A DNA stretch of 49,257 nt, taken from positions 1 through 49,257 of the IMG/VR virus record IMGVR_UViG_3300006790_001506; one strand, given 5' to 3'. Source of the stretch: a virus. A program made the translations under genes and the position numbers. The notes under the pieces were generated by a model, which saw nothing but the letters and a program-made list of their open reading frames with translations, did not search any database and was not told the DNA's origin. This document shows, one piece after another, positions 1 through 49,257 of the stretch (within the stretch, counting starts at the first letter, position 1; every line of letters begins with the position of its first letter).

Positions 1-180
1 CAGCAGCACCAGCAGCACCAGCAGCACCAGCAGCACCAGCAGCACCAGCAGCACCAGCAGCACCAGCAGGGCAGCACCGGCCGCGCCGCCGATCGTCAGC
101 ACCAGCAGGGCCGCAGATCGGCAGCAGTTCGAGGGCAGCACCAGCAGCAGGGCAGCAGCAGCACCATCAGGGCACCAGCT
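1..180. repeat. CAG-rich 9-bp minisatellite at window edge
   Basis: Seven perfect tandem copies of CAGCAGCAC run from position 1 to 63, followed by degenerate units (CAGCAGGGC, CAGCACCAG) to about 180. One forward frame stays open through it to a TAG near 290 but has no start codon, so I do not call a gene. The array touches the window edge, which is where assemblies often break, so its true length is unknown. Confidence 0.9.
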
Positions 181-192
181 CAACCCGGCCGC

Positions 193-309
193 GCGTCGGG
201 GAAATCTAATCGCGAGCGGCAGGGCGTCGGGGAAAAAGAGAAACCCCCGGCGGTTAACCGGGGGCGCGTCGGGGAAATACAGAGGCAGGTCTAGGCGCGT
301 CGGGGAAAA
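193..309 (+). repeat. Four phased copies of GCGTCGGGGAAA (iteron-like)
   Basis: Copies start at 193, 224, 266 and 297. The start-to-start spacings are 31, 42 and 31 bp, close to 3, 4 and 3 turns of B-DNA, so all four copies would lie on the same face of the helix. The block is non-coding, abuts the end of the HigA-like fragment and contains a leftward terminator between copies two and three. The function is unknown; iterons, terminase or integrase accessory sites are possible. Confidence 0.75.
231..264 (-). terminator. Intrinsic terminator of the leftward accessory operon
   Basis: Read on the minus strand, CCCCCGG pairs with CCGGGGG (244-250 with 258-264) around a 7-nt loop. It is followed by a T-rich run (TTTCTCTTTTT). 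It lies 46 nt beyond the stop of the last leftward gene, as expected for the end of that operon. Confidence 0.75.
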
Positions 310-471
310 TTATTTATCAGCGTCCATTGGATAATGGATTTTTTCATATTCCACAACGGAAGCGAAAAGTTTATCTAATTCTATCGCTTCAGGCGTATCG
401 GGCTCAGATCCCCAAATAGATTCTATTCGCGCTAACGCTTCGCGATATTCTTCTTCATTTTGTATAGCCAT
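310..471 (-). CDS. HigA-like antitoxin N-terminal fragment (53 aa)
   Basis: The start ATG at 471 follows AGGGAGAT by about 8 nt. The peptide has the pattern of the leader helices of HigA-type antitoxins: EEEYREALARIESIWG, then PDTPEAIELDKL, then VVEYEKIHYPM. In the family this stretch precedes an XRE helix-turn-helix. Here it stops just where that domain should begin, so it lacks DNA binding and no HigB-like toxin is visible nearby. The coding sequence is clearly more AT-rich than its neighbours, which suggests recent acquisition. It ends against the GCGTCGGGGAAA repeats. It could be a remnant, or a stand-alone helical binder of a host toxin. Confidence 0.7.
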   Translation of the reverse strand: MAIQNEEEYREALARIESIWGSEPDTPEAIELDKLFASVVEYEKIHYPMDADK

Positions 472-533
472 TTTCTCAATCTCCCTTGCAGCTCATGCCG
501 CCGTTTCGACTATCTTGGAATCCACCCGCGCAA

Positions 534-1541
534 TCAAGCGCGCATCGGCGGCCGTTGATCCATGGAACCCATACGCAACCCGCCGGGCCTGATCCGCACC
601 CGCGCAGCACGCGAGCCGGACACGCTCACCAGCGCGTCACCGGTGCCAAGGGTGCGGATTGTCTCAGCGCCTGCCCCCATGGTTTCAGCAGCCGCGCGCA
701 AGCCTTTTGCCTGCGACGGCGTGGCGGCGCGGAGTCCATGCTGGATCCGGGTGGCAAGCTGGCCTAGCACGGCGTCAGGCAGATCGGCCGGCGATTGGCT
801 GACATAGACCAGCGCCACGCCTTTCGAGCGGATCAGCCGAGTCACCTGCTCCACCCGCCGCACCAGCGCAGGCGGTGCATCCTGAAAAACCAAGTGCGCC
901 TCATCGATCATCACCAGCAGCCCGGGCGCGGCCACGTCGCCCAGCTCACCGAGGCCGCTGTAGAGCGAGTCCAGCAGATGCGCGCAATATGCACCATAGG
1001 CGCCCGGCAGATCGGCAAGCCAAGCCGCCCCGGCCACCGTCACGCCTTGAGCCCGGCGCGGGTCGAATGTGGCACGCCCGAACGCCCACGGTGCTGCGCG
1101 CTCCAGCCGCAGAATGGCGCGACCTACCGCCGCCACCGATTGCAGCGACACAAGCCCGTAGCGCGCCCCCAGATCACCGGCAGCGGCGGCCGTGTCGCTC
1201 AGCAGCGCGCGCAGATCGGCGAGCGATTGCACCGGGCGCCCGGTATCCTCAGCCCATGCTAGGGCAATGGCAAGCGCGCCTGCCTGGGCCGGGCTCAGAT
1301 CAAGCGCCCGCGCGACCATATCCGCGCCCATGGCATCAATCTGCATGCGTGGGCGGATCAACTGCCCCGCGCGCTCTAGGTCGCCTTTGGCATCGATCGC
1401 CAGCACAGGGCACGGCGCCCGGTCCAGGATAGCGGCGGCGCTTGTGGTTTTGCCGGTGCCCGTGGCGCCAAAAATACCGACATGACGGCAAAGCGCGTGC
1501 CAAGGGATAGAGGCGCCGGGGCCGAGGTGTAGCGCGGTCAT
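534..1541 (-). CDS. HerA-like P-loop ATPase (DUF853-type, 335 aa)
   Basis: Walker A is GATGTGKT (residues 25-32) and Walker B is LLVMIDEAH (208-216). They are followed by a sensor-like segment, VALVYVSQSPADLP, and then a C-terminal tail. The Walker B region, RLIRSKGVALVYVSQSP and the 'LATRIQHGLRAATPSQ' segment match the HerA/DUF853 (YjgR) branch of FtsK-HerA translocases. It is shorter than YjgR (about 500 aa), lacking the N-terminal part and C-terminal extension. The start overlaps the preceding gene's stop (ATGA). It is the only ATP-driven DNA motor seen outside the terminase, so a role in DNA translocation, replication or defence is plausible but unproven. Confidence 0.75.
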   Translation of the reverse strand: MTALHLGPGASIPWHALCRHVGIFGATGTGKTTSAAAILDRAPCPVLAIDAKGDLERAGQLIRPRMQIDAMGADMVARALDLSPAQAGALAIALAWAEDTGRPVQSLADLRALLSDTAAAAGDLGARYGLVSLQSVAAVGRAILRLERAAPWAFGRATFDPRRAQGVTVAGAAWLADLPGAYGAYCAHLLDSLYSGLGELGDVAAPGLLVMIDEAHLVFQDAPPALVRRVEQVTRLIRSKGVALVYVSQSPADLPDAVLGQLATRIQHGLRAATPSQAKGLRAAAETMGAGAETIRTLGTGDALVSVSGSRAARVRIRPGGLRMGSMDQRPPMRA

Positions 1542-1699
1542 GCTGCACCCCGCTCATGGTCAAAGTGCGATTCAAAACCATCATGCGCGGCGGCGCTGTC
1601 GATATTGCAGGCCAGCGCAAAAAACAGATCACGGGCTGCGATTTTGCCCATGTCATCAAGTCGGGCGGCGATAGCTCCAAGGCGGTATGATGCTTTCAT
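1538..1699 (-). CDS. Small hypothetical protein (53 aa)
   Basis: I place the start at 1699 rather than at an upstream in-frame ATG because GGAGT sits 7 nt before it. The product is a short, mostly helical protein (MKASYRLGAIAARLDD...). It has no signal peptide or membrane segment and I recognise no family. Its stop overlaps the start of the HerA-like gene (ATGA), so the two are probably translationally coupled. Confidence 0.6.
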   Translation of the reverse strand: MKASYRLGAIAARLDDMGKIAARDLFFALACNIDSAAAHDGFESHFDHERGAA

Positions 1700-1710
1700 G
1701 TCAAGACTCC

Positions 1711-1887
1711 TTATTGCGGCAACATTCCGTGCCGCGATTGAAACATTTGCGCGACGGCTGCCGCACAAATTGACCGCGCTTCCGCAATTTCTGCATCGGT
1801 GAATACGGGCGCGGCGTCACCGTCATTCAGCAAGAGCCCGGGCTCATCGGTCAAGGTGAGAATGAGGCCTGCTTGGTCAAGTGTCAT
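1711..1887 (-). CDS. Small hypothetical protein (58 aa)
   Basis: The ATG at 1887 overlaps the stop of the upstream 151-aa gene (ATGA) and follows GGGAGG by about 10 nt. The product begins MTLDQAGLILTLTDEPG, is acidic at the N-terminus and helical at the C-terminus. No family was recognised. Operon context, the Shine-Dalgarno and the overlap support it as real. Confidence 0.6.
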   Translation of the reverse strand: MTLDQAGLILTLTDEPGLLLNDGDAAPVFTDAEIAEARSICAAAVAQMFQSRHGMLPQ

Positions 1888-2339
1888 GCTGCAAACACCT
1901 CCCGACAGTGAAAGGCGACGAATTCACCCTTAGAGGGCCGATCCGCGCGAGTGACGCCGGGGCGCAGTTGCAACTTTGCGAAGATATTGCGCAATTCCAT
2001 TTCCGCCGTGCGCATGTAATCTGCGGCAGTGTCGGTTTCGCCGGGCCAGATGTAATGATTCCATTTTCCCGAGTAGGTGTTGGCGCCAGCCGGTGCGAAT
2101 TCGGGAAATTCAAAACGGCTGTGAACGTCGATTCCCATGGTATCAACGTCAATGTGCAGATACCAGAGCGGCCCGCGCTCAGTCTCCAGATACTCCGCAC
2201 GGAATTTGTATTCGTCCCGGAACCATTCGCCGCCGCGCGTCAGGTTGACGGGGATTCCGAGGGCATCGGTTGCGATTGCGGAAACCGCTTTCGCGATTTT
2301 CCGGCGCTTGGTATCGGTGGAAAGGAGTTTGCGTTTCAT
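1884..2339 (-). CDS. Hypothetical protein (151 aa)
   Basis: The start chosen is the ATG at 2339 (MKRKLLSTDTKRRK). It overlaps the stop of the preceding gene (ATGA) and has AAAGG upstream; an in-frame GTG three codons earlier is less likely. It has a basic N-terminus, then a mixed alpha/beta body rich in aromatic residues (WFRDEYKFRAEYLE, WYLHIDVDTMGIDVHSRFEF). No membrane segment or known motif is visible. It looks like a conserved phage/plasmid accessory protein of unknown role. Confidence 0.6.
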   Translation of the reverse strand: MKRKLLSTDTKRRKIAKAVSAIATDALGIPVNLTRGGEWFRDEYKFRAEYLETERGPLWYLHIDVDTMGIDVHSRFEFPEFAPAGANTYSGKWNHYIWPGETDTAADYMRTAEMELRNIFAKLQLRPGVTRADRPSKGEFVAFHCREVFAA

Positions 2340-2536
2340 GACTGGCACCTTTCGACCGGATATTCCATGGTGGGCAAATCGCTTTCCGCGAATGCCTCCG
2401 ATTCAATCGACATGGTTACGCACTTCAGCGCATTGGCCAGACGATTTGCCGAATTTACATCAAGATAAAAGGTTGCTCCGGTTGGCGGGTTGATTTGCAC
2501 CAGGTTGCGAAACCGCGATATTGACACCGTGGCCAT
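2336..2536 (-). CDS. Small hypothetical protein (66 aa)
   Basis: A compact small protein: MATVSISRFRNLVQINPP, then a strand-rich TFYLDVNSANRLANAL segment. There is no recognised family. It sits in a chain of overlapping leftward genes and its stop overlaps the next start by four bases. Confidence 0.55.
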   Translation of the reverse strand: MATVSISRFRNLVQINPPTGATFYLDVNSANRLANALKCVTMSIESEAFAESDLPTMEYPVERCQS

Positions 2537-2538
2537 GG

Positions 2539-2775
2539 TCAGGACTCCAATTCGGTAACGTGATCCGGATGCACAGAGACAAAGTGATATTTTGAATCGT
2601 GCGCATTTCCGGAAAGTTCAAGCGCCGTTTGCTCGCTCAGCACCCAGTGCGGGAATGGCTCGCCGTCGCAACCCCGCTCCCCAAAAACCACGGGCGTTCC
2701 TTCGGGAATGTCGAAGCTGTCGCGCAGGCTGAAATGCCCGGTTGTGAATTTGTTCGTGACGCCGCGTTTCATCAT
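2539..2775 (-). CDS. Small hypothetical protein (78 aa)
   Basis: The ATG at 2775 overlaps the methyltransferase stop (ATGA). The protein is predicted to be a small beta-rich domain (TPVVFGERGCDGEPFPHWVLSEQ...). No catalytic motif or membrane segment was seen. Coupling to the methyltransferase suggests joint expression, not necessarily joint function. Confidence 0.55.
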   Translation of the reverse strand: MMKRGVTNKFTTGHFSLRDSFDIPEGTPVVFGERGCDGEPFPHWVLSEQTALELSGNAHDSKYHFVSVHPDHVTELES

Positions 2776-4760
2776 TCCCCCTTTTCAATATAGAGCACCA
2801 CGGCCGAAACCCCGGTGCCGGATTCTTTGAACGTGCCCGCAGGCAGATCAGCCGTGAAATGCTCCACGGTTTCGAGCCATTCCCGGAAAGCCGTGGCGCG
2901 GCGATCCTGTTTGAACGCATAACCGGGCGCCAGAATTGCAGCCATGCGGCCGCCGGGTTTCAGGAATTCGAAGGCGTGGCGAATGTGGTCCATGTCCTGC
3001 CCATTCTCAAACGGCGGATTCATGATCACCGAGTCAAATTCGGCCACGGGCTCAGCTTCCATAAAATCCCAGCCGGCCAAAGTGCGGCCCTGCGTGGCAA
3101 GGAATTCGCGCAGCGTCCCGCTGATCTCATAGGCCACCACCTTTGCACCCGGCGCCCGGCGCAACACCGCATCCCAAAGCGCCCCGGTGCCCGCGTTGGG
3201 CTCAAGCACCTTGTCGCCGTCGCGCACCCCGAGATACCGCGCCAGCTCATCAGCGACGGCGGCAGGCGTCGGGAAAAAGCCTGCGATCTTTTGGCGGCTG
3301 ATCTTTTCGCGGGCCGCCCGTTCCTCATCGGCGCGCTTTTCTTCGGCGCTCTTCGGTTTGGCCAGTGCCCAGAAGGCCCGCGCGGCCGGGGTATCCGTGG
3401 CGGGCTGGCCCGTCTGCCGCCCTGCGTCGTAATAACCGGAATTGCTGTAATCGATCCTTTCCCGGGCCAGCTCCAGCGCGGCAGCCTTGGTGCGCAGGTT
3501 GGCCAATTCCGGCGGCACCTCGCCCGCGTCGTGCAGATCGGCCAGCGCTCGCAGTGCGGTTTGTGCACGCTGCAGGTTGTCGGCCTGCTGCCGCGCACCC
3601 GCCGCTTGCCGCTGCCGCTTGGGCGTGTTGGTCAGCCGATCGGCGCGGCCGTTGTCAATCGCGCCCTGCAGCCCGTCAGCGATGCCGCGCAGCTTGTCTG
3701 CGAGCCCGGCCGGGGCAGCGGGTGCAGCCTGCGGCGTGTCGCCTGCCTCTGCCTGCGGTGCTGTCCCGGCTTGTCCTGCCAGGAACGCGCGGGCGGTTTC
3801 CGGATCCTTGAAAGCAAACCCGCCGGGCGTCTTGCCCCACTGCCGCGACCACCAACCGCCGAGGGCCTTGGCGGCGTCGTTCTGGGCTTCCCAGATCTCG
3901 CGCGCCACGCGCTCAGACGGCACGGCAAGCCACATTTGAAAGCCCTTTTTCGTGTGGGTATGCTCCTGCAGATCGAACGCGCCGCCGGTTGCCGCCTCAG
4001 CGGCGGGCGCGGCTTCTGCCTTGGGTGCATCAACCGCCCATTCCGCAAAGGCGGGAATCGAACTTGCCGGATTCTCGCTGTAGAAAGGGCGTTTCGAGAC
4101 GCGCCAGCCGTCGCCGTGGCGGCTGCCTTCTTTCAGGTAATAGCCGCCACCCATTGACCACTTTTCGCGATGCTCAGCGGATTCGGGGGCGTCGGCCAAG
4201 AATGCGGTTTCCGTGTGGTTCCGCGCCGCCTTGCGCATTTCCGGGAAAAGGTCGCGTTTGTGGGTGGAGAAGCCAAGCACAATTGCGCGGGTCGTGGTGC
4301 TGCCGTAGTAGTCCGACATGGAGTCGCTACGGTCTGAGACGTATTCAGCCACCAGCACCGCCTTTGCATTGGCGGGAATCTTGGGCGCGATCTCAGCCAC
4401 CCATGCCGCCGCGCGCGCTTTTGTTTCTTCAGCTTCCTGGGCGCGTTTGGCCCGTTCGTCAGCCTGTCGGGCTTTGGCGTCGTGCAGAATCTCGGCCGTG
4501 TTTTCAACAGTGGCGAGTCCGAGGGCTGCGGCGGCATCGATCCACGGCGCCGCAATGCCTTGCAGCACCTCCACCATGGTCAGATCCTCCCAAATCACGG
4601 TAAGCGTATAGGACTCGGCCTGCATGCCGCCTGCGCCGATCGAATAGAGCGCCGCCCCGTGGTTTTCCTGCACGTCAGCAATCACGCTAGCTTTCCCGTA
4701 GTTGTGCTGATAAACCGGGGTTCCGACTTTGGGCGCGGCGGTTTTGGTGTCGGTCATCAT
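2772..4760 (-). CDS. Large DNA methyltransferase with long N-terminal region (662 aa)
   Basis: The C-terminal third is a class I SAM methyltransferase. It has motif I VLEPNAGTGAL (about residue 520), the acidic strand VVAYEIS, and motif IV NPPF (about residue 580), the signature of N6-adenine DNA methylation. An FPTPAAVADELARYLG lead-in precedes it, as in plasmid/phage orphan methyltransferases. The first ~450 residues contain no motif I recognise: a beta-rich start, then Ala/Gln-rich helical segments. I place the start at 4760 (MMTD) because AAGGA lies about 8 nt upstream; the ATG at 4778 lacks a good ribosome site. No restriction endonuclease lies beside it. It probably protects phage DNA or alters host methylation. 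Confidence 0.75.
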   Translation of the reverse strand: MMTDTKTAAPKVGTPVYQHNYGKASVIADVQENHGAALYSIGAGGMQAESYTLTVIWEDLTMVEVLQGIAAPWIDAAAALGLATVENTAEILHDAKARQADERAKRAQEAEETKARAAAWVAEIAPKIPANAKAVLVAEYVSDRSDSMSDYYGSTTTRAIVLGFSTHKRDLFPEMRKAARNHTETAFLADAPESAEHREKWSMGGGYYLKEGSRHGDGWRVSKRPFYSENPASSIPAFAEWAVDAPKAEAAPAAEAATGGAFDLQEHTHTKKGFQMWLAVPSERVAREIWEAQNDAAKALGGWWSRQWGKTPGGFAFKDPETARAFLAGQAGTAPQAEAGDTPQAAPAAPAGLADKLRGIADGLQGAIDNGRADRLTNTPKRQRQAAGARQQADNLQRAQTALRALADLHDAGEVPPELANLRTKAAALELARERIDYSNSGYYDAGRQTGQPATDTPAARAFWALAKPKSAEEKRADEERAAREKISRQKIAGFFPTPAAVADELARYLGVRDGDKVLEPNAGTGALWDAVLRRAPGAKVVAYEISGTLREFLATQGRTLAGWDFMEAEPVAEFDSVIMNPPFENGQDMDHIRHAFEFLKPGGRMAAILAPGYAFKQDRRATAFREWLETVEHFTADLPAGTFKESGTGVSAVVLYIEKGE

Positions 4761-4801
4761 GTCTAGTTTTCCTTGCATATCTCTTGAAAGTTGAAGGCGG
4801 G

Positions 4802-5701
4802 TCAGCCCGGGAATGCTTCCAGCTCGGCGCCGTCGCAGAATGCGTCACGCAAGCGCTCTTCACCCGTCCAGAAGCCCAGAACGGAATGCCTGCCAGCGGC
4901 AAGGGTGCCCATTTTCTCGCGGCGCCTGTGCAGCTCCGTCAACAGATCGGACACGCGGTCGCGGATTGCCCGGCAAAGCGCGGGATACCCCGGCGCCCCT
5001 TTGATAGCGCGGCGCTCTTTCAGGATCCCGATGATCTCCGCGCGGATCGTCGCTGCGTCTGCGCGGTGCTGCGCCCAACGGCTGCCGGCCTGCCACGCGG
5101 TGTTATATTCGCGGGCGGATTCGGCGGCACCCTTGGCCAGTTCATCAGCAGCGCGGGCGGCGGCGCGTAGTGGTGCAATGTCGTCTTTGTCACCGTGGCG
5201 CACCCAATAGGAGTCTTCACGGTCGCTTGCGTAAACCTTAGAAAAGTCGATCAGCGCGCAGGATTGGTTAGCGCCGTCTTGATATGCCGCGACAAAGCGC
5301 GCTTGCCCGCCACAGCCGCGCACCTGGTAGACCAATCCATAAATCAGTCCCCCGCCGTCTTTGAACGACTCTCCGTGCGGGTTGTCGTACCAACCGCCAT
5401 CGTTTGAAAAATAGCCGTGACGCCCGCCGGGTTCGGTAGCAACGCGGCCCACAAGTCGCAGCCCGAACGACTCCGGGTTTTCGACGTAAACGGACCCGGC
5501 CTTGTCTGCGTCGAAGCCGGCGCGCATGGCGTGACCACGGATCGGCGCGGGGTAGCGCGCTTTGCCTGCGGCCACGTCTGCACGGGCAAGCTGCATGCAA
5601 TATGTCGCTTTCCCTTCTGGGTAGTCATACCACGCGCGGCGGTAGACCGCCTTTTGCATATGCCAGCGGAACGCAGCGCGAAGTTGGGGGGTAATGCTCA
5701 T
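4802..5701 (-). CDS. Hypothetical protein (299 aa)
   Basis: The N-terminal two thirds are rich in aromatic residues and glycine (YDYPEGKATYCMQLARAD, GRHGYFSNDGGWYDNPHGESF, YGLVYQVRGCGGQARFVAAYQDG). They include a possible metal- or nucleotide-binding fold I cannot name. The C-terminal third (from about residue 175) is helical and probably coiled coil (ALRAAARAADELAKGAAESARE, RDRVSDLLTELHRRREKM). There is no signal peptide. It resembles large unknown proteins of alphaproteobacterial plasmids and phages that travel with methyltransferase genes. Confidence 0.6.
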   Translation of the reverse strand: MSITPQLRAAFRWHMQKAVYRRAWYDYPEGKATYCMQLARADVAAGKARYPAPIRGHAMRAGFDADKAGSVYVENPESFGLRLVGRVATEPGGRHGYFSNDGGWYDNPHGESFKDGGGLIYGLVYQVRGCGGQARFVAAYQDGANQSCALIDFSKVYASDREDSYWVRHGDKDDIAPLRAAARAADELAKGAAESAREYNTAWQAGSRWAQHRADAATIRAEIIGILKERRAIKGAPGYPALCRAIRDRVSDLLTELHRRREKMGTLAAGRHSVLGFWTGEERLRDAFCDGAELEAFPG

Positions 5702-5712
5702 GTTTCGACTCC

Positions 5713-5904
5713 TCAGATCAGCCGGCGAAAAAACGCAGCGGCGCGGAAGTGATCAGCGGCCGCATTGCGGCAGCACTGGGCGGATTCGCGGTCGCCCTGG
5801 CGCTCTAGGTCGGCAGCATTGCGCAGCGCCTGCCAGGCGTCCGACGCTGCGGCGGCGCTGTATTCGCGGAACTGGTGTTCCTGGGAAAATGCAATTGCGG
5901 TCAT
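5713..5904 (-). CDS. Small helical hypothetical protein (63 aa)
   Basis: The start at 5904 (MTAIAFSQEHQ) is preceded by GTGAGG. The composition is helix-forming with repeated Ala/Arg (DAWQALRNAADLERQG, AAADHFRAAAFFRRL). No family was recognised. It lies 11 nt before the 299-aa gene in the same operon. Confidence 0.55.
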   Translation of the reverse strand: MTAIAFSQEHQFREYSAAAASDAWQALRNAADLERQGDRESAQCCRNAAADHFRAAAFFRRLI

Positions 5905-5915
5905 GGTGTTGTGCC

Positions 5916-5999
5916 TCACTTGGCCAGGCTCACGCCGCGGCGGGTTTCGATCTCGCGGACCAGGGCGGCCAGGGCGTCGGGCGGGGTTTGCAGGGTCAT
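5916..5999 (-). CDS. Leader microprotein of the accessory operon (27 aa)
   Basis: ATG at 5999 with a strong GAGGAA 7 nt upstream opens a 27-codon frame (MTLQTPPDALAALVREIETR...). Its TGA lies 11 nt before the next start. It is the first reading frame after the control region with palindromic sites at 6025 and 6058, so it is probably the first translated cistron. Its small size leaves open that it only couples translation. Confidence 0.5.
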   Translation of the reverse strand: MTLQTPPDALAALVREIETRRGVSLAK

Positions 6000-6024
6000 C
6001 GCTGATTCCTCGTTAGCGGGTTTG

Positions 6025-6072
6025 TCACGTCAAAGGTGAAACTATGCAGACCCCCGGTCAAGCGAAAAGTGA
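6025..6072. promoter_or_regulatory. Two 15-bp palindromic sites upstream of the leftward operon
   Basis: The sites are TCACG-TCAAA-GGTGA at 6025-6039 and TCAAG-CGAAA-AGTGA at 6058-6072, 33 bp apart (about three helical turns). Both belong to the TCACG-N5-CGTGA family found at other unit boundaries. They lie 25-75 bp upstream of the first leftward start (5999), where an operator would act on its promoter. Confidence 0.6.
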
Positions 6073-6246
6073 GAGTCACGCAAAAATCCCGGCGGGCCGA
6101 TTTGACCCCCGGTGCCAGCCCGGCAACGTCGAACAGCAGAAGATCGGTGCACCAACCCGGCAGCGTCGATCGGCGGCAGCTCGGGGCCGGCCGACGCCGC
6201 AGCACCTCGACGCACCGCCCACCCTCAGCCGCACGGCCCGGGTCGC

Positions 6247-6292
6247 AGGCCCCAGAGAAATCTGCACCTGGAGGCCCCAGAGAAATCTGCAC
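6247..6292 (+). repeat. Tandem pair of 19-bp direct repeat (left pair)
   Basis: Two identical copies of GCCCCAGAGAAATCTGCAC, extended by AG on the left, start at 6247 and 6272 (25-bp period). A second pair with the same core lies at 6635-6680. The second copy ends where the leftward terminator's T-tract begins. Confidence 0.85.
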
Positions 6293-6293
6293 G

Positions 6294-6328
6294 AAAAAAC
6301 CCGCAGCCTCATCTGAGAACTGCGGGTT
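6294..6328 (-). terminator. Leftward intrinsic terminator with no upstream gene
   Basis: On the minus strand, AACCCGCAG (6320-6328) pairs with CTGCGGGTT (6298-6306) across a 13-nt loop and runs straight into TTTTTT (6294-6299). The structure is well formed for leftward transcripts and poor for rightward ones. No leftward protein gene lies upstream, which implies a short leftward RNA starting in the control region. Confidence 0.65.
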
Positions 6329-6509
6329 AACTGGTCAACGTAAACTGTATGGGTCGGGCAAAATCTGAATGGTTTCGGTCAACTTGAAGCGTGGCTCACC
6401 CACGCACGGCGGAGGGAATCTTGAGTTGCATCGGCGATCCCATTGGTTCGGATTTTTATGCCCGGATCCACACCGGGCGAGCATATCATTTCAGGCCGGC
6501 GAAAGGGTT

Positions 6510-6536
6510 CTACAGGGTCAGAGCGGTGCGCTTCAT
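6510..6536 (-). other. Eight-codon leftward ORF behind a strong ribosome site
   Basis: AAGGAG (6543-6548) stands 6 nt before ATG at 6536, giving MKRTALTL and a TAG. The initiation signal is as good as any in the window but the frame is tiny. It may be a leader peptide of the presumed leftward RNA that ends at 6294, or the start of a decayed gene. Confidence 0.35.
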
Positions 6537-6612
6537 GGCGATCTCCTTGTTCTGGGTGTGGCCAGTTCCATCGTTTCAACGAATCCAGAATTACCCTCGG
6601 TGTCTCATTCTG

Positions 6613-6627
6613 TCAACCCAAAAGTGA
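6613..6627. promoter_or_regulatory. Palindromic 15-mer (TCAAC-CCAAA-AGTGA)
   Basis: This is a member of the recurrent palindrome family with half-sites TCAAC and, on the other strand, TCACT. It lies immediately left of the right-hand direct-repeat pair and about 155 bp upstream of the first rightward early gene. Confidence 0.5.
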
Positions 6628-6634
6628 AAGTCAC

Positions 6635-6680
6635 GCCCCAGAGAAATCTGCACCAACCGGAGCCCCAGAGAAAATCACAC
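6635..6680 (+). repeat. Tandem pair of 19-bp direct repeat (right pair)
   Basis: One exact copy of GCCCCAGAGAAATCTGCAC (6635-6653) is followed 27 bp later by a diverged copy, GCCCCAGAGAAAATCACAC (6662-6680). The pair sits between two palindromic 15-mers (6613 and 6685), directly upstream of the early operon. Confidence 0.8.
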
Positions 6681-6684
6681 ACTT

Positions 6685-6699
6685 TCACATCTAACTTGA
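6685..6699. promoter_or_regulatory. Palindromic 15-mer upstream of the early operon
   Basis: TCACA-TCTAA-CTTGA has the same architecture as the other 15-mers. Its right arm runs into TTGACT, a good -35 hexamer for rightward transcription toward the gene at 6782. That placement fits an operator overlapping the early promoter. I could not fix the -10. Confidence 0.5.
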
Positions 6700-6781
6700 C
6701 TTTATGCGGTCGACGCGTCAGGGTCGTGTGGTCCAGCGGCTGAGTCTGCTGCATCTTTCAACTTTCAAGGGTGAATCACCA

Positions 6782-7003
6782 ATGCCGAGCATCCAGATCA
6801 AATCTGAAACCGCCGACCTGCTGCGCGCCGCAGCACCCAAGCTGGGCCTCCGCCCCAGTGATGAGCGCGAGACCGTGGCGCCTGGGATCGAGGTTGTCCA
6901 CCTCAATGAGTTCGAGCACCTGAGCCTCGATACCTTCCGGCGGGCGAAGAAGGTCAGCATCGACACCGCAATCCAGCGCATCGTGAAGAAGGTGATGGCA
7001 TGA
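6782..7003 (+). CDS. First early-operon protein, hypothetical (73 aa)
   Basis: The start at 6782 (MPSIQIKSETADLLRA) follows AAGGGTGA by about 7 nt; the upstream in-frame ATG has no ribosome site. The C-terminal half is helical (DTFRRAKKVSIDTAIQRIVKK). No family was recognised. The stop overlaps the ACP start (ATGA), so the two are co-translated, and it may be an ACP partner or a regulator. Confidence 0.6.
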   Translation: MPSIQIKSETADLLRAAAPKLGLRPSDERETVAPGIEVVHLNEFEHLSLDTFRRAKKVSIDTAIQRIVKKVMA

Positions 7004-7230
7004 GCAATATCGAAGAAACCGTGGTCACCGCCATCCGGGAAATCCGTGGCACGCACGTCCCTGAAAAGCTGACGCGCGAGACCAACCTCAAGGAGATGGC
7101 TGACAGCCTCGACATCATCGAAATCATCATGGAGGTCGAGGAAAAGCTTGGCGTCGACCTTTCCGACGCAGAGATCGAAGACCTGAAAACGGTCGGCGAT
7201 CTCGTGACCCTGGTCGAAGGAGCGAAGTAA
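7000..7230 (+). CDS. acpP-like: Phage-encoded acyl carrier protein (76 aa)
   Basis: Full-length ACP fold: an N-terminal helix, then NLKEMADSLDIIEIIMEVEEKLGV. The DSLD motif carries the Ser36 that receives phosphopantetheine. The ending is the usual TVGDLVTLV. Spacing of the four helices and length match bacterial ACPs. Known ACPs carry growing acyl chains or, in special roles, acyl groups for modification systems. No acyltransferase or holo-ACP synthase is encoded nearby, so the host enzymes must load it if it is active. It overlaps both neighbours by a few bases in the early operon. Confidence 0.85.
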   Translation: MSNIEETVVTAIREIRGTHVPEKLTRETNLKEMADSLDIIEIIMEVEEKLGVDLSDAEIEDLKTVGDLVTLVEGAK

Positions 7231-8231
7231 TGAAAACGCTCAAGATCGATGAAAAGTGGTCGGTGGAATACGATCCGGACAACAACGACCTGCCGGTCAA
7301 TGTGTTGCGCCACGGACAACCCTGTCGTCTCAGTGTGAACGACTGGAAGAACGACTCCTTTGCGCTTTTCCATGCGCTGCTGGACGCACGAAAGCCGATC
7401 GAGATGACCTCGGTAGTCTTTAACAAGGCGGATCTGTATTCCCCCGAACTGTCGCCCGAGCAGGGCCAGAAATTGCGCGATCAGATCAAGGAACACCTTG
7501 AAAAGGCGCACGATGAAGGTTTCTTCGATCTCGCGAAGAAACGCGAGATAAACCTCAAAGCCCTTCGCCCGATGTTCATCATCGAGTCGACTCCTACCCG
7601 CGACACCCTCAGTAACCTCAACTACGTCATCAAGCCCGACCTCGCCCAGATGGCGATCGATATCCATGCTGCCAACGTGGTGGCGGGTTGGTGGACCGAC
7701 ATCAATACCGGCGAGAGCGTTCTGCACACCCGCAATCGTCCTGAGATGTTGATGCTGGCGGTGAGCGAACTCGCAGAAGCGGCAGAGGGCGCTGCTGGTG
7801 CGATGGACGACAAGCTGCCGTATCTGCCGATGTATGATGTCGAACTGGCTGACTTTGCAATCCGGCAGTTCGACCAGATCGGCGCAGAGGTGTCGGCTGG
7901 TGCGAAGATGCCCGATTGGGAACGCCTCGTTCGCTTGGGCGAGTGCGCTGATCTGTTCATGCCGACCGAGCCTGAACTTAAAGCTGGGTCGCGCAGCGAT
8001 CGCCTCATGGAATTGGTCAAGATTATTGCACGCGCCATGGAGGATTACCGCAAGGGTCGCGTCGAGAAATACGTCAAGCAGATGGCGATCGGCATCCTCA
8101 CTGCCCTCCGGATAGCTGAGATTGAGCATATCAACCTGCTCGACGTGATGGCGCAGAAGCGTGCCTACAACGCCACCCGCCCCGACCACAAGATTGAAAA
8201 CCGGCTGCAGCCCGGTGGAAAGGCATTCTGA
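7230..8231 (+). CDS. MazG-type nucleotide pyrophosphohydrolase (333 aa)
   Basis: The C-terminal half carries the all-alpha NTP pyrophosphohydrolase signature: MLAVSELAEAAEG (E180, E183, E186), then YDVELADFAIRQFD (E205, D208), the paired metal-binding acidic residues. It ends in AQKRAYNATRPDHKIENR and GGKAF, typical of phage MazG-like enzymes. The first ~130 residues are an additional domain I cannot name. The likely role is to hydrolyse NTPs/dNTPs or lower (p)ppGpp-type signals during infection. It starts at the stop of the ACP gene (TAATG). Confidence 0.75.
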   Translation: MKTLKIDEKWSVEYDPDNNDLPVNVLRHGQPCRLSVNDWKNDSFALFHALLDARKPIEMTSVVFNKADLYSPELSPEQGQKLRDQIKEHLEKAHDEGFFDLAKKREINLKALRPMFIIESTPTRDTLSNLNYVIKPDLAQMAIDIHAANVVAGWWTDINTGESVLHTRNRPEMLMLAVSELAEAAEGAAGAMDDKLPYLPMYDVELADFAIRQFDQIGAEVSAGAKMPDWERLVRLGECADLFMPTEPELKAGSRSDRLMELVKIIARAMEDYRKGRVEKYVKQMAIGILTALRIAEIEHINLLDVMAQKRAYNATRPDHKIENRLQPGGKAF

Positions 8232-8791
8232 TGACCATGGATGTTCCCGGATACGAAGACCTCGCCGCCGTGCTGACCGCCGCCTTCGATCAGGCTGCCC
8301 GGGGTAAAGGCAAGGAGCGCCACGCCAACGGCCGCGCGTTCACCGATCAGCCGATCTTCGAGATCAACCGCATGCTGCCGAGCAAGATCGACGGCGCCGC
8401 TTACCAGGTCATCAAGAAGACCCAGGAGGCGTGTACCATGGCCGCCGCTGGCAAGCTGGAGGCGGCCAAGCACGAGCTGCTGGGGGCCATCGTCTACGCG
8501 GCTGCAACCTACCTGCTGATCGAAGAGAAGCGGGCGCAGGAGGCGGTGGAACAAGGGCACATGTACGTCTCAGCAGATCGTGCTTGGCCATCGCCGGCAA
8601 ACGGCGGCTTTGTGGGCGGTATCGATCACCCAATTCACCAATCAGGCGGTGTGGACAAAATGCTGCAACCGATGGTCAAGGTGTCGATGAAATACCTGCG
8701 GGAACTGGAAGAACGTCAGCGCCAGGTGTCTCATTATCGGGCGCAGCGTGATTTGCATAACGCCGGGCCTGTCGAGGATGACGGTGCGTAA
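8231..8791 (+). CDS. Conserved phage hypothetical protein (186 aa)
   Basis: It starts within the MazG stop (TGATG). It contains ERHANGRAFTDQPIFEINR followed by long helices (AAYQVIKKTQEACTMA, HELLGAIVYAAATYLLIEE) and a C-terminal charged helix. This pattern occurs in phage early regions beside MazG genes, but I know no function. It is probably soluble and alpha-helical. Confidence 0.6.
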   Translation: MTMDVPGYEDLAAVLTAAFDQAARGKGKERHANGRAFTDQPIFEINRMLPSKIDGAAYQVIKKTQEACTMAAAGKLEAAKHELLGAIVYAAATYLLIEEKRAQEAVEQGHMYVSADRAWPSPANGGFVGGIDHPIHQSGGVDKMLQPMVKVSMKYLRELEERQRQVSHYRAQRDLHNAGPVEDDGA

Positions 8792-9000
8792 TGGATGCCG
8801 CCAATCTGAAAATCGGCCGCCTGCAGAATGAACTGCTGGAGCTTCGGGAGCGCAACGGGAAATTGCGCTCCCAGAATGAAGAACTCACCCTCCGCTTGCT
8901 TCAATCGAACCGGCAGATCGAAGCCTTGAATCGCCAGGTCGAGGAATTCTGCAAGCAATCGGCCGCCATCGCCACCAGCTTCAAGGATCTCCTATCATGA
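8791..9000 (+). CDS. Coiled-coil microprotein with C-terminal SFKDLLS tail (69 aa)
   Basis: Almost the whole protein is a predicted coiled coil with heptad leucines (LKIGRLQNELLELRERNGKL, LRLLQSNRQIEALNRQVEEF). It ends SFKDLLS, one of the F-x-x-L-L tails seen on several proteins here. Starts and stops overlap both neighbours (TAATG, ATGA). It probably oligomerises; its partner is unknown. Confidence 0.6.
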   Translation: MDAANLKIGRLQNELLELRERNGKLRSQNEELTLRLLQSNRQIEALNRQVEEFCKQSAAIATSFKDLLS

Positions 9001-9161
9001 ATGAAATGACACCCGAGGAATTGACCGCTGACTATAAGGCGGCGAAAGGCCGTGAGTGCGATCCCTATTTCATTTCGGGGTGGTGGATCCTGCCTGCTGC
9101 GGCCATCGGCACTGGGATGCTCTACGGCCTGTATCGCGTTCTCAAGTGGATCTTCTTCTGA
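8997..9161 (+). CDS. Single-pass membrane microprotein (54 aa)
   Basis: ATGA overlap with the upstream stop. The first 25 residues are charged. They are followed by one hydrophobic segment (GWWILPAAAIGTGMLYGLYR) and a short basic/aromatic tail. The predicted topology is N-in or N-out single pass. No family was recognised. Confidence 0.55.
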   Translation: MNEMTPEELTADYKAAKGRECDPYFISGWWILPAAAIGTGMLYGLYRVLKWIFF

Positions 9162-9388
9162 TGGTCATTCTGACATTACATGGAAAAGTCCCGTGGAGCG
9201 TGATGCTTTATTGGGACGAAGGTCGGCTAGGTTACATTGGGATCTGCAGTTCATCTGAGACTGTGGCGCAAGCTCATGCAGATGCACGACAATGGCACCG
9301 CAATCACGCGCCAAAGGAAAAGGACATCTACCTCAAGCCGTCCTGCCGAATTACGGTGGGCTATAGAAACATCATAGATGGATCTTGA
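9161..9388 (+). CDS. Small hypothetical protein (75 aa)
   Basis: I place the start at 9161 (MVILTLHGKVPW), overlapping the upstream TGA (TGATG). A longer frame beginning at 9056 would overlap the membrane microprotein and is unlikely. The N-terminal part is beta-rich, followed by a helix with histidines (AQAHADARQWHRNHA). No family was recognised. Confidence 0.55.
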   Translation: MVILTLHGKVPWSVMLYWDEGRLGYIGICSSSETVAQAHADARQWHRNHAPKEKDIYLKPSCRITVGYRNIIDGS

Positions 9389-9609
9389 TCGTGAAACACA
9401 TCAGAAAATTTTACGCTTGGGCTTTCGATTTTGATCGCAATTTCTTTGTTACGTTCTTTGTCGGAATCACCACTGCCATCGCGGGTCTCTGCACACTCTT
9501 GTTCATGGTATTCCTCATTCTGATAGGACTTTGGATCGTGCCAGTTGGTTTGGTTTTCATCATCACGGGTTTGATCATTATCGAATACGCAAAGGAGCAG
9601 AAGGAATAA
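9385..9609 (+). CDS. Two-segment membrane protein (74 aa)
   Basis: It starts with TTG at 9385 (overlapping the upstream TGA) or GTG at 9391. Two strong hydrophobic stretches (FFVTFFVGITTAIAGLCTLL and LILIGLWIVPVGLVFIITGL) leave little else. It resembles small inner-membrane proteins of phage early operons, possibly superinfection-related, but this is only context. Confidence 0.5.
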   Translation: MIVKHIRKFYAWAFDFDRNFFVTFFVGITTAIAGLCTLLFMVFLILIGLWIVPVGLVFIITGLIIIEYAKEQKE

Positions 9610-9612
9610 ATC

Positions 9613-9972
9613 ATGAACCTGATCGAACGCATCAAACGCGACCGCCAAGAAGGAACCCGAGGTCAGTGGATCAAGGTGGACGCTTCTGAGGATGGATGGT
9701 CCTTGAACACTGATACCGACAATTCTCAGATCGCCATCGGTACGGACCTCGCCGGCCCCATTGCGATCTTCGCAGTTCCCGACGCCTTCACCATGGATGT
9801 CGAGCTGGATGCCAACGTGAACCGGGCTCTGAGCGTCGATAGCTATGAGACCGCGCTACTGGCCGCTGAGCGGATGGCTGAAGCCGCAGACTGGTTCGCG
9901 AAGAACTTTGCCGGGCCGCGGGGCGCTGAACTGGTCGAGACAATCGATGCCTTCCGGGAGACGCTGAAATGA
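9613..9972 (+). CDS. Hypothetical protein (119 aa)
   Basis: Begins MNLIERIKRDRQEGTRGQW. The centre is beta-rich (SQIAIGTDLAGPIAIFAVPD), followed by C-terminal helices (ALLAAERMAEAADWFAKNF). The pattern is typical of small phage early proteins. No known motif is visible. The stop overlaps the next start (ATGA). Confidence 0.55.
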   Translation: MNLIERIKRDRQEGTRGQWIKVDASEDGWSLNTDTDNSQIAIGTDLAGPIAIFAVPDAFTMDVELDANVNRALSVDSYETALLAAERMAEAADWFAKNFAGPRGAELVETIDAFRETLK

Positions 9973-10445
9973 CCGACCTTTCCATCCTGATGGCCGCCGC
10001 AGATCGCGTTGCTAAATGGTATGATCTGCATGGCATCGTTGCGTTCTGGCGCGCGGAGACGTGCGGGCTCACCATTTATGCAACTCAAGGTCCGCACAGC
10101 CAAACACAATCCATCGCATGGGCGACGATTGAAAGCGCGCGGCACCCCGACCGCATCCTTGAGAGATTGGAGGAAATGGCGCTCTCCCGCCTGCCCAAGC
10201 GCCCTCTGCCTCCAGTTCAGAGCACGGTGGACGAACTGGCGAAGCACGTCACCTCGTTTCAGATGGTCATGAAACCTGAGAACGAGCTGACACCGTGTAG
10301 CCTGCTGGAAAGTGACCACCCATGGCAGGCGAAGCCGCTGTTCGAGGCGGAATTCACCATCAAATGCCAACGGCCTGTACCTGACTGCATCCGCAATTTC
10401 GTAGAGGCTTTCCAGCGGCAGCAGGACAAAGGAACGAAAGCATGA
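9969..10445 (+). CDS. Hypothetical protein (158 aa)
   Basis: A soluble mixed alpha/beta protein. It opens with a helix (LSILMAAADRVAKWYDLHG), then a beta hairpin (IVAFWRAETCGLTIYAT) and a C-terminal helix (NFVEAFQRQQDKG). It is not recognised as a family. It overlaps both neighbouring frames by four bases. Confidence 0.55.
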   Translation: MTDLSILMAAADRVAKWYDLHGIVAFWRAETCGLTIYATQGPHSQTQSIAWATIESARHPDRILERLEEMALSRLPKRPLPPVQSTVDELAKHVTSFQMVMKPENELTPCSLLESDHPWQAKPLFEAEFTIKCQRPVPDCIRNFVEAFQRQQDKGTKA

Positions 10446-10834
10446 CCGACAACACCTCTTCCACCTGCCCACGGTGCGGTAAAGATGAACTCTGGGACTG
10501 TGGTTGTGAAAATCATCAGATGGTCAGATTTTATTCGGATCGCGTAGTTGACCTTGAAGCCGAGCGTGATCGACTGCAGATCGAGAAGAAAGACCTGATC
10601 GCAGCTGTCCAAGTCGGCGCCAATGCCCATAGCAAGATGGAAGACGATCTGATCCGCCTCCGCACCGCCGCGCAGGCTCTCCGTGACGACATGTTGGAGC
10701 GGTCGCGCGCTGGCATGGACGTGATCCACGGCGAGCAATACCAGGTCGTCAATGCCGGCTTCACGGTTTGGTGCAGCTTCTGCGAGGCGCTTGACGCCGT
10801 GACCCCGGCATCCTGCGAGGAACCGAAAGCATGA
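10442..10834 (+). CDS. Zinc-ribbon/coiled-coil hypothetical protein (130 aa)
   Basis: The N-terminus has CPRCGKDELWDCGC, a likely zinc knuckle. It is followed by a ~60-residue coiled coil (VVDLEAERDRLQIEKKDLI...) and a C-terminal aromatic/cysteine segment (FTVWCSFCEALD). It could bind nucleic acid or a protein partner. No family name was recalled. Confidence 0.55.
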   Translation: MTDNTSSTCPRCGKDELWDCGCENHQMVRFYSDRVVDLEAERDRLQIEKKDLIAAVQVGANAHSKMEDDLIRLRTAAQALRDDMLERSRAGMDVIHGEQYQVVNAGFTVWCSFCEALDAVTPASCEEPKA

Positions 10835-11019
10835 CCAATCCTGACACGAAGGCGGAGCTTCTGGATACCGTCTGGATCATGCACACCGCCAACAACTTTT
10901 ACCCGATCCAACCCAGCAACAAATGCAAGCCGGAGGATCATGCAGAGGCTAATCCTCACATTGTGAGGATTGAGGACGCCAACGGCAATACGATCTGGCG
11001 CAAAGGTGCAATCCAATGA
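10831..11019 (+). CDS. Small hypothetical protein (62 aa)
   Basis: ATGA overlaps at both ends. MTNPDTKAELLDTVWIMHT, then a beta-hairpin-like C-terminus (HIVRIEDANGNTIWRKG). No motif or family recognised. Confidence 0.5.
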   Translation: MTNPDTKAELLDTVWIMHTANNFYPIQPSNKCKPEDHAEANPHIVRIEDANGNTIWRKGAIQ

Positions 11020-12236
11020 CCACCACGGATCACACCCCCGAGCCGAAATTCACCTTCCGCGCTGAAATGGGGCATTGGTCCAGCGTTGTCGGAAACAGCG
11101 TCCACCTGATTGCGGAAGATGGGCGCATGATCGGCCAGATTGCGTTCCTGTGCCATTCTGAAGAACTGGGCGAGAAAGACCTGCAGACCAGCCTCGCAAC
11201 GACGATCTGCCGCGCGATCAATGCCGACGCCCCGGCCCCCGATCACCCCTCCTGCCAGTCCTGCGGTGCACCCGTTCAGCACGACACCTGGCTGCCCGAT
11301 GACCTTTTCGCCCAGGTCTCAGGCGACGGCGGCAACGGCATGTTCTGCCCGACCTGCCTCGTGGCGCGGTGCGTCGATGTCCTGGGGTGGCCGGCGGTGC
11401 GGCTGAGCAATTCCCATGCGACCGCTGACGCGGTGGCAGAGGCGGCGGCAATGCTTCCGAAATGTTGCATCTGCGCGCGCATCGTTGACCCCCGCGAGGC
11501 TGACGAAGGCGGCGATCCTCATGGCGCGCAGATCACATCCGGAGAATGGACGTGTTCAGAGACGTGCTGGGATGCTGCGGTGGAACGGGAAAGCGATGTG
11601 TCTAGCTTAGGTAAACCCGCCGCGCAGGAAGGCGGGCAAACCGAACCCGCGATCTGGGATGAACAAACTCTGAGAGAGTTCTGCGACCCAGATTTGACTG
11701 TAACCCTCACCATGGCCGCTAAGCGTATCATGGAAAACCTTATACTGCCGATCCTGCCTGAATCCAACTTGTGTTATCAATGGTTTCAAGGAAAGATTAT
11801 CGTTTTCTCTGGAACCTTGGAAAATACCACTCGCATCGAAGCCAAAACAATGGCGGAATCACTCGGTGCGAAAGTAAGCGGTAGCTTGAGTTCAAGGACC
11901 AATCTTCTTGTCGTCGGCCCTGGTGCGGGTAGTAAATTAACTATGGCGCGAAAATTGGGCATTCTTATCATCAATGAATCGCACTGGGATTCATTGGTAA
12001 AACTGGCAAAAAATCTCGCGGGATTTTGGATGATGAGCAACGATAAAATCCCTGAAATGCCAAAGCGTTTCATCGTCACCGAATGCGCCTTCATTGTGAT
12101 CGCGGGAATTGCAGCCATGGCGGAGTCGTGGGGTCTCTTTGCGGCAATGACACTTTGGATATTCGTCGCTCCGCTTTGGGTGATCGCCTTTTCATGCGCA
12201 GCCATGGTATTCAGTAAAAATGGTGAAACCAAATGA
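11016..12236 (+). CDS. BRCT domain fused to zinc fingers and a membrane tail (406 aa)
   Basis: Residues 80-119 (CQSC...CPTC...C) and 150-184 (CCIC...CSETC) look like two zinc-binding modules. Residues 259-330 are a BRCT domain of the DNA-ligase type: GKIIVFSGTLENTTR, then AKTMAESLGAKVSGSLS, RTNLLVVGPGAGSKLTMARK and LGILIINESHW. In NAD-dependent ligases and RFC this domain follows the same order and binds DNA ends. Residues 353-399 form two hydrophobic segments, so the protein may be membrane-tethered. No ligase catalytic domain is present. The coding DNA becomes noticeably more AT-rich from the BRCT onward, which suggests fusion of separately acquired pieces. Confidence 0.7.
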   Translation: MTTTDHTPEPKFTFRAEMGHWSSVVGNSVHLIAEDGRMIGQIAFLCHSEELGEKDLQTSLATTICRAINADAPAPDHPSCQSCGAPVQHDTWLPDDLFAQVSGDGGNGMFCPTCLVARCVDVLGWPAVRLSNSHATADAVAEAAAMLPKCCICARIVDPREADEGGDPHGAQITSGEWTCSETCWDAAVERESDVSSLGKPAAQEGGQTEPAIWDEQTLREFCDPDLTVTLTMAAKRIMENLILPILPESNLCYQWFQGKIIVFSGTLENTTRIEAKTMAESLGAKVSGSLSSRTNLLVVGPGAGSKLTMARKLGILIINESHWDSLVKLAKNLAGFWMMSNDKIPEMPKRFIVTECAFIVIAGIAAMAESWGLFAAMTLWIFVAPLWVIAFSCAAMVFSKNGETK

Positions 12237-12418
12237 CCGAAAATCAAATCCAAATCTGGAAAGAGACATTTGCAGTAGTTGTTTTTCTATCTATCTGCAC
12301 AATACCGCCGTTTCTGACACGCCTCAATACCCACCACACCCTGATGAAAGAGGCCTTCGAAAGAGGATTTGCCGTCCAATGCGTCGGCAAGACAGGTTAC
12401 CATTGGGAGTGCGACTGA
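12233..12418 (+). CDS. Single-pass membrane microprotein (61 aa)
   Basis: ATGA overlap with the BRCT gene. One hydrophobic helix (FAVVVFLSICTIPPFL) sits near the N-terminus, followed by a hydrophilic tail with two cysteines. AT-rich like the end of the preceding gene. No family recognised. Confidence 0.5.
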   Translation: MTENQIQIWKETFAVVVFLSICTIPPFLTRLNTHHTLMKEAFERGFAVQCVGKTGYHWECD

Positions 12419-12693
12419 TGACCACCCGCCCATTTCAGCAAGCAGCCCGCGCCTTCGTGATCTGGCGCCTCGGTAAATCCGTCGACTGGAAATGCACCTA
12501 TGCTGACATCGCCCGCGCCACCGGCATCAACTACGGCATGGTTCACAAGATCTGCAAACGGCGCGGATGGGTCTGCCAGTTCGAGGACGATTCAGAGACC
12601 CGGCTGCATCAAAGCGGCGAGGCCCTGAACTATGGCAAAGATGCTCTCACGTTCATGCAAGAGCGCCTTGACCGGGGCGCGAGTCACGTCTAA
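12418..12693 (+). CDS. Helix-turn-helix DNA-binding protein (91 aa)
   Basis: The start overlaps the upstream stop (TGATG at 12416-12420). A longer frame from 12220 would overlap two genes. The core is a helix-turn-helix: TYADIARATGINYGMVHKIC followed by KRRGW. A helical C-terminus may dimerise. It is the best candidate in the early operon for a transcriptional regulator. Its last codons coincide with a perfect TCACG-TCTAA-CGTGA palindrome (12684-12698), which hints at autoregulation or control of the gene after it. Confidence 0.65.
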   Translation: MTTRPFQQAARAFVIWRLGKSVDWKCTYADIARATGINYGMVHKICKRRGWVCQFEDDSETRLHQSGEALNYGKDALTFMQERLDRGASHV

Positions 12694-12698
12694 CGTGA
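12684..12698. promoter_or_regulatory. Perfect 15-bp palindrome TCACG-TCTAA-CGTGA
   Basis: The arms are exact inverse complements around a 5-bp spacer. The site overlaps the stop codon of the HTH gene and lies 22 bp upstream of the GapR-like start (12721), whose ribosome site is AAGGAG. It is one of the two exact members of the family in this window. Confidence 0.65.
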
Positions 12699-12720
12699 AT
12701 GTCAAAGTTAAGGAGTCATC

Positions 12721-12984
12721 ATGAGCGACATCGGTCACAACGGCGCACCAAGCGCTGCGACAGATGAGCTGAACCAGTTCATCGAGCAGATCGAGCAGAT
12801 GGAGTCCGAGGAACAGGACATCAAGGCTCGCAAGCGTGAGATCTACGCTGAGGCCAAGGCGCGCGGCTACGATGTCAAGGTGATGCGCAAGGTCATCCGA
12901 GATCGCAAGACTGACCCCGACACCTTGGCCGAATTCGAATCCGTTGAGCAACTGTACCGTGAGGCAGTGGGCCTCCTGGTCTGA
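12721..12984 (+). CDS. gapR-like: GapR/DUF2312-family nucleoid protein (87 aa)
   Basis: AAGGAG precedes the ATG. The pattern ELNQFIEQIEQMESEEQDI, then KREIYAEAKARGYDVKVMRK, then VIRDRKTD matches DUF2312, the family of Caulobacter GapR. GapR tetramers clamp overtwisted DNA and support replication and topoisomerase action. The usual final segment (short ALGM-like helix) is replaced by REAVGLLV, giving an LLV C-terminus like the next four proteins. A phage copy may organise phage DNA or compete with host GapR. Confidence 0.8.
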   Translation: MSDIGHNGAPSAATDELNQFIEQIEQMESEEQDIKARKREIYAEAKARGYDVKVMRKVIRDRKTDPDTLAEFESVEQLYREAVGLLV

Positions 12985-12992
12985 TCCACCTT

Positions 12993-13007
12993 TCACTTTT
13001 ATGGAGA
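12993..13007. promoter_or_regulatory. Degenerate palindromic 15-mer (TCACT-TTTAT-GGAGA)
   Basis: One mismatch in the right arm separates it from the consensus. It lies in the 30-bp gap between the GapR-like stop and the next start, and overlaps that gene's ribosome site (GGAGA). Confidence 0.3.
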
Positions 13008-13014
13008 CAATCAC

Positions 13015-13362
13015 ATGCAACTTTCTGCGCTGCGCGGCGGCATCCGCAAGACCAAGGGCGTCATCACCCTGCAGACCACACTGGCCGGACGGCCGGTCAC
13101 GCTGTCCCTGATGAAAGGGCCGCTGCTCGAAGTGCTCAAGGAGATCTTCCCCGAGGGCGAGAAGTATGAGACCGGCCTCAGCTTGAACATGGACACGGGT
13201 CTGCTGACCTATGACGTGCCGGCTGCAGATTCTGTGCCCTACAAGGACGAGAACGGCGCGCGGCAGGTGAGCCCCGCTGCTGAGGCGCCCAAGGTCCTGT
13301 TGCTCCTGGACGAGCCCGCTGCCCCCTCGCCCGCCCCTGCGACCTTCGACCTGCTGGTGTGA
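13015..13362 (+). CDS. Hypothetical protein with FDLLV C-terminus (115 aa)
   Basis: GGAGA lies 7 nt before the ATG. The first ~75 residues are beta-rich (KGVITLQTTLAGRPVTLSLM, TGLSLNMDTGLLTYDVP). A Pro/Ala-rich linker follows, and then the tail ATFDLLV. A folded body, flexible linker and short hydrophobic tip suggest the tip docks to a partner. Family unknown. Confidence 0.6.
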   Translation: MQLSALRGGIRKTKGVITLQTTLAGRPVTLSLMKGPLLEVLKEIFPEGEKYETGLSLNMDTGLLTYDVPAADSVPYKDENGARQVSPAAEAPKVLLLLDEPAAPSPAPATFDLLV

Positions 13363-13364
13363 GC

Positions 13365-13643
13365 ATGCTGACGCTCGCCCCATTGGCCTCGATCATTGCA
13401 GAGCACGAAATCACGTCGATCACGTTTGGCGTTGGGTCCAATGGGAAGGCGTTGGCGTCGATCTACTACAGCAGCCCGGGCGCGCTGTGCGAGTGCATCC
13501 CCGTCCACAAATGGGCGGCTACACTGGACGAAGCGTTTGAGGCCGCGCTGAAGGCTGCACCTGCCAAGGTGCGCGCTACCGACTTTGACGATCTGCCCGC
13601 GGAGGCGGCCCAGAAGCCCAGCTTCACCGATCTCCTGGTATGA
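13365..13643 (+). CDS. Hypothetical protein with SFTDLLV C-terminus (92 aa)
   Basis: I use ATG 13365; GTG 13359 overlaps the previous stop and is possible. A beta-rich start (SITFGVGSNGKALASIYY), then VHKWAATLDEAFEAALK, a charged linker and PSFTDLLV. The W-x-x-T-L-x-E-A segment recurs in the next protein (KWKPTLAEALTSCL), so the two look like diverged paralogues. Function unknown. Confidence 0.6.
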   Translation: MLTLAPLASIIAEHEITSITFGVGSNGKALASIYYSSPGALCECIPVHKWAATLDEAFEAALKAAPAKVRATDFDDLPAEAAQKPSFTDLLV

Positions 13644-13906
13644 ACCTCACAGTCGAGCAGATTGAAGATTTCCTGCTGACGCAGGGAATTGAAAAGCTGT
13701 CGATCTCGTCGCCGGTTTACACCATGCGCGATGAACCGACACGCGAGACAGAGCGCGGCATGTGGCAGGTGTCGATCAAATCCAACGAAATGCAGTTGGA
13801 ATGGAAGCGCGGAAAGTGGAAGCCCACCTTGGCAGAAGCCCTGACTTCCTGCCTGGGCGAAATCTCTGAACCTGAGAAAGCCAGTTTCACGGAGTTGCTG
13901 GTATGA
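13640..13906 (+). CDS. Hypothetical protein with SFTELLV C-terminus (88 aa)
   Basis: The start overlaps the upstream stop (GTATGA). N-terminal helix MNLTVEQIEDFLLTQGIEK, a beta-rich middle (MWQVSIKSNEMQLEWKRG), then KWKPTLAEALTSCLGEI and the tail ASFTELLV. Overall layout matches the preceding 92-aa protein. No known family. Confidence 0.6.
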   Translation: MNLTVEQIEDFLLTQGIEKLSISSPVYTMRDEPTRETERGMWQVSIKSNEMQLEWKRGKWKPTLAEALTSCLGEISEPEKASFTELLV

Positions 13907-14097
13907 AGCCGTCGCTGTTCGTTGTTCGATTGGTGGCGCCAAACACATGGATCTGTGAAGCGCGCAATGGCGCTTTCTTTTCCATTGGTGACATGCGCGA
14001 AAACACCATTTCAGCAATGGCATCCGCTGAACGCAAGTTTACGACTGAACACCAATACCCGGTGAAGACGACGAATTTCACGGCGCTTTTGGTGTGA
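13903..14097 (+). CDS. Hypothetical protein with NFTALLV C-terminus (64 aa)
   Basis: ATGA overlap with the upstream gene. Short beta-rich body (SLFVVRLVAPNTWICEARNG), a helix (NTISAMASAERKFTTEH) and the tail NFTALLV. It looks like a shortened relative of the two preceding proteins. No known family. Confidence 0.55.
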   Translation: MKPSLFVVRLVAPNTWICEARNGAFFSIGDMRENTISAMASAERKFTTEHQYPVKTTNFTALLV

Positions 14098-14099
14098 GC

Positions 14100-14237
14100 A
14101 TGGACACGGTGTCGCTCATCATTGACAGCTTTGCAGTTCTGATGACTTTCATCACCGCGATCTTGGTAATTCGTGCAATTGGCGAAGCCGGTGAAAAGCT
14201 CGCTGTCAAGTTGCGAAAGAAGTTCTGGGGAGAATGA
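14100..14237 (+). CDS. Single-pass membrane microprotein (45 aa)
   Basis: ATG at 14100, two bases after the upstream stop; GTG at 14094 is an alternative. One hydrophobic helix (VSLIIDSFAVLMTFITAILV) is followed by a basic amphipathic tail (KLAVKLRKKFWGE). The layout is typical of small inner-membrane regulators or holin-like peptides. No family assigned. Confidence 0.5.
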   Translation: MDTVSLIIDSFAVLMTFITAILVIRAIGEAGEKLAVKLRKKFWGE

Positions 14238-14238
14238 A

Positions 14239-14436
14239 ATGATACGAGTTTCGCTGAAAGTTGTGCCAGACGCGGAACCAAACGCGGATGGACGTTGGAT
14301 TGACGCAGAAGTTCCCGCAGATGCGGCATTCTTCAAACTGCGCCCCATCGCTGACCATCATGTCGTTGCGTACTACAAATCGCCTGATCTGCAGTATGTT
14401 GCTGAATACCAATTCAATACGCCATGGATTGAATGA
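14239..14436 (+). CDS. Small hypothetical protein (65 aa)
   Basis: The start at 14239 (MIRVSLKVVPDAEP) follows GGGGAGAA. The reading frame upstream of it overlaps the membrane gene and is ignored. Beta-rich (AFFKLRPIADHHVVAYYK). No family recognised. Confidence 0.5.
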   Translation: MIRVSLKVVPDAEPNADGRWIDAEVPADAAFFKLRPIADHHVVAYYKSPDLQYVAEYQFNTPWIE

Positions 14437-14639
14437 TGGCCTCTTATGTTAAACACGCAAGCAGCGTTGTGTTGGTGTTCAGCAACGCCGAATTGCAGCA
14501 ATTGAAGTTGATGCTTGAATACGCTGTCGAAAGAATGCCGAAAGCAAAAGGGAGCGACATCGGCCCTCGCGACCGGGCCGAACGCACCGTATTTGTGGCA
14601 AGTGATCGTGCATCCCGCACAGGGGCTGAAATCACATGA
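14433..14639 (+). CDS. Small hypothetical protein (68 aa)
   Basis: ATGATGG overlaps the upstream stop. A beta strand (SSVVLVFSNAEL) is followed by a helix (QQLKLMLEYAVERMPK) and a basic tail. No known family. It overlaps a 19-codon frame that follows. Confidence 0.5.
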   Translation: MMASYVKHASSVVLVFSNAELQQLKLMLEYAVERMPKAKGSDIGPRDRAERTVFVASDRASRTGAEIT

Positions 14640-14695
14640 GCATTCTTTACCGACAACCTCAACAAATGGAATTGACATGTTACATCTCTTTGTAA
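14636..14695 (+). CDS. Possible 19-aa microprotein or leader
   Basis: ATGA overlap opens MSILYRQPQQMELTCYISL and then TAA. It carries ribosomes into the 75-nt untranslated stretch before the second MazG gene, a stretch that can form a hairpin with that gene's start. It may be a leader peptide; whether it is a functional protein is doubtful. Confidence 0.35.
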   Translation: MSILYRQPQQMELTCYISL

Positions 14696-14723
14696 TCTGC
14701 GCGACGGCGATCAGGTCGGCGGT

Positions 14724-14814
14724 GCGTTCGGCTTCGGCCGGCTTATTAAAACCTTCGGAGGGTTGTGATATGCAGCAACCCTTCAACAATCTCACACCTG
14801 CCGAAGCCGAACGC
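14724..14814 (+). promoter_or_regulatory. 15-bp perfect inverted repeat enclosing the MazG2 start
   Basis: GCGTTCGGCTTCGGC (14724-14738) is the exact inverse complement of GCCGAAGCCGAACGC (14800-14814). The 61-nt loop contains the GGAGGG ribosome site and the ATG at 14770. The second arm codes for residues 11-15 of the enzyme. In mRNA this could form a stem-loop that limits or times translation. Confidence 0.5.
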
Positions 14815-15078
14815 CTTGCCATGTTGGCAGAGGAATGCGGCGAAGTCGTCAAAGTGGTCGGCAAAATTCTGCGCCACGGGTATAATAGCCACCATCCCGA
14901 TACTCCGTATTTTAGCAACCTCGCGAAACTGGAAGCAGAGGTCCGGGATATATTCGCCGTTCATTGGGCAATGGTGGAGCAGGGTGACGTTTCTGCCCTA
15001 GGTGACATGGAATCGGTGGCGCCGAAGATTTGGGCGCGCAAACTGCAATATACCCATCATCAGGAGGATGGCGAATGA
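14770..15078 (+). CDS. Short MazG-like pyrophosphohydrolase (102 aa)
   Basis: The start at 14770 is fixed by GGAGGG 8 nt upstream. The protein is a single MazG-like four-helix domain: AMLAEECGEVVKVVGKILRH carries the E-E-x-x-E metal motif and LEAEVRDIFAVHWAMVE the second acidic pair (E-x-x-x-D). This size is common for phage dNTP or nucleotide-analogue pyrophosphatases. It precedes ThyX with an ATGA overlap, so both probably act on the nucleotide pool. Confidence 0.7.
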   Translation: MQQPFNNLTPAEAERLAMLAEECGEVVKVVGKILRHGYNSHHPDTPYFSNLAKLEAEVRDIFAVHWAMVEQGDVSALGDMESVAPKIWARKLQYTHHQEDGE

Positions 15079-15932
15079 CCATTTCTGTCAAAGTTATCGC
15101 ACACAGCCGCGCCACATATTCCCCGGATCTCATCACGCTGCAATGCCGCTATCCCCGGTTTATCCATGCTGAGTTCATGACGCACCGCGTGTTCAGCCGC
15201 AATGCCAGCAGCAGCCGGGCTATTCCGATCGAGAAGATGATCCGCGACGTGGAGGAAGATCCGGCGATGCCGGTGGCGTGGGGCAGCAACAAGCCGGGGA
15301 TGCAGGCCGGTGGGGAATGCACGAATCCAGTGTTCTTGTGTGAAGACACTGAAATGATTCCGCACAGCGCAGCTTCGGCTTGGCTGCAGGCTCGCGATAA
15401 CGCTGTTTGGGTGGCTCGTTCCTTCACCGCAGCAGGCTACCACAAGCAGATCGTCAACCGGCTGCTCGAACCTTTCGGGCACATCACCGTGGTCGTCACC
15501 GCGACGGAATGGGAGAACTTCTTCGACCTGCGCTGCCACCCCGACGCAGATCCCACGATGCGGGCGCTGGCCGAGGCGATGCGGAATGCAATTGCGGGGA
15601 GCGAGCCTACCACGCAAACATGGCACTTGCCTTACTTCACGCAGTCCGATGCGGAAGCCATCTGGGCGAAGAACGAAACGGGCGGTTGGCACGACTTCGA
15701 TACCTTCGCCATGATCAGCGCCGCCCGGTGCGCCCGCGTGTCCTATCTGAACCATGACGGGAGTAACCCTGACATCGAGAAAGACCTCGCGCTGGCCAAG
15801 CGGCTGCTCGAGTCCAAGCACATGTCGCCCTTCGAGCATCAAGCACGTTTGACAGGCGATGAAGGCACGGATCTGTGGGGGAACCTGGCCGGCTGGGATC
15901 AACACCGCAAGATGCTGGAGGTAACCGCATGA
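15075..15932 (+). CDS. thyX: FAD-dependent thymidylate synthase ThyX (285 aa)
   Basis: CAGGAGGA precedes ATG 15075, which overlaps the upstream stop. The ThyX motif region is present as THRVFSRNASSSR (residues 36-48), a phage-type variant of RHRxxSxNExSxR with the first Arg as Thr and the Glu as Ala. Later segments (HITVVVTATEWENFFDLR, SPFEHQA) match the family. ThyX makes dTMP from dUMP with methylene-tetrahydrofolate and FADH2. It raises the thymidine supply during replication. The altered motif should be checked for activity. Confidence 0.8.
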   Translation: MTISVKVIAHSRATYSPDLITLQCRYPRFIHAEFMTHRVFSRNASSSRAIPIEKMIRDVEEDPAMPVAWGSNKPGMQAGGECTNPVFLCEDTEMIPHSAASAWLQARDNAVWVARSFTAAGYHKQIVNRLLEPFGHITVVVTATEWENFFDLRCHPDADPTMRALAEAMRNAIAGSEPTTQTWHLPYFTQSDAEAIWAKNETGGWHDFDTFAMISAARCARVSYLNHDGSNPDIEKDLALAKRLLESKHMSPFEHQARLTGDEGTDLWGNLAGWDQHRKMLEVTA

Positions 15933-16294
15933 CCGAAATCTTCGTCTTCGGCTCCAATTTGGCCGGTCGTCACGGCAAAGGTGCAGCTCTCCATGCCAGG
16001 AAGAACTGGGGCGCCATTTACGGCGTCGGAGAAGGAATCCAGGGCCAATCCTATGCGATACCCACCAAGGACGGGAACTTGGACACTTTACCCCTGGTCG
16101 AGATCGAAAAACACGTTCGCACCTTCGTGGAATATGCCGCAGCACATCCCGAAATGATTTTCTGGGTGACGCCGATCGGCTGTGGACTTGCGGGCTATCG
16201 TCATGACGAAATCGCACCATTTTTCGGTGGCGATTTGCCGAACAACATTCATCTACCGGAAGAATTTCGCGCAAAAGTGGGGAAGCCGAGATGA
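15929..16294 (+). CDS. A1S_2505-family phage protein, macro-like (121 aa)
   Basis: ATGA overlap fixes ATG 15929. The N-terminus (EIFVFGSNLAGRHGKGAALH) and the segments GQSYAIPTKDG, FWVTPIGCGLAGYRHDEIAP and NIHLPEEFR are hallmarks of the A1S_2505 phage non-structural family. The glycine-rich motifs suggest an ADP-ribose or nucleotide-binding macro-like fold. Its role is unknown; candidate activities are removal of ADP-ribose marks or signal molecules made by host defences. Confidence 0.7.
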   Translation: MTEIFVFGSNLAGRHGKGAALHARKNWGAIYGVGEGIQGQSYAIPTKDGNLDTLPLVEIEKHVRTFVEYAAAHPEMIFWVTPIGCGLAGYRHDEIAPFFGGDLPNNIHLPEEFRAKVGKPR

Positions 16295-16539
16295 AGTGGC
16301 GCGGCGAAACCGAGGAACAGTGGATCGAGCGGGTGTCGAAATGGCATCGGGTGTTTTGCCTGTTCCCCAGGCAAATGCGGAACGGCGATTGGGTTTGGCT
16401 TGAGCACTGCTGGTGCATCTTCGCCCGAAAGAACCTGATGGGGCAGCGCCATTTCGTCTTCAGCAACAGCGTCACTGAGCCGGAGGACATTCACGGCACG
16501 CTGCGGCCTTTGAAGCCGAAACCGAAGCCCAAGGGTTGA
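16291..16539 (+). CDS. Hypothetical protein (82 aa)
   Basis: ATGA overlap with the macro-like gene. Aromatic-rich (RVFCLFPRQMRNGDWVWLEH, CWCIFARKN), ending in a Lys/Pro tail (KPKPKPKG). No known family. The pattern resembles small phage early proteins that sit before methyltransferases. Confidence 0.55.
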   Translation: MKWRGETEEQWIERVSKWHRVFCLFPRQMRNGDWVWLEHCWCIFARKNLMGQRHFVFSNSVTEPEDIHGTLRPLKPKPKPKG

Positions 16540-16561
16540 TCTTTCAAAGCGAGGTGGAAAC

Positions 16562-17983
16562 GTGTCCACACTATCAATTATCCCGGGAGATAACCGGGAA
16601 AGTTTGCGGCGAATGATCGCAGAAGGTCGCCGGGTTCACTCCGTGGTCACCGATCCGCCTTACGGCCTCGTCAGCGTGCAGAAGCGCTTCGGGAAAGAGG
16701 GTAGCGCCCCAGCTCGAACCGAGAACAATGACGGCAGCTTCGCGCGTCTGTCGGGTGGCTTCATGGGCACCAAGTGGGATGCGACCGGCATTGAGCGGGA
16801 TCCGGAGTTCTGGGCGCTGATCTACGACATCCTGTTGCCCGGCGGCTATGTCTTTGCGTTCAGCGGTAGCCGCACGGGCCACTGGCAGGCGTGCGCCATG
16901 GAGCTGGCCGGGTTCATCATGCACCCGATGCACGGCTGGGTGTTCGGCCAAGGCTTTCCAAAGGCCCACGCTGCCGACAAAGCCATTGACAAGCACTTCG
17001 GGAAGAAGGGTGAGGTGGTGCCGACCGGCGCCCCTGTGAAGCGAATGATCCCCGGCGCCGATCAGCACGCAACCGGATCCTGGATCAAGGACAACGGGCG
17101 CGAATACCAGCCCGGCGAATACGTGCCTGCCACCGCTGAGGCCGCTGAATGGAGCGGCTGGGCCTATGGTACGCAAGCACAGAAGCCAGCCCTTGAGCCG
17201 ATCTACCTCGGCCAGAAGCCGTTTGAGTCCAAGACCGGCGCGGCGAACCTTTTGAAGCATGGTCTTGGGGCCGTGCACATCAAAGGTTGCCTTGTCCCGC
17301 ATGTGACGGTGGGTGATGGATCAAACCTCGCACTGAATCCTCACATGCGAGAAAAGATCAATGGTGGTAACGGTGGACACATTTTTCCGACAGAAGCTGA
17401 TCGCCGAGTGGTCTTTCCAAACGCCAATGGTCGGCACCCGGCAAACCTGATTCTTGACGGCTCGTCCGAGGTTGTCGCGATGTTTCCAAACGGCAAGTCA
17501 GGGAAACCGGGCAATCGCCGAAAGATTGCCACGAGTCATTCCATGGCTGGGGATCTTGGGCTGAACGATCGCGTCGAAGTTGGTTATGGTGACGAAGGTT
17601 CGGCCGCGCGCTTCTTCCACCAATTCCCGCTCACCGATGAAGATTATGAGACGGCAATCGCGCTTGGTGAAATCGGCACCGACTGCGGTAATCCCCTGTT
17701 CTACCACAGCAAAGCGGGTAAGCTGGATCGCGGCGGTTCTAAGCATCCCACGGTAAAACCTATCGCGCTGATGCAGTATTTAATCCGTCATATCACCCCG
17801 CCCGGCGGCGTTGTCCTCGATCCATTCGCAGGCAGCGGCACGACCGCTGAGGCAGCTCGTCGGGAAGGTTTCGAATGTGTCTTAATGGAGGCCGAACCGA
17901 GTTACCTGGAGTTCCTTTACCAAAGGTTTCCGGAAGTTAACGAAACATTAGCCAGTATGAGCTTTAACGAACTTCTCCTTTAA
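16562..17983 (+). CDS. DPPY-type DNA methyltransferase, beta order (473 aa)
   Basis: It starts with GTG behind GAGGTGG. Motif IV DPPY (residues 31-34) comes first and the SAM-binding motif DPFAGSGTT (420-428) near the end, preceded by HPTVKP. This is the order of beta-class N6-adenine or N4-cytosine methyltransferases such as CcrM, but at 473 aa it is longer than CcrM, with a large variable middle. No restriction partner is present. The C-terminus MSFNELLL carries the F-x-x-L-L tail shared with other proteins here. Likely roles are anti-restriction or control of phage/host methylation. Confidence 0.8.
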   Translation: MSTLSIIPGDNRESLRRMIAEGRRVHSVVTDPPYGLVSVQKRFGKEGSAPARTENNDGSFARLSGGFMGTKWDATGIERDPEFWALIYDILLPGGYVFAFSGSRTGHWQACAMELAGFIMHPMHGWVFGQGFPKAHAADKAIDKHFGKKGEVVPTGAPVKRMIPGADQHATGSWIKDNGREYQPGEYVPATAEAAEWSGWAYGTQAQKPALEPIYLGQKPFESKTGAANLLKHGLGAVHIKGCLVPHVTVGDGSNLALNPHMREKINGGNGGHIFPTEADRRVVFPNANGRHPANLILDGSSEVVAMFPNGKSGKPGNRRKIATSHSMAGDLGLNDRVEVGYGDEGSAARFFHQFPLTDEDYETAIALGEIGTDCGNPLFYHSKAGKLDRGGSKHPTVKPIALMQYLIRHITPPGGVVLDPFAGSGTTAEAARREGFECVLMEAEPSYLEFLYQRFPEVNETLASMSFNELLL

Positions 17984-17995
17984 GGAATGAACCCA

Positions 17996-18271
17996 ATGTC
18001 CGTTACGAAACACGACCACCTCCCGTTTGTACGGGTTGACGCAAACGGCTCCATTGAATCCAACTGGGATGTCGAAAAACATCGCAGCGGCGATTACGGA
18101 AAAGACTGCGCCCTCGGCCGGTCCTTCTGCAACGCGCTTTTCATGCGCATGCACTTGGATGGCTATCCGCTCCTGTTGAGCAGGACACTGGAGGCTCAGG
18201 TGCGCGCGGGAAAGTGGGGGGCCATCGAGATCGGCTTCGCGCAGCAGCTCTCAGAAGAGGTTAGCACGTAG
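17996..18271 (+). CDS. Last early-operon protein, hypothetical (91 aa)
   Basis: AAGGA (17982-17986) is 9 nt before ATG 17996, so I prefer it over ATG 17987. Soluble, with histidines and charged residues (TKHDHLPFVRVDANGS...). No family recognised. Its end overlaps by 11 bp the end of the convergent spanin gene, with no terminator between the two operons. Confidence 0.55.
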   Translation: MSVTKHDHLPFVRVDANGSIESNWDVEKHRSGDYGKDCALGRSFCNALFMRMHLDGYPLLLSRTLEAQVRAGKWGAIEIGFAQQLSEEVST

Positions 18272-18524
18272 GCTCTGCCCGCGCCTCAGCCGCATCGAGA
18301 ATGCAGTCAATGCTCTCGATGCGGCCATTCGCGGTGGCCAAGGCTTCAACGTGGTCGGTCAACAGGATCCCGACATCTGCGAGCGTGCGCGCTTCTCGCT
18401 TGGGAACGTGCACCGTCTGCCGCAGCGACTCCGGGACGACAGGCGTCACGTAGACTGTCCGCTCTTTCTCAGCGCAGCCCGAGATCGCGAAGACGATCGA
18501 GAAAATCAGGGGAAAGTTCTTCAT
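18261..18524 (-). CDS. Rz1-like: Rz1-like outer-membrane spanin lipoprotein (87 aa)
   Basis: Start 18524 follows GGAGA by 5 nt. MKNFPLIFSIVFAISGC is a lipoprotein signal with lipobox ISGC; a Pro/Val-rich stretch follows (VTPVVPESL). The first 56 bases overlap the end of the Rz-like gene in another frame, the classic spanin arrangement. It would link to the inner-membrane spanin and fuse the membranes at lysis. At 87 aa it is longer than lambda Rz1 (60 aa). Confidence 0.7.
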   Translation of the reverse strand: MKNFPLIFSIVFAISGCAEKERTVYVTPVVPESLRQTVHVPKREARTLADVGILLTDHVEALATANGRIESIDCILDAAEARAEPTC

Positions 18525-18777
18525 CGAAATCTCCATTTTGAAACGCCTCGCGAACATTGCTCATTGCGGCCGCGCGAGCTGCTTCCCGCGCGGCCGTTGC
18601 CTTTGCCACCTCAGCAGCCGCGCGCGCCTGGGCCGCCTGCTCTTCCAGCGCCGCCACAGACGCCTTCAGGCGCGCAACATCAGCCTCGGCCACATCCAGT
18701 CGCTCGCCCTGTACGACCGCATAGGCACCAAGGCCTAGGCAGCCCAGAAGAGCCGCAATCAGTGCATAGCGGATCAT
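18469..18777 (-). CDS. Rz-like: Rz-like inner-membrane spanin (102 aa)
   Basis: N-terminal signal anchor (MIRYALIAALLGCLGLGAYA) followed by a long Ala-rich periplasmic coiled coil (VARLKASVAALEEQAAQARA...). Position after the lysozyme and overlap with the lipoprotein gene fit an i-spanin. Start overlaps the upstream stop (ATGA). Confidence 0.7.
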   Translation of the reverse strand: MIRYALIAALLGCLGLGAYAVVQGERLDVAEADVARLKASVAALEEQAAQARAAAEVAKATAAREAARAAAMSNVREAFQNGDFDEELSPDFLDRLRDLGLR

Positions 18778-19133
18778 GCTGCCGTCTCGGGAATGTCGGG
18801 CAGATCAACCGTCTGACCCGCGAGGGCATGCGTGCAGTCGGGTAGAAAACGGATCTGGCCATTCGTAACGAAGCTGTGGCATCGCATGCAATCGCAGGGC
18901 CAATCCGGATCGCCGGATTTGTCACAGTGCTTTCCATTGGGCTGAACGAAGTGCCCGGTTGTGACAAGGATGGAAGGCGTGAAAGTTGGTTTGTCCGGAT
19001 CGCCGTTATACCCCCAGCGCGGACCCGGCCCGGTGCCAACGCCAACTTGGTGCATCATGTTGCAACCCGGGCATTTGAATGCGACCCGACCACCTTCGAT
19101 CGAGCGCAATTTTCGACCAATGCGTGCCATCAT
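18774..19133 (-). CDS. Conserved phage lysis-region protein with Cys motifs (119 aa)
   Basis: CPGCNMMHQV near the N-terminus, a WGYNGDPDKPTFTPSILV core, CDCMRCHSFV and the strongly conserved-looking ending GQIRFLPDCTHALAGQTVDL. I recognise this as a widespread alphaproteobacterial phage family next to lysis genes, without a known function. Zinc binding by the cysteines is likely. It overlaps the muramidase stop (ATGA). Confidence 0.65.
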   Translation of the reverse strand: MMARIGRKLRSIEGGRVAFKCPGCNMMHQVGVGTGPGPRWGYNGDPDKPTFTPSILVTTGHFVQPNGKHCDKSGDPDWPCDCMRCHSFVTNGQIRFLPDCTHALAGQTVDLPDIPETAA

Positions 19134-19795
19134 GCCACCTCGTTCATTTCATCGATCGACGGGCACACGCAGCCGCAGCTATCGGGCGTCCACGGCGTGT
19201 CCGGCTTGCCCTGCCACCAGCGGAAGCGCTCGGCGAGGCGGGTGTGGTAACCGTGTTTCGCGTAGCCCGGGCCGTTGTAGCCGCGGGCGAAGCCTCTCCA
19301 GTCGTGCCGGCGCAGTTTGTCGTCCAAACCGCTCGCTACGATGAACGTCACCATGGCATCAAGCTGTTCGGCCTCACCGCCTTGGGCAAACCCCTCCACC
19401 ATCGCGCGGGCATTCAGATAAGCACAAGCCTCTGCATTGAAGCCCATGATCTGCCCGAGGCCCCATGAGCAGGAGCGCAGCGCGGCGTTGGCGTCGATTT
19501 CCATGGCCGCCAGCAGACGAGGATAGCTGTCGCTCGGGTACTTCTGCTGCCCCCAGGAGGAATAAGCCAGTCCACGTTTCACGGCTTCATCCCGGGCCGC
19601 ACCGGCGCCGAGCTGCGCGTAGAAGACGTGCGGTTCGAAGAGCATCGCCACCCGGCGCTGACTGTCGAAGCCGCGCCCCCGGGATTCCACGTCAAGCACT
19701 GCGTGGATCTCATCTTCACCGACGCCGATACGATGGCCGATGCGAGGAATGTCGATGTCCTTCAGACGTTTGCCTGATCCGATGTAAAATGTCAT
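19130..19795 (-). CDS. Endolysin, N-acetylmuramidase family (221 aa)
   Basis: Start 19795 (MTFYIGSGKRLKD) has GGGAGA 8 nt upstream; the longer frame overlaps the upstream gene. DEIHAVLDVESRGRGFDSQR holds the probable catalytic Glu37. AMLFEPHVFY, SCSWGLGQIMGFNAE and FARGYNGPGYAKHGYHTRL are hallmarks of the DUF3380-type N-acetylmuramidases. It cleaves peptidoglycan glycan strands at lysis. No signal peptide is present, so it needs the holin. Confidence 0.8.
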   Translation of the reverse strand: MTFYIGSGKRLKDIDIPRIGHRIGVGEDEIHAVLDVESRGRGFDSQRRVAMLFEPHVFYAQLGAGAARDEAVKRGLAYSSWGQQKYPSDSYPRLLAAMEIDANAALRSCSWGLGQIMGFNAEACAYLNARAMVEGFAQGGEAEQLDAMVTFIVASGLDDKLRRHDWRGFARGYNGPGYAKHGYHTRLAERFRWWQGKPDTPWTPDSCGCVCPSIDEMNEVA

Positions 19796-19992
19796 TCGAT
19801 GTCTCCCTTGTGAAACGAACCAGCGCCGTAGCAGTGGATCCGGTCGCGGCAATCGTCGCGGTGATCCAGCAGGGGCAGGATGATCAGAAGGAGGATCAGC
19901 AGCGGCGTGAACACCAGCCAAAGCCGACCCTCCTTCTTGGCTTGCGCGGCCGCGGCTGACATGCCCGCCAGGCCGACTTCACGCTTTGTCAT
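19792..19992 (-). CDS. Small membrane protein in lysis cassette (66 aa)
   Basis: One strong hydrophobic segment (LWLVFTPLLILLLIILPLL) between a basic N-terminus and a charged, His/Cys-containing C-terminus. It lies between holin and endolysin and overlaps both. It could be a second holin, an antiholin or a pinholin-like accessory. Confidence 0.5.
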   Translation of the reverse strand: MTKREVGLAGMSAAAAQAKKEGRLWLVFTPLLILLLIILPLLDHRDDCRDRIHCYGAGSFHKGDIE

Positions 19993-20362
19993 TTGATGGC
20001 CCTCCGATCTTGCTGCTCATTGCCTCGATCGCTGCCAGGATGATTTTGGCGATGCTCATGCCGCCGAGGCCCGCGGCAAAAGCTGCAGTCGCGAAGCTGC
20101 CCTCGCCCAGCGGTCCGATCCACTTTTCGAGGATGGTCAGCGTGATCGGAGCGAAATACTGGGCGAACAATGCGCCCGTGATCACGCTGCCTGCTCCGGC
20201 TAGGAGCTTCCGCTTCTCCGAAAGCCACCAGCGGACGAGTCCTCCAGCGGCGCCAGCGAGGGCGACTTGTCCAGACGCGCCCGCGAACCAGGTCAGGATC
20301 AACCCTGACCAGAGTTTGATGATTTGCCAGAACTCTGGCCCCGGTGGATGTTGATCGTGCAT
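19979..20362 (-). CDS. Putative holin (127 aa)
   Basis: Three hydrophobic segments: WSGLILTWFAGASGQVALAG, LAGAGSVITGALFAQYFAP and FATAAFAAGLGGMSIAKIIL. The C-terminus is short and charged. Size, topology and position directly before the muramidase fit a class I/II holin that releases the endolysin. The family is not certain. Confidence 0.6.
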   Translation of the reverse strand: MHDQHPPGPEFWQIIKLWSGLILTWFAGASGQVALAGAAGGLVRWWLSEKRKLLAGAGSVITGALFAQYFAPITLTILEKWIGPLGEGSFATAAFAAGLGGMSIAKIILAAIEAMSSKIGGPSNDKA

Positions 20363-20435
20363 GTCGGCCCCATGGTTTTCCCGCCCGCCTTAAACTCTCA
20401 CGCAGCATACCAGAGAGTCAACTTTGCCTTGTATA

Positions 20436-20954
20436 TCACGCCGTAGGTGCAACGAACTCGAAATAATAGGCCACCAGTCGGATTTTGTCGGTGTTGCCGC
20501 TGCCAGTGCCGCCGTTGGCGGTCACCACCACGTCAGTATCCGCATAGACAGCGAAGGGTGGTACGACGCCCACGTTGTTGCTGCCGGCCGCGAGGGGCAG
20601 CGTGGCGCCGAACTTGTCGACTTCTCCAGCGATACCCACGTCGAAGGAGGTCAGCGTGCCCGTCAGCGTCGAGATCACGTAGGCTGTGACGCAAATGGGG
20701 ATCGAGCGGGCGGGCAGCAGGGCTGTGGCTGCAACGGATGCGCCGTCAAGCGTCACAAGCTGATCCACGGCTGAGACATGGAGACTGCCCTGCGCACCCA
20801 AGGTGATGAGCTGGCGCGTCTCGCGGCCGTCGATGAAGGTGCGCATCTGTGCGCCGGTCAGCTTGCGGCTGTTGCCGCCTTGCACGATGTAAAACAGGTC
20901 AGCGGTCGAGAGCGCCGATGCTGCAGTCAGGTCGCCGAGTTCTTTGTCAGCCAT
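20436..20954 (-). CDS. Tail-associated protein (172 aa)
   Basis: Start 20954 (MADKELGDL) lies 7 nt after GGAG; ATG 20957 is also possible. The N-terminal segment LGDLTAASALSTADLFYIVQ resembles the opening of many short tail-fibre or tail-associated proteins. The rest is beta-rich, with Gly/Thr loops (TANGGTGSGNTDKIRL). It follows the tail tip gene, as expected for a receptor-binding or decoration component. Confidence 0.55.
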   Translation of the reverse strand: MADKELGDLTAASALSTADLFYIVQGGNSRKLTGAQMRTFIDGRETRQLITLGAQGSLHVSAVDQLVTLDGASVAATALLPARSIPICVTAYVISTLTGTLTSFDVGIAGEVDKFGATLPLAAGSNNVGVVPPFAVYADTDVVVTANGGTGSGNTDKIRLVAYYFEFVAPTA

Positions 20955-23407
20955 CATATCACTCCAAGATTGCCCGGCGCTTCATCACCGGAGAAAGCCA
21001 GATCGTTCCCCAGTTCGTCTCCGGAGAGGGTGAGAATTTCCAAGTCCTGCTCCACGCGGATCGTGTGCCCCTGCAGCGATCGCAGGCCGTCACATTCCGC
21101 ATAGACCGTGACATCCACGGCAGCGTTGAAACTGAGGTCCAAACGAGTCAGTTCATAGGAAGTTCCGGTCAGTCCCGAGATCTCCGCCACCAGGTCGCCG
21201 GATGTGTCGGCGATCACGATGACAGTGGTTTGCCCTGCCTCGGGCGCAGCCGAAGCGTCCGTCCATTTCAGCACCTGCGTGGCTTCGGTGGTCCTGTTTC
21301 GGTTTGCCCAGGTCACGGTTGCACTGGCAGCCGCGCCCATCTCATACGTGCCGAAGGCAACTCCCTCGATCTGCACGTTGGCGGGCCGATTGGGGCGGTG
21401 GGGCCTGTCGGTCAGAGTTTCGGTCAGCGCCATGACATCAGCCAGCGGGATGGAGCCCCGCGGCGTGATGGTCTGGAATTTGTAAACTGCGTCTTCACCT
21501 GCGGAATACCTGCTGCTGTCGGGAACCTCAGTGAGTTCCGAAATGACGAATGCGGGCGTCCCGATCGGCCATTCTTTCGGGGTTGTATCCAGAACTCCGC
21601 GCGCCAGTGTGTATCCTGTCACTGCGTCGATCGCGGTGACGACAGCGATTTCCGAAGTAGCGTCGTCGGTTCCGAACAGAACGAAATCACCCACGTTGGG
21701 GAGAATGCCCTTGTACCCGAACATTCCCCGGATCGTCGTCATTGCTTCCTGGGGAATGGCAGCGCTCAGTTCCCAGTAGCTATTCATGCTTCGCAGCCCG
21801 AGATTACTCAGGACCGTTTCCCCGTTAACGTTGACCGTGTTTGCAAACAGATTGTAACCAACGTCACCAAGTGTGTTTTGCGCAACGCAAATGGCAGTCA
21901 TTGCTTCTGGGTATACGATTTCAGCAGGATCATTCAGTTGCAAGGCCGCCGTCTGCATAAAGGCAGGCAGGGTGCCAAGGTAATAGTTTGCGATTTCCGC
22001 AGGCGGTTGCGACGGGTTCGCCCAGCCTGTGTCGATTTCAGGAAGATAGCTTGCGGTTGCCCGTGCAAAAATGTCCTCGTAAAGCGACAGAATGACGGTT
22101 CGATTGTTGGCACCAGCGCGCACCGAGGCAACTCGGAATGCTACGTCCGCGATGCCATACTTTGCCCACTGGAGGCGCACGACATCAAACGTCACGGTTT
22201 CCCAAAGTTCCCGTGAGACAGTGGTATCACAGGTGGCAATGGGATGAACCACCGCAGCAAGATCGCGCTCGGCGACAGTAATCGCAAGCTGCTGGTTTGG
22301 AATGCCGTGGTAGTTTCTGGAGTCAGGCGCGACACCACCCTGCATGGCGATTGCGGCGTTATCCTGAACCGTGACAGTTTCCTCTTTTCCGGTTTCCGGG
22401 TTGGTCCAAGTCACCGTCATTTCGTTGGAGATTTCGGACCAGATCTTCCGCTTGAATTTCGAAAGCTTGGCGTTGCTCTCGTTCACAATTTTCAGCGTGT
22501 TGAAGTCGTAGTCAGCCCGCAACAGCTTCAGCGTGTGCTTTCCGGTCGCTGGATCGGGGTAAAGCGCGCCTTGAATGTGACCAAGGATCTCACCGATGAA
22601 ATCTTCAATCTTCGATTGCCGAGTCCAGAGGATGTTGAGTCCGAAATTCTCGTCGTAAAGCGTCTGCGCAACAGCTTCGAAAGCGCCGATGTTCATTGCG
22701 CCGTAGCTTTCACCCATTCCCCAATCTCGATTTGTCATACACTCGAAGATCATATGCGCGGGGTTGGACGCGAATTGCGCAATACCTTCCGAACTGTCTT
22801 GGATCTGGATTAGCGCAATAGATGGATTCAGCCCCTCAGAAGGTCGGCGCACCCGTGCGGAGATCGTCTTCAGATAGGGGTTATTAGTGCACCATGTAAA
22901 ACCACGGGCGGTTGACGTGTTGTCTTCGATTTTGATGTAGCTGATGACTGGATTGCCGTCTTCATCATACTGGGGCGTTTCTTCGACTTCTGGAATTGGT
23001 GGTTCGCCACCCACGTCAGCATAGCCAGGCCATTGCAGCCGATCACCTTCGCTCATGCTGTTTCCGAAGAAGCCGGTAAAGAAAATCGAAGCAAGGCCGC
23101 GAAACCCAGGGCAAGTGGATCTTGTCAGACCGAGCCTCTGGAACAGCGGCGCCGGCAGCGTCTGCGAACGGTCGCCGTTCAGCCACCAAAGCGCGCCGCG
23201 AACGCCGCCCTCTTTCTTGTTTCCGCCAAAGAGATCGGGCAGATCAATCTTGAAAACGTCACGGTTCTTTTGCGCGCCCTGCCAAATGACCTTTTCGCCG
23301 ACTTTGACATTGAGCAATTCGAGGTTTTCACCGGCAGCGCAGATGCCAACGTGCATCGACATACTGTATTCGCTGACCTTGATCTTACCGCCGCTTTTAG
23401 AGCCCAT
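20954..23407 (-). CDS. J-like: Tail tip/host-specificity protein, J-like (817 aa)
   Basis: A large protein at the position of lambda gpJ. The N-terminal ~500 residues have the Phage-tail_3/TipJ character: RGFTWCTNNPYLKTISARVR, SNPAHMIFECMTNRDWGMG and IEDFIGEILGHIQGALYPDP. A beta-rich region and a fibronectin-like domain (VTWANRNRTTEATQVLKWT...) follow. It probably forms the tail tip and contacts the host surface. It shares its layout with the last protein of gene transfer agents, but the TIM barrel is encoded separately here. Confidence 0.75.
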   Translation of the reverse strand: MGSKSGGKIKVSEYSMSMHVGICAAGENLELLNVKVGEKVIWQGAQKNRDVFKIDLPDLFGGNKKEGGVRGALWWLNGDRSQTLPAPLFQRLGLTRSTCPGFRGLASIFFTGFFGNSMSEGDRLQWPGYADVGGEPPIPEVEETPQYDEDGNPVISYIKIEDNTSTARGFTWCTNNPYLKTISARVRRPSEGLNPSIALIQIQDSSEGIAQFASNPAHMIFECMTNRDWGMGESYGAMNIGAFEAVAQTLYDENFGLNILWTRQSKIEDFIGEILGHIQGALYPDPATGKHTLKLLRADYDFNTLKIVNESNAKLSKFKRKIWSEISNEMTVTWTNPETGKEETVTVQDNAAIAMQGGVAPDSRNYHGIPNQQLAITVAERDLAAVVHPIATCDTTVSRELWETVTFDVVRLQWAKYGIADVAFRVASVRAGANNRTVILSLYEDIFARATASYLPEIDTGWANPSQPPAEIANYYLGTLPAFMQTAALQLNDPAEIVYPEAMTAICVAQNTLGDVGYNLFANTVNVNGETVLSNLGLRSMNSYWELSAAIPQEAMTTIRGMFGYKGILPNVGDFVLFGTDDATSEIAVVTAIDAVTGYTLARGVLDTTPKEWPIGTPAFVISELTEVPDSSRYSAGEDAVYKFQTITPRGSIPLADVMALTETLTDRPHRPNRPANVQIEGVAFGTYEMGAAASATVTWANRNRTTEATQVLKWTDASAAPEAGQTTVIVIADTSGDLVAEISGLTGTSYELTRLDLSFNAAVDVTVYAECDGLRSLQGHTIRVEQDLEILTLSGDELGNDLAFSGDEAPGNLGVI

Positions 23408-23603
23408 TGTTTTTCACCCGCGCTTCGAGGATCCGGTCAACCATGGCGTGCTCCCCCAGCGCGCGAAGCTCTGATGCGCGGATGCCCTCACGGACGAATT
23501 TCTTGAAATCTAGGTCGCGCTCTCTGGCCCATCGGAGCAAGCCGGGGGAGCAGAAGAGCCTGTTGGCTTCCGGTGCGGTGATGAGCGGGTCGTCGTCTTC
23601 CAT
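23397..23603 (-). CDS. Small tail-region protein (68 aa)
   Basis: Helical and charged: PLITAPEANRLFCSPGLLRW, then ARERDLDFKKFVREGIRASE. It lies between the 80-aa protein and the J-like gene, overlapping both. It may be a tail assembly factor. No family recalled. Confidence 0.55.
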   Translation of the reverse strand: MEDDDPLITAPEANRLFCSPGLLRWARERDLDFKKFVREGIRASELRALGEHAMVDRILEARVKNNGL

Positions 23604-23845
23604 CAGCTTTTCACCTTGTAGGAGTGCGTCCCTTTTTCGCCGTAGTAGATGATGTTGAGTCCCGTGATCTCGACCTCACCAAAGGGTACGGGAATCGGCC
23701 GTCCCGCCTCCGCAGTCGGGTTTTCCAGGTCGGTGGCTGCGTCGGACTTCTCGGCGCGGGGCTTCCCCATCAGCAGATAGCCGATAACCTGCAGCGCGAA
23801 GCCGATGGCCAACTGTATCAGGAAGGGGATGAGCTGGAACGCCAA
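23603..23845 (-). CDS. Tail tip assembly protein with hydrophobic N-terminus (80 aa)
   Basis: Start codon is TTG at 23845 (GGGAG 8 nt upstream). A hydrophobic helix (FLIQLAIGFALQVIGYLLMG) is followed by GRPIPVPFGEVEITGLNIIY, which resembles the start of TipJ/Phage-tail_3 proteins in other siphophages. In this genome that piece seems split off from the J-like gene. It may aid tip assembly. Confidence 0.55.
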   Translation of the reverse strand: MAFQLIPFLIQLAIGFALQVIGYLLMGKPRAEKSDAATDLENPTAEAGRPIPVPFGEVEITGLNIIYYGEKGTHSYKVKS

Positions 23846-23871
23846 AGGTGAAACTCCCGTCTAAAGTGCTT

Positions 23872-26466
23872 TTAGTAGAACTGGACCTTTTGGGAAAGGG
23901 GGTTGTCGAGCGGGATGAACGGCTGCCCGCCGAAGTTCAGGATGTTGTTGTGCAGCGAGATGCAGCCGCTCATGTTGCGCGGGCACCCCAGCGCAGCGTA
24001 GACCGTGGCGCCCACCGTCAGACCGCGCAGGCCGCCGCGGATTGCCAACGTGGTGCCGTCGAAGTTGGTGTTCAGGATCGTCCGGATCTCGCGCTGCCCG
24101 GTCGAGCGCATCCATTCAAGGGTGCCACCGATGAAGTTCGCGAAGCCCGTGCCAAGTGTTTCCTCCAGCGTGACCATGGATCCTGCCATTGACGCCACCA
24201 CGGCTTCCACGGTCGCTGCCGCCTTGCTCGCCTGACACTGGGGGCCGTAGAGCACATGCGGGCACCCGAGCTGGTAGTTGCGCCTCAACCCGGGGCGCTG
24301 AATGGTGGTGCTGACCGGCGTGCAGGCGAAGCGCAGCTCGTTGCCTTCGATCTCCGGCGCACTGACGCGGCCGAGCCAGATTGCCGGGTGATTGGTGAGG
24401 CTCACCGGATCTTCAGCGTGACCCTGGAAGATGGTGAGGTTGATCACCTGCGACGGCGGGAAGGCGTTAAACTCCCCCATCAGATCGCCCCGGTTGGCCA
24501 GTGAGACGGTCAGAGTCGACTTGTCGAGGTCGCCCGAGGACTCGATGTCGCTGTGCTTGATCGGCCACGGCTCAAAGGTAATGCCGGCGCGCTCGATGGC
24601 AGTTTCCCCATCGGTGAAGGCGTAGGGGCCGAAGGTGCCGCTCTCGAAGGCGCGGCCCGGTACCATACGCCCGGTCAACCAGTGGCCAAAACGCCAGTTG
24701 GGCGCGTCACCATAGTAGGAGGTGCGATTGGGGAATGTCGGATAAGGCCGGGCGTCCCAGGTCCAAACCGAAGCAGAATTCCACTCGATCATCCCGTCTT
24801 CGTTGTTCCCGTTGCCGGGGCGCCAGTAATCCAGACTGGCTTCAAGGAACACGCGCTGAATCGCGGCATCCGGTCGTCCGTTCGAGTAGTGGGGCAGCGC
24901 GCTTTCCGCCGACTTCGGATCGTAGAAAACATTCGGTTGGTTCGAGCCCTTCTCCACAGCAGGGCAACCGAGTTCGGTGAAAACGATCGGCTTGGATTCA
25001 GCAACCCAGTCTGTCGCCGTTCCCACTTCTTCGCCATCAATGCGGTTGATGTGCGGATTGCTCCACCACGACCGCATATCCTTCTGCCGGAACACCCATG
25101 GTTTCGAATGCGCACCATCCGTGATCGGCGTTCGCACTTGAGCATCACGATCGCTTTCGGAAGCGTAATACCAGTCGAAATACTCACCACCTTCGACATT
25201 CTTCTTCAAATAGAATAGGTCGTAGTTGCTGGTGTATCCATCCCACCAGTCGCGGTGAGTTTTCCCTTCCCGCCAATCGGAAAGGGGGAAGTAATTGTCG
25301 ATCCCGATGAAGTCGATGTTTGTATCGGACCAGAGCGGATCGAGGTTGAAGCAGAGATTGCTTCCGTATTGATCCGAGTGATATTCCGACCAATCGGCAG
25401 CATAGGAAATGCGCACATCTTCCCCCACGATCGTGCGCGCCTTGGCCGCCAAAGTCTTGAGATGCGTCACAGCCGGGTAGTTGTTGACGCCTGCTCCGCG
25501 CACCCGGGTGAGCCCGACCATTTCCGAACCAATGAGGAAGTCATTGGCGCCCGCCGCCGCAGCCAGAGTGGCCATGTGCAGGATGAAACGCTCATAGCTC
25601 CAGTTCGCGGGGCCGCTGTAATCCACGGCCAGGTTTGTGGCGTCCCAGCCGAAGTCAGCGGGGTCATGGTCACCGAAGAAATCCGCAACCTGGTCGGCAG
25701 CAGCGCTTGCCCCCTGGACCGTCCCAGGTTGCCCGGCGGCCGGGTGGCATGTGATCCGCCCGCGCCACGGGTACTGCGCCTGCTCAGCCGCGCCGTAGGG
25801 GTCGGGGAGCGCGTTGTCTTCGGGGATGTCCATCATCACAAACGGATAGAGTGTCACCCGAAGCCCGGCCGCGCGCAGGTACTGGATTGCTTCATAAACC
25901 GATCTGTCGGAGGGAGTGCCACCGAAGGCTTTCACGTAGGCATCGCCGCTCAAAATATCGAGGATGGCATCCAGGATGGACTCGTAGGTGGGGTCTCCAC
26001 CGGGGATCTCGACATTGGTGAATATGGAAGTTGCCTCGGCCGACGCACGATCAAGGTTTCCAACGCGCCAAGAATACGGACTGGTTGTGAGGGATTCCTC
26101 ACCTACCTTCGGGATCACGGTACAGTTCCCGCAGCGCAGGTCCGTGCCGAACCAGGTAACGACAAGGCTGACGTGCTGGAGATACGGGAACGTCGCCAGT
26201 AGATCTTTGACCGATTGCACGAAGTCAGTGACCTCGTTTCCTGCGATGCGATTCAGCGGTTCAGAGCGATCAATCGAAATCGTTTCACTGATCTCATCCA
26301 CCCACGTCTTGTCAACAGGAGTCACCCCATACCCGAATTCGGTGGCACCCGGTATCATGGTAATGGAGCGCACCAGCGATTCTGCGGTCGGATCAGTGCC
26401 TTTGAAGAGGAACAGCTTGACCGGGGATGCGTCGGCTCGGGATGTTTCACGAAGTCCAAAAGCCAT
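23872..26466 (-). CDS. GTA-type TIM-barrel fused to BR0599 hub domain (864 aa)
   Basis: Residues about 170-600 form a glycosidase-like TIM barrel of the GTA_TIM type: GLRVTLYPFVMMDIP, NDFLIGSEMVGLTRVRG (E315), IDFIGIDNYFPLSDWR and KPIVFTELGCPAVEKGSNQP (E498). E315 and E498 are placed like acid/base and nucleophile. Residues about 620-864 match the DUF2163/Phage_BR0599 hub family, with GCPHVLYGPQCQ and CPRNMSGC. In gene transfer agents the barrel belongs to the last tail protein and DUF2163 is separate, so this fusion is unusual. It probably forms the hub and degrades cell-wall or surface glycans. Confidence 0.75.
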   Translation of the reverse strand: MAFGLRETSRADASPVKLFLFKGTDPTAESLVRSITMIPGATEFGYGVTPVDKTWVDEISETISIDRSEPLNRIAGNEVTDFVQSVKDLLATFPYLQHVSLVVTWFGTDLRCGNCTVIPKVGEESLTTSPYSWRVGNLDRASAEATSIFTNVEIPGGDPTYESILDAILDILSGDAYVKAFGGTPSDRSVYEAIQYLRAAGLRVTLYPFVMMDIPEDNALPDPYGAAEQAQYPWRGRITCHPAAGQPGTVQGASAAADQVADFFGDHDPADFGWDATNLAVDYSGPANWSYERFILHMATLAAAAGANDFLIGSEMVGLTRVRGAGVNNYPAVTHLKTLAAKARTIVGEDVRISYAADWSEYHSDQYGSNLCFNLDPLWSDTNIDFIGIDNYFPLSDWREGKTHRDWWDGYTSNYDLFYLKKNVEGGEYFDWYYASESDRDAQVRTPITDGAHSKPWVFRQKDMRSWWSNPHINRIDGEEVGTATDWVAESKPIVFTELGCPAVEKGSNQPNVFYDPKSAESALPHYSNGRPDAAIQRVFLEASLDYWRPGNGNNEDGMIEWNSASVWTWDARPYPTFPNRTSYYGDAPNWRFGHWLTGRMVPGRAFESGTFGPYAFTDGETAIERAGITFEPWPIKHSDIESSGDLDKSTLTVSLANRGDLMGEFNAFPPSQVINLTIFQGHAEDPVSLTNHPAIWLGRVSAPEIEGNELRFACTPVSTTIQRPGLRRNYQLGCPHVLYGPQCQASKAAATVEAVVASMAGSMVTLEETLGTGFANFIGGTLEWMRSTGQREIRTILNTNFDGTTLAIRGGLRGLTVGATVYAALGCPRNMSGCISLHNNILNFGGQPFIPLDNPLSQKVQFY

Positions 26467-27764
26467 TACATTTCCTCCACGGCGTTCGTTTCAAGTGTCA
26501 TTATGTTTGCTAGGCATTGCGCTAGGTTGTCGCTGCGCCAATCAAGCGTAAGCGTGTCACTGGCAAATCGGCAGAGGTTGAGCCAGCAAACCATCGCAAT
26601 GTCTTTTCTGGCGACGGTTTCTTCGAACGGCGATGAGACGGTTATCTGCGTGAACTGATCTGCCAAAGGGGCGTCGAAGCCATCAGAATACCCGGAAGAA
26701 AACGCGCCACCTGATGCGGATGAAACAAGGCTCATTTCCTCAACCTCAGCGAAGATCCACGAGCCGTCGCCTTTCATGATTGCAATGGCGTTGTTGACTG
26801 TGGAATCTGCGTATGAGTGATAGGTGTCTATGCCGCGCACGACGAATGTCGTTGCTCCGCTCGTCACCTGAGACGCTGGAATGAAATCTGTTATCCAGGA
26901 TGGTGACCAGAATTCACCACGTCGCCCTTTCATGTCGACAAACAAAGCAAGGAGACTGGCAATATCTGCCGAAGCCACGTCCATGTAATTGAACTGGGAA
27001 ATTCGCGCAGCATACTCAATCGGAAGATAGTTCGCGATGATGCCGCGTTGATAGTCAACCTGCTCATAGGCAGTGTCGAATTGAATTGACGCTGCATTCA
27101 CCCAGTTGGGTTTTGCCAGCAGCACCGGGCGTCCCTGAAAAAGCGAATACTCCAAGCCAGCGGCGAGCAGCGGCACATTGGAGGGCGGGTCAACCGCGAA
27201 CGTCACCGAAACCTCTGCGTGCTGGTCGGTGAGGAAGGTGGCGTCGACCGACTGCGGCAGCCGGCCGCGCACCACTGGCCGCACTTCGGTTCCTGCAGGC
27301 CATGTGCTTTGCAGAGGCGTGGCCAGAGTGATGACCGCGCGACCGCCACCAAAATCGCTCGAATAGGCAGAACTGAAGCTGCTGACCGCGGCCACGGCCT
27401 CAAGGCCAATTTGCTCGGCCGTGAAGAAGGTCGACAAGGCGATCTGAATGCCGTCCTCGATCCATGGCGGCACTGGCGCCACGGTGATCTCTTCTGCCCC
27501 CGCTTCGGCGTCCTCCAGCAAGCTGATGCCATAGCGTGCGGGATCGGCGATGGTGATCTCTGCCGCACCTCGATCGTGCATCAGGTTCTTGAACTGGCGC
27601 AGTGCGGGACCATAGAGCTGGGGACTGAACGAGATCTGCCGTCGCGGTGTCATGCGATCGGCCGAGCGCTGTTCCTTCCCGTTTTCCGAGGTGAAGATGA
27701 TCGTCCTGAACTCATAGGTCTCGCGGACTGAGGTGGTCCAGTTGGGCACCAGGTGAGCTTGCAT
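26466..27764 (-). CDS. Distal tail protein-like (432 aa)
   Basis: It lies between tape measure and hub, the Dit position. The N-terminus (MQAHLVPNWTTSVRETYEFR) is followed by a DUF2460-like start and beta-rich repeats (QSTWPAGTEVRPVVRGRLPQ, SVTFAVDPPS, GRRGEFWSPSWITDF). It probably forms the ring between tail tube and tip. It is longer than usual Dit proteins (200-300 aa). Confidence 0.6.
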   Translation of the reverse strand: MQAHLVPNWTTSVRETYEFRTIIFTSENGKEQRSADRMTPRRQISFSPQLYGPALRQFKNLMHDRGAAEITIADPARYGISLLEDAEAGAEEITVAPVPPWIEDGIQIALSTFFTAEQIGLEAVAAVSSFSSAYSSDFGGGRAVITLATPLQSTWPAGTEVRPVVRGRLPQSVDATFLTDQHAEVSVTFAVDPPSNVPLLAAGLEYSLFQGRPVLLAKPNWVNAASIQFDTAYEQVDYQRGIIANYLPIEYAARISQFNYMDVASADIASLLALFVDMKGRRGEFWSPSWITDFIPASQVTSGATTFVVRGIDTYHSYADSTVNNAIAIMKGDGSWIFAEVEEMSLVSSASGGAFSSGYSDGFDAPLADQFTQITVSSPFEETVARKDIAMVCWLNLCRFASDTLTLDWRSDNLAQCLANIMTLETNAVEEM

Positions 27765-27765
27765 C

Positions 27766-30700
27766 TCAGACCCCCAGTGCCGTTTTGATTTTGCGGGGGT
27801 TCTCGTTGACGAAGTTCATGAACGCCTGCTGCCCCTGCGCGGTGCTCAAGCCCTTTTCCATCATGTCGGCCGGGTCGAAGAAGTTGTTGACGGAAAGATC
27901 GATCTTCGGACGACCGCCTCGGTTCTTCGAGTGGTTCGGATCGTCCTCAGTCAGCACCTCTTCACCTTTCAGGGCGATGATCGGCTCTTCGTTGGGCTTC
28001 AGGCGCTCGCCAACGATGCCGCCACCGTGGTAACGCGCTGCGCCGGCGAACACGGCCGGATTCACCATCTTGCTGCTGCTCAGGGAACCCACGGTGCCGC
28101 CGGTGTGCGCCGTCTTGAACAGGCCGCCGATGGCACCCGAGATCATCCCCCCGAGGCCACCTGCAGTGCCGCCTTTGCCGCCCGTCAGAGCGTTGAAGAT
28201 GGCCTGCTTGATGATTGCCTTGCCGAGTTCGACAAGGATCTCACCCAAGCCCTTCTTGACCGCGTTGACGAACGACTCGAAGACGCCTTGCCCTTCGGCG
28301 ATCCCCTGAGCCCAGTCGTCAAATGCGTTGGCCCCGGTCTCAGCAATGGTCTCGTTCAAGTCTTCCGCGCTCGGGAGGAACTTGGTCTTCAGGTCACTGG
28401 ATGCCCGCCCCACTTCATCGCGCATGTTCTGCAGCTTCATGATCGCGATGTCGGCACCCTCGCCGCCCATGGCCTCGTAGAAGGCAATCGCCGCATCAAT
28501 GGCTTTCTGCAGTTCTTCTTCCAGGAGGCTGATGTCTTCCCGCAAGATGTCGACCATGGTCAGATCGCCATCGTGCTGTGCGGTCTCCAAGGCCTTGGCC
28601 AGCTCCGCCTGTTCTTCCAGAAGCTGATTGACACGCAGTTCGGCGTTCTGCCGGTCAAAGGTGGCGCCGGTCAGCTTCTTGATCTCGGCCACCTGGGCTT
28701 CGGTCAGCGTGAGCCCCGCTTCCTTGGCAGCAAGTTCCTCAGCACGCAGCGCCTCGGCAATAGCGGCCTCGCGCGCTCCTTCGCGCATCAGATCCAGTTC
28801 GAACTGCTGATCGGCAATACGCTTCTGATACTCGACTAGGTAGTCCCTCTGGGTCTTCAGGCGGTCGGCTTCGATCTCGGCCAGTTGGACGTTCAGCGCG
28901 ACTTCCCCGTCGCTGACGCCCATCTTGTTCTCCGCCCAGCCGGTGACCTGCCCGGCGGTTTTGCCTTCGAGGATGCTGCGATTGGAGGCGATCTGATCGG
29001 CACCGAGCAGTTCAGAAACCGGGGTGTCAGGGGCAGCTTGGAGCACAGCTTGGGCGCCACCCGGGCCGAGGAAGTGGGCCAGGTAAATGGCAGCATCCGA
29101 GACAGCGATGCCGGCCTGCTGGAGCACGGCCGCGTTCTCGCGCGCGTAAAGCTCGACCATGCGGCGCGATTCAGACGCATTCAAGCGCAGCGCAAGAATG
29201 GCTTCTTCCGTCATCGACGCAGCTCGATCCGGGAAGTATTTTCGGAACATGTCCAGCCACGTCGACTTGATGAACTGACCAAGGCCGGTGGCAGACGAGT
29301 CCGGGTTCTTCGCGTCGGCCTTTCCAGCGGATTCCACGCCAACAATGCGGTCTACCACCGAGCCATATGAGCCCGTGGTGAAAGCCGAGGTCTGCGCATC
29401 GAAGGTGATCCCAGCTTGCTCGCGCAGGATCTTCAGTTTCTCCTTGTCAATCTCCAAGCCCTTTTCGGCCCAGTTTGCCTTGGTCTTCTCGATCTCGGCG
29501 AGGATGAACTGCTCGCGCTTGGTCTCTGTCACCAGAGAGGCCTGCAACTGCAGGGCCTTGACCTGATCGTCAAACGCCTTGGTCAGTTCGGCAGAGGCTT
29601 GCGTGTCGAAGGTGTTGCCCGCTTGCTCCCGGAGGATGCGCAGTTTTTCCTTATCAATTTCCAGCCCTTGTTCAGCCCACGCGGTTTTGGTCTTTTCCAG
29701 TTCGGCAAGGATGAACTGTTCGCGCTTGGTTTCCGTGACAAGAATTGCCTGCAACCGCAGAGCGTCAATCTGGGCATCGAAGTCCCGGTTCAGATCGGTG
29801 GAAACCTGCGCGTCGAAAGTCCGTCCCGCCTGCTCGCGCAGAAGCTGCAGCTTCTTTCGGTCTGTGGCCAGACCACGCTCCGCCAAGCTCGTTTTGAGCC
29901 TTTCGACTTCAACGAGAATGAATTGCTCACGCTTGGACTTGGTGACGAGAGCCGCTTGCGCCCGAAGAGCTTTGATTTGCGCCTTAAACTGATCGGTGAC
30001 CTCTTTGCTGTTCTCAGCATCAAAGGTGATCCCGGCCTGCTCGCGCAGAACCGCCAGTTTTTTCTTATCAAGAAGGAGGTCTTTTTCTTTCCATTCAGCT
30101 TTGGCCTTCTCAATCTCGCTGAGAATGAATTGTTCGCGCTTGGATTTCATCACCAGGTCCGCTTGAACCCGCAGCGCCTCGACTTGAGCATTGAAATCCT
30201 TGGTCAGTTCTTTCGCGGCTTCGTCGCGTTTGCCCTGCTCGATGAAGTCGTAAGCAGCGTTTGCCCGTTGTTTGATGAGGTCGACCAGAGAAGACTCAAG
30301 CGCAACCTCGTCCTTTTTCCCTTTGTTGATTTCGCGCTGAGCTTCAATCAGCGCGTTATCCACGAAGATTTCGCGATCAGACATGGAGCCTTGGCGGCCC
30401 TCTTTCTCCACGTCTTTCAGATAGCTTTCGACCGCTCGCAGCGCGTCTTCCCGCTGCTTCAATTCCTCTTCGGCCAGTTTTACAGCAGCCGCGGATTCGG
30501 CATTTGCGGAGGATTGCTTCTTGGCATTGCTTTGGATAGCCGCGCCAATTTCGTCAATTCTGGCTTCGACATCTTGCAGGTCTTCAAGCAATCCCTGCAT
30601 ATAGGCAGAATTGCCGTCTGAAAACCCAAGGTCGTTGAACAAGCCGCCTTCGTTTTCGGCTTCCTTGATCGCGTCAAGGATTCCCTGCCGCTCCTTGTTG

Positions 30701-32658
30701 AGCTTACCGTACTGCTGCGCCAGATCCGGCGGCGTAATGACGGCAACAGCACCCTCCAAAACAGCAGCAGCGCCTTTCACCGAAAGCGCCAGAACATCGA
30801 CACCCTTGGCCGCCAGTTCGACAATGCCAGATTTCTGGATAGCGGTAATGAAGTCGTTCCAAGACGACGACATTTCCTTCACAGCGCTCTGCCATGGCGT
30901 CATTGATCGGCGGCTGGCGTCCAGGCGCGTTTTCAGGGCATCTTGGGCAAGTGCCAGAGCCTGCGTGCGATCACCGGCCCGATCAAGGGCGTAGATGTTG
31001 CGCAGTTGTTCTGCGGTCAGGAATTTCAGATCGCGGTCCAGTTCGCGCACGCTTTCGGCGCCGCCCTTGAAGGCCTCCGCGATCCGCGTCACCTCATCCG
31101 CGAAATCCTCACCCGTGATCTCGGACAGGCGATCTGCCATTTGCCCGATCGGGAAAATGTCGCTCTGGTCGACGCCAAGCTTCGTCAGTTCGACAATGGC
31201 CTTCCGGGCGTCAGCGATCGGCACGCCCAGTCTTTCGAAACCACGTGCAGCCTGAGCGAGCGCGTCCGCGCTGTAGTTGGCGCCGTCTGCGAGCAAGGCA
31301 AGGTTCTCTTCCATCACCTTGAGCGTTTCGGCTTCCTTGCGCGCGCGAGAGAGCGCCACAAAGAACGGCGTCAGTGCAGCAGTGACGCCCGCGATGATCG
31401 GTATTGATCTCGCCAGTGCGACCATGACCTGCGGCCAAATTTGGACGAATTGTCCGGCCTGCTGCGCAAGGATCTGAACCGGCGCCTGCCCCATCGCGAG
31501 GCCGGAAACCACGTCATTGATCTGATAACCGAGGTTCGTGAGCTGCCATGGGCGCAGCCCCCAGATCTCCACATCCTGCGCGTTGCCTTTCGCGCCGTTC
31601 TGCCCCGTACCGTCAGACCCACTGGGTGCCGAGGGCTTCGGTCGAAGCGGAGACGCGATGCTGTCGATCTCGGCCTGCAGCGGACCAATGGCACCTTGGG
31701 TGCGGCGGGCTTGTGTCTCCAGAAGCTTGAGCTGCGTGACGTTGCGGTTGATGGCGTTGGAGTAACCGTCGACTCCACGGACGGCCTTGGACCACGCAGC
31801 GAACCCAGAGCGAACGGAATAGTTCAGCCGGTCCTGGATTGCCGCCTTGCGCGCCGCGATGCTGGCGGCTTTCTCTTCTGTCGTCCTGACCCGATCCACG
31901 GCATCGACATATCGCGACCACTGCGCGAAGCCGGATTTGGTCTGGTTGGCGAGACGTTCGCGGACGGCAGCAAGTCTCTGTTCCCGATCGATCGCCTTGG
32001 ACCAGGTTGCGAAGCCGCTCTGCATGGTCCCGTTGAGGCGAGCCTGACGTTGCTCCAGCACCGCGGTCTGCCGCGCTTGGATCTCGGCCGCCCGTGTCGC
32101 AGCGGACTGATCGACACCCTGCGACCATGTGGTGTAGGCACTGGCGTTTCCAGCCTGCCGGACTGCACGTTGAGACTCAACGGCCTGCCGACGCGCGGTC
32201 ATCTCCGCGAGCTTCTGCTCAGCGGCGGTCGCGGCTTTCGCAGCTTCCTCCTGCCGGCGTGTGGCCTCGATCCGCTGGGAGAATGCCTTGAAGCCGCTCT
32301 GATGCTGCGCTTTGACGCGATCCAATGCCGCCTGATAGGACGCTGTGTCGTTGCGCAGCGCTTTCAGGCGCGCGGCGAGGTTGACGGCAGCAAGGCTGTA
32401 GTTCGAAAAATCCTCTGTATTGCGCTGCTTCTTCGCATGCAATTCCGTCAGCACGGCGGAGGTATTTTTCAGTTGCCGTTCGAGATCAAGATAGGCGTCT
32501 CGATGCTCCTGAAGCGCTTTCTTTGCGGCGCTGATGTCGGAGGCGCGCTTCTGTGCGGCGGCGAGGCTTCCTTGACGCTTTTCCAGATTCGCCAAGGCGC
32601 GGGAGTATTCGTCCCGCGCCTTGATGACCAAAGAGCTTACCCGCTCATTAGCTGCCAT
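27766..32658 (-). CDS. H-like: Tape measure protein with SLT lysozyme domain (1630 aa)
   Basis: The N-terminal ~300 residues are coiled coil with five SGFxxWSxxVD-type repeats (near 121, 173, 214, 242 and 284). A hydrophobic stretch follows (IPIIAGVTAALTPFFVAL, about 430). Residues 822-1097 are four tandem 69-residue repeats, each with SKREQFIL/TKREQFIL and LLREQAG. Residues ~1105-1260 form a lytic transglycosylase domain (DRIVGVESAGKADAKNPDS, ATGLGQFIKSTW). The C-terminal part has Gly-rich and hydrophobic segments. It sets tail length and opens peptidoglycan during entry. At 0.15 nm per residue the predicted tail is about 245 nm. Confidence 0.9.
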   Translation of the reverse strand: MAANERVSSLVIKARDEYSRALANLEKRQGSLAAAQKRASDISAAKKALQEHRDAYLDLERQLKNTSAVLTELHAKKQRNTEDFSNYSLAAVNLAARLKALRNDTASYQAALDRVKAQHQSGFKAFSQRIEATRRQEEAAKAATAAEQKLAEMTARRQAVESQRAVRQAGNASAYTTWSQGVDQSAATRAAEIQARQTAVLEQRQARLNGTMQSGFATWSKAIDREQRLAAVRERLANQTKSGFAQWSRYVDAVDRVRTTEEKAASIAARKAAIQDRLNYSVRSGFAAWSKAVRGVDGYSNAINRNVTQLKLLETQARRTQGAIGPLQAEIDSIASPLRPKPSAPSGSDGTGQNGAKGNAQDVEIWGLRPWQLTNLGYQINDVVSGLAMGQAPVQILAQQAGQFVQIWPQVMVALARSIPIIAGVTAALTPFFVALSRARKEAETLKVMEENLALLADGANYSADALAQAARGFERLGVPIADARKAIVELTKLGVDQSDIFPIGQMADRLSEITGEDFADEVTRIAEAFKGGAESVRELDRDLKFLTAEQLRNIYALDRAGDRTQALALAQDALKTRLDASRRSMTPWQSAVKEMSSSWNDFITAIQKSGIVELAAKGVDVLALSVKGAAAVLEGAVAVITPPDLAQQYGKLNKERQGILDAIKEAENEGGLFNDLGFSDGNSAYMQGLLEDLQDVEARIDEIGAAIQSNAKKQSSANAESAAAVKLAEEELKQREDALRAVESYLKDVEKEGRQGSMSDREIFVDNALIEAQREINKGKKDEVALESSLVDLIKQRANAAYDFIEQGKRDEAAKELTKDFNAQVEALRVQADLVMKSKREQFILSEIEKAKAEWKEKDLLLDKKKLAVLREQAGITFDAENSKEVTDQFKAQIKALRAQAALVTKSKREQFILVEVERLKTSLAERGLATDRKKLQLLREQAGRTFDAQVSTDLNRDFDAQIDALRLQAILVTETKREQFILAELEKTKTAWAEQGLEIDKEKLRILREQAGNTFDTQASAELTKAFDDQVKALQLQASLVTETKREQFILAEIEKTKANWAEKGLEIDKEKLKILREQAGITFDAQTSAFTTGSYGSVVDRIVGVESAGKADAKNPDSSATGLGQFIKSTWLDMFRKYFPDRAASMTEEAILALRLNASESRRMVELYARENAAVLQQAGIAVSDAAIYLAHFLGPGGAQAVLQAAPDTPVSELLGADQIASNRSILEGKTAGQVTGWAENKMGVSDGEVALNVQLAEIEADRLKTQRDYLVEYQKRIADQQFELDLMREGAREAAIAEALRAEELAAKEAGLTLTEAQVAEIKKLTGATFDRQNAELRVNQLLEEQAELAKALETAQHDGDLTMVDILREDISLLEEELQKAIDAAIAFYEAMGGEGADIAIMKLQNMRDEVGRASSDLKTKFLPSAEDLNETIAETGANAFDDWAQGIAEGQGVFESFVNAVKKGLGEILVELGKAIIKQAIFNALTGGKGGTAGGLGGMISGAIGGLFKTAHTGGTVGSLSSSKMVNPAVFAGAARYHGGGIVGERLKPNEEPIIALKGEEVLTEDDPNHSKNRGGRPKIDLSVNNFFDPADMMEKGLSTAQGQQAFMNFVNENPRKIKTALGV
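29368..30195 (-). repeat. Four 207-bp tandem repeats in the tape measure gene
   Basis: Unit starts are at 30195, 29988, 29781 and 29574, exactly 207 bp apart, encoding 69 residues each (residues 822-1097). The last two units are the most alike (TKREQFILAE-[L/I]-EKTK), so the array seems to have grown by recent duplication at its 3' end. Confidence 0.9.
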
Positions 32659-32881
32659 CGATCATATCCTTCAAAGTGCCACCCAGTTCTTCGGCGACGG
32701 TTTCCGTGAATCTCGCCTTCACGTTTTCATTCGGGATCGACAGCAAAGTCTTTTGAAGGAGAGAAAAGTGGTTTGCGGTTTGGATGTTGATCCGCCTGTC
32801 CACGATTTCAGCCTCTTCCATCACCAACCAGAGTGGGTATCGCCATGCGTCCGGGTGACCGTGATCCAGAAGCAGGCTCAA
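32648..32881 (-). CDS. T-like: Tail assembly chaperone T region (expressed as GT)
   Basis: The frame continues upstream of the nominal TTG at 32881 without a stop into the end of the G gene. Read by -1 frameshift it gives ADLNEWFAGLRRQLSLLLDH followed by GHPDAWRYPLWLVMEEAEIV. That is coherent protein sequence encoded before any start codon, and TTG has no ribosome site. It is therefore probably made only as the C-terminal part of a G-T fusion, as in lambda, and assists tape-measure folding and tube assembly. Confidence 0.7.
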   Translation of the reverse strand: MSLLLDHGHPDAWRYPLWLVMEEAEIVDRRINIQTANHFSLLQKTLLSIPNENVKARFTETVAEELGGTLKDMIDGS

Positions 32882-32910
32882 TTGCCGACGCAGCCCGGCA
32901 AACCACTCGT

Positions 32911-33339
32911 TCAGGTCTGCGGGGGTGCGAGTTTTTGCATCGCCCCCAGCGCGCCGCTGACGATCCCTACGAGCTTTCCCAGGCCGCCCTCCGTTGCGAT
33001 GGTCAGGCGGATGATCTTGTCCAGGGCCTCTACCTGCTTTCCCAACGGCAGGCTGCCCGCCTTCTCGATCGCATCGGGATCCCCCATGCCGCAGGCGATG
33101 ACCATGGCTACGAGCGTGTCGCCCTTCTGGGCGGCGGCGATGACCAACTGCTCGACATCTGCCGGCAGAACGCCTGCGGCAGCGCGGAAATACAGCTCTT
33201 CCAATGCGCTCTTGTGCGCGCGAATGATCGCGGACAAGTGCGGGATCGAGAGACCCCGCACTTGAAAGACCATGCCGTTGTATTCGAGCGTTTCCGTCTC
33301 GATCACCAGCTCGGACAAATGGTTGAACGTGTCTCCCAT
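32911..33339 (-). CDS. G-like: Tail assembly chaperone G (142 aa)
   Basis: Placed between major tail protein and tape measure. Helical (PHLSAIIRAHKSALEELYFR, QVEALDKIIRLTIATEGGLG) with a beta-rich opening (ETLEYNGMVFQVRGLS). Size matches lambda gpG (140 aa). The last codons hold C5 and A5 runs suited to frameshifting into T. Confidence 0.7.
   Translation of the reverse strand: MGDTFNHLSELVIETETLEYNGMVFQVRGLSIPHLSAIIRAHKSALEELYFRAAAGVLPADVEQLVIAAAQKGDTLVAMVIACGMGDPDAIEKAGSLPLGKQVEALDKIIRLTIATEGGLGKLVGIVSGALGAMQKLAPPQT
32914..32936 (-). other. Candidate -1 frameshift site for G to GT
   Basis: On the minus strand, in the last eight codons of G, AAAAA (32932-32936) and CCCCC (32921-32925) precede TGA (32911-32913). 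The zero frame reads ATG CAA AAA CTC GCA CCC CCG CAG ACC TGA. A -1 slip at A-CCC-CCG or at the A run enters the T frame directly. Neither is an ideal X-XXY-YYZ heptamer. Confidence 0.5.
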
Positions 33340-33345
33340 GATACG

Positions 33346-34155
33346 TTACACCGATGCCGTGCCGAGAGCCGGGAGCCCGTCTGCGTTGTAGGCCAGCGCC
33401 ATGTTTCCCTTCTTCAGCACCATCATGTTGATCTGCAAACTGGACCAGGTGGGCGACTCGGATTCGCTCAGCAGCGCCAGATCGCCGACCGGCGAGATCT
33501 TCACCCGCGGCACCATGATGATCCGGTTCGGGCCGAAGGGGTTCTGGCTGACGAACTTCATCTCCCCCTCGACCATGGTGTTGGCGGCCGTCATCAGGCT
33601 GAAGCTGGAGGCTGCCACGTCATAGGTCAGCGCCAGATCGTCATCCAGTGCCACGTCACCGCCTTCCGTGATCGTCAGAAGCCCAGTGTCGCCGTCGAGA
33701 ATGTAGTCGGTGTCAGCGGTCAGTGTGTCAGAGCCGCGAACCACCTGGAGGCTGGAGATGCCGCGCAGCCCCATCGGGGCCGAGTTGCTGCGGCCGATCT
33801 GGTAGATGCCACCGGGCTGCACGTTCGACAGGGTTTCGGTGGCATCGGTCGCTGAAGCAATCGTCGTGGTCTGCGGTTCGTCCAGAAACCAGAACGCCAT
33901 GTTTTTCGCGTTCAGGTCTTCCATGGTAACCGTGACGTTGATGTCCGAGTTCAGCGTTTCCATCGCATCGCGATGGGTCATGCCGCCGCGGGAACTGCGG
34001 TGTTCCAGGTTCGTGACGGCGCGGCTCATGGTAAACTCGGGGCAGTTACCGAGATCGCGGTAGGGGCCGGGAGTCTGGGTGCCCGTCAGGTAGGGGGCGA
34101 AGAAGGCAACGCCGCGGCTGATGGTCAGGTTGCGGGATTGAAGGTCGAGGGCCAT
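33346..34155 (-). CDS. V-like: Major tail (tube) protein, V-like (269 aa)
   Basis: GGAGC lies 8 nt before ATG 34155. A beta-rich protein (RNLTISRGVAFFAPYLTGTQ, NSDINVTVTMEDLNAKNMAF, GDTGLLTITEGG) with the size and position of a tail tube subunit upstream of the G/GT chaperones. It forms the stacked hexameric rings of the tube. Confidence 0.7.
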   Translation of the reverse strand: MALDLQSRNLTISRGVAFFAPYLTGTQTPGPYRDLGNCPEFTMSRAVTNLEHRSSRGGMTHRDAMETLNSDINVTVTMEDLNAKNMAFWFLDEPQTTTIASATDATETLSNVQPGGIYQIGRSNSAPMGLRGISSLQVVRGSDTLTADTDYILDGDTGLLTITEGGDVALDDDLALTYDVAASSFSLMTAANTMVEGEMKFVSQNPFGPNRIIMVPRVKISPVGDLALLSESESPTWSSLQINMMVLKKGNMALAYNADGLPALGTASV

Positions 34156-34179
34156 AAGGATGCTCCTTAGAAGGGTGTC

Positions 34180-34194
34180 TCACTTATAACGTGA
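34180..34194. promoter_or_regulatory. Palindromic 15-mer TCACT-TATAA-CGTGA
   Basis: It lies in the 65-bp gap between the tailspike stop and the major tail protein start. One arm position deviates from perfect symmetry. It may mark a secondary promoter or operator restarting transcription for the tail genes. Confidence 0.55.
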
Positions 34195-34220
34195 AACTTT
34201 GGTTGCAGGGAAGAGGGTTG

Positions 34221-36689
34221 TTAAATCGGCGTGATAGACCCGCTGCCGTCCAAAGCGGTCCACGGATCGGTGGGCAATGGGCCGGTTGCGCGGTAAGCCT
34301 TTCCGTCTGTGGTGTTGATCGCGATCTTGTTGACGTATTTGTCGAAGGTATTCACCGCATGCGTGGCGATGGCGAAATTCGCAGCACTGGTGCTGCCAAC
34401 ACCCCGACCCGCGACGAACCCTCCGCCAGAAGTCGCGGTGTCGAAATCGCCCAAAATCATCCCAAGATCAGCCTTACAACCGGGATTGGTCGACACGCCG
34501 ATTACGCCCGTGGCTTCAGCACGCCGCTCAACCCGGATATCACCACTCCGCAAAACCGCGCTTGCGGAAGAAAGGCGTACTCCGGCTTTACCCGTCGCCA
34601 CTCCGTAGAGCATCGGTGTGCCCGAGATATTGATCTCCACGTCATTAGACGCCGCGGTTGCATCAATGACGTGGTTTGCAGATTTTGACCCGCCCCGATC
34701 CACGGTTCCGTATGCCCCGCCGACAATATCGACGCGGCGGGCACTGGTGATCTCCAAGCCTGCCCCCTGACCCTCCATCACGCAGTCTTCCAGTTTTATG
34801 TAGGCCCCCGGCGCCTGAATAGTCAGGCCATGCTCTCGCCTCGTCCCTTTCGTGACCACTTTGCGCATTCCGACGCGGCCAATGCCGCCATCAATTCGGG
34901 AGTAGACGCTGATGCTCTGTGCGGTCAATTCGTCAGGCTCATTTCGCGCATCGATGTTGATGTCGTCCAACAGTACATTGTCCACCTGACCAGAATAACC
35001 GATGCCTTCCGAATTCTCGACCGCGATGCTGCGGTTGGTACCGGATCCGGAGATGCCGCGCATCGTCACGCCGTGCATGCGCCCCATCATGTCATACCTG
35101 TCCTGCGGACCACCAAGTGCAATAATTGCGGCGCGGGCGAATGCCGAATGCGCAACGCTGTCACTGTAGATGCTGTCGAGGATATCCCAATCATATTCGA
35201 TGTGCGTCGGATTGGAGTTTTGGACAAACTGGATCCCGTCATCGCCGCAAGCGACGTTTAGGTGACTATTTCGCCATCCTCTACCTCCGACTACCCGGAT
35301 TGCCCCTGTACCTGCCGCATTAGCCGGGGTTCTTGTCCGGATTGCGTGTAACATGCTGTTGTCACCGGCAAGCAGCATTGCCAATCCACCGGCGCCTCCC
35401 CCAGAATAGTGACCAATTACCTGCATACGGCTCAGGCTCATGTGCGAGCCAAAAAGCTCCACGGCATGCCCATGCTTGGTAGCATCATCAAATGCGCCCC
35501 AGATGCCCCCAGATATATCCAGATCATCGGCCCATGCGAACAGGGTCGCATGGCATGTCACGCCAGAAATCGTCTCATTCAGACGGTAATCCAAAGTGAA
35601 ATTATTCCCACTGACAGATGCAATCGGTGCGATCAATCCTTGCAGATAATACTTTCCATCGGAGCAACGCCGGATCAGCAACTTGTCACCGATAACCGGC
35701 GGAGATGCCGCGCCAGCCAAAGCCGCTGACGTGACGACCAAGGAGCCGTTAGCCACACCGTTCAGGGTGGCGCCGGTATCGCGGAAATCCCGCGATTTGT
35801 CCCGCTGCAACAAGCGTCCGCCTTCGGATCGCTTCACCATGCGAGTGCCTGCCGAAAGGGCCATTTTCAGACCGGCAGGCGCGATGATCGCTGTCTCGCA
35901 TGAAACGACGAGGTGGTCGTCATCCCGGACGCCAATACCATCAGCGACAAGCTCGGGCAAAAATCCATTGATGGCCACAGAGCCATCGTAGGCTGTACCC
36001 CGTGCAGGATTGCCATTGTATCTCTCGCCGAGAAGCCCACGAAGAGTCACGCCGTTCAGCCTGCGTTGCTGCGCGGACTGAACCAATGCGCCGCTGAAAG
36101 GCGTGCGCCCGACTGGATCTGGGCTATCAGGCGCACCAAGAGCGGTAGCTGAGATGGTATCGTCAGCTACCGCGAATCTGACGCCGCCCTCGTTCTCCAG
36201 ATCATACAGGTCTGCGTCCGCCGCCAGTACCCGGTAAACAAGCGTCCCCGCCTGAACTAAATCACCAACTCCAATTGTAGAATATGTGATTGAAGTGTCT
36301 TCGAGTAGAGCCGTGAGGTTTGCCTTAGTATATCGAAAGTTGCTCTTTATATTTTCTACGTCTGATGTCAAAGTACTCACGGCAGACGTGGCTAGTAAGG
36401 TTTGCAGCTTTTCGGCCGCACCCTCACTGTTCTTGTAGATCGCAACGCCATCTTCTTCGACAATCGAAAAACCTTTACCTGGTTTGACAACTGCAATCGC
36501 CGCTTCAACCGTTTCGTAAAGCGGAAAACCAAATGATGCCGCAATTGCGATTGCATTTACGCTATCGTCAATAACATCCGCCATCAGAGTCATTCCGGCG
36601 CGGAGATCCGCAGCGTCAATTTCTTGCGCTGTATTGTCGACATAACGAGTTGCAGTCAAAGATCTCAGATCATTTGTTGTTACAGGCAT
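34221..36689 (-). CDS. Tailspike/tail fibre with beta-helix (822 aa)
   Basis: GAGGTGG precedes ATG 36689. The first ~200 residues look like a fibre-anchor region (MPVTTNDLRSLTATRYVDNT...). From about residue 200 the sequence has right-handed beta-helix character: short strands with Gly/Asn turns (VLLDDINIDARNEP, GLTIQAPGAYIKLEDCVMEG, EINISGTPMLYGVATG). This is typical of pectate-lyase-fold tailspikes. It probably binds or cleaves surface polysaccharide. The N-terminal coding part is AT-richer than its neighbours. Its position, between U-like and V-like genes, is atypical. Confidence 0.7.
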   Translation of the reverse strand: MPVTTNDLRSLTATRYVDNTAQEIDAADLRAGMTLMADVIDDSVNAIAIAASFGFPLYETVEAAIAVVKPGKGFSIVEEDGVAIYKNSEGAAEKLQTLLATSAVSTLTSDVENIKSNFRYTKANLTALLEDTSITYSTIGVGDLVQAGTLVYRVLAADADLYDLENEGGVRFAVADDTISATALGAPDSPDPVGRTPFSGALVQSAQQRRLNGVTLRGLLGERYNGNPARGTAYDGSVAINGFLPELVADGIGVRDDDHLVVSCETAIIAPAGLKMALSAGTRMVKRSEGGRLLQRDKSRDFRDTGATLNGVANGSLVVTSAALAGAASPPVIGDKLLIRRCSDGKYYLQGLIAPIASVSGNNFTLDYRLNETISGVTCHATLFAWADDLDISGGIWGAFDDATKHGHAVELFGSHMSLSRMQVIGHYSGGGAGGLAMLLAGDNSMLHAIRTRTPANAAGTGAIRVVGGRGWRNSHLNVACGDDGIQFVQNSNPTHIEYDWDILDSIYSDSVAHSAFARAAIIALGGPQDRYDMMGRMHGVTMRGISGSGTNRSIAVENSEGIGYSGQVDNVLLDDINIDARNEPDELTAQSISVYSRIDGGIGRVGMRKVVTKGTRREHGLTIQAPGAYIKLEDCVMEGQGAGLEITSARRVDIVGGAYGTVDRGGSKSANHVIDATAASNDVEINISGTPMLYGVATGKAGVRLSSASAVLRSGDIRVERRAEATGVIGVSTNPGCKADLGMILGDFDTATSGGGFVAGRGVGSTSAANFAIATHAVNTFDKYVNKIAINTTDGKAYRATGPLPTDPWTALDGSGSITPI

Positions 36690-36727
36690 TTCCCACCTCT
36701 ATTTTACTTTGCAACTGTCGCGCGGCG

Positions 36728-37258
36728 TCAGGCATGGGGTTGATCGAGTATTTCAGCAAGCGTTAAAGTCACAGGGACAAGGCAATACGCGACACTGGAA
36801 ATCTCGTCGCGCCCGGGGCGGTGAATTGGTTGCCCTATCACCATTTTAATGACGGTGGGCGCCTTTTCCGGGAAACCGAGTGTCGAATGGCGGGAGGTCT
36901 TCGCAGAGGCGAGCGCTTTCACCACGGCACCGCTCAGATGGTAAGCGGGATCAAGGGGGTGAAACTTATCATCCCGAGCGAACCCCTGAATGAGAATTCG
37001 CCAAGGGTTGACTGCTTGCGGTGCATTTCCGGAAGCATTGTTCGATTCACCCTGTCTCGGATCCTCAAGGACCGACAGCAACGGGAGTCCATCGTTTTCC
37101 CCGAAGAGATCCCGACCACGGAACACCCGTTCCATTGTGACGCCATCTGCATCCACGTAATCCGACAAGTCGTGAGCATACCCGTTATCAACGGTTATGG
37201 TTTTCAGTTGATCACAGAGAGCCTTCATCACTCTCAGACGGAAGGGATCGTCAGGCAC
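36728..37258 (-). CDS. Tail terminator-like protein, U position (176 aa)
   Basis: MPDDPFRLRVMKALCDQLKT, then RVFRGRDLFGENDGLPLLSV and WRILIQGFARDDKFHPLDPA, the helix-strand pattern of minor tail proteins that cap the tube. It overlaps the Z-like gene by 8 bp and lies where lambda gpU is found. Confidence 0.6.
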   Translation of the reverse strand: MPDDPFRLRVMKALCDQLKTITVDNGYAHDLSDYVDADGVTMERVFRGRDLFGENDGLPLLSVLEDPRQGESNNASGNAPQAVNPWRILIQGFARDDKFHPLDPAYHLSGAVVKALASAKTSRHSTLGFPEKAPTVIKMVIGQPIHRPGRDEISSVAYCLVPVTLTLAEILDQPHA

Positions 37259-37868
37259 GTTTACCCTCCAATAGGTCCATTTGCCGATTGTATTCGGCTT
37301 CGAGAATGTCGAGGTTCTGCTCGCTCATTTGCGCGAAGATCCCGTCTCCGTCAGACGCGGCGATAAGAGCTTGATCGACGGAGGGGCCATATAGCAGCCA
37401 CAGGTTCTTCCCGATCTCCTTCGGCCTGTACGCCCCTGCAGGCGAACTGCCGTCTGTGCGAACGGCAAGACCGATATTGTCGTTGTTCAGCCGGATCAGG
37501 AAGGCTCGGGAGATTGACTTCGTGACACCCGGCTTCACCGTCACTTTCACTTCGCCACCCTTGTGACGCTGCCCAGGGGCAACGGGCTTCTGCCGCGAGA
37601 AGCGGGCCAGAGAGGTTGCCCGGCCGCGCCCCTCCACCGTCGCAGACAGCGAGGCGCCATTGGCGCGCTGACTGACCCACAGCCGCTTGTTTGCGGGGCT
37701 CACGTAGGCCGCAGGAAAGGCCACCTGATCTCGCACCTCACGCGATGCAGTGGTTCTGGCGCGCTCAGCCGTGCGGTTCAACGCTCGCACCAGTGCGGTT
37801 TCAACACGCTCGCTCTGGATCTGCGCGAAGGCTGGTGCTTCGAATTCAATGATGATCAGCGGGGTCAT
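37251..37868 (-). CDS. Z-like: Minor tail protein Z-like (205 aa)
   Basis: Start 37868 (MTPLIIIEFEAPAF) overlaps the upstream stop (ATGA). A long basic helix (VETALVRALNRTAERARTTA) followed by LWVSQRANGASLSATVEGRG and RAFLIRL is the usual GpZ/HK97-gp10-like pattern. It joins tail terminator and head connector. Confidence 0.7.
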   Translation of the reverse strand: MTPLIIIEFEAPAFAQIQSERVETALVRALNRTAERARTTASREVRDQVAFPAAYVSPANKRLWVSQRANGASLSATVEGRGRATSLARFSRQKPVAPGQRHKGGEVKVTVKPGVTKSISRAFLIRLNNDNIGLAVRTDGSSPAGAYRPKEIGKNLWLLYGPSVDQALIAASDGDGIFAQMSEQNLDILEAEYNRQMDLLEGKRA

Positions 37869-38284
37869 AGGCCCAGGGTCTCCCAAATCGAAGCGCTGAG
37901 ATCCAAGGTGTCGAGCAGCGACTGAATTTCGGAGGCAGAAAGCGGCGTGACCTCAACGCGAATGTAGCCCTCACGCATCGGCTCGCTCGGGCCGGAAATG
38001 AAGACCTGCAGTTCTCGCCCAGGTGCTTTGTAGAAGGTGTAGCTTTTCAAGCGGATCGACTGCACTTCGGCAGCATCGAAAACGATCCGGTCAGCCATTT
38101 CGGAATAAGCTGCCGCGTTGGACCAATCGTCTTCCTGCTTGCTTTCGATCGTCGGCTTTTCGTGCAGCCGGATGTTGACCACAACAGGTTGCCCGGCGGT
38201 GTGGGGGAGGTACACCGCCGGGCGCTCAAAGGTCCGATGGACCCGAGCCAGAGCGCGCTGTTTCCGTTCAGCGTGCCCCGCCAT
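37865..38284 (-). CDS. Head-tail connector, FII position (139 aa)
   Basis: Start 38284 (MAGHAERKQRALARVHRTF), chosen because the longer frame overlaps the upstream gene. Beta-rich body (AVYLPHTAGQPVVVNIRLHE, YTFYKAPGRELQVFISGP). It occupies the FII slot between FI-like and Z-like genes and is probably the ring to which the tail docks. Confidence 0.6.
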   Translation of the reverse strand: MAGHAERKQRALARVHRTFERPAVYLPHTAGQPVVVNIRLHEKPTIESKQEDDWSNAAAYSEMADRIVFDAAEVQSIRLKSYTFYKAPGRELQVFISGPSEPMREGYIRVEVTPLSASEIQSLLDTLDLSASIWETLGL

Positions 38285-38285
38285 G

Positions 38286-38684
38286 TCAGACCAGAGGACC
38301 AGCGGCCGTGGTCCGTTCTTCACCGGCGACAGCATCTTCCTCGGCTTCGCGGATCAGGTCGATCAGCTTGTCCGTGGGGATGTTCTTCGCGTAGTCGATG
38401 CCCATGTCGTCGGCGCGCAGCTTCAGCTCTTCGCGCGACATGTCTTCGATGGCGACGGGTTCGCTGATTTGGTCGACATCCTCGTCATCATCTTCCGGCG
38501 CATCGGGTGAAACCTTCGGAGGATTGGTCAGCTCGTAGATCTGCTTTTCTTCGCTGGTGGCCTCTCGCACAGCGCCCATGGCCGCCAGTTCGCGGAACTC
38601 AGTATCGCTGAATTTGAAAACTGTCTGGGGTTTGACTTTTTCGTTTCCGGGCCGAAGGATCAGGTGCTTCGTGAATGCAATCAT
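38286..38684 (-). CDS. Packaging accessory, FI position (132 aa)
   Basis: Start 38684 (MIAFTKHLILRPG) has GGGAGA 8 nt upstream. An acidic linker (DAPEDDDEDVDQISEP) is followed by a small helix-extended-helix motif, MSREELKLRADDMGIDYAKN. The length equals lambda FI (132 aa) and the order is the same, but the sequence does not show homology by eye. It ends AAGPLV. Confidence 0.55.
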   Translation of the reverse strand: MIAFTKHLILRPGNEKVKPQTVFKFSDTEFRELAAMGAVREATSEEKQIYELTNPPKVSPDAPEDDDEDVDQISEPVAIEDMSREELKLRADDMGIDYAKNIPTDKLIDLIREAEEDAVAGEERTTAAGPLV

Positions 38685-38738
38685 TTGGGTTATCTCCCGC
38701 AAAAGGTGAAAGGGTGACCCACCGGATCACCCAATTTT

Positions 38739-39842
38739 TCAGGCCGCCGCGAGCACGTTGGCCAGCAGCGTGGCATTCCCGTTGATCGGCACCATCAGAG
38801 GGGCGCTCTTGGCCGACATGTTCTCGACTTCGACATCCCCCTCCGTCATCCAGTTCTTCGGAAAAATCGGCAGGGCTTCGTAATCAGCCTTGCGGTCGAT
38901 GATGCGGCCGAAGGCGCGGACGCCAGCGATCGCATCGGGTGTGCTCGTGAAGAGGATCTGATGGGCACCGATGTAGCGCGTCGGCACCCCGGTGTCCGGG
39001 TGAACATAAGTGGTGTTGTCCACCCACAGTTCGATCGCCTGGCCCGAACCGCCGCCGACCGTCATCGTTCCGACGCGAAAGGGTTCGTTCGAGGGTGGGA
39101 CGAGACCGCGCTCGATGGTGATATTTCCGCCGCGGATGTTGATGTCCATGTGCTCCAGGAACTCGGTATCCTTTCGGAGCACCGCCCAGACGCTGCCGCC
39201 CATCGTCGCCCGCACCGGCACGCCACCGAATTCAGCGGTCGACATGGTGTCCAGAACGAGTTGGAAGAAGTCCACGATCGAAACGCCGGAATCGCCGAAA
39301 CGGTTGCCGCTGCCAAGGGTGATCGTGTGCCCGGGATCGCGTTTGAAATCCAGAACCACGGTCGGATAATTCTCACCGCTGATGGTGACCGCACCATCGC
39401 GCAGCGCCGTGCATGCCATCCAGTTCCAGCGGCGGCGGATGGCGTCCACATGCGCCTGTGCCATCGCAGCCCGGATCAGCGTCAGACGCTGCATCGGGGT
39501 CAGCGGCACAGGCATCTGCGACATGGACGAGTCGATGCCAACCCGCCGCACCAGCGGCATCAGCGGATCGATCTGATCCTCGACCTTGGTGTAGGCCGGC
39601 TTGAAGCGGAAATGCTTGCCGGAATCGTCCCAAACAGGAGCACCGCGGCCAAGCGGCATGACGAACGGCGCAAGCTTGCGGCCACGGATCGGCATCTTCT
39701 CGAAATCAATCCACTCGTCGGTGGAGCGGATTTCAGTGGGGAACCACTGCATCCAGTACAGCGGATCCGGCTGCATGTCGCGGTACACGCCGAGGAATCG
39801 GTTCGTGTCCCACACTTCATAATGTTGGCTGTCGGCGGGCAT
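38739..39842 (-). CDS. E-like: Major capsid protein, lambda E family (367 aa)
   Basis: AAGGAGCAG precedes ATG 39842. The conserved pattern of the family is present: FPTEIRSTDEWIDFEKMP, RGRKLAPFVMPLGRGAPV, AHVDAIRRRWNWMACTALRD and GNRFGDSGVSIVDFF. The C-terminal region has GAHQILFTSTPDAIAG. It builds the icosahedral shell with the HK97 fold. Confidence 0.85.
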   Translation of the reverse strand: MPADSQHYEVWDTNRFLGVYRDMQPDPLYWMQWFPTEIRSTDEWIDFEKMPIRGRKLAPFVMPLGRGAPVWDDSGKHFRFKPAYTKVEDQIDPLMPLVRRVGIDSSMSQMPVPLTPMQRLTLIRAAMAQAHVDAIRRRWNWMACTALRDGAVTISGENYPTVVLDFKRDPGHTITLGSGNRFGDSGVSIVDFFQLVLDTMSTAEFGGVPVRATMGGSVWAVLRKDTEFLEHMDINIRGGNITIERGLVPPSNEPFRVGTMTVGGGSGQAIELWVDNTTYVHPDTGVPTRYIGAHQILFTSTPDAIAGVRAFGRIIDRKADYEALPIFPKNWMTEGDVEVENMSAKSAPLMVPINGNATLLANVLAAA

Positions 39843-39857
39843 TTACCTGCTCCTTGA

Positions 39858-40619
39858 TCAGACGCGCTTGGCGGTGAGGATGGTGGTCGGGGTCGGCGCA
39901 CCGCGGAATGCGGCGAGCTTCTTGGCGTCGGTGTCGAACGAGGCGTCCCACACCAGGGCGTCGATGTTGAAGCAGCCCGAGTACCAGCACGGCCCGTTGG
40001 TGGTGCCGCTGGCGCCCAGTGCGGTGGCATGTGCGAGGACATAGCTGGCCTGCACGCCGCCTTGATCAGCACCGCCGCTCATGACAGCCGCACCGAAGGA
40101 GGTGCCGGTGCCAGACTCGGTGGTCGTGATCGAGTTGCCCACAGCACCCGCTTGGCGCGCGGTCAGCGTCACCACGGCGCTTGCAACCGAGGCCGAAACA
40201 TCCGGGTTGGCCGGCGTCTCGTTGGGATCGGTGCCGTTCACCACTGCGGCGAAGTTGGCAGCGGTCGCAGCCGCCGAGCCGCCGATGGTCACCTCGTATT
40301 CCGCGTCAGCGGCCGCCACGAGCGTGTAGACAGTGCCGCCGATCGTCACGGTGTCGTTTGCCGTGCCCGTGCCGCTGAAAGTCAGCGTCCCGGTTGCGGC
40401 AGCCGCGTCAGAACCTTCGGTCGCCATCACCAGTTTCCCGGCGGCGTTCAGACCCAGAACGGAAAATTGCGCATAGGATGCGCTGTTCGGCATCGGCAGA
40501 CCGACCGCCGGTTTCAGTTCAGGATGCGATCCTGCCAGCAGGAAGTTCATCACATAGGTGTCGAGTTCTTCGAACGCCGCCCGGCCCGGGTCAGCATACG
40601 GAGGGGTAACGGTTGCCAT
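39858..40619 (-). CDS. D-like: Head decoration protein D-like with inserted domain (253 aa)
   Basis: AAGGAG precedes the start. Residues 1-70 (AGSHPELKPAVGLPMPNS, YAQFSVLGLNAAGKLV) and 190-253 (SYVLAHATALGASG, PCWYSGCFNIDALVWD) resemble the gpD decoration family. Residues about 75-185 are an added beta domain: GTLTFSGTGTANDTVTIGGT, then VTIGGSAAATAANFAAVV and TARQAGAVGNSITTTESG. This beta domain is common in phage sheath and capsid-surface proteins. Trimers probably stabilise the expanded capsid and display this domain outside. Confidence 0.7.
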   Translation of the reverse strand: MATVTPPYADPGRAAFEELDTYVMNFLLAGSHPELKPAVGLPMPNSASYAQFSVLGLNAAGKLVMATEGSDAAAATGTLTFSGTGTANDTVTIGGTVYTLVAAADAEYEVTIGGSAAATAANFAAVVNGTDPNETPANPDVSASVASAVVTLTARQAGAVGNSITTTESGTGTSFGAAVMSGGADQGGVQASYVLAHATALGASGTTNGPCWYSGCFNIDALVWDASFDTDAKKLAAFRGAPTPTTILTAKRV

Positions 40620-40623
40620 CGGG

Positions 40624-41073
40624 TCACTCCTTGCCCTTGAAGCCAGAGAGGCCGTAGGCCGCGATCAGCTCGCGGTCCTCGTCTGCCTGGGATTTCTTTT
40701 GCTTCTCGCCGTCGCTGCCATCGGGCTGCACGCCGTGAGCGCCCTCGCCCGCCATGGCCGATTTCAGCATGCCCTCCGGCGCCCCGGCGCCCGCTGCCGG
40801 TTCGGGCGTGGCGGGGGTTTGGGCTGCAGGCTTTTCTTCCGGCAGCTTGGCCAGTTCAGCCACCGCTGCATCAGCCGCGATACCGAGGTTGACCATCATC
40901 AGGGCGCCGGCCGGGCGGGTCTTGGCTTCGGGCGAACCGAGGATCGAGGTGATCCGCGTGCGCTCGGCCGAAGCACCTTCGCTCACGCCTTCCGCCTTCG
41001 CAGCTTTTGTCGCATCAGAAACAGCCGTCGAAAGCTGCTCGTCGGTATGTTTGGCCTCGGAGACATTGGCCAT
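40624..41073 (-). CDS. Nu3-like: Nested scaffold protein, Nu3-like (149 aa)
   Basis: An in-frame ATG at 41073 (MANVSEAKHTDEQL) lies 8 nt after a near-perfect AAGGAGGA (41081-41088) inside the protease gene. Starting there yields only the helical, Ala/Glu/Pro-rich C-terminal part. This is exactly how lambda makes Nu3 from gene C. It would template capsid assembly and be removed by the protease. Confidence 0.7.
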   Translation of the reverse strand: MANVSEAKHTDEQLSTAVSDATKAAKAEGVSEGASAERTRITSILGSPEAKTRPAGALMMVNLGIAADAAVAELAKLPEEKPAAQTPATPEPAAGAGAPEGMLKSAMAGEGAHGVQPDGSDGEKQKKSQADEDRELIAAYGLSGFKGKE

Positions 41074-41964
41074 GGATTCATCCTCCTTGTGGTTGAAACT
41101 GGCCACGAAGGCCGTGATTGCGTCGTCAAAGTTGCCAATTTGGTCAGCAAGTCCGTTGTCGATCGCCTGCGAGGCGCGAAAGGTCAGGGCGTTTGTCGCG
41201 TCCACTGCCTCTTCCGAAAGGCCTCGATTCTTCGCCACCATGGCGACGAATTCTTTGTGAGATTCATCCACGCCTTCTTGGAATCGCTTGCGAGCGTCTT
41301 CGGAAAGCGCCTCGAACGAATTGCCCTCCATCTTTCCGGGCTTGGAGCGGATGATGTTGACAGTAATGCCGCGCTCATCGAGCAGCTTGGACATTTCCAT
41401 GTGAACAATCACGACGCCGATTGAGCCGACGCCACCTGTCCGTGCGACGGTAATATGACTCGTCGCTGCGGCGATATTGTAGGCCGCGGAATAGGCGTGC
41501 TCAGCAGCAATGGCACGGATCGGCTTGGTATCCCGACCTTCAGAAATGAAGTCCACCAGATCCCAGTTTCCCGAGACCATGCCGCCACCGGAATCGATGA
41601 CAAGCACAATACCCATCACCTCTGAATCATCAAGTCCGCGTTTGATTGCCTCACGGATGTATTCGTAGCCGGTCGCCCAGGATCCGTAAGCATAGGGGAA
41701 ATTGTTGAGCAGAACGCCTCTGACAGGAATCTGCAGAATGCCATTCTTGACCTTGTAGGGTCGCAGATATGCGAGAAAGGAATCCGGCTCGAAAGACCAG
41801 AAATCATCGGATGCAGAAACCTGCATGTCCGCGTTCTCGATCTCATCCATGCGCTCGTTGAGGCCAACGAGGCAGCCTTCGAACCAGCCAACGCGGCTTT
41901 CGGAAACAAGCGCGACCTGGTCCTGAAATCGCGACATCAGCACGGGGTTGAAATCAAGTGGCAT
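40624..41964 (-). CDS. C-like: S49-family prohead protease with scaffold region (446 aa)
   Basis: Start 41964 (MPLDFNPVLMSRF), inside the portal's last codons. IVLVIDSGGGMVSGNWDLVD and EHAYSAAYNIAAATSHITVA carry the SppA/ClpP-like fold with the catalytic Ser in AYSAAY. Next comes the GGVGSIGVVIVHMEMSKLLD oligomer segment. The last ~150 residues are Ala/Glu-rich and low complexity, the scaffold. It matures the procapsid. Confidence 0.8.
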   Translation of the reverse strand: MPLDFNPVLMSRFQDQVALVSESRVGWFEGCLVGLNERMDEIENADMQVSASDDFWSFEPDSFLAYLRPYKVKNGILQIPVRGVLLNNFPYAYGSWATGYEYIREAIKRGLDDSEVMGIVLVIDSGGGMVSGNWDLVDFISEGRDTKPIRAIAAEHAYSAAYNIAAATSHITVARTGGVGSIGVVIVHMEMSKLLDERGITVNIIRSKPGKMEGNSFEALSEDARKRFQEGVDESHKEFVAMVAKNRGLSEEAVDATNALTFRASQAIDNGLADQIGNFDDAITAFVASFNHKEDESMANVSEAKHTDEQLSTAVSDATKAAKAEGVSEGASAERTRITSILGSPEAKTRPAGALMMVNLGIAADAAVAELAKLPEEKPAAQTPATPEPAAGAGAPEGMLKSAMAGEGAHGVQPDGSDGEKQKKSQADEDRELIAAYGLSGFKGKE

Positions 41965-43621
41965 CCGCTTCCCCTTTGTTGCCGGAGAGCGCATTGGTCA
42001 TATCGCTGTTCTGGTTGTCGTAAACCGAACCGACCTTGTACTGATCCCTCAGCAAGCGCTGCTCGCGGGCGCGTTGGCGAGACACAGAGCGCCAATCACC
42101 ACCGTTCATCCGGGCGGTTTCATGCTCCAGTGTCGAGAAGCCGTTCTGCACTTTCAGCATTGCCGCCTGAGTTTCTTTCAGGGGATCAATCTGCCCCTGC
42201 CCCGCGCCAACCCATTCCGCATTCACATAGGCCTCTGTGTTCAATCCTTCGTAGAAGGAGGGAACATTGGGCCGCTTCAGCGTTTCGAGCCGATTGTAAT
42301 TGATCGCCTCTTCCAGCCAGAGCCGATAGATGAAATTGGCGGTGCGATCGGCAACCATTCGTTTCTTGGGCAGCATGCCGCGGAGTGCTTCGCCAATGGA
42401 AGCGCGTGCCGACGAATAGTTGGTGTTGCTGTAATCGCGGGAAAGCTGCTCGTAGGAAACCCCGAGGCTTGCCGCGATATAACGCAGCATCGACGCCTCG
42501 AATTTATCACCGGCCGGCGATGCGGCACCCGGGTTCTGGATTCTCAGCTTGGTGTTCGGGACAAAGACGGGGATCTTTGCGCCATCCATGCGGATCGTGC
42601 GGGCGTTTTCGAAATACCCGCTCATCATCGCCATGTATTGCTGCGCGAATTCCGAATAGTTTTCGCCTGCGCTGTCCATCGTGCCCATTGCATAAGCGGC
42701 ATCGGTTGGCAGGTCGGTTTCGATCGACGCCGCATAGGTCGCGGCAATCACTGCGCGCTGTAGTTCCGTCTTCCGGAAATGCTTGAGCATGCGCATCTCA
42801 GTGAGCGCCGTGACCATGGCTGCAATGCCGCGGGACTGATCCGGCCGCAGCATGTCGTAGATATGCAGCACGTTCTGGCGGCCCCAACGGGTTTCCCGGC
42901 GCACCCGCGTCCACTTGAACACTTCGAGCATGTGGTTGAAGCCGCTGTAATAGTCGCTCGGGTGTTCATTTCGGATGTGATAGACGATCGGCTGTCCGCG
43001 GCGATTGAACTCCACGCCATCCCGGATCCGGAGATTCATGTCGAGCACGCGGTCATTCGGCGTGCTGAGGCGGTCGGCATCGATGGCCAAGAGGGACGAA
43101 GCATAAGCGCGGCCATCGTCCTGCCAGTCGGCAATGCCGAGGAATTCGCCACCAGTGACGTGCACCCCCACGGCGAGCCGGATCTGATCCGTGAAGTTCA
43201 GACGCCGCTGGGAGTCGGACCAGTGAAGATCGGACTCGGCCCACAACGTGAACTTCGTCTCGACTTCCTCCTGAAATTCCTCTTCCCAGGTTTCGTCATC
43301 CGCGCCCCAGAGCACCTTGGTCATGGGCTTCGCATTCAGGCGATATTGGGCGCCAACCATCGCGTCTTTGTGCAGCGTGGCGCCGCCGGCGACGTAGGCG
43401 TCGTTGTTCGTCATGTCGCGGGCGCGACCGTCGATCACAGCCTTGTTGGGCAGGATGTCTGCGTCTGCAGATCGGATCGGCGTGTACCAGGTTGCGAGCT
43501 GATCGATCTGACTGGCGCCGTCATAGGCCACGCCGCCCGACGCGGAGACGCCGGGCGGACGCGCCTGCGCGGGCACCTGGGAGACTTCAGTGCTCAGCAG
43601 ATCGTTGAACGACGCGCTCAT
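41954..43621 (-). CDS. B-like: Portal protein, lambda B family (555 aa)
   Basis: Typical lambda-portal segments: NDAYVAGGATLHKDAMVGAQ, WSDSQRRLNFTDQIRLAVGV, RGQPIVYHIRNEHPSDYYSG, SYEQLSRDYSNTNYSSARAS. Length is close to gpB (533 aa). The N-terminus is MSASFNDLLSTE, which holds the F-N-D-L-L motif. It forms the dodecameric ring for DNA entry and tail joining. Confidence 0.85.
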   Translation of the reverse strand: MSASFNDLLSTEVSQVPAQARPPGVSASGGVAYDGASQIDQLATWYTPIRSADADILPNKAVIDGRARDMTNNDAYVAGGATLHKDAMVGAQYRLNAKPMTKVLWGADDETWEEEFQEEVETKFTLWAESDLHWSDSQRRLNFTDQIRLAVGVHVTGGEFLGIADWQDDGRAYASSLLAIDADRLSTPNDRVLDMNLRIRDGVEFNRRGQPIVYHIRNEHPSDYYSGFNHMLEVFKWTRVRRETRWGRQNVLHIYDMLRPDQSRGIAAMVTALTEMRMLKHFRKTELQRAVIAATYAASIETDLPTDAAYAMGTMDSAGENYSEFAQQYMAMMSGYFENARTIRMDGAKIPVFVPNTKLRIQNPGAASPAGDKFEASMLRYIAASLGVSYEQLSRDYSNTNYSSARASIGEALRGMLPKKRMVADRTANFIYRLWLEEAINYNRLETLKRPNVPSFYEGLNTEAYVNAEWVGAGQGQIDPLKETQAAMLKVQNGFSTLEHETARMNGGDWRSVSRQRAREQRLLRDQYKVGSVYDNQNSDMTNALSGNKGEADAT

Positions 43622-43848
43622 GACCAGATGGGCCTCAACGGAGCCCGTTGTTTGATCGGGTTCAGGCCGGCAACCTCAGCTTCAAGCTGGGCGATGTACT
43701 CGCGCAGGCGCGAGGCATTGGCGGAGGTGAACCGCACGCTTTCGCCATTGCTGTCACGCACCTCGGCTTCCTGTTGCCCGGTCAGCAGGGCGTGAAGCGC
43801 AATCCGCGCTTCAAGCAACCGATCTGCAGCAGAGGGAAGAACGGGCAT
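43618..43848 (-). CDS. W-like: Head-tail joining protein W-like (76 aa)
   Basis: AAGGTG precedes ATG 43848. RLLEARIALHALLTGQQEAE, then VRFTSANASRLREYIAQLEA corresponds to the helix-hairpin-helix layout of lambda gpW (68 aa), including the F-T core. It binds the portal and forms the tail attachment site. Gene order TerL-W-portal is lambda-like. Confidence 0.8.
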   Translation of the reverse strand: MPVLPSAADRLLEARIALHALLTGQQEAEVRDSNGESVRFTSANASRLREYIAQLEAEVAGLNPIKQRAPLRPIWS

Positions 43849-43860
43849 TGGACACCTTGT

Positions 43861-43935
43861 TTGTCACGTTGCCCTAGCCATACCCCGAGTCACGTTAAAC
43901 TTGCAAGTTGTTCTTGTATTTCACTTTTTATGTGA
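43861..43935. promoter_or_regulatory. Clustered palindromic sites between terL and W
   Basis: The 89-bp gap is AT-rich and holds TCACT-TTTTA-TGTGA (43921-43935), a half-degenerate TCACG-TTAAA-CTTGC (43890-43904) and a lone TCACG (43864-43868). On the minus strand TTGCAA is followed 18 nt later by TATGGC, a possible promoter for the head genes. This is the densest cluster of the motif in the late region. Confidence 0.5.
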
Positions 43936-43937
43936 AA

Positions 43938-46175
43938 CTACCCGAGTCGTTCAGCAAGTTCCGCCATCGTTGGTCGACCCGCAGTCTTCTTCGATTTGAA
44001 CTCGGGCTCCGGTTCCGCTGCGCCGGTAGGCTTGAACACCAATTCGTTGTCGTCCCATTCCTCGGCCCAAAACGGCGGGTCATCCCATCGGATGCGATCC
44101 CATTCGAACAGCATCAAAGGCACGTTCCGTTCCCGGCCGCGCAGCACTGCGCCTAGGGCGTAATAGCTCAAGTCAAAGGCTTCGTTTCGCCGTTTGCCGG
44201 TCTTCTCCCAACCCTTTTCCGTGCGCACCTCGGCGGTGAGCTGGGAATAGAACCAGTTCTCAGCCCAATCAGGGTAACGGATCAAACCGCCTGTCTCACC
44301 CTCATCAGAAACGCGCCGGTGCATGAGAAGACTCACGCGGTCCTTGAGCTTGTTCGAGTTCAAGAAGACCACTGGCACGTCACCCTTGGCCACCGCGAAT
44401 TGATCCTTCTGCGATGCGTCTGGATGCCGAGTTTGCGCTTCAGGGGTATTGGTCACCGATTTCACGGTGTCCCCTTTGATGAGGATCAGTCGGCGGTGGG
44501 AGCCATCCTTGCGTCGTTTCAAGGTTCGCCAGTAATTATAGGCGTGCCCGGTCACACCTTCCCGACCACCGGAGTCACAAGCCGTCGCCCGGATCCGCAT
44601 GCGCCGCCCGGAGCCGTCACCCAGTTCGTAGGTCTGGTTCATTACCAGTTCCTCGATCCTGGCCCAATCTTCCCCATATGCGGCTGGGTCGATCGGCAGG
44701 CGTTCCCCTCGGCTGTTCTCGCGCAAAGAAACGCGGATCTTGAACATGTCCACGACGACAAGATCCCCCGTAGCCGTGAAGCCGTTCACCTGAACATCAA
44801 ATGCCGATTTCTGCACGTCGATAGTTGCGACAAGGAAGCGCACACCTTCGGGAACGGTTGGATTTTCGGGAGTCGATCCCCAGTCCTCAGCTTTGGCTTT
44901 CAGGGTTTCCGGGGCAATCTCGGACAACCGCGAATAGGGGATATAGTAATTCCCCTGATCGGTCGTGATTGTTTTTCGGAGCGGACCATCGTCGGAGGTG
45001 TCGTTGTAAGTCTTGAGTGCCCGCAGATATTTCTCGACCAGGTTCCCCCAGCCTTGGTAAGCAGCAGCCGGCCCTTTCAGCCAGAAAGAAGCGATGGTGG
45101 AGCGCGTCACCTTCATTCCAGGGCGGGCTTTGGTCTCACCATCGCGGCCGGGTTCGATGTATTCCCCTTCCCGGATCCAGTGGCCATAGTGGTTCATCTC
45201 GTCCTTCTGCCACGGGTACAGAATGCAACCGTTGTGGGGACAGATCATCGTGGTGGCCTCTTTGGCCTCCATCGGGTCTTCCAAGTTATTCCAATCGAGC
45301 AGCTTGAAATCCGGCTCGAACCAGTTGTCACATTCAGGGCAGCACCACTGCCAGCGCCGCCGGTCGCCGCGGTTGTAGAGTTCGAAGATACCCTTGATCG
45401 GCGGCGCCTCGTGGGGTGAAGAAGGCATCCAGCGTGGATCGGTGATCTCCTTGTTGGGGTTGGGCGATGATTCCGCAGCCGTCATTGCGAAGCGACGGAA
45501 AGTCGTGGTCCGCATCGACCCAAGGTCATATGCGTTACCTTCGCCGTCCACGTTGTCGTTGCTCGGGCTCCGGTCGTAATCGATGAACATCACCCGGCCG
45601 ACCGTGATCCCGGAAAGGTTCGACGCCGTTGGATAGGTCAGCAGGAAACGCATCCCGCTCTTGAAGGTCTTGTCGAAGGTGTTGTCGTATTGCCGCGCAG
45701 TGATCTGCTCAGAGCGAATTGCCGTGGAGGCCATCAGGTATCGATCAAGATCACCCTTTGACCATTTGCGCGCATTTTCCCGGTCCATGTGAACATAGAG
45801 CATGTCGGCGGGATCGGTCTTGACGGTGTGGCTGATCCAATTCAGGCCCATGACCGTTTTGCCTGTCCGCGCGGGACCGACAAAGATCATTCCCTGAAAC
45901 TCAAGCGAGGTCAGAACGTCCTGCGGCAGCTTCAGGTATGGAGTCGTGGAAAGCAGCCAAGGCTTGCTGCCGCCAGCGCTGCCAATGCGCGTAAAGTCTT
46001 CTGCGGCCTCGGTGACGGTCATCCGCCCCGCGGGCTTCATCTCAACGAAGGCCGCGGCAAAAACATCCTCAAGCGTGCGGTACTTTGCACGCGCCGCCAG
46101 TTCCTTGATTGTCAGCGGACGGATTGTCCGCAGCGCCTCACTCTTCGTCGTCAGCGTTCGGTCGATCTGCGTCAT
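43938..46175 (-). CDS. terL: Terminase large subunit, GpA family (745 aa)
   Basis: The ATPase domain has Walker A GPARTGKT (residues 100-107) and a Walker B-like VMFIDYD (195-201). A zinc site follows (CCPECDNWFEPDF, CPHNGC). The C-terminal nuclease domain includes VRFLVATIDVQKSAFDVQVN and ATACDSGGREGVTGHAYNYW. Sequence order and length fit lambda gpA (641 aa) with a longer C-terminus. It cuts and translocates DNA into procapsids. Confidence 0.85.
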   Translation of the reverse strand: MTQIDRTLTTKSEALRTIRPLTIKELAARAKYRTLEDVFAAAFVEMKPAGRMTVTEAAEDFTRIGSAGGSKPWLLSTTPYLKLPQDVLTSLEFQGMIFVGPARTGKTVMGLNWISHTVKTDPADMLYVHMDRENARKWSKGDLDRYLMASTAIRSEQITARQYDNTFDKTFKSGMRFLLTYPTASNLSGITVGRVMFIDYDRSPSNDNVDGEGNAYDLGSMRTTTFRRFAMTAAESSPNPNKEITDPRWMPSSPHEAPPIKGIFELYNRGDRRRWQWCCPECDNWFEPDFKLLDWNNLEDPMEAKEATTMICPHNGCILYPWQKDEMNHYGHWIREGEYIEPGRDGETKARPGMKVTRSTIASFWLKGPAAAYQGWGNLVEKYLRALKTYNDTSDDGPLRKTITTDQGNYYIPYSRLSEIAPETLKAKAEDWGSTPENPTVPEGVRFLVATIDVQKSAFDVQVNGFTATGDLVVVDMFKIRVSLRENSRGERLPIDPAAYGEDWARIEELVMNQTYELGDGSGRRMRIRATACDSGGREGVTGHAYNYWRTLKRRKDGSHRRLILIKGDTVKSVTNTPEAQTRHPDASQKDQFAVAKGDVPVVFLNSNKLKDRVSLLMHRRVSDEGETGGLIRYPDWAENWFYSQLTAEVRTEKGWEKTGKRRNEAFDLSYYALGAVLRGRERNVPLMLFEWDRIRWDDPPFWAEEWDDNELVFKPTGAAEPEPEFKSKKTAGRPTMAELAERLG

Positions 46176-46887
46176 TCGGCACCCTGCCGCTGGCGTCCAG
46201 TTCGCTCTGAATGTGAGCAGTCATGGACAGGGTTTCACGCGGCATCTCGATGAAGATCTTGCGTAGGTTCAGAACCAGACGGTTCTGCGCGTCGATAAGA
46301 GCGGCGTATTGTTTGTCGGTCAGAATCTCCTTTTCAGGCAATTCCTCGACCCACATCTTACATTCTTCCTTGATCGCCATGTGGGCGCGACCGAGCAGCA
46401 CCAGCACATCATCCGTGTGCCAAAGATCGTTGGAATCGAGCATCACCCGGTTGCGCTGCGCCGCTGAGTCCCACCACATCTTGTTGACGTAGGGGGGCAA
46501 GCTGGCGGCGTTCTGCTGGGCGAACCAGTCTTCGATGCTGCCCCGCGGCGGCACCAGATAGGACATGGCGTCCATGAACTCGTACAGCGGCTTCTGCTTG
46601 CCAGAGACCAGGTGCCAGGAATGAACCGGGCACTTTTCGAGGCGCTTCTCGATCTGCTTTGGCTGGCGGCCCATGACGGCGGCCAAGAATGTGATGCCGA
46701 CCGGCTTGCGGAACTCGCTGTAATGCGGCGTCTTGTTATCGGTGAGGCCCAGTCTCGCCTGCTCTGCAGCCAACTCTTCGGTGTCGCGCTCAAGCATTGC
46801 CTCGCGCGACGGGCGCCCGCGGGCGCGCTTCGACTTCGACGGCTTCTTCGGAGGCTCATCGCCCAAGAGGTCATTGAAGTCAGGCAT
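46138..46887 (-). CDS. terS: Terminase small subunit (249 aa)
   Basis: Start 46887 (MPDFNDLLGDEPPKK) overlaps the upstream HTH gene by 8 bp; the longer frame is an artefact. A basic stretch (SKSKRARGRPSREAML) is followed by TPHYSEFRKPVGITFLAAVM and a helical body, which resembles DUF1441/Nu1-like small terminases. It overlaps terL by 38 bp. The N-terminus F-N-D-L-L matches the portal's. Confidence 0.65.
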   Translation of the reverse strand: MPDFNDLLGDEPPKKPSKSKRARGRPSREAMLERDTEELAAEQARLGLTDNKTPHYSEFRKPVGITFLAAVMGRQPKQIEKRLEKCPVHSWHLVSGKQKPLYEFMDAMSYLVPPRGSIEDWFAQQNAASLPPYVNKMWWDSAAQRNRVMLDSNDLWHTDDVLVLLGRAHMAIKEECKMWVEELPEKEILTDKQYAALIDAQNRLVLNLRKIFIEMPRETLSMTAHIQSELDASGRVPNDADRPNADDEE

Positions 46888-47068
46888 TGGTGTCTCGCAT
46901 CCAAGCCTCGACCTCGCTTTGCCGCCACACCGCCACCTTGTGCGATCGGCGCTGCTGCTTAGGAAACCGGCCATCGTTGACCTGCCGGTAAATTTCGCTC
47001 TTGGAGAGACTCGTGATCTCAACCACTTGTTTCAGGCGCAAAAATCGGTCGTTTGTCAGTTCAGCCAT
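46880..47068 (-). CDS. alpA-like: AlpA/MerR-type HTH protein (62 aa)
   Basis: Start 47068; the longer frame would begin inside the palindrome region. LRLKQVVEITSLSKSEIYRQ is an AlpA-type winged helix, ending AVWRQSEVEAWMRD as in AlpA and excisionases. It lies two genes from the integrase but in the late packaging operon. It could regulate late genes, act as excisionase, or supply the DNA-binding module missing from the small terminase. Confidence 0.75.
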   Translation of the reverse strand: MAELTNDRFLRLKQVVEITSLSKSEIYRQVNDGRFPKQQRRSHKVAVWRQSEVEAWMRDTNA

Positions 47069-47102
47069 GGTGATCGGTTCCTGTGCGTCCCGATCAGGTC
47101 TA

Positions 47103-47117
47103 TCACGTTTCGCGTGA
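47103..47117. promoter_or_regulatory. Perfect 15-bp palindrome at the late promoter
   Basis: TCACG-TTTCG-CGTGA is exact. On the minus strand TTGAGT (47119-47124) and TAGACC (47097-47102) flank it 16 bp apart, so the palindrome would fill the -35/-10 spacer of a leftward promoter 35 bp upstream of the alpA-like gene. This placement is what an operator repressing the late operon would have. The promoter hexamers are only moderate matches. Confidence 0.5.
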
Positions 47118-47227
47118 CACTCAACAGAAAACACACTAGACGTGATTCTGGTTGGACGCGACGTTGTAAAGGGCTGCTGCCGCTCGACCGCGAGACGGTC
47201 TGGAAGAAGTTCGTACCGCGTCGACCT

Positions 47228-47299
47228 TCGGAGGTGCTTCGCCGGGCCTGCCACAGCAGGTTGGGAAAAGCGGTATCACGGGCGCAGAAGCACCTCCGA
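47228..47299. repeat. 13-bp perfect inverted repeat with 46-nt loop
   Basis: TCGGAGGTGCTTC (47228-47240) is matched exactly by GAAGCACCTCCGA (47287-47299). The loop contains a second small stem (CCTGC with GCAGG). It begins 6 nt after the stop of the secreted-protein gene and lacks a T-tract. It may end or protect the integrase transcript, or be part of a cos-type region upstream of the terminase genes. Confidence 0.65.
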
Positions 47300-47304
47300 C
47301 ACGA

Positions 47305-47808
47305 TCACTCGGCGCAGAACTCCAGCACCCCGGCCGCAGCCTCGTGAAATCCGTTCATTTCAAACCTGGCCGTCAGCCGCAGATCGCTCACCGTTTCCAC
47401 GCCGAGAATAACCGTTGCAGACCGAGCAGCGGCATCTTGAAGTTCGGTCAATACTCGGCGGCTATCGGAATCGTAGAAATAAGTCATTTCATTGCGCGCA
47501 CCAATCACGTCAGCTTCCAGTGTGATTGTCGGATTTTCCCCGGCTCGCATCAGCACATCGGCCGACATTGACTGATAGGTCGGAACAACACTTTCTTCCC
47601 AAATCACGCCTGAATAAAACCCTGATGGAGAACACCCAATGAAAAGCGCAATTGTGTCGCCATAACGACTACGGTCATACGGCGAAAAGCTCATGGCAAT
47701 TCTAGTTTCGGCATCCGTAAACTCGTCTTTGGACACATTGTAAATCCAGTCTTCCGCAGAAGCCGAAGTTCCAAAGACGCAGAGAAGAAATGTTGCTATC
47801 GTTTTCAT
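47305..47808 (-). CDS. Secreted VasI-like protein (167 aa)
   Basis: Signal peptide MKTIATFLLCVFGTSASA, mature start EDWIYNVSKDEFTDAETRIA. The pattern of a strand-rich body, an LFIGC segment and final RFEMNGFHEAAAGVLEFC resembles VasI/EvfG-type periplasmic proteins. It follows the integrase stop by 4 nt with a weak ribosome site, so translation is probably coupled. It may be a lysogenic-conversion gene altering the periplasm or surface. Confidence 0.55.
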   Translation of the reverse strand: MKTIATFLLCVFGTSASAEDWIYNVSKDEFTDAETRIAMSFSPYDRSRYGDTIALFIGCSPSGFYSGVIWEESVVPTYQSMSADVLMRAGENPTITLEADVIGARNEMTYFYDSDSRRVLTELQDAAARSATVILGVETVSDLRLTARFEMNGFHEAAAGVLEFCAE

Positions 47809-47812
47809 GTAA

Positions 47813-48988
47813 TCACATCAACAAGCTATTGAAGCTCAATTTATCCTCTTTTGCATTTCTTTCAAGTAGGTCGCTATACCACTGCATCATTTCACGCCGT
47901 TGCTCCATCCATTGCGCAGCATTGTATGCTGATCGCACTTGGTCTTTGGGAACGTGCGCAAGCTGCCGCTCGATCCAGTCTGAATTCCACTTTCCGCTTT
48001 CGTTCAGGATCGTTGACGCAGTTCCCCGGAAACCATGGACGGTTGCTGTTCGATGATACCCCATGTTGCGCAGCGCATAAAGCAAGGTGTTTTCGGAGAC
48101 CGGTTTACGATTGCTATCGCGGCCCGGAAGCAGCCACGGCGCGTGGCCGGTCAGCTCCCGCAGTTGCGCCAGCAGTTCCTGCACCTGGCGGCTTAGGGGG
48201 ATCAGGTGCGTCTTGCCCATCTTCATCCGATCCCCCTCGATGCGCCACACGTCACCGTCGATCTCTGACCAGGTGGCATAGCGGATCTCGTTCGTCCGCA
48301 CGAAGGTGTGCATCACGATCGCGAGGCCAAGCTTTGTCGTCTCATCGCCGTCATAGGCGCGCAGGCGGCGAAAGAACTCAGGCAGATCGCTCTCAGCCAG
48401 GGCCGCCCGGTGCTCGCGCTTCGGCAGTGGCTTCAGCGCGCTCATCAGGTTCTCAGCCGGGTTGCTGGAAGCATGCCCCTCTGAGATCGCAAAGCGATAG
48501 ATGGTGCTGACCATCTGGCAGATGCGCTTGGCCGTGTAGATAGCATCCCGTTCCTCGATCTCCCGCAACAGCTTCAGGATCTCCTGTGGCTGGACCTCGC
48601 TAACCACCCGGTCACCAAGACTGGTCAAAATGTCCTGCTCGATCCGGCGCCAGAAGCGCTCCGAATAGGATGACTTCCACTTGGAGCGGTTTGCAGCGAA
48701 CCAGTCTCGCGCCACCTTCTCAAATGTTATGTTATAACGTTGCATAGGGTCACGGCCGGCGGCGACTTCCGCCTTCATGCGGTCGCGTTCCTCACGGGCT
48801 TCCACCAGCTTCACACCTGGGTATCGGCCGAGGGATGCTGTCTTGCGCTTGCCCTGGAAGGCATAGTCCAGGCGCCAGGTCTTCGTGCCGCTGGGGCTGA
48901 CGAAGAGATAGAGCCCGCCGCTGTCGCTCAGCTTGCGGGGTTTCTCGGCGGGCTTGGCCGCACGGCAGGCGGCATCGGTAAGGCTCAT
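47813..48988 (-). CDS. int: P4-type tyrosine integrase (391 aa)
   Basis: I choose ATG 48988 (MSLTDAACRAAKPAEKPRKL), which starts the DUF4102 arm-binding domain as in the family. The longer frame from 49069 would cover the arm-site repeats. SAM-like core domain about 85-180; catalytic residues R231 (FVRTNEIR), H318 and R321 (HGFRGTAS), H344 and Y355 (RSAYNAAQ). It integrates the phage at a tRNA gene. The extreme C-terminus LSFNSLLM carries the F-N-x-L-L tail. Confidence 0.9.
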   Translation of the reverse strand: MSLTDAACRAAKPAEKPRKLSDSGGLYLFVSPSGTKTWRLDYAFQGKRKTASLGRYPGVKLVEAREERDRMKAEVAAGRDPMQRYNITFEKVARDWFAANRSKWKSSYSERFWRRIEQDILTSLGDRVVSEVQPQEILKLLREIEERDAIYTAKRICQMVSTIYRFAISEGHASSNPAENLMSALKPLPKREHRAALAESDLPEFFRRLRAYDGDETTKLGLAIVMHTFVRTNEIRYATWSEIDGDVWRIEGDRMKMGKTHLIPLSRQVQELLAQLRELTGHAPWLLPGRDSNRKPVSENTLLYALRNMGYHRTATVHGFRGTASTILNESGKWNSDWIERQLAHVPKDQVRSAYNAAQWMEQRREMMQWYSDLLERNAKEDKLSFNSLLM

Positions 48989-48995
48989 GGGCGGC

Positions 48996-49212
48996 TCACG
49001 GTATAAATTTGCGTCTACCGTGAGATTTACCGTCATCGGGGTGGGAAACAAGGGGTCTGACTGGGACACATGGCATCCGGAAGCCCCTTATTTCGTTGGA
49101 TCTCGGGAGCACTTGGACCCATTGAGACCCTAATTTGGTGCGGTCGAGACGCACTGTAAGTTGATTGTTTTCAATGCTTTACAGAGTGCCATACCGTAAA
49201 ATCTACCGCCTA
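48996..49212. promoter_or_regulatory. Probable integrase arm sites around attP
   Basis: ACCGT-centred repeats: TCACGGTAT (minus, 48996-49004), TCTACCGTGA (49014-49023), ATTTACCGTCA (49025-49035), ATACCGTAAA (49191-49200) and ATCTACCGCCTA (49201-49212). They flank the tRNA-like core at 49136-49149 on both sides, as arm-type sites flank attP. The two left copies are 12 bp apart, as are the two right ones. Confidence 0.55.
49136..49149 (-). other. attP: attP core matching a tRNA (probably Leu) 3' end
   Basis: On the minus strand TCTCGACCGCACCA equals the acceptor stem, discriminator A and CCA of alphaproteobacterial tRNA-Leu as I recall it. The tRNA body should extend to higher coordinates, but the next bases (CGCACTGTAAG) are unrelated to a T-arm. 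So this is not an intact tRNA. It fits an unsplit attP 148 bp upstream of int. Confidence 0.6.
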
Positions 49213-49257
49213 GAGGTCGGGATGCACCGGGTTTCTCTGGGACTTATGGGGCAGTGA

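Follow-up and report, generated by a model that had tools for sequence, protein, structure and literature searches.

When the last bases of a viral contig carry a short match to the 3' end of a tRNA just upstream of an integrase gene, is this an intact phage attachment site (attP), and what does it tell us about the molecule that was sequenced? We examined this question in IMG/VR record IMGVR_UViG_3300006790_001506 (positions 1 to 49,257, the whole stretch analysed, here called the window). An attP of the P4/lambda tyrosine-integrase type has a core formed by a tRNA 3' end and flanked by repeated arm sites, and it lies next to int. The window differs from this plan in no point of principle; its arm sequence and its target are specific. 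We concluded that a temperate RcD-like (Casjensviridae) phage very probably has its intact attP at 48989-49257, here on a molecule that was not integrated, and that the contig probably covers, as a linear fragment, about two-thirds of the genome. The features are listed in Table 1.

Table 1. Features of the window that bear on the attachment site and on the contig ends.
Feature	Position	Strand	Remarks
CAGCAGCAC array and four GCGTCGGGGAAA repeats	1-308		likely assembly break, not genome end
HerA-like ATPase	534-1541	-	Pfam HerA_C 1e-64; 54% to RcRios gene 88
Terminase large subunit (terL)	43938-46175	-	70% to RcRios terL
AlpA-type excisionase/regulator	46880-47254	-	Pfam Phage_AlpA 1.5e-16; 53% to RcRios excise
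Tyrosine integrase, 391 aa	47813-48988	-	arm-binding (DUF4102-type), central and catalytic domains
Third, inverted arm copy CTCACGGTA beside integrase start	48995-49003	+	inverted repeat
Integrase-proximal arm-type site pair	49017-49032	-	two ACGGTA copies 12 nt apart
Second repeated motif GTCCCA, proximal arm	49062-49067	-	
attP core	49136-49149	-	14 bp identical to host tRNA-Leu(GAG) 3' end
Distal attP arm	49150-49257		phage DNA (judged by motif and position) in place of tRNA body; ends with the record
Distal arm-type site pair	49193-49208	-	two ACGGTA-like copies 12 nt apart
Second repeated motif GTCCCA, distal arm	49238-49243	-	

The core TGGTGCGGTCGAGA occurs as a single exact copy in the whole window, and it lies 147 nt upstream of the integrase start codon (48986-48988). 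Its reverse complement, TCTCGACCGCACCA, ends a complete tRNA-Leu(GAG) gene found in a related viral record (L030, described below); the 14/14 identity covers the edge of the T-stem, the acceptor strand, the discriminator base and the CCA. The original prediction of a tRNA 3'-end match upstream of int was confirmed, and its observation that no tRNA body follows was confirmed by ARAGORN, which detected zero tRNA genes over the window. A match of only 14 nt is short and might have arisen by chance without any relation to integration. The exact chance expectation is ∼0.0004 for this 14-mer and ∼0.017 for any of ∼45 tRNA 3' ends, and the breakpoint against an integrated, 95%-identical relative falls base for base on the edge of the 14-mer, which for practical purposes rules out coincidence.

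That relative, IMGVR_UViG_3300038315_000879 (L030, a 10,470-bp record), was found by scanning IMG/VR with the window integrase. It aligns to window positions 49149-38764 with 95.1% identity over 10,392 bp and 99% over the first 1.2 kb. The alignment begins precisely where the 14-mer has its outer edge, at 49149. On the other side of the breakpoint (49149|49150) lies an entire tRNA-Leu(GAG) gene (L030:22-107) that ends with the core (94-107), and the exact tRNA is thereby named. Judged by its sequence, this left junction of L030, with the order tRNA, core, int, is the integrated form. The window shares the core and int with L030, but at the place of the tRNA body it has 108 bp of other DNA. An integrated copy must have the tRNA body there, which excludes attL, and int on the opposite side of the core excludes attR; the window sequence is therefore attP. 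The proposal of an intact attP from a non-integrated source is thus upheld by a close relative that diverges, at the 14-mer edge, into a whole tRNA. Both L030 and IMGVR_UViG_3300038315_001150 show ∼94-95% DNA identity to the window where aligned, with integrases 100% identical over matched residues; the integrated form, complete tRNA-Leu(GAG) included, is that of L030 and not of the window. A search of IMG/VR for the right lysogen junction (attR) with the last 22 bases of the window gave no match, nor did a search with 20 bases spanning the distal arm and the core.

Arm-like ACCGT repeats had been noted around the 14-mer, and these proved to be real, with a pair on each side. The sequence ACCGTNANATNTACCG at the two arm-type pairs provides the only perfect ACCGTRARATYTACCG matches in the window. 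At ≤3 mismatches, ACCGTRARATYTACCG gave 7 matches against 1.3 expected, a count reached in 0 of 100 shuffles. ACGGTA pairs 12 nt apart (≤1 mismatch in total) occur at only these two places in 49 kb, both strands included. Arm pairs are found at matching positions in the free relatives G007 and G014; the G007 arm is CGGTAGATTTCACGGT vs. CGGTAGATTTTACGGT in the window. The inverted copy is also present in G007 and G014, and in a variant form in the complete phage RcRios. Comparison of RcRios 18047-18407 with window 48989-49257 indicated that the arm motif is TATGGTC in RcRios and ACGGTA in the window, in the same number and with similar spacing. A differing motif with a conserved layout is expected if the arm sites changed together with the integrase. 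The second motif, GTCCCA, was seen twice in the 269-bp stretch (0.07 expected) and lies on both sides of the core in the window, in G007 and in other relatives; this suggests a possible accessory-protein site.

The 108 bp at 49150-49257 could also be read as host DNA, so that the window would end in a prophage junction, with the phage inserted at a secondary site and not in a tRNA gene. Only 108 bp are present there and they have no exact database match, as such a reading would allow, but they hold a 12-nt-spaced arm pair and GTCCCA where the free relatives have them, and we regard a host origin as very unlikely. From these motifs the distal 108 bp is taken to be phage DNA, in agreement with the original view that phage DNA lies on both sides of the core; no host flank was seen from 49150 onward. 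Because the distal arm is only 108 bp long and no second record with an exact copy was found, it was recognized from its motifs and position and not from a long alignment.

The closest known system is RcRios (MW677523; Rhodobacter capsulatus RcD cluster, Casjensviridae; complete, 68.8 kb). The structural module of the window is homologous to that of RcD-like Casjensviridae phages, in matching order. Window and RcRios have in common the order int - xis - terS - terL - portal, arm-like repeats laid out alike in an attP-like region immediately upstream of int, and a repeat-rich stretch beyond HerA. The shared proteins are 26-70% identical (49% for the integrase; terminase and HerA-like ATPase in Table 1), whereas the attP core differs. 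The window integrase (Pfam Arm-DNA-bind_3, 4e-25; Phage_int_M, 9e-27; Phage_integrase, 5e-15) is 49-50% identical to the RcD-cluster integrases. RcD phage genomes carry cohesive ends of 12 bases and are rich in repeats at the right end; the paper that described these phages left their lifestyle undetermined (PMC8601537). Megablast of the last 1.9 kb of the window against GenBank phages gave no match. G007 (IMGVR_UViG_3300046000_009133, 69.7 kb; integrase 61% to that of the window) resembles the window in its nearly identical arm motif, colinear structural genes and attP region without a tRNA, but it has another core (ending in ATCCGCACCA) and carries a replication module on the distal side. 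The G014 integrase is 52% to that of the window; both G007 and G014 have int within the contig and no tRNA upstream. An extra integrase-like N-terminus (MPLSDAACRTAKPSK...; L072, G007:46808-47508) was observed in G007 upstream of the matched integrase, between the integrase and attP.

On the host side, tRNA-Leu(GAG) is up to 99% identical across the sampled Alphaproteobacteria, and the exact terminal 14-mer is present in 19 of the 20 loci fetched, so tRNA genes of this bacterial group do carry the core. A tRNA-Leu 3' end followed by phage sequence was seen in the viral record L030; no related integrase was found beside tRNA-Leu(GAG) in the 20 alphaproteobacterial loci or in 6 other viral records. 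The host is probably an alphaproteobacterium of the Rhodobacterales, as judged from the relatives of the phage (Rhodobacter phages). In the relatives G005 and G008, tRNA-Met(CAT) lies directly upstream of the integrase, which indicates that insertion at tRNA 3' ends is a more general habit of this integrase group and that the tRNA used varies. Sampling of 372 alphaproteobacterial genomes gave no copy of the presumed attP core of G014. The related record IMGVR_UViG_3300003406_000182 has a tRNA-Cys(GCA) gene (L039:1368-1441) between int and terminase.

The original prediction further suggested that the sequence after 49257 may continue at position 1. This is probably wrong: relatives place ∼23-26 kb there, and the two ends of the window neither overlap nor carry a common direct repeat in the range of 10-200 bp. 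The gene order in RcRios is primase, Cas4-family exonuclease, DNA polymerase, ribonucleotide reductase, helicase, HTH, int, xis, terminase and structural genes, with the HerA-like ATPase far beyond the structural genes and then 5.3 kb to the genome end. RcRios, G014, G007 and L116 all have replication genes - HTH - int - xis - terS - terL in this order, and in the free relatives (RcRios, G007, G014) a ∼16-22-kb replication module with primase, DNA polymerase and helicase follows attP on its distal side. The window matches RcRios from int round to HerA, and which way the genome runs from attP can be read from terL together with int, xis and terS. The HerA-like ATPase is near the far end of the phage, and the window stops ∼0.5 kb beyond it. 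RcRios genes 1-19 (those tested) had 0 counterparts in the window, while most are present in G007, G014 and L124; PHROGs analysis of 20 other window proteins detected no polymerase, primase or replicative helicase. We read the absence of the replication module, which RcRios has, as missing sequence: the contig ends before the place where the module is expected, and the size of the gap was counted from RcRios and G007. The window would then represent ∼65-70% of an RcD-like phage of ∼70-75 kb. Scans for the module with alignments of helicase and of DNA polymerase returned no contig from metagenome 3300038315.

A complete or near-complete circular genome of ∼49 kb, in which 49257 joins base 1 and the replication module was lost or never present, would account for two observations: L030 and G002, both from one metagenome, sum to ∼48 kb, and G003 (50.6 kb) likewise spans only int to HerA. 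However, three of the three free relatives have the module on the distal side of attP, and the missing overlap between the window ends also speaks against a circle. The first 69 bp of the window are a perfect CAGCAGCAC array, G002 (∼94% identical) stops within a like repeat beyond HerA, and G003 stops at the stop codon of the HerA gene. Since two of these records end in a repeat and the third at a gene end, base 1 looks like an assembly break, and G003 may have been broken or trimmed. We consider a circular genome of this size improbable. Also improbable is a small ∼50-kb RcD relative that lost the polymerase/primase/helicase module, replicates with host enzymes and has its attP beside the HerA gene. 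An iteron-like or regulatory role is possible for the four GCGTCGGGGAAA copies next to the HerA-like gene (193-308, spaced 31-42 bp), which occur nowhere else in the window and are matched by a set in G002.

If the region is an intact attP on a linear fragment, as we favor, its anatomy predicts that the integrase would bind the arm sites flanking the 14-bp core, and that the core would recombine with its identical counterpart at the 3' end of tRNA-Leu(GAG) in the host. The tRNA would stay intact after integration, with int directly downstream of it, and the AlpA-type excisionase would help the reversal. Past 49257 one would expect the replication module, then the cohesive end, then the repeat-rich end running into base 1. 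The source molecule may have been a virion, an excised circle or a replicating concatemer, all three of which carry attP. Pairing the integrated and non-integrated forms of nearly one phage gave the exact integration site (tRNA-Leu(GAG), 14-bp core) and the arm-site layout for an RcD relative. An intact attP in a contig points to a non-integrated source molecule; it is no proof of a complete genome.

Two tail-region observations were also made. The tail gene at 23872-26466 encodes a gene-transfer-agent TIM-barrel domain (GTA_TIM, 5.6e-126). At 34221-36689, between tail genes, an ORF of 822 aa matches nothing in Pfam or PHROGs; RcRios is almost without a gap at this place and the G002 sequence differs. 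The product of the ORF is possibly a variable tail or receptor-related protein.
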